Origin: Candidatus Gastranaerophilales bacterium
GTDB taxonomy: Bacteria; Cyanobacteriota; Vampirovibrionia; Gastranaerophilales; Gastranaerophilaceae
Direction: 5' to 3'
Assembly: GCA_944323535.1 (NCBI GenBank)
Contig: CALUSW010000008.1
Span: 1-46,922 of the forward strand
Length of the DNA: 46,922 bases
Shown here: piece by piece, positions 1-46,922 of the stretch
Numbering within the stretch: the stretch's first letter is position 1
Layout of the letters: every line of letters begins with the position of its first letter
The notes under the pieces: generated by a model
The model's input: only the letters and a program-made list of their open reading frames with translations
Database searches by the model: none
What the model was told of the DNA's origin: nothing
Program-made: the position numbers and the translations under genes

Positions 1-584
1 TCATAACAGTTTTCAATGCCAATTTTATTGTTGATTATTATTTCATGGTGAAATATACGGTTTCTTAATCTTAGAATTTCTTTTAATTCTGGAAATATAA
101 CTTTTGTTTTATCCCATGTAGGACTGATAAAATAATTGTCAAAATCCGGAAATACATTACTAAAGAAGTCTTGCTTATCCCATAAATTGTTTTTATATGA
201 TTTTTTACAAAGATTTACCCAAAAACCAAAGGTTAATTCAGCAATTATTGCACCAGTTGAAAGTGTATTATTCTTTCTCTTTAATTTATTGTATGCCTCT
301 AATAAAATATTTCTTTCGTTATCGGAAAGAATATTTTTATTCTTGACTTCTTCTAATAACCAGTTTTCACCTTTTAATTTTGCAACAGCATTATACAGTC
401 TATTTCTTAAGGCAACTTCTAATGCCGCAATAATAGGGTAAAAACTTTCTGAAATTTGAACATTATAGATATATCGGTTTAAGATTAAGTCCGTATCATC
501 ACTATTATCATACTTATAAGATGATAATCTATCAATGCTTATGTTTTCTATAATTTTTGAAATATTTTCGTTTAAAAATTGCAT
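1..584 (-). CDS. Abi-like (abortive infection, HEPN-type) protein, cut by window start
   Basis: An open frame runs from an ATG at 584 leftwards off the window edge; 194 codons are visible with no stop. The translation matches the Abi-like family (Abi_2/HEPN group): ISIDRLSSYK near residue 16, ALEVALRNRLYNAV near 54, ELTFGFWVNL near 116, and LRNRIFHHE near 175. The last holds an RX4H arrangement (R-N-R-I-F-H) of the kind used by HEPN ribonucleases. Family members are linked to phage exclusion and probably cleave RNA; that role is inferred here. A TATAAT preceded by TGG (extended -10) sits at 591-599, directly before an AAGGAC ribosome site, so the transcript could have almost no leader. No partner gene is visible. 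It lies about 530 bp from a RAYT transposase, consistent with an accessory locus. Family is fairly sure; function is not. Confidence 0.75.
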   Translation of the reverse strand, partial: MQFLNENISKIIENISIDRLSSYKYDNSDDTDLILNRYIYNVQISESFYPIIAALEVALRNRLYNAVAKLKGENWLLEEVKNKNILSDNERNILLEAYNKLKRKNNTLSTGAIIAELTFGFWVNLCKKSYKNNLWDKQDFFSNVFPDFDNYFISPTWDKTKVIFPELKEILRLRNRIFHHEIIINNKIGIENCY

Positions 585-1113
585 GTCCTTATTATACCAT
601 AGTCTGTAGGTTGAGTTTGACTGCTTTTTCCCAAATCTCTGATTTTGTGAAAAATGTCTGGCTTCCCATAACCTAACATTAAAGGAATTAAAACAAGCGG
701 CATAATATTACAATATAATGTAAATATAAAATAATTAAATTACATAATATTGTAAATGCTAAACTGTTTGTGAATTAAGGTAAAAATTTTATATTAAGAA
801 AAATTACTATATTCTTAAAAGTTACAAAAGCATTGTTAAAAAGCAATAAAATCAATGTTATACAGGTTTAATTTTATATATTGTTTTTATTATCGTAAAA
901 CAACTTAAAATCGGGTTGTAAAACTGTACAGCAAGCAAGTACAGTATAAATTAAAAATTGTCAATAGCCCGTTATTCCTATTGCAACATAGTAAATAAAA
1001 ATGGTAATATGAGTAATAATTAAAATTTTAAAAATTAAAATATTTTTATTTTAATTTTTGAAATAAGTGAGGGAAGTTGAAGAGATATTTTGCTTTCTAA
1101 AAAAAGAAGATAG
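585..1113. other. AT-rich intergenic region without recognisable genes
   Basis: No open frame with a credible start and family match was found on either strand. It holds an imperfect 16-bp inverted repeat (708-723 with 740-755, one mismatch) about 125 bp upstream of the Abi-like gene, a 7-bp inverted repeat ACTGTAC/GTACAGT at 923-945, and an AT-only inverted repeat at 1031-1058. These could be operator or terminator structures but have no clear partner. Confidence 0.5.
591..599 (-). promoter_or_regulatory. Extended -10 promoter element before the Abi-like gene
   Basis: Read on the minus strand the bases are TGGTATAAT, a TGn extended -10 with a perfect -10 hexamer. It ends six bases before the ATG at 584. 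No good -35 is seen. Transcription from it would begin at or next to the start codon. Confidence 0.4.
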
Positions 1114-1141
1114 AGTAAGTAGGGTGCAATTTTTTGCACCA
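1114..1141. repeat. Left 28-bp inverted repeat flanking the RAYT gene (REP-like hairpin)
   Basis: This copy is the exact reverse complement of 1728-1755. Inside it, GGTGCAA and TTGCACC pair around a TTTT loop, so each copy alone is a hairpin with a short conserved tail (GTAAGTAGG side). A foldable palindrome with a short tail is how REP elements served by RAYT transposases look. Confidence 0.85.
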
Positions 1142-1162
1142 AATCTTGTTAAATTACGTAAT

Positions 1163-1702
1163 TTATTCATAATCTAAACTATTTATACAATTCTTATCTT
1201 CCAAATTACACCATTCAATGTCATAATAACCCTGTTTTACAAACTTATGAAAAGATGAAAATATCCAATTCTTTGGTACAATATTATAGTGTTTAAAAGA
1301 ATTGTAATGGATATAATCAATATGTTTATGTAAATCTTTTTCATCTTTTATAATATGGTCATAATATCTACGTTGCCATATCCCTTTTTCTCCTCGTTTG
1401 ATTGCTGATAATGATAAATTTGTATCATAAAAATTTTTATCTACGTTTATTGAAAAATTGAATTTTATTGTTCTTATTATTTGCGGAATTTCTTTTGATT
1501 TTCGTGTTGAAATTAACAAATGACAATGATTTTTTAAAACTGTAATTGCACAAATCTCAAAATCAAACTTTGTTTTTGTGTATTTAAAACTTTCTCTAAA
1601 AATATCAATATTTTTTATTAAAATATTTCTTCTATTGTGTGTAACAAATGTTATGAACGCATTTACAACACCACTATCAAAAAATCTACGATAATTGCTC
1701 AT
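1163..1702 (-). CDS. REP-associated tyrosine transposase (RAYT, Y1/HUH family)
   Basis: A 179-residue protein of the Transposase_17/IS200-like fold. It begins with the RAYT-typical MSNYRRFFDSG stretch, has the HUH metal motif as NHCHLL (about residues 58-63), and carries RRYYDHIIKDE followed by HIDYIHYNSFKHY, where the catalytic tyrosine and the family's IHYNPVKH-like block lie. RAYTs nick and move single-stranded REP hairpins and are usually single-copy, domesticated genes. The ORF sits between perfect 28-bp inverted hairpin repeats, which supports the assignment and suggests the repeats are its substrate. Length is normal and the frame is intact, so the enzyme may be active. Transcribed toward the Abi-like gene, not obviously coupled to it. 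Confidence 0.9.
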   Translation of the reverse strand: MSNYRRFFDSGVVNAFITFVTHNRRNILIKNIDIFRESFKYTKTKFDFEICAITVLKNHCHLLISTRKSKEIPQIIRTIKFNFSINVDKNFYDTNLSLSAIKRGEKGIWQRRYYDHIIKDEKDLHKHIDYIHYNSFKHYNIVPKNWIFSSFHKFVKQGYYDIEWCNLEDKNCINSLDYE

Positions 1703-1727
1703 AATTCAATATTATCATATTTTATTG

Positions 1728-1755
1728 TGGTGCAAAAAATTGCACCCTACTTACT
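1728..1755. repeat. Right 28-bp inverted repeat flanking the RAYT gene (REP-like hairpin)
   Basis: Perfect reverse complement of 1114-1141. It lies 26 bases before the RAYT start codon, in the gene's 5' region. Together the two copies frame a unit of about 640 bp. Confidence 0.85.
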
Positions 1756-1990
1756 GCGGATTTTCCGTAAGCTGAAGCGAAGCGGAATTTTTGTCACCCT
1801 GAACTGGCTGCAAAATCCGTTGAGATAATGTCGAAACGTGATTTTATGTCCCTACCTGGTGTTTCAGGGTCTGACCAGATTGGAATTTACGTTTTTGGTT
1901 GGGAAAATGCTGAAATTTCGAGCACCCTCCCTTGTAAGCCTCCTATTGCCGGCAACAAGAAGAGCTGTAAATTCAGAATGACATTATATT
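1754..1990. repeat. GC-richer non-coding patch with split palindrome
   Basis: Composition changes sharply from the AT-rich surroundings and no gene is recognisable. It starts with CTGCGGATTTTCCG (1754-1767), which also occurs, inverted, at 20686-20699. ACCCTGAA (1796-1803) and TTCAGGGT (1863-1870) form a perfect inverted pair separated by about 60 bases. The word TGTTTCAGGGTCT (1860-1872) occurs inverted at 20334-20346. These shared words suggest the debris of a dispersed palindromic element. Confidence 0.5.
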
Positions 1991-2125
1991 TCAAATATTA
2001 AATCGTAACTTTATTTATTTCTGTTCCGCACATAGTTTTAAGTTAAAATAAAACTAATATCAAGTTTTAAGATAAAATTAATAATAAAACTCAAAATAGC
2101 CCGATTAAACAGTTGCAATTAAAAT

Positions 2126-2156
2126 TTGACTGTGCTACCATTTTTATGTGTATAAT
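2126..2156 (+). promoter_or_regulatory. Probable promoter of the dprA-topA-aroE unit
   Basis: TTGACT (2126-2131) and a perfect TATAAT (2151-2156) are separated by 19 bases, slightly long for a sigma-70-type promoter. The start codon at 2180 follows a strong AAAGGGAG ribosome site. The genes to 6635 follow with gaps of 17, 6 and 2 bases, so this is the likely promoter for all four. Confidence 0.55.
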
Positions 2157-2179
2157 ACTATTTAGGAAAGGGAGCAGTT

Positions 2180-2422
2180 ATGAAAATTCAGGCAATAAAT
2201 TCTGTTCAAGCAGGTTCGGCATGTCAGCCTATTAAACAAGTTGAATTTGCAAGAAAGCAGGTGCCTGATTTAGAAATTAAAGATCCCTTGGGAGATGAAG
2301 ATTCTTTTACTCCGGCTGACCCTTATACAACAGAGCAAAAATATAATTTAGCCTGCCGCTTAGCTGCATATTATAAAACACAATATGAAAACCTGTTAAA
2401 ATGCGGCTGCTGCGAGGCATAA
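2180..2422 (+). CDS. Small hypothetical protein (80 aa) at the head of the dprA operon
   Basis: Not recognised as a known family. The ATG is preceded by a strong AAAGGGAG ribosome site and a good promoter. The 80-residue product has no signal peptide or membrane segment. Its N-terminus is polar (MKIQAINSVQAG), the middle is acidic (LGDEDSFTPADP), and the end is Cys-rich (CGCC near residue 76) after a short helix-like stretch. It lies 17 bases before dprA and is probably co-transcribed with it. The two adjacent Cys pairs could bind metal or form disulfides, but this is speculation. Expression is well supported; function is unknown. Confidence 0.7.
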   Translation: MKIQAINSVQAGSACQPIKQVEFARKQVPDLEIKDPLGDEDSFTPADPYTTEQKYNLACRLAAYYKTQYENLLKCGCCEA

Positions 2423-2439
2423 TAATAATATAATAAAAT

Positions 2440-3534
2440 ATGAATAATAACGATAAGTATTGGTGTGCATTTGCCAGGTTAACAAAAACTTCATCTGCAT
2501 TTATCAATAAAGTTTATGAATATTTCGGTTCTATTGAACTTGCATGGCATGCGGAAGCTTATGATTTATGGAAGATAGACGGACTCCAAAAAAGACAGAT
2601 TGACGGATTTCTTGAAGAAAGAAAAAATATAAATCCGGATGAATGCTTAGAATATATTCATAAGCGCAATATAGGATTTCTTCATCCCGAACACAAAGAT
2701 TACCCTTATCTTCTAAGACATATAGATAATCCGCCAGCCGGATTGTTTGTTTTAGGGGATTTAAAATCGTGTAATTTAGAAAGAACTATCGCAATAGTAG
2801 GTTCAAGAAGAGCAAGCGAAAATTCAAAAATTACCTTAAAAAATATTATTTCAGGTTTTAAAGGAACTGATATCTGCATAGTATCAGGACTTGCAGAAGG
2901 AATAGATACAACAGCTCATAAAGCGGCAATTGAAAACAATCTTAAAACAATTGCCGTAATTGGCGGCGGTTTTGATAAATTATATCCGAAGTCGAATATA
3001 AATTTGTTTAATAAAATTATTAACGGTTCAGGAGCAGTATTAACGGAATACTGGCCGGATGTTGATGCAATAAGCTGGCATTTTCCCGTTAGGAACAGAA
3101 TTGTTTCGGGTATTTCTAAAGGAGTTCTGGTCGCCGAAGCGGCATTAAAATCAGGAGCTATGATTACAGGAAAGCTGGCACTTGAGCAGGGAAAAGAATT
3201 AATGTGCATGCCGGGATTAATATCTAACCCGAATACGGAAGGAATATACAAACTGCTTAAATCAGGTGCTTCTTTAATAACAAATACTCAGGATATTTTA
3301 GATGCAATGAACTGGGATATTTATAAAGTTAATCAAGACATTGAAAAAAAAATAAATCTTACACCGGAAGAAAATCTAATAACAGAAGCATTAAAAAAAG
3401 ATTCTCTGACAATTGATGAATTAATTTTAAAAACCGGCTTGAATATTAATGATTTAATGGTAATATTAACAAAGTTAGAGCTAGAAGGAATGATTTCCCA
3501 AACACACGGGGAAAAATATATAATAACAATATAA
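2440..3534 (+). CDS. dprA: DNA-processing protein DprA
   Basis: DprA (Smf) binds incoming single-stranded DNA in natural transformation and loads RecA onto it; many non-competent species also keep it. The 364-residue protein shows the Rossmann-like DprA core: GSRRAS at about 121-126, SGLAEGIDTTAH at 149-160, a GGGFD loop near 175, and HFPVRNRIVSG near 212. The final 60 residues look like the DprA winged-helix domain (SLTIDELILKTGLNINDL). The N-terminal 60 residues are a short SAM/HhH-like helical segment. The chosen ATG has no clear ribosome site, so translation may depend on the small gene upstream. It is followed after 6 bases by topA, a common dprA-topA pairing in bacteria. Confidence 0.95.
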   Translation: MNNNDKYWCAFARLTKTSSAFINKVYEYFGSIELAWHAEAYDLWKIDGLQKRQIDGFLEERKNINPDECLEYIHKRNIGFLHPEHKDYPYLLRHIDNPPAGLFVLGDLKSCNLERTIAIVGSRRASENSKITLKNIISGFKGTDICIVSGLAEGIDTTAHKAAIENNLKTIAVIGGGFDKLYPKSNINLFNKIINGSGAVLTEYWPDVDAISWHFPVRNRIVSGISKGVLVAEAALKSGAMITGKLALEQGKELMCMPGLISNPNTEGIYKLLKSGASLITNTQDILDAMNWDIYKVNQDIEKKINLTPEENLITEALKKDSLTIDELILKTGLNINDLMVILTKLELEGMISQTHGEKYIITI

Positions 3535-3540
3535 ATAAGC

Positions 3541-5778
3541 ATGGCTAAAAAGAAAGAGAATATATTAGTAATAGTTGAGTCTCCCGCAAAATCTAAAACA
3601 ATTAAGAAGATTTTGGGGAATTCTTACGACATAGAAGCCAGCTACGGTCATATAAGAGATTTTCCGCCAAAAGTTCTCGGGTTTGATGTGCAGCATGATT
3701 TTACTCCGACATTTGAAGTAATTCCCGAGAAAAAAGCCGTAGTAAAAAAACTTAATGATCTGGCTAAAAAAGCAGATAAAGTATTTCTTGCTTCAGACCC
3801 TGACCGTGAAGGAGAAGCAATTGCATGGCACGTTCGCCAGGTTATAGACGTTCCTGATGATAAAGTTTTCAGAATAGAATTTAACGAAATTACACCAAAA
3901 GCCGTTACTTATGCAGTTGAACATTCAAGACAAATTGATATGCAAAGGGTAAAAGCCCAGCAGACAAGACAAATTCTGGACAGACTGGTAGGTTATAAAA
4001 TAAGTCCTGTTTTATGGGAGAAAATGAGGAACTATCATCTTTCCGCGGGCAGAGTCCAAAGTGTTGCGCTTAGAATGATCTGCGAAAGAGAAGAGGAAAT
4101 AAAAGCATTTACTCCGGTAGAATACTGGACTATCTCTGCGGATTTGTTAAAAGGAAAATCTCTTTTTACGGCTGAGCTTGCAAAATATAAAAACGCAAAA
4201 GCCGATATTAAAAACGAAGAAGAAGCTGAAAAAATAGCAAATTACCTGAAAGAAAAAGACAGAGAATTTGAAGTATCCAAAATTACAACGAGAAATACGC
4301 AAAGAAAACCTGCCGCTCCTTTTATAACATCAACTCTGCAAAGAGAAGCGAGCAGTAAATTAGGCTACGGTGTTTCAAAAACAATGCAGATAGCCCAGAA
4401 GCTCTATGAAGGTATAGATATAGGTTCAGACGGACCTGTCGGTTTAATCACATATATGAGAACAGACTCCGTAAGAATATCTGATGATGCGCAGGTTGCA
4501 GCAAAAGATTTTATTACCTCCAATTTTGGAGAAAAATATTATCCCAAGACTCCGAATAATTATGTAAAGAAATCAAAAAACGTACAGGATGCACATGAAG
4601 CAATCAGACCTTCTTATGTTGATAAGACACCGGAAAGCATAAAAAAATATCTTACTAACGAACAATATCAGCTTTATAAATTAATATGGAGCAAGTTTTT
4701 AGCTTCTCAAATGGAAAATGCTTCCGTTAAAAATACAACAGTTGATATAACAGCAGGCGATTGCCTGTTTAAGTCCGGCGTCAGCAAAATCATTTTTGAC
4801 GGTTACTTAAAAGTTTATAATGACGATGAAGAAAAAGAAGAATCTTCCAAAATTCCTGATTTGAAAGAAGGAGATAATCTAAAACTTAAAGAAGTTATAC
4901 CCAAACAGCATTTTACAAGCCCGCCTCCAAGGTTTACCGAAGCTTCGCTTGTTAAAGCTCTTGAAGAACACGGCATAGGAAGACCCAGTACATATGCGCC
5001 CATTATTTCTAAAATACAGCAAAAAAATTATGTTGAAAAAATTGATAAAGCACTGGCGCCCACAATGCTTGGAATGACTTTGTGCAAACAGCTTGTTGAA
5101 TATTTTAAAGATATTATGAATTACGAATTTACGGCAAATATGGAGTTAAAACTTGATGAAATTGCTGAAAACAAGCTTAAATGGAATGAAGTTATAAAAG
5201 AATTTTATAATCCTTTTATTGAAACAGTTTCGGAAGCTAAAAAGAATATGCAAAAAGTTCTGATTGAATCTGATACAATCTGCCCTAATTGCGGAAGTAA
5301 AATGGTCGTAAGAACAAGCAGATTCGGAACGCAGTTTCTGGGATGTTCTAAATATCCGGAATGTAAAACAATGCTGCCCCTTGATAAAGACGGACAAAGC
5401 ATTGAACAAAATAAAGAAACGGATGAGAAATGCGAAAAATGCGGCACGGCAATGATTCAAAAAACAGGACCTTACGGACCGTATCTTGAATGCACTAATG
5501 AAGAATGCAAACACAGAAAACGTATAATCAAATCAACCGGCGTAAAATGCCCGAAATGCGGAGAAGGTGAAATAATATTCAAAAAATCAAAATACGGAAA
5601 AGTATTTTTTGGCTGCAGCAATTATCCAAAATGTGATTTTGTATCGTGGTATGAACCCGTAAATGAAAAATGCCCCGAATGCGGAAGTATACTGGTTAAA
5701 AAGATTACGAAAAAATCAAAGAAACTAGCCTGCAGTAATAAAGATTGTTCATTTTCAAAAGATATGGAAGAAGAATAG
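3541..5778 (+). CDS. topA: DNA topoisomerase I (type IA)
   Basis: Relaxes negative supercoils by cutting one strand through a tyrosine phosphodiester. The 745-residue protein has a TOPRIM domain beginning at VIVESPAKSKTI (about 11-22) with the acidic motif DPDREGEAIAWH (about 86-97), the SAGRVQSVAL motif near 168, and the active-site tyrosine in TYMRTDSVR near 305. The C-terminus from about residue 581 carries four CxxC...C zinc-ribbon repeats, the last shorter and Lys-rich (KKITKKSKK). Length and order are typical. It starts 6 bases after dprA and ends 2 bases before the aroE start. Confidence 0.97.
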   Translation: MAKKKENILVIVESPAKSKTIKKILGNSYDIEASYGHIRDFPPKVLGFDVQHDFTPTFEVIPEKKAVVKKLNDLAKKADKVFLASDPDREGEAIAWHVRQVIDVPDDKVFRIEFNEITPKAVTYAVEHSRQIDMQRVKAQQTRQILDRLVGYKISPVLWEKMRNYHLSAGRVQSVALRMICEREEEIKAFTPVEYWTISADLLKGKSLFTAELAKYKNAKADIKNEEEAEKIANYLKEKDREFEVSKITTRNTQRKPAAPFITSTLQREASSKLGYGVSKTMQIAQKLYEGIDIGSDGPVGLITYMRTDSVRISDDAQVAAKDFITSNFGEKYYPKTPNNYVKKSKNVQDAHEAIRPSYVDKTPESIKKYLTNEQYQLYKLIWSKFLASQMENASVKNTTVDITAGDCLFKSGVSKIIFDGYLKVYNDDEEKEESSKIPDLKEGDNLKLKEVIPKQHFTSPPPRFTEASLVKALEEHGIGRPSTYAPIISKIQQKNYVEKIDKALAPTMLGMTLCKQLVEYFKDIMNYEFTANMELKLDEIAENKLKWNEVIKEFYNPFIETVSEAKKNMQKVLIESDTICPNCGSKMVVRTSRFGTQFLGCSKYPECKTMLPLDKDGQSIEQNKETDEKCEKCGTAMIQKTGPYGPYLECTNEECKHRKRIIKSTGVKCPKCGEGEIIFKKSKYGKVFFGCSNYPKCDFVSWYEPVNEKCPECGSILVKKITKKSKKLACSNKDCSFSKDMEEE

Positions 5779-5780
5779 CT

Positions 5781-6635
5781 ATGTATAAATTCGGACTTAT
5801 AGGATATCCCCTGTCGCATTCAATGTCAAAAGTTATCCAGGAAGCTGCTTTTAAATCATTGGGACTGGAAGGCACATATGAAATAATGGAAACCGAACAA
5901 GAAGATCTGGTTTCAAGAATTAAATATCTGCGTTCAAACGGATTTAACGGATTTAATGTAACTATTCCTTTAAAGGTTCCTGTTACACTGTTTTTATCCG
6001 GAGTTGATAATATCGCCAATATAACAGGCAGCGCAAACACTATAAAAATCATGCCTGATTCTTCTTTAATGGGCTATAACACTGATGTATACGGTTTTGT
6101 TGAAGCAATACCGGAAGAATTCAGAAAAGAAATCGAAGGCAGTGAAGCCGCAATCCTTGGCAACGGCGGCGCGGCTAGAGCAGTTGCAGTGGGACTTTCA
6201 ATATTAAAAGCAGCTAAAATAAACATATATGCCCGTAATATAATAAACGCTTCAGAAATGGCAGAAGGACTCAGAAGAAACTTTTCCAACATAAAAATAG
6301 ACTGTTTACAAATTGAAAGTCTAAAGAACCTGTCTAACTGCAAAATTCTTGTTAATACAACTCCTATCGGAATGAGAAATAAAGCAATGGGAATTTCACC
6401 CGTTGATGAAAATGTAATAAAAACAATGAATAAAAATTCAGTTGTTTATGATATTGTATATAACCCGTTGAAAACAGAATTGATTAAACTTGCAAAAAAA
6501 CATGGCATTAAGACAATCTATGGGCTTGATATGCTTATTTATCAAGGAGCAAAAGCATTTGAAATCTGGACAGGGAAAAAGCCCGATACTTTAAGGATGA
6601 AAATAGCAGCACTTGAAGAAATGGCAGATATATAA
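5781..6635 (+). CDS. aroE: Shikimate dehydrogenase (NADP+)
   Basis: Reduces 3-dehydroshikimate to shikimate in aromatic amino-acid synthesis. The 284-residue protein begins MYKFGLIGYPLSHSMSK, the substrate-binding SxS region; the catalytic lysine lies in NVTIPLKVPV. The glycine-rich NADP loop is GNGGAARAVAVG, and the C-terminal block GLDMLIYQGAKAFEIWTG is characteristic. A longer frame exists upstream to 5745, but it would overlap topA by 34 bases; the ATG at 5781, two bases after the topA stop and with the GGAAGAAG stretch in front, gives the family's normal N-terminus. Its end faces the end of fliI across 29 bases with no visible terminator. Confidence 0.96.
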   Translation: MYKFGLIGYPLSHSMSKVIQEAAFKSLGLEGTYEIMETEQEDLVSRIKYLRSNGFNGFNVTIPLKVPVTLFLSGVDNIANITGSANTIKIMPDSSLMGYNTDVYGFVEAIPEEFRKEIEGSEAAILGNGGAARAVAVGLSILKAAKINIYARNIINASEMAEGLRRNFSNIKIDCLQIESLKNLSNCKILVNTTPIGMRNKAMGISPVDENVIKTMNKNSVVYDIVYNPLKTELIKLAKKHGIKTIYGLDMLIYQGAKAFEIWTGKKPDTLRMKIAALEEMADI

Positions 6636-6664
6636 TTCTGTTCCGCAATTAAGTAAAAGGATAA

Positions 6665-8014
6665 TTAAATATCAACATTCTGCATCATGGAAATTAAAGT
6701 TGAAATAGTAGACTCCATTGACACACTGTCTGAAATTCTTTGCTGCAAAAAGGCATTAATCTGCGGCATAAGCTCAATTGCAATATCAAGCTTAGGGTTA
6801 GACCCTGCATTATACATCCCTACATCAATTAAATCTTTATTTTCACGGTATAATGCCATTAATTTTCTCATTTTATAAGCAGCTTGTTTATGTTCTTCAG
6901 TTACAATTTCCGTAAATAAACGGCTAATACTTCCCAACACATCAATAGCCGGATAATGATTCATTTCCGCAATTTTTCTTGATAAAAATATATGACCGTC
7001 AACAATACCTCTTACGGTATCAACAACAGGGTCATTAATATCGTCGCCCTCCATAAGAACGGTATATAATGCAGTAATTGAACCTCGAGGACTGTTTCCG
7101 CTTCTCTCAAGTGCCCGCTGAAGCCATGAAAATATAGAAGGAGGATATCCTTTAATTGTGGGAGGTTCTCCTATTGACAAACCTACTTCTCTTCCGGCCA
7201 TAGCGCAGCGGGTTACGGTATCCGTCATAAGAAATACTTTTTTCCCCTGATCTCTGAAATATTCGCATACGGCAGTTGCCGACATTAAACATTTTTGTCT
7301 TATCAAAGGAGGCTGATCACCGGTAGAGCATACTATCACCGATTTTCGCATACCTTCTTCACCAAGAGAATTTTCAATAAATTCCTTAACTTCTCTGCCT
7401 CGTTCTCCAATAAGTGCAACCACATTGACATCAGCATCAGAGTTTCTTGCAATCATACCGAGCATAGTACTTTTCCCTACACCTGAACCTGCAAATAATC
7501 CCATACGCTGACCTGCTCCCAAAGTAAGCAGTGAATCTATTGCCCTAACCCCTGTTGAAAACATTTGTGTAATTATTGGCCTGTCAAAAGCCCCCGGAGG
7601 CGGATTATCTATATTTGTCCACCGGGCTCCCGCAGTTTCCAAAGGTTTTCCGTCAATTGGCTCGCCTAAAGGACTTATCAGTCTGCCAAGAAGAAAATCA
7701 CCTACGGGAATTTTTATTGACTGTCCTGTTGTTTCGACAAGGCTTCCCTGTCCGATTCCCGCTCCATCATATAATAACAGTAATTGAGCATTCTCACCTT
7801 TAAACGCTACAACTTCCGCAGGTTTTCTTTCACCTTCGTATGTTTCTATAAAACATAAATCTCCTATTTTAAGTCCGGGCAGTTTAACTTCAACTGTTAA
7901 GCCGAGAAGCTTTGAAACAGAACCTTTATATGAATAAAGCTTTGTCGAATTAATTATTTCAAAAGCCTGTTTTTTTACATATTCTATTGATTTTTCAGTA
8001 CTTTGATCCAGCAT
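6665..8014 (-). CDS. fliI: Flagellum-specific ATP synthase FliI
   Basis: Hexameric ATPase that unlocks and feeds substrates to the flagellar type III export gate. The 449-residue protein has the Walker A motif AGSGVGKST (about 175-183), the Walker B region KKVFLMTDTVTR, and the family signature GEPPTIKGYPPSIFSWL. An N-terminal beta-barrel-like domain precedes the F1-beta-like core, and the C-terminus is the helical export-chaperone domain. It is the last gene of the minus-strand flagellar operon, beginning 3 bases after the flhA stop. No fliJ follows; the next gene (aroE) is convergent. Confidence 0.96.
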   Translation of the reverse strand: MLDQSTEKSIEYVKKQAFEIINSTKLYSYKGSVSKLLGLTVEVKLPGLKIGDLCFIETYEGERKPAEVVAFKGENAQLLLLYDGAGIGQGSLVETTGQSIKIPVGDFLLGRLISPLGEPIDGKPLETAGARWTNIDNPPPGAFDRPIITQMFSTGVRAIDSLLTLGAGQRMGLFAGSGVGKSTMLGMIARNSDADVNVVALIGERGREVKEFIENSLGEEGMRKSVIVCSTGDQPPLIRQKCLMSATAVCEYFRDQGKKVFLMTDTVTRCAMAGREVGLSIGEPPTIKGYPPSIFSWLQRALERSGNSPRGSITALYTVLMEGDDINDPVVDTVRGIVDGHIFLSRKIAEMNHYPAIDVLGSISRLFTEIVTEEHKQAAYKMRKLMALYRENKDLIDVGMYNAGSNPKLDIAIELMPQINAFLQQRISDSVSMESTISTLISMMQNVDI

Positions 8015-8017
8015 TTT

Positions 8018-10120
8018 TTACTCAAAATTATAATTTAATGATTCACCAATCGTATCAACCGCTTCAACTCTGATATCAGTTATAAGCTCGGAATATGAGA
8101 TTACAACAATAGTCGGAATATGTCTTTCCAATAATTGATATAATGGAAGTCTTATTCTTGGAGAACAAAGAATAACCGGCTGAACATTTACACTCTGATG
8201 AGCCCTTATTAGTGTTGAAGCGGCAGATTCTATAAGTTCCTGAACCTGCAGAGGATTTAACAGGAACATAGTTCCAAGCTCAGTTCTCTGGCAGCTGTCA
8301 TCAAGTGTTTTTTCCCATTCGGGAGATAAAGTTAATGCATATAGTATTTTATCTTTTGTACAGTTAGCAAGACATATCTGGCGGCCTAAAGCTGCTCTTA
8401 AACGCTCTGATAATATATCGGGTTCTTTTGAAAATCTCGCATAATCACACAATCTTTCAAATATATAAATAATATCTTTAATTGAAACTTTTTCTCTGAT
8501 AAGGTTAACAAATATCTTACGTAAATCACTTGTGGAAATAATTGTCGGAACAAGGTCATTAACAAGTGTGGGATCCTGGCTTTTAACAAGTTCCATAAGT
8601 TTAAGAACATCCGTCTTTGTCATAATTTCATCAACATATTTTCTTACACAGTCTTGAAGGTGTGTAATAATAACATCGACAGAGTCAACCGCAGTAACAT
8701 TGGGGAATTTCTTAAGATATTCGGTATCCATCCAGTACGCCTGAGTCTGATAAGTAGGATCAACACCAATTATTGCATCTTTAGGAACTTCCTTGCCGGT
8801 TGCATCCCACTGGTCGGCAATAACCATACTCTTTTTCGGATATACGGTGCCTGTTGCAACGGTATTACCCCTTACCGATATTAAATATTCGTTTGCACCG
8901 ATTGCAGAGGAATCCATAATTCTTATATTCGGAATAATATAACCCAGTTCATCTGTTACCCTCTGTCTTAATGCTGCTATTTTAGGCAGTAATAAACCGT
9001 CCTGATCAGGATCGGCAATCGGCAGCAGTCCTGTTCCAACCTGCAATTGAAGTACATCTACCCCTAAGCGTTCATACATCCTGTTAGGATTTGTTAGGTC
9101 ACTCATGCTTTTCTTAACAGCATCCAATTGTCCCAGCTGCGATTGAACATCTTTATTCACCGAAACAATTAAATATGCAGCCATGATAACAAGAGCGTAA
9201 AGTGTAAAAGTATACCAGGGGAGTCCCGTAACAAAACTTGTTACGGCTATCAAAAGAAGAAATATAACAGTAAAAATCAAGCTGGAGGGTTTACTTAGAA
9301 TCTGTCCCGCAAGATCATCTCCCAACGAACCCCCTGAAGCGGTAGAACGGGTCATAACAATACCGGCTGAAATAGCCATTAATAATGAAGGCAGCTGAGA
9401 AGCAAGACCGTCACCTACTGTCAACACTGTATATTTTTGAACAGCTTCCCCGGCAGCCATACCCTGCTGCAAGATACCTATCGCCAGACCGCCGACAATA
9501 TTTATTACAACAATGATGATACCTGCCATTGTATCACCTTTTACAAATTTCATTGCACCGTCCATAGAACCGTACAAATTAGATTCCCGCTGTAAATCCT
9601 CTCTTCTTTTAATAGCTTCTTCCGGAGAAATTAAACCTGCATTAAAATCGGCATCAATTGTCATTTGCTTACCGGGCATAGCATCCAATGCAAACCTTGC
9701 AGCAACTTCAGCAATACGTTCCGAACCTTTTGTTATTACAAGGAACTGTACTATTGTAATAATTATAAATATTACAAAACCGACAACAAGATTACCGCCG
9801 GTAACGAAATTTCCGAATGCGTCAATTACTTCACCGGCCTCGCCTTTTGCCAGAATAAGCCTTGTCGAAGCAATGGATAGAACAAGCCTGAACATCGTTC
9901 CTATTAATATTATTGAAGGAAATGAAGCTAATTCCAGCGGTCTTTGTATATACAAAGAAATCATCAAAAGCAATATACCCAGAGTTATATTAAAACTTAT
10001 TGCGAAGTTAACAACAACAGGAGGAAGTTCAATAATCAACAGAACAATCAGCAATATTACGAATATTGCTAATGAAATTTCACTTATCATTGAAGGTCTT
10101 GCACCCTGAGACTGCGCCAT
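8018..10120 (-). CDS. flhA: Flagellar export gate protein FlhA
   Basis: FlhA forms the nonameric ring of the flagellar export apparatus. The 700-residue protein has about eight transmembrane segments in its first 310 residues, the FHIPEP-family block with RFALDAMPGKQMTIDADFNAG, and a large cytosolic domain from about residue 340. That domain contains PNIRIMDSSAIGANEYLI and the conserved GLLLPKIAALRQRVTDELG region. Length is normal. It lies 3 bases from both fliH and fliI, so the three are surely co-transcribed. Its usual neighbours flhB, fliP, fliQ and fliR are not in the window. Confidence 0.97.
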   Translation of the reverse strand: MAQSQGARPSMISEISLAIFVILLIVLLIIELPPVVVNFAISFNITLGILLLMISLYIQRPLELASFPSIILIGTMFRLVLSIASTRLILAKGEAGEVIDAFGNFVTGGNLVVGFVIFIIITIVQFLVITKGSERIAEVAARFALDAMPGKQMTIDADFNAGLISPEEAIKRREDLQRESNLYGSMDGAMKFVKGDTMAGIIIVVINIVGGLAIGILQQGMAAGEAVQKYTVLTVGDGLASQLPSLLMAISAGIVMTRSTASGGSLGDDLAGQILSKPSSLIFTVIFLLLIAVTSFVTGLPWYTFTLYALVIMAAYLIVSVNKDVQSQLGQLDAVKKSMSDLTNPNRMYERLGVDVLQLQVGTGLLPIADPDQDGLLLPKIAALRQRVTDELGYIIPNIRIMDSSAIGANEYLISVRGNTVATGTVYPKKSMVIADQWDATGKEVPKDAIIGVDPTYQTQAYWMDTEYLKKFPNVTAVDSVDVIITHLQDCVRKYVDEIMTKTDVLKLMELVKSQDPTLVNDLVPTIISTSDLRKIFVNLIREKVSIKDIIYIFERLCDYARFSKEPDILSERLRAALGRQICLANCTKDKILYALTLSPEWEKTLDDSCQRTELGTMFLLNPLQVQELIESAASTLIRAHQSVNVQPVILCSPRIRLPLYQLLERHIPTIVVISYSELITDIRVEAVDTIGESLNYNFE

Positions 10121-10123
10121 TTA

Positions 10124-10924
10124 TTATTCTTCCTGTTTCTTAAGAGCCTTTTCTATTATTGAAAGCTGGGTTTCAATTGTTGCATCTACTATTCCGTTTG
10201 ATGTTTCAACTATTACTCCTCCTTCTTTTATCGTATTATCAGGCATTACTATTATTTTAGCTTCAAAATAATTTTCTGAAAATATTTCAGGTACTTTATC
10301 CCGTACAAGTTCTACATCCTTTGGCATAACTTTCAATGTTATTTTGTTTTCCGTCTTATTTATTTCTTCAATTGTACCTTTAATTATCGGAATAATGCTT
10401 TCTTTATCTGTTTCTATTTCTTTATTAAGAATTTTTTTTGCTATTTCAACGGATATATCCATTATACATTCCGAGACTTTTTGAAATACCTGTTCTTTAT
10501 AGTTATAAAATTCTGCAAATTTGTTTCTCAACTCCTGTAAATCTTGCCGGGATTGCTGCATTCCTGCCTCATATCCTTCTTTTTTTGCCATTTCTCTAAT
10601 TGAAACAGCTTCTTCCTGCGCACGCGATACTATATTTCTGTCCTGAGTCCTCCTGTATCCGCGTCTTCTTGTTCCTTCCCGTCTTTCTTCTCTTTGATCA
10701 AACTTAATTTCATCTATAGATAAATCAAAATCGTTATTATTTTTTAATTCTTCATCTTTTTTTTCAATTTTTTTTTCTTGGTTGATTTCTTCTTTTACAT
10801 CCGGTACAACAGATAGATTTTCCGCGGTATTTACAACATCGGAAGACAATTCCGGACTATTTTCTTTTTGAATAGTTTCTTCATTTGTTTTTTGAATATT
10901 TGTATATTTTTTCTTAATTATCAT
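10124..10924 (-). CDS. fliH: Flagellar assembly protein FliH
   Basis: FliH regulates FliI and carries it to the export gate. The 266-residue protein has a low-complexity charged N-terminus (Glu/Lys-rich to about residue 90), a helical segment EAVSIREMAKKEGYEAGMQQ typical of FliH/V-ATPase-E-like proteins, and a C-terminal domain with VEIAKKILNKEIETDKESI and GGVIVETSNGIVDATIETQL, the FliH/SctL signature. Its start overlaps the end of the fliG-like gene by 11 bases, and the stop is 3 bases before flhA. The family fit is good and the gene position matches the usual fliG-fliH-fliI order, here with flhA inserted. Confidence 0.88.
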   Translation of the reverse strand: MIIKKKYTNIQKTNEETIQKENSPELSSDVVNTAENLSVVPDVKEEINQEKKIEKKDEELKNNNDFDLSIDEIKFDQREERREGTRRRGYRRTQDRNIVSRAQEEAVSIREMAKKEGYEAGMQQSRQDLQELRNKFAEFYNYKEQVFQKVSECIMDISVEIAKKILNKEIETDKESIIPIIKGTIEEINKTENKITLKVMPKDVELVRDKVPEIFSENYFEAKIIVMPDNTIKEGGVIVETSNGIVDATIETQLSIIEKALKKQEE

Positions 10925-11912
10925 TTATTTTTTCTTCTATACTGTTAACCAAAGATTGTATAACCAGAGGACTAAATACTTCGGCGGCAGGAAAATTTTT
11001 ATCCAATATAAAATCTTTCACTGTTTCTCTTTCATTCATTGCTATTGAACTTAAAATTTCCGGAGATGTTGTTTGTATTAATTTGTAATGATGTTTTAAC
11101 AATTTAGGGACATTAACTACATCCGGTTTGGGAAGTATATTTTTTATTTCTTCAAGAGCTTTAATAATAATCTTATGGTCAATTTTGTCCTCAATATTAC
11201 TCATCTTCATATAATTAAAAATGTGTTTTGCATCATTTTTGTCTAAAGAATTAAGTATTTCATTAGCTTTTTGTGGTGGAATTTTTTTCAAAATTATAGC
11301 CAGTGCGGCAAATTTAAGCACCTTTTTGTCCGTCGGAGAAGCTGAATTTACAGCTTTTTCTTGCTGTATTTCTTCAAGTTTTGACGCATCCTCAGTTTTT
11401 TGTACCATATCATTAAGATTTGACTTATTAACTGCAGAATCATATTGCTGCTGCGTCAAAATTCCTCTTTTAACAAGCTTTTGAAGTTCGTCATTATAAA
11501 CATTTTTTACTTTTTCTTCTACAAGATTTACTAAAGTGTCCTGCGGCATTTTTTTTATAATTGCTAATTTTGCCGTATTAAATATATTTGCGGCAATAAT
11601 CTGCAATATAGCTTCTCTGTTCTGGGGCGGAATTTTTCCGTTAATTAAATCAATGGATTTATGGAAAGTCCATTCTCCTATGAACTGTGTAACAAGACTT
11701 GCCTGTTCGGCATTAAATTTTATCTGGGCATCGTTACTAAGTGCCTCACCTGCCATATAACAAAATTTTCTTACTGTTTCGACAATATTTTTCTTATCTT
11801 TATCTGTTAATGTATCAGGAGCAGCATTTGAACCCGGCTGCATTAATACCTCTGCTGCCTGTTTAGATAAATCCATTGCAAATGCTTTATAATCAAATCC
11901 CTCTATCGGCAT
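10914..11912 (-). CDS. fliG: Divergent flagellar motor switch protein FliG-like
   Basis: FliG joins the MS ring to the C ring and takes torque from MotA. The assignment rests on three things. The gene sits between fliF and fliH, where fliG belongs. Its 332 residues match FliG length. The stretch AIILKKIPPQKANEILNSLD (about 207-226) resembles the FliG middle-domain segment where the canonical EHPQ motif and PEKAAEIL helix lie, though EHPQ itself is absent. The C-terminal 70 residues (SPEILSSIAMNERETVKDFI region) are helical and could be the torque domain, but its charged residues cannot be matched by eye. The N-terminal half is alpha-helical and not recognisable as FliG_N. Family membership is likely, not certain. 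Confidence 0.65.
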   Translation of the reverse strand: MPIEGFDYKAFAMDLSKQAAEVLMQPGSNAAPDTLTDKDKKNIVETVRKFCYMAGEALSNDAQIKFNAEQASLVTQFIGEWTFHKSIDLINGKIPPQNREAILQIIAANIFNTAKLAIIKKMPQDTLVNLVEEKVKNVYNDELQKLVKRGILTQQQYDSAVNKSNLNDMVQKTEDASKLEEIQQEKAVNSASPTDKKVLKFAALAIILKKIPPQKANEILNSLDKNDAKHIFNYMKMSNIEDKIDHKIIIKALEEIKNILPKPDVVNVPKLLKHHYKLIQTTSPEILSSIAMNERETVKDFILDKNFPAAEVFSPLVIQSLVNSIEEKINDN

Positions 11913-11927
11913 TTATAATACACTCCG

Positions 11928-13583
11928 TTATGATTTTTCTATCCAGCTTTTTAATTCTTTTACTGTTTTCTGGCTGTCCCCATATTCCAAATCGGAAGTT
12001 ACTTCTTCTATTACTTCATCCAGTGACACTTCTGCTTCTTTCTTTTTCTCAAGCTGCAGTTGTTTTTGATGTTCAAGTAATTCCTGAGTTAATATAGTCT
12101 GTTTTTCAATTAGCTCCGCCGCTTTTAAGTTAACATCAACTATTTGTTTTTCCTGTTCCGTTGTTTTTTGTTTCAGTTGTTTTAACTCTTCTTCCTGTTC
12201 ATAAGAAGAATCTTTTAATTTTTTATGAACAAATACAAATCCTACAATTAAACCTGCAATCATAAGTACAACAGCAAGCCACCAGGGGTTGCCCGAAGCA
12301 TCCGGAACCGGCAGATTAACGGGTCTGTCCGCTGCAAGATAAGGATCTATTGCTTCTGCATATGCAATAGATACGTCATCAGGTGATACTTTGGGAGATG
12401 CGGCATTTGCTATTTGTTCTTTAAGTTCTTCTTCGGTCATATTTGCAGGCATTGCATCAGCGTTCATTGTAACAGCTATTGATATTTTTTCAATAATTCC
12501 GGATTTATAATATTTTGTTTTATGAACTTTACCAACTCCATAACTTGTTTCAGAAGCAGTTCTTTCATAATTCTTATTCTGAGAAGATGTTGAGGAAGAA
12601 TTTTTTAAGCCGTTCGGAAGATACACACTTACGGCATCAGAACCTTTGTTCGTATCCTGAGAAGTATCGCCCAGTCCTTCTTTAAATGTTTGTTCCGTCA
12701 AAGATGTCTTACTGCTAGGGTCATACTGAATACTTGTTTCTTCAACAGGCACCTGGTTTAAAAAGGTACTTACGGTAACAACGTAATTACCATGTCCTAA
12801 AAGCATGTCTAATTGCGCTGCAACCTTATTTTGCATATAAGTATCATTTTCCTGAATTTTCGAGATTTGATCATCAATAGATTTAACAAGGCTGCTGTAT
12901 ACATTACCGTTTGAGTCCGTAATAGAAATATTTTCTGCTTTTAAATCAACAACACTGCCTAAAAGCAAACTTTTTATTGACTTAATAACAGAATTATCAA
13001 GTTTTACACCGCTTGCGACAGTAAGCATTACCGTTGCATTAATCGGTTTTTTATCAGCTTTAAACATAGTGCTTTCGGGAATAGAAACCAATACAGAGGC
13101 ATTATCTATATTCGGGAGCTGTCTTATTAATCTTGAAAGTTCGCCATTTACGGCTCTTGCAAGTTTAATTCTTTTATCTTCTCTGGTTGAAGTAAAATCA
13201 TTTTTATCAAAAATTTCAAGTCCGACATTCTGGTCAACAAGTCCGCTTTTAACTATTTCAAGAAGCGCGCTGTCTCTTTGCGTATTAGTATACTTTCCGC
13301 CTTCCAGAAACACAGTTATTTTAGAGCCGTCAACCCTTCTTTTTGCAATTATTTGATGACGTGCAAGGAGAGTTTGGATTTCTATAGCTTTCCCCTGATT
13401 ATCGGTAGTTACAATATCAAAAGATTCTTTTTGGATTTTATCGGCAACCTGTCCTGCTCCTGTTGAAGATTTTCCGCTTACTGCAAAACAAATAAGTAAT
13501 ATTACAATTATAAGAACAGCGCCTGTTCCTCCGATTACGGAGTAAAACACTGTTTTATTCTGCATAAGCTCTTTTATATTCAT
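11928..13583 (-). CDS. fliF: Flagellar MS-ring protein FliF
   Basis: FliF forms the membrane ring on which the basal body is built. The 551-residue protein has an N-terminal transmembrane segment (about 16-36), ring-building YscJ/FliF domains (DNQGKAIEIQTLLARHQI and GELSRLIRQLPNIDNASVL), a central Ser/Thr/Asn-rich segment, a second transmembrane segment near 436-456 (WWLAVVLMIAGLIVGFVFVH), and an acidic cytosolic tail that normally docks FliG. The tail retains a terminal helix (SQKTVKELKSWIEK). An AGGGA ribosome site precedes the ATG. A 123-base gap with a possible promoter separates it from fliE. Confidence 0.95.
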   Translation of the reverse strand: MNIKELMQNKTVFYSVIGGTGAVLIIVILLICFAVSGKSSTGAGQVADKIQKESFDIVTTDNQGKAIEIQTLLARHQIIAKRRVDGSKITVFLEGGKYTNTQRDSALLEIVKSGLVDQNVGLEIFDKNDFTSTREDKRIKLARAVNGELSRLIRQLPNIDNASVLVSIPESTMFKADKKPINATVMLTVASGVKLDNSVIKSIKSLLLGSVVDLKAENISITDSNGNVYSSLVKSIDDQISKIQENDTYMQNKVAAQLDMLLGHGNYVVTVSTFLNQVPVEETSIQYDPSSKTSLTEQTFKEGLGDTSQDTNKGSDAVSVYLPNGLKNSSSTSSQNKNYERTASETSYGVGKVHKTKYYKSGIIEKISIAVTMNADAMPANMTEEELKEQIANAASPKVSPDDVSIAYAEAIDPYLAADRPVNLPVPDASGNPWWLAVVLMIAGLIVGFVFVHKKLKDSSYEQEEELKQLKQKTTEQEKQIVDVNLKAAELIEKQTILTQELLEHQKQLQLEKKKEAEVSLDEVIEEVTSDLEYGDSQKTVKELKSWIEKS

Positions 13584-13617
13584 AAATCCCTAATCTTCAA
13601 TATGATTACTACTTTGT

Positions 13618-13646
13618 ATTATACTATTTTTTTTAATAATGGGTAA
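13618..13646 (-). promoter_or_regulatory. Possible internal promoter before fliF
   Basis: On the minus strand a perfect TATAAT (plus-strand 13618-13623) is preceded by an A-rich 17-base spacer and a weak -35, TTACCC (13641-13646). It lies in the only large gap (123 bases) inside the flagellar operon, so fliF to fliI could be expressed separately from the rod genes. Confidence 0.4.
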
Positions 13647-13706
13647 CTACTTTACACTATTTAATTATATTGATATAACAAAATTTCACTTTTATAAAAC
13701 AACTGA

Positions 13707-14042
13707 TTATATAGAAATATTCATTACAGTGTTATATGCAGTGACAACTTTTGAAGTTACCTGTGCAGCAAGACTTATTCCGAGTTCTGCTTTCGCAACA
13801 GCTGTCATTACATCATGAATATCAACCTCTTGATTTCCGGTCATTTGCTGATTTAAAAGCTGATCAGGCTTTTCCACTTCGTTATTTAATTTACTTACGA
13901 GTCCTGATAGAACAGTTTTAAAGTCAGAAGTCTCTTTCAAAGAACTTGCACCAAAGCCTTTTTGTGAAAACTCGTCAACAGGCATAGATCTTAAAGAATC
14001 TGAAAAAATATTTATATTTGGAATTACTCTGTTTTCTATCAT
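13707..14042 (-). CDS. fliE: Flagellar hook-basal body adaptor FliE
   Basis: FliE links the MS ring to the rod and is the first rod protein exported. The 111-residue protein ends with the family signature: VDIHDVMTAVAKAELGISLA followed by QVTSKVVTAYNTVMNISI, close to the DVHDVM...KVVEAYQEIM pattern. The N-terminal 50 residues are variable, as usual. An AAAGGC ribosome site precedes the ATG. It lies 15 bases after the lytic transglycosylase gene, in the standard flgB-flgC-fliE-fliF order except for that inserted gene. Confidence 0.93.
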   Translation of the reverse strand: MIENRVIPNINIFSDSLRSMPVDEFSQKGFGASSLKETSDFKTVLSGLVSKLNNEVEKPDQLLNQQMTGNQEVDIHDVMTAVAKAELGISLAAQVTSKVVTAYNTVMNISI

Positions 14043-14057
14043 ATAATTGCCTTTCTA

Positions 14058-14753
14058 TTAAAGATAATTTGCCAGTATATTTTTTACATAATTTTGAGTT
14101 TCCCGAAAAGGCGGAATGCCGTCATATTTATCCACATTACCGGGACCCGCGTTATAGGCGGCAAGTGCAAGAACCAAATTTCCGTTATATCTGTCCAGCA
14201 TACTCTTAAGATATCTTACTCCGCCGTCGACATTTTGCATAGGATTATAAGGATCCGTTACGCCTAATGACTTTGCTGTTGACGGCATTAATTGCATTAA
14301 GCCTTGCGCTCCTGCCGAAGATTTTGCATTTGGATTATATCCTGATTCCTGTTTGATAACAGCGTTTACAAGCTTTTCATCAACTCCGTGTTTCTTTGAG
14401 ATTTTAGAAATCAAATCTTTTATATATGATTTTTCCGCAGGTTTAGAACTATCTATCGGATTAGCAGTTACAAAAAAATTATCATTTGACACATCCCGTG
14501 TATTTTTTATTTCAGCAGTTTTTGAAGTTAAAGAACCGAACTTTACGGAATTTTCAGGTTTATTTATATTAAATCTTGTATGTACATTTAACGAAGAATT
14601 CATAACATCCTGAAAAGTTCTGAATTCAACTCCTTCATTTATATCAGCAGCTTTGGTTTGGCTTTGGACATACGAGCTTATCTGCTGTGCCCTTTTAACT
14701 GCAGCCTGCTGTCCTGAAGTATTTAATAAGCTTTGTATCATCCCTGTAAACAT
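14058..14753 (-). CDS. Lytic transglycosylase (SLT domain) in the rod operon
   Basis: A 231-residue protein whose C-terminal half is a soluble-lytic-transglycosylase domain. The catalytic Glu lies in [17 protein letters not shown] (about residue 137), followed by [16 protein letters not shown] and [20 protein letters not shown], all classical motifs. The first 110 residues are Ser/Asn-rich and unmatched. There is no conventional signal peptide; the N-terminus ([20 protein letters not shown]) looks like that of an exported rod or hook protein, so it may leave the cell through the flagellar export apparatus. Placed between flgC and fliE, it probably opens the peptidoglycan for the rod, the job FlgJ or SltF does elsewhere. 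Enzyme class is sure; the flagellar role is inferred from context. Confidence 0.92.
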
Positions 14754-14778
14754 ACCCTGTTATCCTTAAACATTAAAC

Positions 14779-15222
14779 CTAGCTTCCGATAGCAGCCGCT
14801 CTGTCCGCCATAGATTTACTAATCGTTATTATTGCAAGACTCGCCTCATAGGCTCTCTGCGCCATAATTGCATCTGTTATTTCAACAAGCGGATCAACAT
14901 TTGAAGCGCGAATATAACCGTTTTCATCCGCATCCGGATGACCGGGTTTATATATCTTATCGCCTAATGTCGGGTCTTCAACAATTCCTGCCATTGATAC
15001 GCTTCCGGTTGAATACGGAAGTGTTCCCGCACCGAAAACAGATTCTTTCATCTGATTCATGACACTCAGAAAGGAACTCCTGTCCGTTGAAACAACCAGA
15101 GGAATTTTTCTGACATAATTAGGAGTATCAAGATTGGCAATGTTTCTTGAACTTATATCCAATCTCATTCCATGTACTTTCAGGCCGTCACAGCCTACAT
15201 TCATCGAACTTAAAATACCCAT
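14779..15222 (-). CDS. flgC: Flagellar basal-body rod protein FlgC
   Basis: Proximal rod protein. The 147-residue product has the N-terminal SGLKVHGMRLDISSRNIAN-type flagellar rod motif (here CDGLKVHGMRLDISSRNIAN) and the C-terminal block GYIRASNVDPLVEITDAIMA followed by QRAYEASLAIITISKSMADR, both diagnostic for FlgC. Length is normal. Its ATG overlaps the flgB stop by one base (TAATG), indicating translational coupling. Confidence 0.95.
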   Translation of the reverse strand: MGILSSMNVGCDGLKVHGMRLDISSRNIANLDTPNYVRKIPLVVSTDRSSFLSVMNQMKESVFGAGTLPYSTGSVSMAGIVEDPTLGDKIYKPGHPDADENGYIRASNVDPLVEITDAIMAQRAYEASLAIITISKSMADRAAAIGS

Positions 15223-15572
15223 TAGCTGCTACCCATATTTATTACTGTTCTCATCTCCGTAATTAAAGAAGTCATTCTCCTGGCCGCAACAGTGTACAGC
15301 AGGGAATTTTTCTGCATTTCCGATAATTCCGTTGCAGGATCAATTTTTTCATTTGTAGTTTGAATAGTAACAGGCGAAGGCCCCAGTGCCGCAGCAAGTT
15401 TAGTTTCCAGGGGATTTGCCGTACCTCCTAAGTATTGAGAAAAAGATATATCTTTTCTCTGATAGTTTGGAGTATCCATATTCGCAAGATTTGAAGACAA
15501 AGCTTTTTGTCTTTCCGCTATTAAATCTAATGCATTTAAAGTTCTTCCAAATGGATTATTTGTTATTATCAT
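15222..15572 (-). CDS. flgB: Flagellar basal-body rod protein FlgB
   Basis: Proximal rod protein. The 116-residue product has ALDLIAERQKALSSNLANMD followed by TPNYQRKDISF, the FlgB N-terminal signature, and a C-terminal helix MQKNSLLYTVAARRMTSLIT resembling the N-x-x-Y-x-x-A...I pattern of the family. An AAGGTGAT ribosome site precedes the ATG. The stop overlaps the flgC start by one base. Confidence 0.94.
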   Translation of the reverse strand: MIITNNPFGRTLNALDLIAERQKALSSNLANMDTPNYQRKDISFSQYLGGTANPLETKLAAALGPSPVTIQTTNEKIDPATELSEMQKNSLLYTVAARRMTSLITEMRTVINMGSS

Positions 15573-15587
15573 CCGTTATCACCTTAT

Positions 15588-16301
15588 CTATTCATTTAAT
15601 GCTAATGCTTTTGAATACATATCATTTACCGTTTGCATTACTTTAAAGCTTGCCAGCATAGAAGCATTTAATCTTAAAATTGAATTGACCTCAGTTAATA
15701 TATCGACGTTAGTAACTTCTATACTTCCCTGTTTAAACCGGTCATGTGTTTTTATCAAAACCGGCTCGCCTGATTCTGCCGTAAGGTAATACTTATTATT
15801 ATCCGATTTTTTCAAACCTTCCGGATTTTGAAAATTTACAAGAGGAATTGTACCTAATATTTCTCTTTTTGTTCCGTCATTTGAAAAGATTTCAACATCT
15901 CCGTCAGATTTAATCTGAAGATTTTCATAATTTACCGGGATTTGAATTCCGTCACCGACCAAATACCCATCATTTGTTATAAGATACCCGTCTTTATCAA
16001 CTCTAAATGAGCCTTCACGGGTATATGTTACATCTCCTGAAGGAGACGTGACAGGAATAAACCCTGCACCGGTTATCGCAACATCAAGTTCACGTTCCGT
16101 TCTTTGTACGGCGCCTTGTGAAAAGTCTGTTCTTTCAATACCTGAAAGATACCCGTTTTCATCGAGCATCTGCTCAAATCTTACCGTTTTATAGCCGTTA
16201 GTATTATAGTTTGAAACATTAGTTGAAATATAACCCATTTTTTCAAACTGGAGCTCTGCATTTACTATACCTCTGTTTATTATTCCTTGTAATGTTGTCA
16301 T
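15588..16301 (-). CDS. Flagellar basal-body rod protein, FlgF/FlgG family (second gene, FlgG-like)
   Basis: A 237-residue protein of the flagellar hook-basal body family. It begins MTTLQGIINRGIVNAELQFE, then VSNYNTNGYKTVRFEQML in place of the usual N-terminal ANNxANxxTxGFK motif. The central domain has ELDVAITGAGFIPV and YTREGSFRVDKDGYLITNDG, typical of FlgF/FlgG. The C-terminus GSIEVTNVDILTEVNSILRL keeps the SNVD-like motif, but the following QRxYE helix is replaced by LNASMLASFKVMQTVNDMYS. By order it would be FlgG, the distal rod; the two paralogues cannot be told apart safely by eye. Ribosome site AAAGG. Confidence 0.85.
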   Translation of the reverse strand: MTTLQGIINRGIVNAELQFEKMGYISTNVSNYNTNGYKTVRFEQMLDENGYLSGIERTDFSQGAVQRTERELDVAITGAGFIPVTSPSGDVTYTREGSFRVDKDGYLITNDGYLVGDGIQIPVNYENLQIKSDGDVEIFSNDGTKREILGTIPLVNFQNPEGLKKSDNNKYYLTAESGEPVLIKTHDRFKQGSIEVTNVDILTEVNSILRLNASMLASFKVMQTVNDMYSKALALNE

Positions 16302-16312
16302 TTATAACCTTT

Positions 16313-17002
16313 CTAGCTGCCTAAAGAAGAAATTGCTCTTTGTAAATTAGAGTTTTGAATTGAATATAACTGCCTGTTCGCCTCAAATGTTCTGGTATAG
16401 GGAATAGCCTGCAAAAACTCCGATTGAAGGCTTACATTCGAGTATTCGTTGTATCCCTGTCTGACATTAGGAGCAAGAACAGCAAGCCCGTCTTGTGTAA
16501 CAACACTTAAAGTACCTGCTGTTTCAAATTTTCTCGTTTTATTATTCAAAACCCTTACTACACCGTTTAAATCTATAGATATATCTTCAAGTTTTTCGGG
16601 TACAAAAGGAAGGACTAACGGGGTTCCCATATTAGTTAATACTTTACATCCGTCAAGAGATAATATCTCTCCGTTTTTATTCATTTTAAATCTTCCGTCA
16701 CGTGTAAGTTTTATCCCTTCTTTTGTTTGCAGCTGAAAATATCCTTTTTCCGCAAGTGCAACATCAAGAGGATTTTCCGTCAAACCTAATCTTCCTACGG
16801 TATCATCAGTTGTTGTAGAAAGAGCATCTTCTCCTATAAATTCGGCAAAAGAAGAAACAACGGGAATTTTTCTTTGATATCCGATTTTATCAAACCCCAC
16901 AACGTTCTCGTTAGTAATCGCCATTAATGCCGTCTGCATTCTCATAGCGCGAATGTTATTAATTATTCCTCTTTCATTATAATTTATCCCGCCGTTAATC
17001 AT
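16313..17002 (-). CDS. Flagellar basal-body rod protein, FlgF/FlgG family (first gene of the operon)
   Basis: A 229-residue paralogue of the next gene. It has an N-terminal helix (NNIRAMRMQTALMAITNENV) with a diverged TxGFK motif (VVGFDKIGYQRKIP), then ENPLDVALAEKGYFQLQTKE and LTRDGRFKMNKNGEILSLDG, the FlgF/FlgG core motifs. The C-terminus (SNVSLQSEFLQAIPYTRTFE then ANRQLYSIQNSNLQRAIS) keeps SNV and a helix rich in Gln. First in the operon, it may be FlgF. AAAGGG lies nine bases before the ATG. It is transcribed divergently from the spoIID-like gene. Confidence 0.85.
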   Translation of the reverse strand: MINGGINYNERGIINNIRAMRMQTALMAITNENVVGFDKIGYQRKIPVVSSFAEFIGEDALSTTTDDTVGRLGLTENPLDVALAEKGYFQLQTKEGIKLTRDGRFKMNKNGEILSLDGCKVLTNMGTPLVLPFVPEKLEDISIDLNGVVRVLNNKTRKFETAGTLSVVTQDGLAVLAPNVRQGYNEYSNVSLQSEFLQAIPYTRTFEANRQLYSIQNSNLQRAISSLGS

Positions 17003-17067
17003 ACAACTTACCCTTTTTATTTTTTAGGAAGGCTTAATTACTTATTAATTCTTCCATTTATAATATT

Positions 17068-17095
17068 TATTTAATGATATAATATCGAAAGTCAA
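17068..17095 (-). promoter_or_regulatory. Candidate promoter of the flagellar operon
   Basis: On the minus strand TTGACT (plus 17090-17095) is followed after 16 bases by TAAATA (plus 17068-17073). No sigma-28 or sigma-54 consensus was found in the 224-base divergent region, so an ordinary sigma-70-type promoter is the best guess. Confidence 0.35.
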
Positions 17096-17226
17096 AAGTT
17101 GTCGTATTTATGGTGGAAATATATATTTATATTTGCAGTTTTCTACTGCAGATGTATGAATTTTCTGACCTTGCCTTTTTTGTATGATATTATGTTGTAA
17201 ACGGGATATTAGAATGGTTTTTAGGT

Positions 17227-18099
17227 ATGCTGTTGAAAAAAATATTAATATCAATGCTTTTAATATTTATTTTTAGTTTAAAAGCAGATGCAATTAAAGT
17301 CGGGCTGCAGACAAATGAAAAAGAAATAAAAATTGCATCCTCGGTTTCTGCTGAAATTTATGATGCTTTCAGAGATAAACTTTTATATGAAATACAGCCT
17401 ATGAAAGTTTATGAATTTAAATCAAAAGGCAATGAAATTGCAATTGTTCTAAACAGAAAAACAATAGGTTTAGGGACAAATCAAATATTAATAAAAACAA
17501 AAACTCCCGGGTTTCTATGTTCCAAAAGAGCCTGGTACAGGGGTAATTTTATAATAACTAATTGGGGTGCACAGGGCGCAACTCTGGTTAATGACGTTCC
17601 GCTTGAAGATTATTTAAAAGGTGTGGTTCCTTCTGAAATGCCGTCAAAATGGAATACAGAAGCACTCCGGGCACAGGCAATAGCAGCAAGAAGTTATGCT
17701 GTCGCCACAAAAACAGCAGGAAAACATGCTTCAAAAGGCTTTGATGTTGTTGATACAACCGCAGATCAAGCATACGGCGGTGCAAGTGCAGAAAAAGAAA
17801 CTACCTCAAAAGCGGTTGAAGATACAAAAGGAATTGTTCTTGTTCAGGATAAAAAAGTCCTTCCCACATATTATCATGCAAGTTCCGGCGGACAAACAAA
17901 AGTATGGGATTCGGGAAGTTCTTTTTTACAATCCGTTCCGTCTTTTGATGCGGGAACAAAGAAAAACGGACATGGCGTCGGAATGAGCCAGCACGGCGCC
18001 AATAACTTGGCGGCACAGGGCTATAACGCATATCAAATTCTTAATTATTTTTACAAAGATTTTAAATTTGCAAAACTTAGTGACAATTGGGATATTTAA
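17227..18099 (+). CDS. SpoIID/LytB-domain protein (short form), secreted
   Basis: A 290-residue protein with a signal peptide (KKILISMLLIFIFSLKADA). The SpoIID domain is clear: VPLEDYLKGVVPSEMP with the catalytic-type Glu (about residue 138), LRAQAIAARSYAVAT, and the final GHGVGMSQHGANNLAAQGYN. SpoIID enzymes are lytic transglycosylases acting on denuded glycan strands; outside spore formers such domains occur widely in wall-remodelling proteins, so this is not evidence for sporulation. The part between LQSVPSFD and GHGVGMSQ is only about ten residues, where long members have about 100, so this is a short variant. A CTGACC-N17-TATTAT promoter may lie at about 17167-17195. Its 3' end overlaps the convergent zinc-ribbon gene by 4 bases. 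Confidence 0.88.
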   Translation: MLLKKILISMLLIFIFSLKADAIKVGLQTNEKEIKIASSVSAEIYDAFRDKLLYEIQPMKVYEFKSKGNEIAIVLNRKTIGLGTNQILIKTKTPGFLCSKRAWYRGNFIITNWGAQGATLVNDVPLEDYLKGVVPSEMPSKWNTEALRAQAIAARSYAVATKTAGKHASKGFDVVDTTADQAYGGASAEKETTSKAVEDTKGIVLVQDKKVLPTYYHASSGGQTKVWDSGSSFLQSVPSFDAGTKKNGHGVGMSQHGANNLAAQGYNAYQILNYFYKDFKFAKLSDNWDI

Positions 18100-18425
18100 T
18101 TGTTTTTCAATTCATCGGGAATATATTTTGTCCAATCATTGCCAAGATTATTTATAAACTGATGTGCATCAATAACATCATCAAAAGAAATCGGCTTCGG
18201 ACAATCTTGTATAACAAATTCATCATCCTCCTTATCTTTAACGGACAATGCCCCCGTTCCTAAAAGAGCCAATCCGAAACTTTTTCCGCATTCAGGACAA
18301 ATTATTTGTAATACAAGAAGATTTCTTTCTTCCCTTTTTATAAAAATAGCACTTTCATCAAAATCGTGCCTGCAATTGCTGCAGCAAAATCCTGAAAATA
18401 ATTTTTTTAATTTTTCTTTTTCCAT
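18096..18425 (-). CDS. Small zinc-ribbon protein, function unknown
   Basis: A 109-residue protein with two CxxC knuckles, CSNCRHDF (about 15-22) and CPECGKSF (about 43-50), which together would bind one zinc. A further Cys lies just before the first pair (FCCSNC). The middle is a short acidic linker and the C-terminus reads SFDDVIDAHQFINNLGNDW, a conserved-looking helix. No catalytic motif or membrane segment. A GAGG ribosome site precedes the ATG. The gene stands alone on this strand. It may be a nucleic-acid or protein-binding adaptor; the specific family was not recognised. Confidence 0.7.
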   Translation of the reverse strand: MEKEKLKKLFSGFCCSNCRHDFDESAIFIKREERNLLVLQIICPECGKSFGLALLGTGALSVKDKEDDEFVIQDCPKPISFDDVIDAHQFINNLGNDWTKYIPDELKNN

Positions 18426-18512
18426 AATTACCTCAATTTATTATACTCTATGTTTAAGAAAAAGTTATTTGTGGAATTATATTAATGTGTAGTTAAAAAA
18501 AGGAATCGTGTT

Positions 18513-18608
18513 ATGGATGGTCTGTACTTACTATTATTCGGGGCTCTTATGTATTTTCTGCTGATCGCACTACCTTCTATGTTTGAAAGACACAGCAACG
18601 CTCACTAG
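18513..18608 (+). CDS. Candidate 31-aa single-pass membrane peptide
   Basis: A short frame with an AGGA ribosome site eight bases upstream of its ATG encodes 31 residues. Almost all of it is one hydrophobic helix (LYLLLFGALMYFLLIALPSM) ending in FERHSNAH. It is followed 22 bases later by a strong hairpin terminator and is flanked by genes on the other strand, so it would be an independent transcription unit. No family was recognised. The alternative is a small RNA ending at the same terminator. Composition and the ribosome site favour a real peptide. Confidence 0.5.
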   Translation: MDGLYLLLFGALMYFLLIALPSMFERHSNAH

Positions 18609-18630
18609 AACAAACAAAAAGCTTTAACCT

Positions 18631-18668
18631 GAACACGGCATTACATAAGGTATGCCGTGTTCTTTATA
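18631..18668 (+). terminator. Rho-independent terminator after the 31-aa peptide
   Basis: GAACACGGCAT pairs perfectly with ATGCCGTGTTC (11 bp, loop of about ten bases), followed by TTTATAT. It stands out as GC-rich in an AT-rich gap. Confidence 0.75.
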
Positions 18669-18728
18669 TATACTTCCAACAAACTCTTACTTCTTTGAGT
18701 TAAGACAAATTAACTTATAAAAAGTTCC

Positions 18729-20168
18729 TTATCTTTCTTCCCAAACTGTTCCTTCATTAGTATCTTTTAATACAATCGAAATACTATCAAGTAAATTTCT
18801 TATTTTATCAGCAACAGCCCAGTTTTTTTCTTTTCTTGCCTTATTTCTGTACTCTATAATTTTTTCCATTAAGGCATAACCTTTAAGATTTTTGTCTGCT
18901 TCATTAAGAAAGTCCATATCCGCAATAACATTCGAAAGCTTATCTTGAAGTTCATCTTCAGATATTTTTTCTTTTTCTATATTAAAGCCTAAAACATCAG
19001 TCAGAGTTAATAAGATAGCAGCGTATTTTTTTATATCATTAATATTTTTTTCGTTTACAGCCTTATTTGCATTTGCCGCCGCGTCAAATATAACCGCAAG
19101 TGCTTTGGATGTATTAAAATCATTATCCATTGCTTCTTTAAATTGCTGAACTTCATTTGTATTTGATATTTCAGGAAGATTTTGTTTGTCAACGAATCTA
19201 AGTGCTTCATTAACCGCATTTTGAATTCTTTTCCAACCTGCTTTTGCACCTTGAAGCGCCGTATCAGAAAACTCAACTGGCATTCTGTAATGATTTGTCA
19301 AAATAAAAAACCTTATTGTATTTGCATCGTAATTAGAAAGAAGGTCATCTATAGTTACAAAGTTCTTTAACGACTTTGACATTTTTTCTTTATTAATAGT
19401 AACAAATCCGTTATGCAGCCAATAATTAACAAATTTACAGCCATTTGCGCATTCCGATTGTGCTATTTCATTTTCATGATGAGGGAAAATTAAATCTGCG
19501 CCGCCGGCATGAATATCTATTGTTTTTCCGAGATGTTTTCTTGACATTGCACTGCATTCTATATGCCAGCCCGGACGTCCTTTTCCCCATGGACTCGGAT
19601 ATCCGAATTCATCATCTTTTTTCCAGAGCGCAAAATCCAATACATCTTCTTTTTTTGAAGATGTTTCAACTCTGGCTCCGGCAATTAAATCTTCAATCGG
19701 CTGTTTGCTCAATTTACCGTATTCTTTAAATTTTTTTACTCTAAAATATACATCACCATCTATAACATAGGCATAATCATTTTTTATCAAATCTTTAACA
19801 ATAGAAATCATCTCGCCCAATGTTTTTGTTGCAAAAGGCTCAATATCCGGTTTTAATACATTTAGTTTTTTCATTGAATCCGCAAAAATTTCATAATACC
19901 TTTTTGATATTACTTCTGCGGTAGTATTTTCTTCTTTTGCTTTTTTTAGAATTTTATCATCAACATCCGTTACATTACGGCAGTATTTAACATCATAACC
20001 GAGAAACTTTAAATATCTGTATACCATATCCCAGGTAATATAACATCTTGCATGACCGAGATGAGGATAATCATATACCGTTGGTCCGCATACATACATT
20101 GTTACTTTATTTTCATTTATCGGAATAAACTCTTCAAGCTTATTTGAAAACGTATTAAATAGTTTCAT
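18729..20168 (-). CDS. cysS: Cysteinyl-tRNA synthetase
   Basis: Charges tRNA-Cys. The 479-residue protein has MYVCGPTVYDYPHLGHARCY, which holds a zinc-ligand Cys and the HIGH-type motif HLGH, the HIECSAMS and HHENEIAQSE blocks that complete the zinc site, and KMSKSLKNF, the KMSKS loop near residue 262. The C-terminal helical anticodon-binding region is present. Length is typical. An AAAGGA ribosome site precedes the ATG at 20168. It stands alone, with a non-coding block upstream. Confidence 0.97.
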   Translation of the reverse strand: MKLFNTFSNKLEEFIPINENKVTMYVCGPTVYDYPHLGHARCYITWDMVYRYLKFLGYDVKYCRNVTDVDDKILKKAKEENTTAEVISKRYYEIFADSMKKLNVLKPDIEPFATKTLGEMISIVKDLIKNDYAYVIDGDVYFRVKKFKEYGKLSKQPIEDLIAGARVETSSKKEDVLDFALWKKDDEFGYPSPWGKGRPGWHIECSAMSRKHLGKTIDIHAGGADLIFPHHENEIAQSECANGCKFVNYWLHNGFVTINKEKMSKSLKNFVTIDDLLSNYDANTIRFFILTNHYRMPVEFSDTALQGAKAGWKRIQNAVNEALRFVDKQNLPEISNTNEVQQFKEAMDNDFNTSKALAVIFDAAANANKAVNEKNINDIKKYAAILLTLTDVLGFNIEKEKISEDELQDKLSNVIADMDFLNEADKNLKGYALMEKIIEYRNKARKEKNWAVADKIRNLLDSISIVLKDTNEGTVWEER

Positions 20169-20212
20169 AAAAAATCCTTTTTTATTATTTTACTACAAAA
20201 CAATTTTATTAA

Positions 20213-20705
20213 AATAACAATAAGGAGATACTTATTTAGAATTTTTCGCCAAATATTATAAAAAACAGCCATAATATCATTACAAACTTGGTTAGGGATT
20301 TTACAAATTGGAAGCAAAAACATCAAGCCGGCAAGACCCTGAAACAGTCTTGAATTTTCCTTACGGCTCAGGCAATCCGCTTCTTGGATTTGCTTTGCGC
20401 TCACAAAACTTCGCCTGCGAGGCTTTGCCCCTGTCGACTTCTTCTGTTCGTTTTCCGGACTCGTTTCACTTCGTCCGTCCGCAAATCCGCTACATTTCGT
20501 AAAAACTTTCAGTTTTTACTTCTGTCTTGTTTTTGCTTTCTCTCGGACAAGTGTTTGCTTCGCTGCCGCTGTCGCAAACTATTGTCCTCTCATATTCGGG
20601 CTGGGATACTTCGTATCACATCGCCCTACGCAAAAACGCTTCACCTGCTTCTCGCCTTTTCGGCATTCCATTTCGCTCCAGCCTGCGGAAAATCCGCAGT
20701 TTAGC
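20213..20705. repeat. GC-richer non-coding block with palindromes
   Basis: About 500 bases between cysS and the GH13-like gene have no recognisable gene on either strand; the frames present encode no known motif and have no ribosome sites. The block is visibly richer in G and C, with repeated words such as GCTTCGCT, CAAACT and TTCGC, and ends in a perfect hairpin CTGCGGA-AAA-TCCGCAG (20683-20699). AGACCCTGAAACA (20334-20346) and CTGCGGATTTTCCG recur inverted in the patch at 1754-1990. It looks like a dispersed non-coding element or decayed mobile DNA. The hairpin lies 15 bases beyond the GH13-like stop and could also end that transcript. Confidence 0.5.
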
Positions 20706-20714
20706 ATGACAGGT

Positions 20715-23700
20715 TTAATTAACTTTGTAAAGAATTAAAGTGTTCAAGTCTTCAGGTTTAATTACAACAGGAAGCTCCTGACCTTTTGTATCTCTTCTTC
20801 TCAAGTAATAATAAGATTTTCCGTCTTTTTCCGATTTTGCAATTTCATAAACAGATGAATCTTCGCTTCTTGCATTTTTAAATTTACTGCCTATTGCAAG
20901 CCCATGTTTTAGACCCTGTTTAGCGTTCGCAATTTCCGGATTCAAAATAATTTTATTATATATACTTCCGGGTTCAGTACTTGTTTTCGTTTCCGTTCTA
21001 TTCATTTTTTTATTCAAAGGAACATCAGCACCGGTTATATCATGTAAAGTAAGAACTACGGAACCTTCATCATTATATCTGAGAATTGATTGCAGCTTTT
21101 CACTTGCCTTTGCTGCCGGTTTTCCCTGTGCATCTTTGCCTTCAACAGCTACAGGTATAGACACTGTTGAACCGTTATTTAAAGCACTTAGCTCAGGACG
21201 GGTTCTTAAATTTGCAATTTCATTCATTTTATCATAGAACTGTTTGACAAATTTATACTTATTATCATTATCATTATTCAACCATTCCCAGTGAATAACG
21301 TTTCTGTTTTGTTGATGATAATTCTTAGCCTTAGTTTCAAAACCCGTTACACCGGCTCTGTCTCCTGCAAAGTCAGTCGGACTTCCGGGCAGCGTAATAA
21401 GAAGCTTATATATTGAATAAAATCTGTCAAAAGCAGGAGTCAATATACTTTCAAGTAATTTGGCTTCAAGGCTGTCTCTGTTTTGGATTTTATTTCCGTT
21501 GTATTCCGCCTCATCAAATACGCTTTTTATTGCAATTTCAAAAGGTCTTGTTCCAAAAGCAGCCGCATCAAACTGTTTACCCTTATGAATACCTGAAGCT
21601 AAATTACTAATTGATTTTTTTAGAACTTGTTTTGTCTTTTCATCAGAAACTACAGAATCAACTGCATCATCAAGTCTTGACCCCATAGCAATTGCCATTG
21701 AACTTAATTTATCGAAATCTATGTTTTTTTCATCCTGCATCAAACATTTTGCAGCCGCCTTTTTATGCTCCTCTGACGAAAAATCCGAATTAAACAATCC
21801 CAGATCAAGCGAAAGACAATGAAGAACTCGCGGTTTATCATGGTTTCCAACAAATGTATAGGAACTATTAATACCATCTTCAGGGCTCTGGAATAGAAAT
21901 CCCGGATTTGTTTCAGACCAGCCTTCATCCAGTTTTTCCCGCAGATTGAAATTTTTACCTTCCTTCGACTGCCAGCTTGGAGCGTTGGATTCAAAACTAA
22001 AATTCGCAAACAATTCAGGCAGAAGAGAGAAGAAATAATTGTAATTTGCTACTGCGGTAATACCTGTAGCTTCAAGAAATTTTCTTTCCGCATCCGCATC
22101 ACTTGTAAATACAGTATGAGCATCGTCTTTAAATAAATCATATAAGTCTGTAATCTCTGCGGTTGTATACGCATGAGGATTAATTTCCAAAATATTTTGA
22201 TTATATTTTGTCCAAAAATCAATTACATTATTCCATGTTTGAGTCATACTATCCGCATCAGATCTTACAGAATCAATTGAAGCTATATCTTTTGCGGCAT
22301 CTATTCTCCAGCCCAAACCGGCTTCTGTTCTGTCCATTATCATTTCTGCAACTTTAAAATCATTTAAAGAACGGTATGAAAATCTATTTTTTATTCCCGA
22401 TTGAAGTCTTGATAAATCTGACTCTTGAAGTTGATAAATACCTTTTCTTAATATATTAACAACTATTTGTGCTTCTTCCTCTAATGTTTTACCGCTGTAT
22501 GGAATACCTAAAGACTGCATTGTAATTTCTTCGGGATTTACCGCAGAAAAATCAATATGACCGTCTTTTGTAATTTCAACGGGAGCCTCAGGAGCCAGTG
22601 CCTTTACAAATATATATTTAGTTAATTCAGGAGCAATTTCAGAAATAATATACTTGCCGTAATCAGTTACATTGCCTTCCTCTGAAACTCCCGGGATATC
22701 TTTAACCAAAGAATAAATAACAGGGACAATATCCTCCTGATAAAGTGTTTCCGTCTGATTATAAACATCAGAATATTTTTCAGGCAATTCAGGATTTCCG
22801 GCCTTATACAAGTCATATCTTGATACACCGATTTCATCATCGGAATTTGCTTTTTTTGCGATATAAGGAGATGTAATAATTCCGAGTAAATTTGTCGCAA
22901 ACGGCAGCGTTTCCAAAGGTACATCCATTGCCTGTCTTAAAATATAATCAGAAACAGTATACTCATTGCCCTTTATATATTCAGGATTTATCTCAGCACG
23001 CATATCCGCATCATCAAGACGTCTTAAATGATATTCATCATTCAAAACATTTTCTAATATTTCTTCATCAATATTATTTAACACGGATACAGGCAAATCA
23101 CCATTTTTCACAAGCTTATTTATTGTCTGCATATATTCTTCGGCATTTTGGGCAACTCCGCCTATTAAACCCGATACATATTCAAATTGTGTATCTGCGG
23201 TTAGTTTTGTCCAATATTTACCGGAATTTACCGCATAATCTCTTACAGCAAGCGCACCCCGGTCAAAATCTGCTATTGCTTCTTCTCTTTGATCGGAAGG
23301 TAATTTTGAAAATCTTGAATCATCTTTATCACATCTGTAGAAATTCAATTTAGCAATATCAACATTTCCGTCCCATACTTCAAGTCCGCCCGCTGCACTC
23401 TTATTTACAACATTAAAATTAGTAAAATCCGCAGCCCTTTTCATTGTTTCGATATCTGACAAATCAACAATTCCGTCATGAGCCGAAATATTTTTTATAT
23501 TTCTCTCCAATTCTACGGGATTTACTTCTACAGGGAAAGGATATACCGCATCATCATGTTTTGTAATATCATATATATTATCCGTATTTTTATTATCATA
23601 AGTCGACATTCTCATAGGAGAATCCGATTTTTTTTGCTCATCACTTGCCAGACGTTCATCATAGAATTGTATATATGTCGGTTTTGCCGGATTGTATTCA

Positions 23701-24677
23701 GGATTTTTAGAGTCATAACTTCCGTCTTCATCAATCACAAAAGGAGCATTAATAATCTTCATTCGTGTATAATCACATTTATCAGGAAGAATACCGAGAG
23801 ATATTTTGTCTTCTGCCCTGAACATATCTTTAGAAAAAGAATCAGCTCCTTTTCTTAAAAGCTCGGATAAATGAATGCCGCCAAACCCTTCATTTACAAG
23901 CGCAGCATCCGCAATCCAATTTATATCATGTTTAAATAATTCACGCTGCAGTGTTTTGAAATCTTCTTCAGTTCCCAAATCAGGAGCAACCTGATAAGCA
24001 TTTTCTGTCCAATATAAATGTGAAGAAATCGTATCTTTTGTAAAAGGTGTACCTACAATTCTTTTTACACCTTCTTTCTCTAACTCCGGCAATCTTTTTA
24101 TTATCCCGAAAAAATTACCGCCGAGTTTGTTGGCATGTGTTCTGACACTTGCAAGAGCTTTTGCTCTCAAACCTTCATTTATCTTTGGCTTCCCGCCGTT
24201 ATTTTTCACTCCCGGATAATATTCATCCGGCATTATTAACTGCATTGCACCGTTTTTATTAATAAGTGCACGATTATTTAATATAACATTATATTTATTA
24301 TCTGTTCTTTGGGTATCAAAAATACCTATTACAGTTCCGTTATCAAAAGCATATGAAGAATCCCGCGTATTTTTATCAGTCAATTTAAATCTGTATGCAA
24401 AGCCTTCAGATGAATTTAATTGCGGCAATTCCGACAAATCCGCACTGACAAACCCATCCTTCATAGGCAGAACAATTGCCGGTTTTTTTGAATCGGCTAT
24501 TGAAAGATTACCCTTTTTATCCTTCACAATATTATACAGTTCTACTTCACATTCATATTTTTTAGGATCATAAAGATAATAAAAATTATTTATCTCATAT
24601 CCCGTTTTATCTAATTTTTTATTATGTCCTGAAAATGAAACTTTTTGTGTGTTTAAATTACTTTTTTGAATATTCAC
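20715..24677 (-). CDS. Very large GH13 (alpha-amylase family)-like protein with a long insertion
   Basis: A 1320-residue protein. The alpha-amylase-family active-site segments are recognisable in order: region I-like WIADAALVNEGFGG (about 254-267), region II GLGWRIDAAKD (about 787-797) with the nucleophile Asp, region III TTAEITD (about 838-844) with the acid/base Glu, and region IV VGNHDKPR (about 942-949) with the third carboxylate. PGSPTDFAGDRAGVTGFE follows, as in branching-type enzymes. Regions I and II lie about 530 residues apart, against roughly 100 in usual members, so the barrel carries a huge insertion. There is no signal peptide, so it probably acts in the cytoplasm on an alpha-glucan. 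The N-terminus holds KVSFSG, a style seen in this lineage. It starts at GTG after a GGGAG site and is divergent from the next two genes. Family is likely; substrate unknown. Confidence 0.78.
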   Translation of the reverse strand: MNIQKSNLNTQKVSFSGHNKKLDKTGYEINNFYYLYDPKKYECEVELYNIVKDKKGNLSIADSKKPAIVLPMKDGFVSADLSELPQLNSSEGFAYRFKLTDKNTRDSSYAFDNGTVIGIFDTQRTDNKYNVILNNRALINKNGAMQLIMPDEYYPGVKNNGGKPKINEGLRAKALASVRTHANKLGGNFFGIIKRLPELEKEGVKRIVGTPFTKDTISSHLYWTENAYQVAPDLGTEEDFKTLQRELFKHDINWIADAALVNEGFGGIHLSELLRKGADSFSKDMFRAEDKISLGILPDKCDYTRMKIINAPFVIDEDGSYDSKNPEYNPAKPTYIQFYDERLASDEQKKSDSPMRMSTYDNKNTDNIYDITKHDDAVYPFPVEVNPVELERNIKNISAHDGIVDLSDIETMKRAADFTNFNVVNKSAAGGLEVWDGNVDIAKLNFYRCDKDDSRFSKLPSDQREEAIADFDRGALAVRDYAVNSGKYWTKLTADTQFEYVSGLIGGVAQNAEEYMQTINKLVKNGDLPVSVLNNIDEEILENVLNDEYHLRRLDDADMRAEINPEYIKGNEYTVSDYILRQAMDVPLETLPFATNLLGIITSPYIAKKANSDDEIGVSRYDLYKAGNPELPEKYSDVYNQTETLYQEDIVPVIYSLVKDIPGVSEEGNVTDYGKYIISEIAPELTKYIFVKALAPEAPVEITKDGHIDFSAVNPEEITMQSLGIPYSGKTLEEEAQIVVNILRKGIYQLQESDLSRLQSGIKNRFSYRSLNDFKVAEMIMDRTEAGLGWRIDAAKDIASIDSVRSDADSMTQTWNNVIDFWTKYNQNILEINPHAYTTAEITDLYDLFKDDAHTVFTSDADAERKFLEATGITAVANYNYFFSLLPELFANFSFESNAPSWQSKEGKNFNLREKLDEGWSETNPGFLFQSPEDGINSSYTFVGNHDKPRVLHCLSLDLGLFNSDFSSEEHKKAAAKCLMQDEKNIDFDKLSSMAIAMGSRLDDAVDSVVSDEKTKQVLKKSISNLASGIHKGKQFDAAAFGTRPFEIAIKSVFDEAEYNGNKIQNRDSLEAKLLESILTPAFDRFYSIYKLLITLPGSPTDFAGDRAGVTGFETKAKNYHQQNRNVIHWEWLNNDNDNKYKFVKQFYDKMNEIANLRTRPELSALNNGSTVSIPVAVEGKDAQGKPAAKASEKLQSILRYNDEGSVVLTLHDITGADVPLNKKMNRTETKTSTEPGSIYNKIILNPEIANAKQGLKHGLAIGSKFKNARSEDSSVYEIAKSEKDGKSYYYLRRRDTKGQELPVVIKPEDLNTLILYKVN

Positions 24678-24870
24678 CTTTGGCTCCCTTTCATGCAGAA
24701 ATCTATATTGTTTTAATTCTTCTGAAATGTTTTTCTTGCTTTAATTATATATACCATTTAACAAAAGTTTACATGTATTTTTGTTAATATTTGTAAAAAA
24801 ATTAAATATTAATTACTTTTTCAGACAATTCTATATATATTTATACATTAAAAGTATATCGGAGGAAATA
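24678..24870. other. Divergent intergenic region (GH13-like / tail-anchored protein)
   Basis: 193 AT-rich bases. Toward the GH13-like gene there is an extended -10 type sequence (TGGTATATA, minus strand, near 24747-24755) without a good -35. Toward the plus strand no confident promoter was seen. The shared upstream region would allow joint control of the two sides. Confidence 0.35.
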
Positions 24871-25152
24871 ATGTCTAATATAATAAATTCCCCAAATATA
24901 AATAACACTAACCCGATACCGGCAAAAAATATTTCAGAAACTTCTGTTCCGGCAAGAAATATAGGTGTAGTAGAAGCCCCGCAGCAGCTTCCCAAATATT
25001 CTATTAATAAAGTTTTGCAGGAGAAAGATGAATTCAGAAAAAATGTCCTTTATTCAAATTATCAATCTGCAAAAAAGAAAAGCATTCTCCCAAAAATAGG
25101 AGTTATACTTGCTGCCGTTTTTGGATTTTTAATTCTTAAACGAAAAAAATAA
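24871..25152 (+). CDS. Small tail-anchored hypothetical protein (93 aa)
   Basis: The ATG at 24871 is chosen because GGAGG lies eight bases upstream; the frame is open further 5' but that part has no ribosome site. The 93-residue product has an Asn/Pro-rich N-terminus, a charged middle (LQEKDEFRKNVLYSNYQSAK) and a hydrophobic C-terminal segment (about 72-89) closed by KRKK. It therefore looks like a tail-anchored membrane protein. No family recognised. It precedes the PHP-like gene by 68 bases on the same strand and is divergent from the GH13-like gene. Confidence 0.65.
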   Translation: MSNIINSPNINNTNPIPAKNISETSVPARNIGVVEAPQQLPKYSINKVLQEKDEFRKNVLYSNYQSAKKKSILPKIGVILAAVFGFLILKRKK

Positions 25153-25220
25153 ATCTATAAATAACAAATTTTTTTATTTTTAACTTTTTCAATAATAAAA
25201 TTTTCATACTTGGAGCTCAA

Positions 25221-26657
25221 ATGAATATAAGTATTTCTCATAATTTCCCTTCCGGAATATCAACCGGTACCAACAAACAATTTACCCGTACTACAAGGGA
25301 GAAATCAGACTGCTGTGAGTTTTCTTCAAAACAAAAAACTCCGTCATTTAAAAAAAGTTTCTTTGCGTCTTTCTTTGCGCCGAAAAATGAAATTCCCAAA
25401 TATATAGACAACAATGCAAAACCGCCTTCAGATTTTGCAGTTGAAATTTCAAAAAATATTGAAAAAGTAGTAGAGAAAAAAATACCGGCTGAAAATTTTG
25501 CAAGTATTATGACTCCGGAAGAATTCAGAGAAATTCTCCCGTCATTAAAAGAAGAAAACTTTATTTCAAATAGAAAAAACAGAGATTCAGGAATATACTG
25601 TGCGGATCTTGATTATCAAAGCAACTTCTCAAACGGAACCCAAAATATATTCGACTTATTAGATGATGTTGCCGCATATGCGGATGAATACTACAAAAAA
25701 ACAGGCAAAAAATTTATATTTGCACTGGCAGACAGAGATTTACTTGAAGGCTTACAGCATGCTGTAAGAATTATAGGAAGCGATCCCGAAAAATTTAAAA
25801 ATGTTAAATTCCTTCCGGCATTCAAGATGTCCTTTGCCCATAAAGCACCTACATCAGGTTTAGGATATGAAAACAGTGAAATGATAATATACGGTGTAAA
25901 TCCTTTCTCGGAAAATTTGATTAACTTTGTAGAAAATACAATACAAAAAAGAAAAAAAATGACTGTCGAGTTTATAAAAAAAGTAAATCATCTTTATCCG
26001 GAATTTGCATACAGTATAATTGAGTTTGCACAACAAAACCAGCTAAAATATAAAAGAAGTTTTGCTGTATCCAATTTATACTGGAGAGCAAGAGAATATG
26101 CGGAAACAAAAGGTGATACAGCAATAAGGGGGAAAAAATTTATACCTGAAGATGTAATAGTTGAAGCGGAAAATATTCTAAACGAACTGGACGATATTTA
26201 TCTCGGCTCCGAAAATTCCGGGTTTTCTCCTTTGGGAACAACTATAATAAAGGACTCTGAAGTAAATAAAAATATAAAAGAAGTTTTTGAAGAATACTCT
26301 ACACATTTTGATGAATCGCAGGGCAGAGTAATTTCTGCAGCAGAAAACCTGTATGACGATATGATTGACTGTTTAAGTAAAGAACCGCAAAAACCAGTAC
26401 TGGCTTTATCTGCTCCATTCTACTTTTCACATTATTTTGAAGAATCAGGCTCCAAAACTTTTGAAAAAGTCGTAAAATTTATTAAAGAATTACAAGAAAA
26501 TTCTAACGGAATGCTTCTTGCATTTGAATCAGTTGTGCCTAAATATGATTTAGATTCAAATCTGACTCCGGATATTATTAAAAACTTCAATAATTATATG
26601 AGAAATAATACAGATCTTTATGAAGTCGGCGGAAGTTTTGCAAAACGCATGTTTTAG
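25221..26657 (+). CDS. PHP-domain-like protein with degenerate metal-binding motifs
   Basis: A 478-residue protein with no assigned close family. Residues 127-210 follow the PHP phosphoesterase pattern: YCADLDYQSNFSNGT (127-140) aligns with the DLHxHTxxSDG motif, FALADRDLLEGLQHA (167-181) with the aiTDHDxxxG motif, and VKFLPAFKMSF with the PGxE strand. The metal-binding His residues appear replaced (H to D and Q in the first motif, H to R in the second), so catalysis by the usual trinuclear site is doubtful. The first 75 residues are Ser/Lys-rich and probably disordered, without a signal peptide. The rest is helical, ending LYEVGGSFAKRMF. A TTGGAG site precedes the ATG. A pseudo-enzyme or a different metal site is possible. 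The alignment is by eye. Confidence 0.6.
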   Translation: MNISISHNFPSGISTGTNKQFTRTTREKSDCCEFSSKQKTPSFKKSFFASFFAPKNEIPKYIDNNAKPPSDFAVEISKNIEKVVEKKIPAENFASIMTPEEFREILPSLKEENFISNRKNRDSGIYCADLDYQSNFSNGTQNIFDLLDDVAAYADEYYKKTGKKFIFALADRDLLEGLQHAVRIIGSDPEKFKNVKFLPAFKMSFAHKAPTSGLGYENSEMIIYGVNPFSENLINFVENTIQKRKKMTVEFIKKVNHLYPEFAYSIIEFAQQNQLKYKRSFAVSNLYWRAREYAETKGDTAIRGKKFIPEDVIVEAENILNELDDIYLGSENSGFSPLGTTIIKDSEVNKNIKEVFEEYSTHFDESQGRVISAAENLYDDMIDCLSKEPQKPVLALSAPFYFSHYFEESGSKTFEKVVKFIKELQENSNGMLLAFESVVPKYDLDSNLTPDIIKNFNNYMRNNTDLYEVGGSFAKRMF

Positions 26658-26661
26658 CATT

Positions 26662-27537
26662 CTATTTTGCAAGATTATAAGTTAATACAACATCATTACC
26701 CTGCTCTGATATATATAAAACATCATTTTTTATATACAAGAAATATGGCTTTGAAACTTTTTCCATAAAAACACTGACACCGCCGCCTTTAGTTATTTTC
26801 AAAATATTATCGGATTCATAGTTAGCAACATATATATTATCATATTTATCAATAGCAAGCCCGACAGGTCCATCCAGTAAATAATCTTTAACAAAATTAG
26901 TTTTTTTCTTATTTTTATCCACTTTTATTATTGCATTATCAGAATATGAAGCAACAAACATATTTCCTTCAGAATCAACTGCCATGCCGGCTGGAGAATT
27001 AAATTTATCTATTAAAACTCTTTTATTTTTATCGGCTGTTGATATTTTGGATCTTGCCACTCTGTTTTTCTGCATATCGAATTGTTCTTTTGAATCCAGA
27101 TACAATTGTCTTGCAATTCCATACCCTGCATAATCATCAGGAATATATTCCAGATACTTCATCGCCAGAGAATAATTTTTTCTGTTGTATGAAATTTTTG
27201 CCGCCTGAAGTATTGCATCATAATCGGACGGATTAATTGCAATAACCTTGACATACGTGTTATATGCTTCATCATACTTTTTCTGAGCTATATATATTGA
27301 GGCAATATTATAATAAGCATCAGACATTTTGGGATTATACTCGATTGCTTTTTGAAAAGCAGCAATCGCACTGTCATATGCTTTAATTCTTGTAAATTCT
27401 ATTCCTTGTTTATACAAAGAAACTGCATATTGCATATCTTCTTCGGGAATTTCCATATCATCAGCATACGAAACAGAATTCACGAATGAAAATATCATAA
27501 GTATTTGTATTAATAACAAAAAGATTTTCTTTTTCAT
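26662..27537 (-). CDS. Secreted TPR-NHL repeat protein
   Basis: A 291-residue protein with a signal peptide (KIFLLLIQILMIFSFVNSVSYA). Residues about 40-160 hold TPR repeats (YDSAIAAFQKAIEYNPKMSD, then YDEAYNTYVKVIAINPSDYD). Residues about 180-290 hold NHL-type beta-propeller blades (FNSPAGMAVDSEGNMFVASY, then LDGPVGLAIDKYDNIYVANY). Only about three blades are present, so a closed propeller would need oligomers. TPR plus NHL implies protein binding in the periplasm. The ATG overlaps the gatA stop by one base (TAATG), so it is translationally coupled to gatA, although no functional link is obvious. Confidence 0.8.
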   Translation of the reverse strand: MKKKIFLLLIQILMIFSFVNSVSYADDMEIPEEDMQYAVSLYKQGIEFTRIKAYDSAIAAFQKAIEYNPKMSDAYYNIASIYIAQKKYDEAYNTYVKVIAINPSDYDAILQAAKISYNRKNYSLAMKYLEYIPDDYAGYGIARQLYLDSKEQFDMQKNRVARSKISTADKNKRVLIDKFNSPAGMAVDSEGNMFVASYSDNAIIKVDKNKKKTNFVKDYLLDGPVGLAIDKYDNIYVANYESDNILKITKGGGVSVFMEKVSKPYFLYIKNDVLYISEQGNDVVLTYNLAK

Positions 27538-29015
27538 TACACCAAGGTCATTGAAGGAATACTATAGTTAAATTGTACAACTTCTTCTAACTTAAAGGCA
27601 ACATTTAACAATTTATTTTCGTTTAAACAATTTGCCTGAAGCTGCAATCCGACCGGCATCTTATCCTTATCCAGCCCGAGCGGAATATTCATTGCAGGAA
27701 TACCTGCAAGATTTGCCGTAATTGTTGCGATGTCGGTTAAATACATACTTAAAGGATCTTCTACCTTTGAACCAATATCAAAAGCTGTATGAGGACATGT
27801 CGGCGATAATAAAACATCAACTTTAGAAAAAGCATTATCAAAATCATTTTTAATAAGTCTTCTCAGCTGCTGCGCCTTCTTATAATATGCATCATAATAT
27901 CCGGAACTTAAGGCATAAGTACCCAGCATTATTCTTCTTTTTACCTCTTCGCCAAAACCTTCTGCTCTCGTTTTTACGTACATATCATATAAATTTTCGG
28001 CATTTTTTGTTCTGTAGCCGTATTTTACCCCGTCAAAACGTGCAAGATTTGAACTGGCTTCAGCGGTTGCTACAATGTAATATACAGCTATTGAATATTT
28101 TATCAACGGCAGAGAAATCTCAACAATTTCAGCCCCCATTGATTTATACATTTCCAACGATTTTTGTATATATTTAGAAACATCTTCTGAAAGCCCCTCA
28201 GAGCACAATTCTTTTATGTATCCTATTTTTGTACCTTTCAGAGTATTGTTTAAATCTTTTGTAAAGTCAGAAGAAGCCTGATTTAAAGATGTAGAATCTT
28301 TTTCATCATAACCTGAAATTACATTCAAAAGTAATGCCGCATCTTCAACATTTCTTGTAATAGGTCCTATTTGATCAAGAGATGAGGCAAAAGCAATCAA
28401 CCCGTATCTTGATACTCTGCCGTATGTTGGTTTTAATCCTACCAAACCGCAATAACTTGCAGGAAGTCTTATGCTTCCTCCGGTATCAGACCCGAGAGCT
28501 ATTGTTGCTTCGCCTGCCGCAACGGCAGCTGCACTTCCGCCCGAACTTCCTCCCGGAACCTTTTTCAAATTCCAGGGATTTCTTACTATTTTAAAGGCGG
28601 AATTTTCATTACTTGAACCCATGGCAAATTCGTCTAAATTAGCTTTACCAATTATCGGAATAAGATTTGATTTTAATTTTTTTGTAACCGTAGCATCATA
28701 AGGAGATATAAAATTCTCTAAAATTTTGCTCGATGCCGTTGTCGGATATGATTTTAGATTAATATTATCTTTCAAAGCAAGAGGTATACCTGCCAATGGC
28801 GGAATATCTTCACCTTTTTGCAGTTTTTCATCAACTTTTTTTGCTGTTTCAAGTGCAAACTCCTTTGTCAGCGAATTATAAGCTCCTATCTGTCCGTCAA
28901 CATTTTCAACCTGACTATAAACAGCCTCGGTAAGTTCTACCGCACTTACTTCTTTATTTAATAACGCCTTTCTTTGCACAGAAGAAGGCTTTGTAATTAA
29001 CTCACGTATTTCCAA
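27537..29015 (-). CDS. gatA: Aspartyl/glutamyl-tRNA amidotransferase subunit A
   Basis: GatA is the glutaminase/amidase of GatCAB, which makes Gln-tRNA and Asn-tRNA from mischarged Glu-tRNA and Asp-tRNA. The 492-residue protein has the Ser-cisSer-Lys triad region: LKDNI with the catalytic Lys (about 82), GGSSGGSAAAVAAG (about 155-168) and GSDTGGSIRLP. The C-terminal NIPLGLDKDKMPVGLQL block is typical. Start is TTG at 29015, preceded by GAGAGG at suitable spacing. gatB and gatC are not nearby. It is divergent from ruvB. Confidence 0.96.
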   Translation of the reverse strand: MEIRELITKPSSVQRKALLNKEVSAVELTEAVYSQVENVDGQIGAYNSLTKEFALETAKKVDEKLQKGEDIPPLAGIPLALKDNINLKSYPTTASSKILENFISPYDATVTKKLKSNLIPIIGKANLDEFAMGSSNENSAFKIVRNPWNLKKVPGGSSGGSAAAVAAGEATIALGSDTGGSIRLPASYCGLVGLKPTYGRVSRYGLIAFASSLDQIGPITRNVEDAALLLNVISGYDEKDSTSLNQASSDFTKDLNNTLKGTKIGYIKELCSEGLSEDVSKYIQKSLEMYKSMGAEIVEISLPLIKYSIAVYYIVATAEASSNLARFDGVKYGYRTKNAENLYDMYVKTRAEGFGEEVKRRIMLGTYALSSGYYDAYYKKAQQLRRLIKNDFDNAFSKVDVLLSPTCPHTAFDIGSKVEDPLSMYLTDIATITANLAGIPAMNIPLGLDKDKMPVGLQLQANCLNENKLLNVAFKLEEVVQFNYSIPSMTLV

Positions 29016-29128
29016 TTTAATTACCTCTCATGCTAACTTGATAATATTATAAATTAAACTAAATATAATTGTTAGTTTTTTAAGTTTTAATAGTTATTAT
29101 GATATTATATAAAAAAAGGCGGATTAAA

Positions 29129-30190
29129 TTGACAATTATATCAGACGACGATAATAAAAAATTTAAACATGCAAAAAACGAAGATACTTCTTCAAAAGAA
29201 ATATCATACGATATGTCTTTTGAAACAAATATAAGACCAAAATGTTTTAATGATTACATAGGACAGACCGGACTTAAATCCACATTAAAAATATCAATTG
29301 AAGCCTCCAAAAAAAGAGAACTGCCGTTAGATCATATATTATTTTACGGTCCCCCCGGACTTGGCAAAACTACTCTTGCATCCGTTATTGCAGCAGAAAT
29401 GAACTCCAATATTAAAATAACATCTGCTCCGTCTTTAGAACGGCCAAGAGATATCATAGGTATATTAATGTCATTAAAATCAGGCGACATTCTTTTCATT
29501 GATGAAATTCACAGATTAAATAAAATATCCGAAGAAATTCTCTATCCTGCCATGGAGGATTTTTATCTTGATATGACAACAGGAAAATCCCAAACATTAA
29601 AGTCCATAAGAATTCCTATACCTAAGTTTACTTTAATAGGGGCAACAACAAAAGCAGGATCTCTCTCAGGTCCATTAAGAGACCGGTTTGGAATAATTCA
29701 CAGGCTTGAATTTTATACAGATGAAGAATTAACAAAAGTAATTAAAAGAACTGCCGGTATTCTTAATATAGAAATTAATGAAGAAGGTGCAAAATCAATA
29801 GCAAAACGTTCAAGAGGAACACCGAGAATAGCAAACAGGCTGGTTAAAAGGGTAAGAGACTATGCAATAGTTGAAGCTGACGGTTTAATTGATTCTAAAA
29901 CTGCGGAAAAAGCACTTGATATTTTGCAAATAGATAAATTCGGGCTTGATAATACAGACCGAAGTCTTTTAAACATTATTGCCGAAAAATATAACGGAGG
30001 TCCCGTCGGAATTGAAACACTTGCAACGGCTCTCGGAGAAGATGTTAAAACAATAGAAGACGTTTATGAACCGTATCTTGTTCAAAAAGGTTTTATACAA
30101 AGGACTCCGCGCGGAAGAAGATTGACCCCGTATGCCTGTAAATGCTTTAATATATCCGATATTAATATCCAGCAGCAGCTGTTTGACTAG
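29129..30190 (+). CDS. ruvB: Holliday junction branch migration helicase RuvB
   Basis: Hexameric AAA+ motor that drives branch migration with RuvA. Motifs: [11 protein letters not shown], the Walker [10 protein letters not shown] (about 74-82), Walker [30 protein letters not shown] (sensor/arginine-finger region), [18 protein letters not shown], and the C-terminal winged helix [16 protein letters not shown] with FIQRTPRGR. The start is set at TTG 29129 because AAAGGCGG lies just upstream; the ATG at 29099, ten codons earlier, has no ribosome site. Length 353 residues is normal. ruvA and ruvC are not in the window. Confidence 0.96.
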
Positions 30191-30236
30191 TTACTATAGA
30201 CAATACGCTGCTTTATATCTTTTGTAAATTTCCGTT

Positions 30237-31199
30237 TTATTGCAATATTTTATTTAAAACAGCATTGACTGTTTCAAAAGCTAAAACGGTAGGAGATGTT
30301 TCAGATAAAGCATTTAACATCATAAAGTCATGACAGGTTCCGGATATTCTGGCGCATTTTACCTCCACTCCGGCATTATCGAGTTTTATTGCATATTTTT
30401 CTCCCTCATCTCTGAGTACATCATTTTCCGCTGTTATAATCAGTGCTGGAGGCAAACCTTTCAAATTTTCATCTTTAGCAGCCATAGGAACCGCGTAAAT
30501 ATTATCGTAATAATTTTCGTTCTGCAAATATGACTTCCAGAACCATTCCATAGATTTTTTTGTAAGCCATGGACCGTTTTCAAACTCTGTATATGATGAA
30601 GTATTCATATTGATATCCAAGGCAGGGTATAAAAGCAATTGAAAAATAATTTTAGCTCCGTTTTCTTCTTTTGCCCTGACGGCAGCTGCCGCAGCCATAC
30701 CTGCACCGGCACTGTCTCCGGCAAGTATTATTTTTTCGGGATTTATATTGTAAACTTCATGATTTTTATATAAAAAATCCACAGCGGCATAAACTTGATT
30801 AAAAGGCAGAGGGAATGCGGCTTCAGGGGAATGTGTATATTTTATAAAAGCAGCACAGCTGTTTGTATTTATACAAAGCTTTCTTAACAACATATCATGA
30901 GTAATTTCACTGCCCATAATCCAGCCTCCGCCATGAACATATATAATCAGCGGCAGTTTTTGATGCAATGCATTTAAAGGTCTTATAAATCTTAGTTCAA
31001 TATTACCTGCAAGCTCTGTTGCTATTTGTGTATCCGATATATCAGCCTTTATTTCTTTATAAGTCTCTTTTTGTATATCTTCAAGAAATTTCCTTGCACC
31101 ATCTGTCCCCAGTTCATACAAAGGCTTATCAGAACGCTGCTCCTGTTTCGTTATAAATTCATTTACGCTATTATATAAATTTTTATATTTTTTTTGCAT
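30237..31199 (-). CDS. Alpha/beta hydrolase, HSL-type esterase
   Basis: A 320-residue cytoplasmic hydrolase of the hormone-sensitive-lipase/acetyl-esterase group. It has the oxyanion-hole motif HGGGWIMGS (about 89-97), the nucleophile GDSAGAGMAA (about 161-170), the acid in AENDVLRDEG (about 258) and the base in GTCHDFMML (about 291). The substrate is probably a short-chain acyl ester, possibly acetylated sugars; this cannot be fixed from sequence. No signal peptide. It stands alone, convergent with ruvB (46 bases apart) and divergent from feoAB. Confidence 0.9.
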   Translation of the reverse strand: MQKKYKNLYNSVNEFITKQEQRSDKPLYELGTDGARKFLEDIQKETYKEIKADISDTQIATELAGNIELRFIRPLNALHQKLPLIIYVHGGGWIMGSEITHDMLLRKLCINTNSCAAFIKYTHSPEAAFPLPFNQVYAAVDFLYKNHEVYNINPEKIILAGDSAGAGMAAAAAVRAKEENGAKIIFQLLLYPALDINMNTSSYTEFENGPWLTKKSMEWFWKSYLQNENYYDNIYAVPMAAKDENLKGLPPALIITAENDVLRDEGEKYAIKLDNAGVEVKCARISGTCHDFMMLNALSETSPTVLAFETVNAVLNKILQ

Positions 31200-31314
31200 A
31201 TTTGTTACCTTTTTTACAAAAATAATATAAAGATTAATTTAATTAATCCTCCTTTGATACTTATAAAAGAATAAATATTTATATGATTTATGTTAGAATT
31301 AATTAGAGAAAATT

Positions 31315-33684
31315 ATGGTAAATATAGTAAAAAAATTAACTTTAGCAGATTTAGGAATCGGAAAAGATGCTGTTATTGAAGCAATAGAGTGTGAAGATAA
31401 AGCATTAAGAAGGCATATACTTGATATGGGGCTTACTCCGGGCGTAGAAATCACTCTTATTAAAACCGCTCCGCTGGGCAACCCTATCGAAATAAGAGTA
31501 AGAGGATATGAACTTACTTTAAGAAAAGAAGATGCTGCAAACATAAAAATAATAGATGTTCACGATGCACATACCTGTAAAAAAAGAGATTTATTTTCCC
31601 AAAATACGGAACACTCAAAAATCGGAGAATCCATAACATATACAACCAGAAAAACAGAGAATGCAAAAATCAAAACAAAACTTAAGCTTGCCCTTGCCGG
31701 AAACCAGAATTCAGGGAAAACTACTCTTTTTAATCAGCTTACAGGCTCAAGCCAGCATGTGGGAAACTTTCCCGGAGTCACTGTAGACAGGGTCGACGGA
31801 ATAATAAAAAACTATCCGGATGTTACGGTTACGGATTTGCCCGGAATATACTCTCTATCCCCGTACAGTAATGAAGAAATTGTTACAAGAAACTTTATTT
31901 TAGATGAAAAACCTGACGGTATTATAAATATTGTTGATGCTGTTAATATAGAAAGAAATTTATTTTTAACTCTTCAGTTGATTGAACTTGATATACCAAT
32001 GGTAATTGCCTTAAATATGATGGATGAAGTACATAAAAACGGAGGCAGTATTGATGTAAACGGGCTTGAAGCAGTACTTGGAATTCCCGTTATTCCTATA
32101 TCAGCATCTAAAAATGAAGGATTAGACGAACTCGTTGAACATGCTGTAAATATTGCAAAATATCAGGAACATCCGGGAAGGTTAGACTTTTGCGACGCGA
32201 ACAAAATAAATGAAAAAAGTGTACATAAGTGTATACATTCAATCATTCATTTAATAGAAAATCATGCCGCAAGTGCAAATATTCCCGTAAGATTTGCCGC
32301 AACAAAGCTTGCCGAAGGCGATGAAATTATGGTAAAAACCCTAAATCTTAACAGTCAGGAAATAAATATTTGCAGCGAAATTATTACACAAATGGAAAAA
32401 GAAAGAGGGTTGGACAAAGAAGCCGCACTTGCCGATATGCGTTTTTCATTTATAGAAAATCTTTGCTATAAATTCGTACAAAAACCAACTGAATCTTTAA
32501 ACAGAAAAATCACGGAAAATATAGATAAAATTTTAACCGGAAAATATACGGCAATTCTTGCTTTTTTCGCAATAATGACAATTATATTTTATTTTACTTT
32601 CGGACCTCTCGGGAGTTTTTTATCTGTTCTGACAGAAAACGGGATAGAGTATTTTACCGTATTAACAGATAAAGCGTTAACCTCCTACGGCTTAAATCCA
32701 GTTGTACATTCTCTGATTATAGATGGAATTTATGCGGGAGTAGGCAGCGTATTAAGCTTTTTACCGGTTATAATTATTCTCTTTTTCTTTTTATCTATAT
32801 TAGAAGACAGCGGTTATATGGCAAGAGTTGCTTTTATAATGGATAAAATACTCCGCAAAATAGGTTTATCCGGAAGAAGTTTTGTCCCTATGATTATAGG
32901 TTTCGGATGCAGTGTTCCTGCTATTATGGCAACAAGAACACTTCCTTCCGAAAGGGACAGAAAAATGACAATTTTATTGACTCCGTTTATGAGCTGCAGC
33001 GCAAAACTTCCTATTTATGCGCTTTTTACTGCTGCATTTTTTAAAGAAAATCAGCTCCTTGTTATTATAAGTTTATATCTTATAGGAATTACGGCAGGAA
33101 TTTTTCTGGCCCTATTTATGAAAATATTTGTTTTTAAAGGACAGCCCGTACCTTTTGTTATGGAGCTGCCGGATTACAGAATGCCAAGCCCTGTAAATGT
33201 TTACAGACTAATTTATATGAAATCCAAAGATTTTATTACAAGAGCTTTTACAATAATCTTTATTGCTGCAATTGTAATATGGTTTTTGCAGAGTTTTGAC
33301 GCAAGATTGAATCTTGTATCCGATTCTGCAGACAGTCTTCTTGCTTTCTTAGGTAATTTGTTAGTTCCCGTATTCGAACCCCTTGGAATTTCTGACTGGC
33401 GTATTTCTACTGCCTTTATAACAGGATTTATGGCTAAAGAAAGTGTAGTAAGCACTTTAACCGTTCTTTTAGGCGGTGATGTTGATAAACTTCCGCTTTT
33501 ATTTACAAAACAAACTGCTTTTGTATTTTTAGTTTTTTCCTTATTATATACGCCTTGTGTTGCATCTATTGCTACTGTAAAGAAAGAACTCGGCAAGCAT
33601 TATGCACTTTTAGTAGTATTCTTACAATGCTTAATAGCCTGGATTATATCTTTTTTAATCTATTCAACAATCTTACTATTTTAA
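31315..33684 (+). CDS. feoB: FeoA-FeoB fusion, ferrous iron transporter
   Basis: A 789-residue protein joining two usually separate Feo subunits. Residues 1-82 are a FeoA SH3-like domain (LRRHILDMGLTPGVEITLIK, PIEIRVRGYELTLRKEDA). A linker of about 40 residues follows. Then comes the FeoB GTPase: G1 GNQNSGKTTLFNQLTG (about 133), G3 DLPGIYSLSPYS, G4 ALNMMDEV, and a membrane domain of about eight segments with SGRSFVPMIIGFGCSVPAIM and MSCSAKLPIYALF Gate motifs. Imports Fe(II) across the inner membrane, fitting anaerobic life. No separate feoA or feoC is seen. The intergenic region upstream is only 115 bases; no Fur site could be named. Confidence 0.95.
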   Translation: MVNIVKKLTLADLGIGKDAVIEAIECEDKALRRHILDMGLTPGVEITLIKTAPLGNPIEIRVRGYELTLRKEDAANIKIIDVHDAHTCKKRDLFSQNTEHSKIGESITYTTRKTENAKIKTKLKLALAGNQNSGKTTLFNQLTGSSQHVGNFPGVTVDRVDGIIKNYPDVTVTDLPGIYSLSPYSNEEIVTRNFILDEKPDGIINIVDAVNIERNLFLTLQLIELDIPMVIALNMMDEVHKNGGSIDVNGLEAVLGIPVIPISASKNEGLDELVEHAVNIAKYQEHPGRLDFCDANKINEKSVHKCIHSIIHLIENHAASANIPVRFAATKLAEGDEIMVKTLNLNSQEINICSEIITQMEKERGLDKEAALADMRFSFIENLCYKFVQKPTESLNRKITENIDKILTGKYTAILAFFAIMTIIFYFTFGPLGSFLSVLTENGIEYFTVLTDKALTSYGLNPVVHSLIIDGIYAGVGSVLSFLPVIIILFFFLSILEDSGYMARVAFIMDKILRKIGLSGRSFVPMIIGFGCSVPAIMATRTLPSERDRKMTILLTPFMSCSAKLPIYALFTAAFFKENQLLVIISLYLIGITAGIFLALFMKIFVFKGQPVPFVMELPDYRMPSPVNVYRLIYMKSKDFITRAFTIIFIAAIVIWFLQSFDARLNLVSDSADSLLAFLGNLLVPVFEPLGISDWRISTAFITGFMAKESVVSTLTVLLGGDVDKLPLLFTKQTAFVFLVFSLLYTPCVASIATVKKELGKHYALLVVFLQCLIAWIISFLIYSTILLF

Positions 33685-33910
33685 AATAAAAATTTTTACA
33701 TATTTTTCACTATATTATATTAAGTTTTGTAAATTTTTTTAATTATAACAAAAATATACATACCCGTATAACATTGAATTTTATAGTTTTATGCATTTTA
33801 CCAATTTTTTTTATTTTTTCAATTAGCCTTATAGGCTATATCCAATCGAATTATATTTCATTATATTTATTATTAATTTGTTATTTATTTACACTACAGG
33901 TCAGCAAAAC
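33685..33910. other. AT-rich intergenic region before the histidine kinase
   Basis: 226 bases, nearly all A and T, with runs of T. A short hairpin TAGCC-TTAT-AGGCTA lies near 33823-33838. No gene or confident promoter was seen. The T-rich stretch just after feoAB has no hairpin that would clearly end its transcript. Confidence 0.3.
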
Positions 33911-35179
33911 ATGCCATATTTAAAAAAATTAGCAGCATTATTATTTCCATGTATCATTGCATTTGTTGCTCTAACATACACAAAGATATTTAATGAAGGA
34001 AATATACCTGTTGAAAAAGGATTAATTCTCTGTTTTTTTATCTTTATATCTAATTTTTTAGTTTATTTAATCAGCAAAATAGAGAAGAAGAAACTGGAAG
34101 ATAAAATTATACTTCAACATTCTCAAATGGCAAGTATATTGAATAATACACCGTTAAATATGTATTTAAAAGATATTGAAGGAAAAATACTATTAACAAA
34201 CAATAAATATTGCTCGGTTATAAATCTTACAAAAGAACAACTAATTGGACGCAACACATATAATATTTACAAGAATTCCGAAATTTGTAAAAAAGAAGAT
34301 CAAAAAGTTATACAAACAAAAGAATGTATATTAACAGAAAGAAATATTGAAACTGTAAACGGTTCCAGTTTCTGGTGCAGAGTTATAAAATCACCTGTTT
34401 TTAATACGTCAGGAGACGTAGTCAGTATTGTAGTAATTTTTCAGAATATTAATTCTGAAAAAGAAATAGAAGAAAGAAAAAACACTTTTGTAGCAACAAT
34501 GACACATGATTTAAAAACTCCGACAATAGCCCAGATAAGAGCACTTGACCTATTGTTAAAAAATTCTTTCGGCGCGCTCAATGAAGCACAAAAAGAAACT
34601 GTCACCCAGATAAAAAATTCTTGTAACTATATGTATAAACTGATTTATACAATCCTTGACACTTATTTATATGATAACGGACAAACATCAATGAAATACG
34701 AAGAATTTAACATAATAGATTTAATTAACGAAACAATAAACGAAATTTCTAATCTTGCAGTAGAAAGAGAACAACATATAACAATAAATTCAAAACTATC
34801 CGGAGATAATATAACTGCTGACAGATTTCAATTAAAACGTGTAATTACAAATATGCTTTCAAATGCAATAAACTACGGATTTAAGAATACAGATATCGAA
34901 ATTATTACTGAAGATGATTCAAAGAATATAAAAGTGAGCATAAAAAATAAAGCAAACTATATTCCGGAAGAAAAACTTATAGATATTTATGAAAAATTTA
35001 AAACTGCTCAAAATGCAAAATTTCGCAAAACATCTACAGGATTGGGATTATATTTATCAAAACAAATTATTGATGCCCATAAAGGAAGTGTTTATGTTTC
35101 AAGCAATAAAAATGAAACATGTACATTTGGATTTTCTATCCCGAGAACAACAGAGAATATAACTGTCGAGAATAAATAA
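33911..35179 (+). CDS. Orphan PAS sensor histidine kinase with degenerate G1 box
   Basis: A membrane sensor kinase of 422 residues from the ATG at 33911, which has AGG in front; an in-frame TTG lies at 33878 without a ribosome site. Two transmembrane segments (about 6-26 and 35-57) are followed by a PAS domain (NTPLNMYLKDIEGKILLTNN), then the DHp helix with phospho-acceptor His in ATMTHDLKTP (about residue 199). The ATPase domain has N box NMLSNAINYGF and G2 box STGLGLYLSKQII. The G1 box, normally DxGxG, reads NKANYIP, so the adenine-contacting Asp is missing. No response regulator adjoins. It may be a weak kinase or have an altered nucleotide mode; activity is not certain. Confidence 0.88.
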   Translation: MPYLKKLAALLFPCIIAFVALTYTKIFNEGNIPVEKGLILCFFIFISNFLVYLISKIEKKKLEDKIILQHSQMASILNNTPLNMYLKDIEGKILLTNNKYCSVINLTKEQLIGRNTYNIYKNSEICKKEDQKVIQTKECILTERNIETVNGSSFWCRVIKSPVFNTSGDVVSIVVIFQNINSEKEIEERKNTFVATMTHDLKTPTIAQIRALDLLLKNSFGALNEAQKETVTQIKNSCNYMYKLIYTILDTYLYDNGQTSMKYEEFNIIDLINETINEISNLAVEREQHITINSKLSGDNITADRFQLKRVITNMLSNAINYGFKNTDIEIITEDDSKNIKVSIKNKANYIPEEKLIDIYEKFKTAQNAKFRKTSTGLGLYLSKQIIDAHKGSVYVSSNKNETCTFGFSIPRTTENITVENK

Positions 35180-35214
35180 TCTGTTTTTCAGCAAATAACC
35201 TGTAATACAAAAAT

Positions 35215-35245
35215 AAAACTCTGATATTTTATATATCAGAGTTTT
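35215..35245. terminator. Bidirectional terminator between kinase and M49-like genes
   Basis: AAAACTCTGATAT pairs perfectly with ATATCAGAGTTTT (13 bp, 5-base loop), with T-run on the plus side and A-run on the other, so it can serve both convergent genes. Confidence 0.85.
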
Positions 35246-35270
35246 TAGAATAAACAATTAAACCGTAAAA

Positions 35271-37004
35271 TTACTGTTTACAAAGATAATCCGCAAGAGG
35301 CGTTATAATCATACCATTCAGCGATTTATCCGTTTCTTTCAGTTTCTTTGAAATTAATTCGAATTCATTTGTCCAGCAAAAATAATTATTAATATATTCT
35401 TCTGCCTTTTTAAAATCCTGTGATAATTGCAGTTCTATTATCTCTGTCAGCATTTTTTTTGCAGCAGAAATCATTTTATTTATATCAATATCAATAATAC
35501 CTTCATTGCTGACTTTTATCGCCCCTTCTTTAATAAAGAAATAAGTTTGCATTACAGTCCTTACTCTATGTGCCTGAGATATTTCCGGTTTAGCCTTTAA
35601 GAAACAATTGGCGCCGAAAGTTACAAGTATCTGTTTTTTTTCTTCTTCCGTATATACACCTGCTTCTGTTAAACAATCCAATAAAGCTAAGGACCCCATA
35701 TCCGCTTTATTTTCTTCAATAATATTTTTATATTTTCCCAAAGCTTCAGTGCCGCTTTTCGGTCCTAAAGAATGCACATTTTCATGCCCGATTGTAAACC
35801 AGTGGTCAGCTTCGGGATTATAGTATTTATGCAATTCGGGATTTAACGTTGCATTAAGTCTTTTTTGTCTTCTCTCTATTGCTTCGGGGGTATTGCTTGT
35901 TCTTATTTGTCTATGGTAAACATTCCTTCTTCCGCCGCCTATAGTTAATGACAGTTTATCATTATTAGGCAGATTTTGAGCTATTGTAATTCCGCCCCGG
36001 TATGAGCCTTCATCCCCTCTTAATGAAACGATATCTACATCAACCATTGTTTGAAGATTATCATCTTCACAAGAGATATTTTGTTCATACTTTTCTTTTA
36101 AAGGCATATTTTCAGCCATTAAAGGCAGAAAATGCTTTACTTTTAATAAATCTTCCGTTCCTTTTTTATTGACTATGCCGGCTCTGATTCCGATTGAATC
36201 TTTTGAAATTGCCGTTATTTGATTTTGTTTTAAGAGTTCATTTAATTCCTCATTCTCCGTTACGCTGCCCGTTAATAAATCGGCATACTGTTCTCTTGAA
36301 ATAGTAAATTCCAAAGGAGTATCCTGCAATGATGCCCATTTTTTATCTGCATATGCATCAAGCATAGGATTATTTTCTCTTAATGCTTTCGCCTGCAGAA
36401 TAAGATATTCATTAAAATCTTTATCAGTTGAAACTCCGGCTGCTTTTTCAAGATATCCGGCAATTTGTTCAAATTCTTCTTTAAATTCTTCAGTATAATC
36501 TACCGCACGGAGTTTATCCCCATTGCGTTTTACAATTGTTCTTTGATTTAATATTTCGGATACTTCTTCTTTTTCACCCTGGTTAAGCATTTTTATTAAT
36601 ATTTTATGAAATTCTTCTTTTGTCAGATCAGCAGGATAAAAAGCTTTTCCGTCTTTTTCTTCCGCATTTTTTATCAAAATAACTTTATTTGATTCAGAGT
36701 CAATACCTATAACGCCAAGCTGTGCATCAAACAATATTTTTGTTAATTCCGCTTCTTTATTTCCTTTTTTTATTTCATCTTCCAAAAAACTTAAAAACGG
36801 CAGGTTTAATTCATTATCCTGTTTCATATATACTATATTTGCATAATTTGCAGCTTTTACAAGATATTTAAGTGCTTCTTTATCTCCGTCAGCCAGATTA
36901 TTATATTCAATACTATTTTCATCCAGCATTTTTTTTCTTATAAGAACATCTTTATCCGTTCTTTTTTCAAGCTCTTCACGGTTTAAATTCAATTCAAAAA
37001 TCAT
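35271..37004 (-). CDS. Putative zinc metallopeptidase, M49 (dipeptidyl-peptidase III)-like
   Basis: A 577-residue protein without signal peptide. The zinc site is visible: GHENVHSLGPKSG (His-Glu-x-x-His near residue 405) and, 22 residues on, IIEENKADMGSLALLD (near 430), where a Glu would be the third ligand. The HExxH...LGP then EExKAD pattern is that of the M49-like hydrolases related to dipeptidyl peptidase III (those lacking the extra residue of the HExxGH form). Length also fits. The first 300 residues are helical and acidic and could not be assigned. It probably acts on cytoplasmic peptides. AGGAGA precedes the ATG. It is convergent with the kinase and follows the 592-residue membrane gene after 72 bases. 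Assignment is by motif only. Confidence 0.68.
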   Translation of the reverse strand: MIFELNLNREELEKRTDKDVLIRKKMLDENSIEYNNLADGDKEALKYLVKAANYANIVYMKQDNELNLPFLSFLEDEIKKGNKEAELTKILFDAQLGVIGIDSESNKVILIKNAEEKDGKAFYPADLTKEEFHKILIKMLNQGEKEEVSEILNQRTIVKRNGDKLRAVDYTEEFKEEFEQIAGYLEKAAGVSTDKDFNEYLILQAKALRENNPMLDAYADKKWASLQDTPLEFTISREQYADLLTGSVTENEELNELLKQNQITAISKDSIGIRAGIVNKKGTEDLLKVKHFLPLMAENMPLKEKYEQNISCEDDNLQTMVDVDIVSLRGDEGSYRGGITIAQNLPNNDKLSLTIGGGRRNVYHRQIRTSNTPEAIERRQKRLNATLNPELHKYYNPEADHWFTIGHENVHSLGPKSGTEALGKYKNIIEENKADMGSLALLDCLTEAGVYTEEEKKQILVTFGANCFLKAKPEISQAHRVRTVMQTYFFIKEGAIKVSNEGIIDIDINKMISAAKKMLTEIIELQLSQDFKKAEEYINNYFCWTNEFELISKKLKETDKSLNGMIITPLADYLCKQ

Positions 37005-37076
37005 AATATAATCTCCTGATAAAGAAAATATACAAAAATTTTAAATTATATACAATAATCTAAACAGATTATATAA

Positions 37077-38855
37077 TTACCTTTGCAAAACAGTATCCGG
37101 CAGCTCATAATAATGGCAGTTCGGGCATTTCAATTTAGCATAATACCTCCCGTCAACCCCCGGAAATCTTGATTTGTAATTTGCAATTACAGAAGATGGA
37201 ATTTGAGGTTTTTTTACGCAGAATGTATATGCTCTTTCATCAGGGTCGGGAGTTCTTACTTTCATAAACCTGGAATCATTATAAAAAGCAGTAACATACA
37301 GCTCATCAGATGATACATTAGCCGTTATTTTATTATTAGTCCAATACTCAACACCAATATCATTAATCCCGAGAGTTTTTAATATACCTGCAAGTTCAGG
37401 AACATTGGGAAGCCTTGCCCCTCTTGAATAGCAATATGCATCTTTTTCATAAGAAGTCTTTAAAACAGGCTGATATTCAACCAGATCAAAGGCGGGTGAA
37501 CAGAAACTCTGCTTCCAAATCTGCATTTCTCCGTTCATATCCATTTCACTATAATCTGTAAACGGGAAATAACACAACCTTATATGATTTCCTTCTCTTT
37601 GAATTTTTGCCGCAAATAAAAAATCATTTGTTTCAAATTCCTGTTTTATTGAAATACCCGGATCATAATAATAACCTGCCGCAAGCAATTCATTAAAATA
37701 TTCATAAGGAACTTCTTTTACACTGAAATTAACATGTTTTATTTCTTCATTAATAACTGGCTGCTTTTTTTGTTCCGGAGGATTATATTCATATTTCTGA
37801 GGTCTTTCCAATTTTGTTAATTCAAAATCTCTGATTGGAGGAGCTTTCATCTTTTCTACCGGTTCAAATGCCCTATTTTTATAGAAATAAACTTTGTTTT
37901 CATATATTCTGTCAGAATCTATATCCTGAACACAATACACAAAGGGGGTAATATTTTCAGGCTTTTTTGTTACTTCAAAAGACATATTTTTAAAATGCAA
38001 AACAAGAGGAGTTTTACCATCTTTATCCGAAGTCCAGTAATATCTTTCACCAAATGTATCAAACCTGTTGAAAACCAGATGATATGTTTCAAGATAATTA
38101 GGTATTCTTGCATCAATTGAGCTGCAGAAACGTTTCGCATCCTCAAAATTATCATAAGGAAATATATTTTTTGTATAAAAAAATGGTATTTTAACTTCAT
38201 TTCTTGACAATTTTTTCTTTCCATATGCACTAACATCTTTTAGTTTTAAAAATTCTGTATTATATCCAATTGTCAATTTAGCGCTTTTATATTTATCCTG
38301 TTTTGAACTAAGCAATCCATCCATTGTAAATTTATATATACAAAAAACCACATAGATTATAAAAAGAATAATTAAGATATAAAATGAAAAATCAGACTTG
38401 CTCTTTTTGTTCACCTCAATACTTGGAACTATAAAAGCCGGAACAATAAAAAATATCACAGTTACTAAAATTATTGAAGGAAAGAGCATCGATATTGTAC
38501 TCATAAAAAAAGTAAATATAAAAGTAGCATTGGCAGCTTCTTTATTAACAACAAATAAGCATATTGCACTCACAACAATAATTAAAAATAAAAGAAAAAG
38601 GAAGGTCGCAATATTTACCGGATAATTAATGTACAATGCTTCTTTTTTTATATCAAGCAGATGTTTTTTTGTAAGACTATTAAATAAACAAAAATATAAA
38701 AAGAACAAAAAACCGTTTGCATAAAGACAAAAAGTTATGTAGCTGCTTTTATCACCGCCCGTAAATATAAATGCAGTTATATTCACAAGAACAATTAAAA
38801 AAGTAATAAAAAAATTAGCTTTGAGTAAATATCTTTTTAATACGGGTTTTATCAT
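37077..38855 (-). CDS. Membrane protein with two DUF1566/FGE-like (lectin-fold) domains
   Basis: A 592-residue protein. The first 180 residues hold about five transmembrane segments (near 14-33, 40-60, 82-104, 112-145, 157-175). The rest is soluble. Two related segments recur: DNFEDAKRFCSSIDARIPNY with RYYWTSDKDGKTP (about 230-310), and KDAYCYSRGARLPNVPEL with EYWTNNKITANVS (about 475-560). The pattern C-x-G-x-RLP-x-x-E-L then YWT is that of DUF1566/formylglycine-generating-enzyme-like C-type lectin folds. The linker is Pro/Lys/Glu-rich. The C-terminus has a CPNC pair. Function is unknown; ligand binding at the cell surface is plausible. GAGGAAG precedes the ATG. Confidence 0.65.
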   Translation of the reverse strand: MIKPVLKRYLLKANFFITFLIVLVNITAFIFTGGDKSSYITFCLYANGFLFFLYFCLFNSLTKKHLLDIKKEALYINYPVNIATFLFLLFLIIVVSAICLFVVNKEAANATFIFTFFMSTISMLFPSIILVTVIFFIVPAFIVPSIEVNKKSKSDFSFYILIILFIIYVVFCIYKFTMDGLLSSKQDKYKSAKLTIGYNTEFLKLKDVSAYGKKKLSRNEVKIPFFYTKNIFPYDNFEDAKRFCSSIDARIPNYLETYHLVFNRFDTFGERYYWTSDKDGKTPLVLHFKNMSFEVTKKPENITPFVYCVQDIDSDRIYENKVYFYKNRAFEPVEKMKAPPIRDFELTKLERPQKYEYNPPEQKKQPVINEEIKHVNFSVKEVPYEYFNELLAAGYYYDPGISIKQEFETNDFLFAAKIQREGNHIRLCYFPFTDYSEMDMNGEMQIWKQSFCSPAFDLVEYQPVLKTSYEKDAYCYSRGARLPNVPELAGILKTLGINDIGVEYWTNNKITANVSSDELYVTAFYNDSRFMKVRTPDPDERAYTFCVKKPQIPSSVIANYKSRFPGVDGRYYAKLKCPNCHYYELPDTVLQR

Positions 38856-38896
38856 GCTTCCTCTATGAACAAATTATAAATATATTATACTAAATA

Positions 38897-38925
38897 TTTC
38901 TATAAAATTTATATTATTGTATAAT
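38897..38925 (+). promoter_or_regulatory. Possible promoter of kdsD-kdsC
   Basis: A perfect TATAAT at 38920-38925 lies 30 bases before the GTG start, with a weak -35 (TTTCTA, 38897-38902) at 17-base spacing. Confidence 0.4.
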
Positions 38926-38954
38926 TGCATTAAGGATATAAGGAAGGTTTTAGC

Positions 38955-39938
38955 GTGGAAATTATAGAAAAATCAACAATGAATGATCTTGCAAAAGAAG
39001 TTTTTCAAATTGAAGCTGACTCTATTCTAAAGTTAAAAGACAGAATAAACGAAAATCTTGAAAAAGCAATATCTGTCATAATAAATTCAAAAGGCAGAGT
39101 TATTGTTACAGGAATGGGCAAATCAGGACATATAGGCAGAAAAATTGCTGCTACTTTATCATCCACAGGTACTCCTTCATATTTTCTTCATCCTGCGGAA
39201 AGTACTCATGGTGATTCCGGAATCATTACAAGAGAAGATGTTGTAATTGCAATCTCAAACAGCGGAGAAACAACTGAATTATTAAACCTGCTGCCGCTTA
39301 TTAAAAGGTTTGAGGTGCCGCTGATTGTATTTGCCGGCAATAAAAATTCAACATTAGGGAAATGCGCCGATATATATTTTGATATTTCTGTTGAAAAGGA
39401 AGCATGCCCTCTCGGTAAAGCTCCTACAGCAAGCACAACGGCAACACTTGCAATGGGAGATGCACTTGCTGTTTGCCTTTTAAAGAGAAGAGGTTTTTCC
39501 ACCGAAGATTTTCTGCTCTATCATCCGTCAGGTACACTTGGCAAAGGTATTCTTTATATGGTTAAAGATTTAATGCTTAAGGATAAAAGTCTTCTTCCTA
39601 TTGCCCATGAAGATGATACATTCCTTGAAACAGTTGATTTAATATCTAAGAAGAAACTGGGCTGTGCTTTAATCGTGAATTCTGAAAATAAACTTACAGG
39701 ACTTCTTACTGACGGAGATATAAGAAGAATATTATTGAGATATCCGGATGTCTCCGTACTTACAAATAAAATGATAATGACAAAAAATCCTAAAACTATT
39801 GCTGCGGAAGATATGGCTACAAAGGCACTTGCATTTATGGAAAAATATTCTATTACTTCTCTGGCTGTTTGCGATGAAGGGGGATCTCCCATTGGTATTA
39901 TTCATATTCATGATTTATTAAGAGCGGGAGTAGCATAA
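38955..39938 (+). CDS. kdsD: Arabinose-5-phosphate isomerase KdsD/KpsF
   Basis: Converts ribulose-5-phosphate to arabinose-5-phosphate, the first step to Kdo of lipopolysaccharide. The 327-residue protein has a SIS domain (VTGMGKSGHIGRKIAATLSS, ISNSGETTELL, FLLYHPSGTLGK) and a pair of CBS domains (about 210-327; LLTDGDIRRIL and SPIGIIHIHDLLRAG), the usual KdsD layout and length. The GTG at 38955 follows AAGGAAGG at good spacing; the ATG at 38979 is less well placed. The stop overlaps the kdsC start by one base, so the two Kdo genes are coupled. They support a diderm envelope. Confidence 0.95.
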   Translation: MEIIEKSTMNDLAKEVFQIEADSILKLKDRINENLEKAISVIINSKGRVIVTGMGKSGHIGRKIAATLSSTGTPSYFLHPAESTHGDSGIITREDVVIAISNSGETTELLNLLPLIKRFEVPLIVFAGNKNSTLGKCADIYFDISVEKEACPLGKAPTASTTATLAMGDALAVCLLKRRGFSTEDFLLYHPSGTLGKGILYMVKDLMLKDKSLLPIAHEDDTFLETVDLISKKKLGCALIVNSENKLTGLLTDGDIRRILLRYPDVSVLTNKMIMTKNPKTIAAEDMATKALAFMEKYSITSLAVCDEGGSPIGIIHIHDLLRAGVA

Positions 39939-40444
39939 TGTTTAATATAGATTTAAGAAGCAGAGTTTCTAAAATAAAACTGTTCGTTTTTGATGTTGAC
40001 GGAGTTATGACAGACGGCGGTATAATTTATGATGAAAACGGAGTTGAATATAAAATATTCAATGCAAAAGACGGACAGGGTATAGTAATGCTGACAAAAG
40101 CCGGAATAAAAACCGCAATAATTACGGCGCGCAATAGCGAAGCAGTCAGACATCGTTTCGAAAATCTGGGAATGACAAAATTATACATGGGACAAAAAAA
40201 TAAGCTTATTGCGATGAAAGAAATGCTAAATGAATTTAAGCTTGATTTTAGTGAAGCGGCATATATGGGTGATGATTTGCCGGATTTATGCGTATTAAAA
40301 GAAGTCGGATTTGCATGCTGCCCTTCTGATGCGGTAAATGAAGTAAAATCGGTCTGCCATTATATTTCATCAAGAAGAGGAGGACGGGGTGCCGTTCGTG
40401 AAGTAACCGATATAATATATAAAATCCAAAGATTATCGGTTTAA
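39938..40444 (+). CDS. kdsC: Kdo-8-phosphate phosphatase KdsC
   Basis: HAD phosphatase that makes Kdo from Kdo-8-phosphate. The 168-residue protein has the nucleophile motif FDVDGVMTDGG (Asp 19 and Asp 21), the AKDGQGIVML loop, IITARNSEAV with the motif II Thr, and YMGDDLPDLCVL (motif IV), with the family C-terminal GGRGAVREV. It lacks a cap domain, as expected for KdsC. Translation is coupled to kdsD by TAATG. Its last 12 bases overlap the convergent coaX. Confidence 0.95.
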   Translation: MFNIDLRSRVSKIKLFVFDVDGVMTDGGIIYDENGVEYKIFNAKDGQGIVMLTKAGIKTAIITARNSEAVRHRFENLGMTKLYMGQKNKLIAMKEMLNEFKLDFSEAAYMGDDLPDLCVLKEVGFACCPSDAVNEVKSVCHYISSRRGGRGAVREVTDIIYKIQRLSV

Positions 40445-41197
40445 ATCATAAAGTATTTTCATGCCGATTAATGTTAAATCAGGATTAATATAATCGAATT
40501 TCCTTCTTAAATAGCGGCTTATGACGGAGGAATATCCGCCAGTTGCAATTATTGTTGCCTTTTCTCCGAGTTCTCTTTCGCATTCAAAAATTAAACCGTC
40601 AATCATTGCGGCATGCCCTCTTACAATACCTGATAACATTGCATCAATCGTATTTCTTCCGATTGCATTCTCCGGAGCTTCTATATTCAATTTAGGTAAT
40701 TTCGAGGTCTTAGCACTTAAAGCTTCAGCCTGTATTTTCATTCCTGCGGTAATAATACCGCCTATGAATTCATTATTTTTATTAACTATATCAAAAGAAG
40801 TTGCCGTCCCAAAATCAACAACTATTGCAGGAACAGAATAAAGAAAAGAGGCAGCACCGGCATTGGCTATCCTGTCAGCCCCTGTTTGCTGCGGTTCTTC
40901 CAAGTTCAAACTTACATTCATTTTAATTTTATGAGAAATAATAAGAGAATCTATATTTAAATATTTTTTTAAAGCAATTTCAATTCTTTCAGTTAATTGA
41001 ACAACAACACTCGAGATTACCGCCTTTGTTATTTTATCGTCTAAAAAAGTTTCTCGTAAAAGATTTTTTATAAAAACTCCGTATTCATCTTCCGTTCTGG
41101 TAATTTCAGTAGATAAACGCCAGCTGCGAATGATTTTTTCTTCATTAAAAACCCCCAGCGTAATATTAGTATTTCCTATGTCAATTGCGAGAAGCAT
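40433..41197 (-). CDS. coaX: Type III pantothenate kinase
   Basis: First step of coenzyme A synthesis. The 254-residue protein has the ASKHA phosphate motif DIGNTNITLGVF at the N-terminus, TGADRIANAGAASFLY, VVDFGTATSFDIV and the adenosine motif ATGGYSSVISRYL. Length and order match CoaX. It stands alone and converges on kdsC with a 12-base overlap. Upstream is the hairpin-rich island. Confidence 0.95.
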   Translation of the reverse strand: MLLAIDIGNTNITLGVFNEEKIIRSWRLSTEITRTEDEYGVFIKNLLRETFLDDKITKAVISSVVVQLTERIEIALKKYLNIDSLIISHKIKMNVSLNLEEPQQTGADRIANAGAASFLYSVPAIVVDFGTATSFDIVNKNNEFIGGIITAGMKIQAEALSAKTSKLPKLNIEAPENAIGRNTIDAMLSGIVRGHAAMIDGLIFECERELGEKATIIATGGYSSVISRYLRRKFDYINPDLTLIGMKILYDLNR

Positions 41198-41247
41198 TTA
41201 TTTTATTCCTTTTTTATCATTCTATCAAAAACATATAATCTAGTGTC

Positions 41248-41284
41248 GTATTAAAGTGAAAATTCAACATTTCCACTTTAATAC
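41248..41284. repeat. Inverted repeat at the left edge of a GC-rich island
   Basis: GTATTAAAGTG (41248-41258) and CACTTTAATAC (41274-41284) are perfect reverse complements around a 15-base loop, with three further pairs after one mismatch. Confidence 0.6.
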
Positions 41285-41396
41285 TCACCTGCTTGGTTGC
41301 TCGCATTAAACGGGTTTTCGCCCTGCTTGTCTTGCTCCTCGCAAGCCGACCCGGCTGCACCCTCTGCTCGCAATCCGCTTTTCAATACGCCGCTCT
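41285..41396. other. GC-rich non-coding segment between two hairpins
   Basis: About 110 bases, much richer in G and C than its flanks. An open frame runs from 41297 through it into the next gene, but its translation is unlike a protein and the downstream gene has its own ribosome site, so it is taken as non-coding. It resembles in style the blocks at 1754-1990 and 20213-20705. Confidence 0.5.
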
Positions 41397-41437
41397 CAAA
41401 ATTTCACGATAAGCCAGCGGCTTATCGTGAAATTTTG
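41397..41437. repeat. Perfect 19-bp hairpin with 3-base loop
   Basis: The left arm (41397-41415, beginning CAAAATTTCACG) and right arm (41419-41437) are perfect reverse complements around AGC. No T-run follows either side, so it is not a typical terminator. It lies 52 bases before the next start codon. Confidence 0.85.
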
Positions 41438-41488
41438 TTCGGACAATATTTATATGCTAAAATTGAAAAGAAAAAGGGAGCCGGAATA

Positions 41489-41785
41489 ATGTTAGATTTC
41501 TTAGTGCAAAGTATTCAAATTAAATCAATGAGTATTTTCGAGGCAGGCATGCTGATATGCTTCGGTGCCAGCTGGCCGTTTGCAGTGCTTAAAACTTATA
41601 AAACAAAAAATGTAAAAGGAAAAAGCAGACTTTTCCTTTCTCTCATTATCTTAGGATATATATGCGGGATAATTAACAAAATACTTAATTCCGTGGATAT
41701 CGTTTTTTGGCTGTATATAGTAAACTTATTATTAGTAAGTACGGATTTTGCATTATGTTTGTTATACAGAAGCAGACAGGAGTGA
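41489..41785 (+). CDS. Small PQ-loop-like membrane protein (98 aa)
   Basis: The ATG at 41489 is chosen because AAAGGGAG lies just upstream; the frame is open to 41297 only because the non-coding island lacks stops. The 98-residue product has three hydrophobic segments. The first carries CFGASWPFAVLKTYKTKNVK, a PQ-loop/SemiSWEET-like segment with WP in place of PQ, and GKSRLFLSLIILGYICGI follows. Small transporters of this fold work as dimers; a transport role is only an inference. It heads a plus-strand run through the LapA-like gene, eight bases before the next start. Confidence 0.75.
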   Translation: MLDFLVQSIQIKSMSIFEAGMLICFGASWPFAVLKTYKTKNVKGKSRLFLSLIILGYICGIINKILNSVDIVFWLYIVNLLLVSTDFALCLLYRSRQE

Positions 41786-41793
41786 GAAAAATT

Positions 41794-42783
41794 ATGATTA
41801 ATAAAAATATATACAGTTTTTTGTTGATTTTTACAATTTTATTTTGTTTTTCAAGCAGGAGTTTTGCACATGCAACTCCGATTCCGCAAAAGGATGCAAA
41901 TGTAACAGTATCTGTTGAATCGGAAGAAGATATTGAAAGTGAAGAAACCGATATTATAAAAAAAATCAGTTTTCGTAACAGATTTAAAAAATCTCCGGAA
42001 GCTCAAATAAGAAGTTTTTTCAAAAAATATAACAGATATTCCGAAAGAAATAATATTGAAAAACTAAAAGATATGTATACCGATGAATACGTTAATAATG
42101 ACGGATTTAATAAAAAAACCGTATTTGAACTTATAAAAACGGCTTCGGATGCATATAAAGATATTACTTACACAACCCAAATAAACAGTATAAAAATATG
42201 CGGAAATTATGCAGTAGTTCAGGCTCATGAAACAGCAAGCGGTCTAACTTCAAAAAAAGTTGAAAAAATTGATGATTACGGTCAAATAACATCAGATATT
42301 TATTATACTGATTATTTGAAAAAAGAAGGGAATAAATGGAAAATCACTGCTACTGTTGTTACTTCGGAATACGTGTCTTTAGCATACGGCGAGGCAAAAA
42401 ATATGACAGTAGAAATGTCAGCACCGGAAGCGGTTCCTGAAGGTGCAGAGTATGAAGTTAACGTAAAAACAACTTCTCCCGACGGAGCTTTTCTTGTCGG
42501 TTCCATTGTTAATGATCAAATTGTTTTTCCCCAGGTTGATACAAAAGATGTATTCAGATCGGTCAAATCAGGCGAGCTTGCCCGTATACTAACAGCTAAT
42601 AAAGATAAAAATAACGAGTATGCAACAGTTTCTCTCGCTATAACAAGAGCTCAAATAGAACCGCCGTCTGTTATTTTAAATATGACGGGAATGGCTTTTG
42701 TTATGAAAAGAGTAAATATAATAAAAATTAATGAAAATGTAAAATTGGATAAGGAGGCTGAAGATGGCGAGACAACAAAATAA
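41794..42783 (+). CDS. Secreted NTF2-like (SnoaL-type) domain protein
   Basis: The start at 41794 follows AGGAGTGAG and begins a clear signal peptide (NIYSFLLIFTILFCFSSRSFA); the open frame further 5' overlaps the preceding gene and lacks this logic. The 329-residue protein has an NTF2-like fold at about 70-195: IRSFFKKYNRYSERNNIEKL, DMYTDEYVNNDGF, AVVQAHETASG and GNKWKITATVVTSEYVSLAY. The C-terminal 130 residues are beta-rich (EGAEYEVNVKTTSPDGAFLV). It probably binds a ligand or partner in the periplasm. Its end overlaps the lspA start by 20 bases. Fold is fairly sure; function unknown. Confidence 0.78.
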   Translation: MINKNIYSFLLIFTILFCFSSRSFAHATPIPQKDANVTVSVESEEDIESEETDIIKKISFRNRFKKSPEAQIRSFFKKYNRYSERNNIEKLKDMYTDEYVNNDGFNKKTVFELIKTASDAYKDITYTTQINSIKICGNYAVVQAHETASGLTSKKVEKIDDYGQITSDIYYTDYLKKEGNKWKITATVVTSEYVSLAYGEAKNMTVEMSAPEAVPEGAEYEVNVKTTSPDGAFLVGSIVNDQIVFPQVDTKDVFRSVKSGELARILTANKDKNNEYATVSLAITRAQIEPPSVILNMTGMAFVMKRVNIIKINENVKLDKEAEDGETTK

Positions 42784-43258
42784 TAATCAACCGTTATTTT
42801 ATCTTTTTACAATTATAAAGTATTTTGCATTATGGATTTTATTTTCCGTAGTTGCTTTTGTTGTTAAAGTTATTGTTCTTAACGCTATTAAAATTTCTCC
42901 TACGAGACAAGTCGGGAATGGAATGCTTACTTTATATGAAGTCCATAATACAGGTGCAGCATTTAATCTGTTCTCAAACCAACCGGAAATGATAATTACA
43001 GCTTCATTTTTAGCTGTTGCTATTATCACTTTTATTGTACTTATAGCATCAGGAAGACTCACTCAAACGGCGGTTTCGGCTATGGCTTTTTTAAGCGCGG
43101 GTATAACATTAAATATGATTGAACGCATAAATCAGGGATATGTTATTGATTATATTAATTGTAACTTTATGCCTGAACTCCCTGTATTTAATGTGCCTGA
43201 TATTATGATTGTAGTGGGTGCATTAGGGTTAATTCTATCTGTTTTAACCAGAAGATAG
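42764..43258 (+). CDS. lspA: Divergent lipoprotein signal peptidase LspA
   Basis: Aspartyl protease that removes lipoprotein signal peptides. The 164-residue protein has four membrane segments and the LspA blocks EVHNTGAAFNLFS and GYVIDYINC...VFNVPDIMIVVG; the two catalytic Asp residues (in VIDY and VPDI) are kept. Unusual features: the N-terminal DQxxK motif reads VVKV so its Asp is absent, and the GGAxGNxIDR motif reads SAGITLNMIER. These changes are away from the catalytic pair. It begins inside the preceding gene (20-base overlap, AAGGAGG upstream) and is followed by the pseudouridine synthase after 9 bases, a common lspA-rluD order. Confidence 0.85.
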   Translation: MARQQNNNQPLFYLFTIIKYFALWILFSVVAFVVKVIVLNAIKISPTRQVGNGMLTLYEVHNTGAAFNLFSNQPEMIITASFLAVAIITFIVLIASGRLTQTAVSAMAFLSAGITLNMIERINQGYVIDYINCNFMPELPVFNVPDIMIVVGALGLILSVLTRR

Positions 43259-43267
43259 GTTTTTATA

Positions 43268-44191
43268 ATGAACAAAAAATATGTATTTAATTATCAAGCC
43301 TTAAATCAACCGTTAAGGCTTGATGCTTTTTTATCTCAACAGGAATGTTTTACCTCTAGGTCGCAGGTGCAAAATTTAATTAAAAAAAAGCAGGTACTTG
43401 TTAACGGAGAGATTAAAAAATCTTCTTACCTGGTAGATAATGATGATGAAATAACAGTATATTTAAGTGAAGATTTTTCAGTAATTATAGAGCCTGAGGA
43501 TATCGCACTTAATATTATATATGAAGACGATGATATTCTTGTTATAAATAAACCTAAAGATATGCTGACACACCCTACAAATAAGGAGACAACAGGTACT
43601 CTTGTTAATGCTTTATTGTATAAATACGGTTATGAAGGATTATCTGATATAAACGGAGTAATGCGCCCCGGAATTATACACAGGCTTGACAGAAATACTT
43701 CAGGTCTTCTTATGATAGCAAAGAATAATAAAGCTCATAAATTTTTAGAAGAACAAATAAAAACAAAAACAGCAAAAAGGCAGTATCTTGCAGTTGTACA
43801 CGGAAATTTTGAGCAAAAAGAAGGGATTATAAATTTACCTGTGGGAAGAAATCCCGTAAAACCGGAAAAAATGGCAGTTATCGAAAACGGAAAACCGTCA
43901 ATAACACATTATAAGGTACTTGAAGAATTTAATAATTATTCTTTTATTGAACTCACGTTAGAAACCGGAAGAACACATCAAATAAGAGTACACATGGCAT
44001 ACATCGGACACCCTGTATTAAATGATTCTTTATATAGCAAAATACCATTTAAAGTAAAAACACAAGAACAGGTACTGCAAGCATATAAGCTTAAATTTAC
44101 TGCTATGAAGAATAATGATATAATTGAACTTGAAATAAAACCGGATAACGATATAGAAAAGGTGTTGAAATTTTTAAGGAGTATAAATTAA
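43268..44191 (+). CDS. RluA-family 23S rRNA pseudouridine synthase
   Basis: A 307-residue protein with an N-terminal S4 RNA-binding domain (LRLDAFLSQQ...LIKKKQVLVNGEIKK) and the RluA catalytic domain. The catalytic Asp is in IIHRLDRNTSGLLMIAKN (about residue 141); ETGRTHQIRVHMAYIGHPVL is the other signature. Closest in layout to RluD, which modifies helix 69 of 23S rRNA, but RluC/RluD cannot be separated by eye. The stop overlaps the next start (TAATG). Confidence 0.93.
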   Translation: MNKKYVFNYQALNQPLRLDAFLSQQECFTSRSQVQNLIKKKQVLVNGEIKKSSYLVDNDDEITVYLSEDFSVIIEPEDIALNIIYEDDDILVINKPKDMLTHPTNKETTGTLVNALLYKYGYEGLSDINGVMRPGIIHRLDRNTSGLLMIAKNNKAHKFLEEQIKTKTAKRQYLAVVHGNFEQKEGIINLPVGRNPVKPEKMAVIENGKPSITHYKVLEEFNNYSFIELTLETGRTHQIRVHMAYIGHPVLNDSLYSKIPFKVKTQEQVLQAYKLKFTAMKNNDIIELEIKPDNDIEKVLKFLRSIN

Positions 44192-44553
44192 TGAAAAAAA
44201 ACTTACTTTTTACAGGCATTGAAACAATTTTGTTCATAATAATTTTATATGTATTGGTTGTAAATTATAAACTTGCGGCAACTTCGCAGCTGGGAATTTC
44301 TTTTGACGGAGCAACAGTAGTATTAAGTACTTTTTTTGTTATTCTTGCAGCATATTTATTCGGAGTTTTCTCAGGTTTTGTATATTCAATGGTATTAGGT
44401 GCAAGATACAAAGACCAGATTGAATTTTATGCAAGAAAAAATGAAAAACTCGCCCAGCAAAACGAAATTGATACAGATGACAAAGAAGCACTTCAGCGAA
44501 AAATAGCAACTCTTGAAATAGCTCTTAATAATGCTTTGAAAAATAAAGACTAA
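44191..44553 (+). CDS. LapA-like (DUF1049) inner-membrane protein
   Basis: A 120-residue protein with two hydrophobic segments (about 8-26 and 41-68) and a charged coiled-coil tail from about 72 (YKDQIEFYARKNEKLAQQNE...LQRKIATLEIAL). This is the layout of LapA/YciS proteins linked to envelope assembly. It is coupled to the pseudouridine synthase by a one-base overlap. Family assignment is by topology and weak similarity. Confidence 0.6.
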   Translation: MKKNLLFTGIETILFIIILYVLVVNYKLAATSQLGISFDGATVVLSTFFVILAAYLFGVFSGFVYSMVLGARYKDQIEFYARKNEKLAQQNEIDTDDKEALQRKIATLEIALNNALKNKD

Positions 44554-44617
44554 AATTGATAATTTTGTAATATTAAATATATGAATTTATAAATCTTAAT
44601 TATGATAAAATAAAGCG

Positions 44618-44646
44618 TTGACATTGGATTTTGCTTGTAGTATCAA
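44618..44646 (+). promoter_or_regulatory. Promoter of rpsL-rpsG
   Basis: A perfect TTGACA (44618-44623) and TATCAA (44641-44646) with exactly 17 bases between. It lies in a gap after the LapA-like gene and leads into the ribosomal-protein leader. Confidence 0.75.
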
Positions 44647-44652
44647 TAATAG

Positions 44653-44768
44653 AAGAAAGCGGAATGCGAGTGGTTTGTTTGTGCTGAACAACCGCAGGCG
44701 GCAACCGAATGACGGCGGGGAGGCGGCAGGAGGTTACAGCCAAAAAGTATAATGAACAAGGAGAAAAC
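44653..44768 (+). promoter_or_regulatory. GC-rich, structured rpsL 5' leader
   Basis: About 115 bases between the promoter and the rpsL start codon are unusually G-rich for this genome. GGTTTGTT (44672-44679) pairs with AACAACC (44687-44693) with one bulged base, extended by outer pairs. A run of GGCGGC/GGCGGGG words follows, then GGAGG and TTACAGCC. The ribosome site AAGGAG is at the end. A leader like this could bind a ribosomal protein to control the operon, but no described motif was recognised. Confidence 0.45.
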
Positions 44769-45146
44769 ATGCCAACAATAGCACAGTTAGTTCGTAAAGA
44801 ACGTCAAAAAACAACTGATAAGACTAAATCGCCGGCGTTAACAAACTGCCCTCAAAGAAGAGGTGTTTGTACAAGAGTTTATACAACAACTCCTAAAAAA
44901 CCTAATTCTGCACTCAGAAAGGTTGCAAGGGTAAGATTAACCAACGGTTTTGAAGTTACATCATATATTCCTGGTATCGGACACAATTTGCAGGAACACT
45001 CTGTAGTATTAATCAGAGGCGGCAGGGTAAAAGATTTACCGGGTGTAAGATATCACATAGTAAGAGGTACATTGGATACAGCCGGTGTCGCAAACAGATC
45101 TAAATCAAGATCTAAATACGGCGCAAAGCGGGCTAAAAAGAAATAG
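44769..45146 (+). CDS. rpsL: 30S ribosomal protein S12
   Basis: Decoding-centre protein. The 125-residue product has the typical [14 protein letters not shown] start, [31 protein letters not shown] (given here as family landmarks: [15 protein letters not shown]), [20 protein letters not shown] and the Lys-rich C-terminus. The KKPNSA segment is wild type, as in streptomycin-sensitive strains. The ATG at 44769 follows AAGGAG; an earlier in-frame ATG at 44709 lies within the leader. Followed 15 bases later by rpsG. Confidence 0.98.
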
Positions 45147-45161
45147 GAAAGGCGATTAGTA

Positions 45162-45632
45162 ATGTCAAGACGTAGTAAACCTGCAAGAAGAATACCCGCT
45201 CCCGATGCTGTTTTTAACAGTGTTGATATAGCCGGTTTTATAAACAGACTTATGAGACGCGGTAAAAAATCAGTTGCAGAAAGAATTTTTTATTCAACAT
45301 TGGAAAACTTAAAAACAAAATCTAAAGATGAACCTTTAGAAATATTTAAAAAAGCATTAACAAATGCAACTCCGTTATTGGAAGTAAAAGCAAGAAGAAT
45401 AGGCGGTTCTACATATCAGGTTCCACTGGAAGTTAAAGCTGACAGAGGTATGGTATTAGGCTCTACATGGATTATTGAAGCTGCAAAAAAACGCCATGGT
45501 AAATCAATGGTTGAAAAATTAACAAATGAATTATTAGATGCTTCAAACGGTGTAGGGGCAGCCTGCAAAAAACGTGAAGATACTCACAAAATGGCAGAAG
45601 CTAATAAAGCATTTGCACATTACAGATATTAA
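45162..45632 (+). CDS. rpsG: 30S ribosomal protein S7
   Basis: Binds the 3' domain of 16S rRNA and nucleates the 30S head. The 156-residue product has [57 protein letters not shown] and the C-terminal [19 protein letters not shown], all typical. AAAGGCG precedes the ATG. A perfect terminator follows directly, so fusA and tuf, which normally continue this operon, are not joined to it. Confidence 0.98.
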
Positions 45633-45650
45633 AATTAATCTTGTATTATT

Positions 45651-45687
45651 AAAAAGAGAGCTTTATAAAATTAAAAGCTCTCTTTTT
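45651..45687 (+). terminator. Rho-independent terminator after rpsG
   Basis: AAAAAGAGAGCTTT and AAAGCTCTCTTTTT form a perfect 14-bp stem around a 9-base loop, with T-run at the end. It also can serve the convergent gene at 45695. Confidence 0.9.
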
Positions 45688-45694
45688 ATCTTGT

Positions 45695-46192
45695 TTATCT
45701 TGGCTGTATCCCGCCATGAGGTCCATGTCCGCCGCCAAAATGAGGAGGTCCCGGATGAAAACCGGGAGGTGGAGGTCCGGGCGGTTTAACGGGCGGCATT
45801 ACCGGCGGCCTATTGATTATTAGAGGCGGTCTCATAGTACCATAATTATATGAATGCCCCGTATAATTATAAGAACCTATACCGGGACGAACAGAATAAT
45901 AATAAGGTCTTGTTACAGAATACCCGCTTCCGTAATATGGTATTACCCGTGTATATGGACTATATGGCATATAATTATAATCTTCCGAAGTTTCAGGCAT
46001 TTGCCCGAAATATTTTGAATCAGATTCATCCTGCACGTTTTCTGAAGGAAGTGTTTCTACTGAAGATGTTGATTTAGAATACCCTTTGCCCATTTCAATA
46101 GAATTTGTATAAATATATGCCGATACAGTTTCAGAATAAATTGTATTCACAATAATATATACAAATAGAAATATATAAATATTTTTTAACAT
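45695..46192 (-). CDS. Secreted Tyr- and Pro/Gly-rich protein
   Basis: The ATG at 46192 follows GGAAGG and begins a signal peptide (MLKNIYIFLFVYIIVNTIYS); an in-frame GTG at 46204 overlaps the ribosome site and is less likely. The mature part is Tyr/Ser/Gly-rich (YNYMPYSPYTRVIPYYGSGY) and then Pro/Gly/His-rich (PPGPPPPGFHPGPPHFGGGH). Low-complexity sequence with no catalytic motif; a surface-exposed or metal-binding role is possible (His in the tail). No family recognised. Its 165-residue length is uncertain only at the N-terminus. Confidence 0.65.
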   Translation of the reverse strand: MLKNIYIFLFVYIIVNTIYSETVSAYIYTNSIEMGKGYSKSTSSVETLPSENVQDESDSKYFGQMPETSEDYNYMPYSPYTRVIPYYGSGYSVTRPYYYSVRPGIGSYNYTGHSYNYGTMRPPLIINRPPVMPPVKPPGPPPPGFHPGPPHFGGGHGPHGGIQPR

Positions 46193-46251
46193 TAATCCTT
46201 CCACATATAAACTCTATTTATGATAACAATATAGTATTATAAATGTTCATT

Positions 46252-46752
46252 TTATCTGTAATTTTGAAATTGAAGAGGGACATCATAAGAGTCTTCATTT
46301 GTTCTCAGCATTTTTATTACAGCCTGAAGATCATCTTTATCTTTTCCTGATACTCTGACCTGCTCTCCTTGAATTGAAGCCTGAACCTTTAATTTTAATG
46401 TTTTTATATCAGCAACTATTTTTTTTGCAAGCTCCTGATTTAATCCTTTTTTTAGTTTAAATACCTGCCTTACATTTCCTCCAAGTGCATTTTCTATACT
46501 TTGAGGATCAAGTATTTTTATACTTAAATTTCTTTTTATCATTTTTGTTTGCAAAATATCCAAAATATTTTTTAATTTCATCTCGTCATTTGTAGTAATG
46601 GTTATTGTTTTATCCGTATCTAAAACAACATCCGAGTTTGAGTCTTTTAAATCAAACCTTGTTGTTAATTCTCTTTTTACCTGGTCAACGGCATTAACCA
46701 GTTCTTGTTTATCAAACTCAGAAACAATATCAAAACTGCAATCTTTTGCCAT
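46252..46752 (-). CDS. YajQ family nucleotide-binding protein
   Basis: A 166-residue UPF0234/YajQ protein, a cyclic-di-GMP or nucleotide-binding fold in studied members. It begins MAKDCSFDIVSEFDKQELVN, has the LTTRFDLKDSNSDV strand, and ends with LQAVIKMLRTNEDSYDVPLQ and FQNYR, the family's typical C-terminus. Length is normal. It is separated by 59 bases from the secreted protein gene downstream. Confidence 0.93.
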   Translation of the reverse strand: MAKDCSFDIVSEFDKQELVNAVDQVKRELTTRFDLKDSNSDVVLDTDKTITITTNDEMKLKNILDILQTKMIKRNLSIKILDPQSIENALGGNVRQVFKLKKGLNQELAKKIVADIKTLKLKVQASIQGEQVRVSGKDKDDLQAVIKMLRTNEDSYDVPLQFQNYR

Positions 46753-46847
46753 ATAAAACTCCTGATTATATACTCTTATTCATTATACAATATCTGATAT
46801 ATTATTAACAATTTTACTTTATATTAAATTTACATTATTTTTAAAAA

Positions 46848-46922
46848 TTAAAATCTGTATGTTGTTGAAAAATTCAATTGGGATTTTACAGGTTTATTAT
46901 CGATTGAATAAGTTTGCCCCGC
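46848..46922 (-). CDS. C-terminal end of a probable outer-membrane beta-barrel protein (partial)
   Basis: A frame open to the right edge encodes 24 residues ending SQLNFSTTYRF then stop. Alternating hydrophobic residues and a final Phe are the beta-signal read by BAM. Only the last 24 codons are inside the window, so family cannot be named. The Kdo genes support an outer membrane. Confidence 0.5.
   Translation of the reverse strand, partial: AGQTYSIDNKPVKSQLNFSTTYRF

Follow-up and report, generated by a model that had tools for sequence, protein, structure and literature searches.

The gene at positions 25221 to 26657 of the window, i.e., the whole 46,922-nucleotide stretch of DNA analyzed here, is likely to encode a free-standing pseudoenzyme with the PHP fold that descended from a ligand-bearing ancestor, lost the whole metal center, and works without catalysis through the binding of a ligand or a partner. 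The pseudoenzyme status of the protein is highly probable, and it very probably has a new, noncatalytic job; that this job is a metal-free binding role, with either a phospho-ligand or a protein, is a proposition that could go either way. As judged from sequence and the predicted model, the case comprises the PHP fold, replacement of all nine active-site columns examined, purifying selection, fixed replacement residues, and the loss of a membrane helix.

25221 to 26657, forward strand: PHP pseudo-phosphoesterase gene, 478 aa (open reading frame, profile match, model fold, and presence in 37/41 genomes of the genus).

The source genome (Candidatus Gastranaerophilales, an uncultured gut bacterium) is 96% complete in 121 contigs. 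The open reading frame starts with ATG, a short way after a Shine-Dalgarno-like GGAG; promoter and terminator scans gave a result no better than chance.

Relationship to the PHP superfamily

Searched as a single sequence against Pfam, NCBIfam, PDB, and PHROGs, the protein returned noise only: no PHP model was matched in Pfam (including PF02811) or NCBIfam, no PHP chain was matched in PDB, and no relative was found in the phages searched. These single-sequence negatives were not counted as refuting a PHP relationship. Whole-genome searches across the genus, family, and order gathered genus orthologs 40 to 67% identical to the window protein, together with many more distant relatives. Those from other genera bear DLHSHSxxSDG, TDHD, PGVE, FAHP (AHP), ESYHQAY, and GGxDNH, i.e., the PHP signature. 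The ligand-bearing relatives match PF02811 (one above the cutoff, the remainder weakly), the NCBIfam models for RNase RNM and nucleoside-bisphosphate phosphatase and, by profile search, PDB chains 9etk, 3e0f, 2yb1, and 7ug9.

Profile-profile alignment (hhalign) of the genus with the ligand-bearing relatives extended over 388 columns (probability, 100; E value, 2.8e-76). It placed DLDYQSNFSNGT (residues 129 to 140) exactly on DLHSHSNYSDGE, and ALADRDLLEG (residues 168 to 177) exactly on ALTDHDTVDG, of the ligand-bearing relatives. Since the motif stretches coincide, the likeness to PHP proteins is not due to chance. The by-eye placement of these two stretches on DLHxHTxxSDG and TDHDxxxG, on which the initial annotation had based its PHP assignment, is thereby confirmed. 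The bridge to the superfamily runs through the ligand-bearing relatives only, since a profile search of PDB that used just the genus alignment missed PHP proteins. When short canonical PHP proteins were compared instead (E value, 1.5e-17), some of the match fell ahead of the PHP core, so that this result was set aside.

The AlphaFold2 model of the window protein, built from an alignment that took in ligand-bearing relatives, has a mean pLDDT of 82.7, with values of >90 over most of the core and low confidence at residues 1 to 53 (pLDDT < 50) and 325 to 341. Foldseek matched it to 9etk (E value, 2.5e-08) and 2yb1 (E value, 1.8e-06). PHP structures led the structural comparison (RNase AM 9etk, Z 16.5; 7ug9, Z 15.6; 2yb1, Z 15.2), followed by the PHP domains of DNA polymerase III (Z about 10.5 to 12) and, at Z 7 and below, by unrelated barrels. 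A ligand-bearing relative, when modeled, had the same structures at the top of its list, at Z values as high as 19. The predicted structure thus has the barrel fold of the PHP superfamily, as the initial annotation had anticipated.

Loss and replacement of the metal ligands

Nine columns were scored, i.e., eight of the nine canonical ligand positions plus the active-site His of ESYHQ. The ligand-bearing relative L032 has H126, H128, D133, H167, E197, H382, H415, D446, and H448 at these columns; the window protein has D131, Q133, N138, R172, K202, A398, V439, F473, and K475, hence keeping none. By eye, even the ligand-bearing relatives of the subfamily lack the sixth canonical ligand, the His of HILG. 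The degenerate motifs are as follows.

25605 to 25640, forward strand: motif I, DLDYQSNFSNGT, residues 129 to 140; His, His, and Asp replaced by D131, Q133, and N138.
25722 to 25751, forward strand: motif II, ALADRDLLEG, residues 168 to 177; His replaced by R172.
25815 to 25832, forward strand: motif III, PAFKMS, residues 199 to 204; bridging Glu replaced by K202.
26409 to 26417, forward strand: AHP motif, SAP, residues 397 to 399; His replaced by A398, P399 kept.
26628 to 26645, forward strand: GGxDxH motif, GGSFAK, residues 470 to 475; Asp and His replaced by F473 and K475.

The suspected replacement of His at the key sites therefore extends to every column tested, and with the His/Asp/Glu ligand motifs gone the protein is classed with the pseudoenzymes of PHP fold rather than with the PHP phosphoesterases.

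An intact ortholog was found in 37 of the 41 genomes of the genus, with no stop codons in the matches, and each genus sequence keeps either none or one of the nine columns. As to whether relatives retain the His residues, those from other genera mostly do (all nine columns in 28 of 33 sister sequences, eight in one more), and the five outgroup sequences keep eight of nine. The ligand loss is the derived state because the outgroup carries the ligands. The genus clade is fully supported in the tree, its stem measuring 1.1 changes per column, and parsimony with six of the nine columns as the cutoff placed three changes: on the genus stem, in L049, and in the L038/L165 group. Four relatives from other genera of the same family, L033, L038, L049, and L165, are partly stripped (seven, five, three, and two of nine columns kept, respectively) and are further cases of PHP ligand loss, either independent or stepwise. 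For the L038/L165 group, the gradation from L033 through L038 to L165 suggests that the loss was stepwise. In one species, G017, the PHP gene alone is cleanly gone from between the small membrane-protein gene and the TPR gene (L189, 4788 to 6150), the GH13 gene remaining in place; its absence from G010, G019, and G033 was not scored as loss, as the GH13 gene there is at the edge of a contig or close to it.

Across the genus, the replacement residues are themselves conserved. D131 stands for the first His in 36/36 orthologs and K202 for the bridging Glu in 36 of 37 (Arg in L030), while the motif II His position is usually occupied by Arg. Near the former motifs, H180 is fixed for Glu and E292 for His, and both E468 and P440 are newly invariant. 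Pairwise dN/dS over the core was 0.035 to 0.13 (eight pairs), i.e., strong purifying selection. Conserved replacements and low dN/dS together indicate that function has been retained rather than being in decay, and lend support to the pseudoenzyme proposed in the initial annotation.

We infer a path in which a PHP phosphoesterase-like, ligand-bearing ancestor lost its entire metal center while the protein was kept across one genus. The charge of the metals would be taken over by cationic side chains, with K202 in place of the bridging Glu and R172 in place of the motif II His, and these would also hold the pocket together; the protein may then bind, without catalysis, either a partner protein or a ligand that is phosphorylated or anionic.

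The conserved lysine in the old active site, along with the charge reversals fixed at H180 and E292 and the new E468, could also mean that the barrel has gained another activity that needs no metal, in which K202 might, for instance, serve as a Schiff-base lysine or as a general acid/base. However, the Arg of the L030 ortholog is unfit as a Schiff-base lysine, no family was matched, and a structural ion pair is the simpler account of the swap (PMC3666897), so that we regard such an enzyme as improbable. It is very improbable that the protein is a divergent metalloenzyme holding its metal by new residues, for which an acidic cluster plus H207 would be the candidates. Within the genus, D129, D131, D171, D173, and E436 vary little or not at all, E468 has become invariant, and H207 is at least 90% conserved; however, the ligand-bearing relatives conserve D129, D171, D173, and E436 just as well, although these are not among their canonical ligands, and every tested ligand position is gone, two of them having turned cationic. 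A decaying relic without function is scarcely credible: the clean loss in G017, an ortholog identity below that of housekeeping neighbors (about 80 to 87%), and the repeated ligand loss in the family would fit it, but the frames are open in all 37 carrying genomes, the core is under the constraint given above, dozens of columns including the replaced sites are conserved, and the locus order is maintained.

Locus context and the N-terminal tail

The PHP pseudoenzyme gene is flanked by the following features.

20715 to 24677, reverse strand: divergent neighbor encoding a GH13-like (alpha-amylase clan) protein, 1,320 aa (Pfam PF00128, E value 2.5e-16).
24871 to 25152, forward strand: small membrane-protein gene, about 93 aa with a C-terminal hydrophobic helix (open reading frame, with same-place homologs in part of the genus).
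25221 to 25415, forward strand: N-terminal tail of the PHP pseudoenzyme, residues 1 to 65, mostly of low confidence in the model and lacking a membrane helix (pLDDT, hydropathy, and motif count).
26662 to 27537, reverse strand: conserved downstream neighbor encoding a protein with TPR and NHL-type beta-propeller repeats and a signal-like N terminus (locus comparison).

The frame of the small membrane protein is listed from 24781, with a likely start (MSNII) at 24871; the gene lies between the GH13 and PHP genes, just upstream of the latter and codirectional with it. The gene order, including neighbors that we take to be cysS, gatA, and ruvB from their sequences, is cysS, GH13 (reverse), small membrane protein (forward), PHP pseudoenzyme (forward), TPR/NHL (reverse), gatA (reverse), and ruvB (forward). 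Most of the genus shares this order from cysS to ruvB, which other genera lack.

The glycosidase-like gene remarked on alongside the PHP gene is thus indeed a GH13-like one. Its product has the catalytic-type motifs GWRIDAAKD, TAEIT, and GNHDK intact, and a VSFSG tail at the N terminus. Because these motifs look intact in the window and most relatives, the GH13 enzyme is probably active. GH13 is found in 41/41 genomes of the genus and is widespread in other genera, and it adjoins the PHP gene in 33 of the 35 genus genomes whose contigs permit a judgment (exceptions, G014 and G022). The ligand-bearing PHP genes of other genera do not adjoin GH13 in the flanks examined. An obligate link between the two genes was rejected, since GH13 occurs without the PHP gene in G017 and in other genera.

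Most ligand-bearing relatives have a hydrophobic helix ahead of the conserved region, and the genus clade does not: its maximum 17-residue hydropathy has a median of 0.42, the sole value of >1.6 coming from an overextended start. By this measure, the N-terminal membrane helix is lost in the genus clade. Many genus orthologs instead bear an SFxG motif in the tail, often preceded by D-x-F. A split anchor is conceivable, given that a 93-aa membrane protein sits beside a PHP clade that lost its own membrane helix.

Tails of the [VI]SF[STGK]G type, often with D-x-F before, are common to unrelated Gastranaerophilales proteins, having been seen in the GH13-like (20715 to 24677) and PHP (25221 to 26657) proteins of the window and at L167 11204 to 12448 and L166 4119 to 5903. 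Among 564 long open reading frames the pattern occurred 34 times in residues 6 to 65, compared with 4 times in one control stretch and once in another; the matches sit in few families (GH13, the PHP pseudoenzyme, and two unknown ones). The tail resembles a targeting or sorting signal not described before.

In another genus, the gene that comes after the ligand-bearing PHP gene encodes a 414- to 417-aa protein with an SFTG-type tail (L167, 11204 to 12448; L173, 11207 to 12460), which has no significant Pfam match. The possibility that the 414-aa frame of L167 is a second copy of PHP was tested and dismissed.

The adjacency of GH13 and the similar N-terminal tails weakly suggest that the role of the PHP pseudoenzyme is tied to the GH13 enzyme or its location, and we place such a functional tie below the binding role. 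A more specific version, in which the Lys/Arg/Asp network of the barrel would form a metal-free phospho-sugar or nucleotide sensor that controls or positions GH13, or else K202 would serve a new enzyme, appears unlikely.

Known PHP proteins and significance

In C-family DNA polymerases, three metals are held by nine PHP residues, and ligand-less PHP domains have been documented within these replicative enzymes, with Arg or Lys in place of the metals in DNA polymerase III; a Lys-for-Glu swap in xylose isomerase has been cited as a parallel (PMC3666897). By analogy, this cation-for-metal logic would fit R172 and K202. The closest likeness is to the variant PHP domain of the Escherichia coli DNA polymerase III alpha subunit (DnaE; 2hnh, 4jom; PMC3666897), in which the fold is kept, the ligands are lost, Arg stands in for a metal, and the domain is retained for a noncatalytic role (stability and probably contact with the epsilon subunit). 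The window protein shares the ligand-less state, with R172 and K202 as conserved replacements in the genus. However, the DnaE PHP forms a single domain within a polymerase and has changes at five of the nine ligand positions, whereas the window protein is a free-standing 478-aa frame, not part of a C-family DNA polymerase, with all tested positions changed.

The closest solved folds (Z 15 to 16.5) are RNase AM/RNase RNM (YciV; 9etk, 7ug9) and the nucleoside-bisphosphate phosphatase of Chromobacterium violaceum (2yb1). All are metal dependent, RNase AM/RNase RNM being an exoribonuclease with the PHP ligand set, whereas the window protein lacks the tested ligands of that set, leaves the NCBIfam RNase RNM model unmatched, is about 13 to 14% identical over the aligned fold, and has an extra helical region before the PHP core. 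The long PHP proteins found in other genera of Gastranaerophilales (L032, L048, L076, and others) match the window protein in length and in domain plan, down to the conserved helical region that precedes motif I, and are about 23 to 31% identical to it over the full alignment; unlike it, they keep the ligands and mostly have the N-terminal hydrophobic helix. They are unnamed in every library searched.

The same genome encodes two further PHP proteins, one canonical (280 aa) and one of 213 aa, as well as a long frame of 1,158 aa that bears PHP. The latter is its best PHP match, is distinct from the 478-aa gene, and is taken as DnaE by its size and score. PHP chemistry is therefore still present in the cell.

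A search of the open-license literature on PHP pseudoenzymes and inactive PHP proteins found no free-standing one. Our data point to a clade of about 37 species in which the PHP metal center has been replaced by conserved residues in a free-standing protein. Because ligand-bearing and partly stripped relatives exist beside this clade, they provide a series in which the change from a metalloenzyme to what may be a binding protein can be studied.
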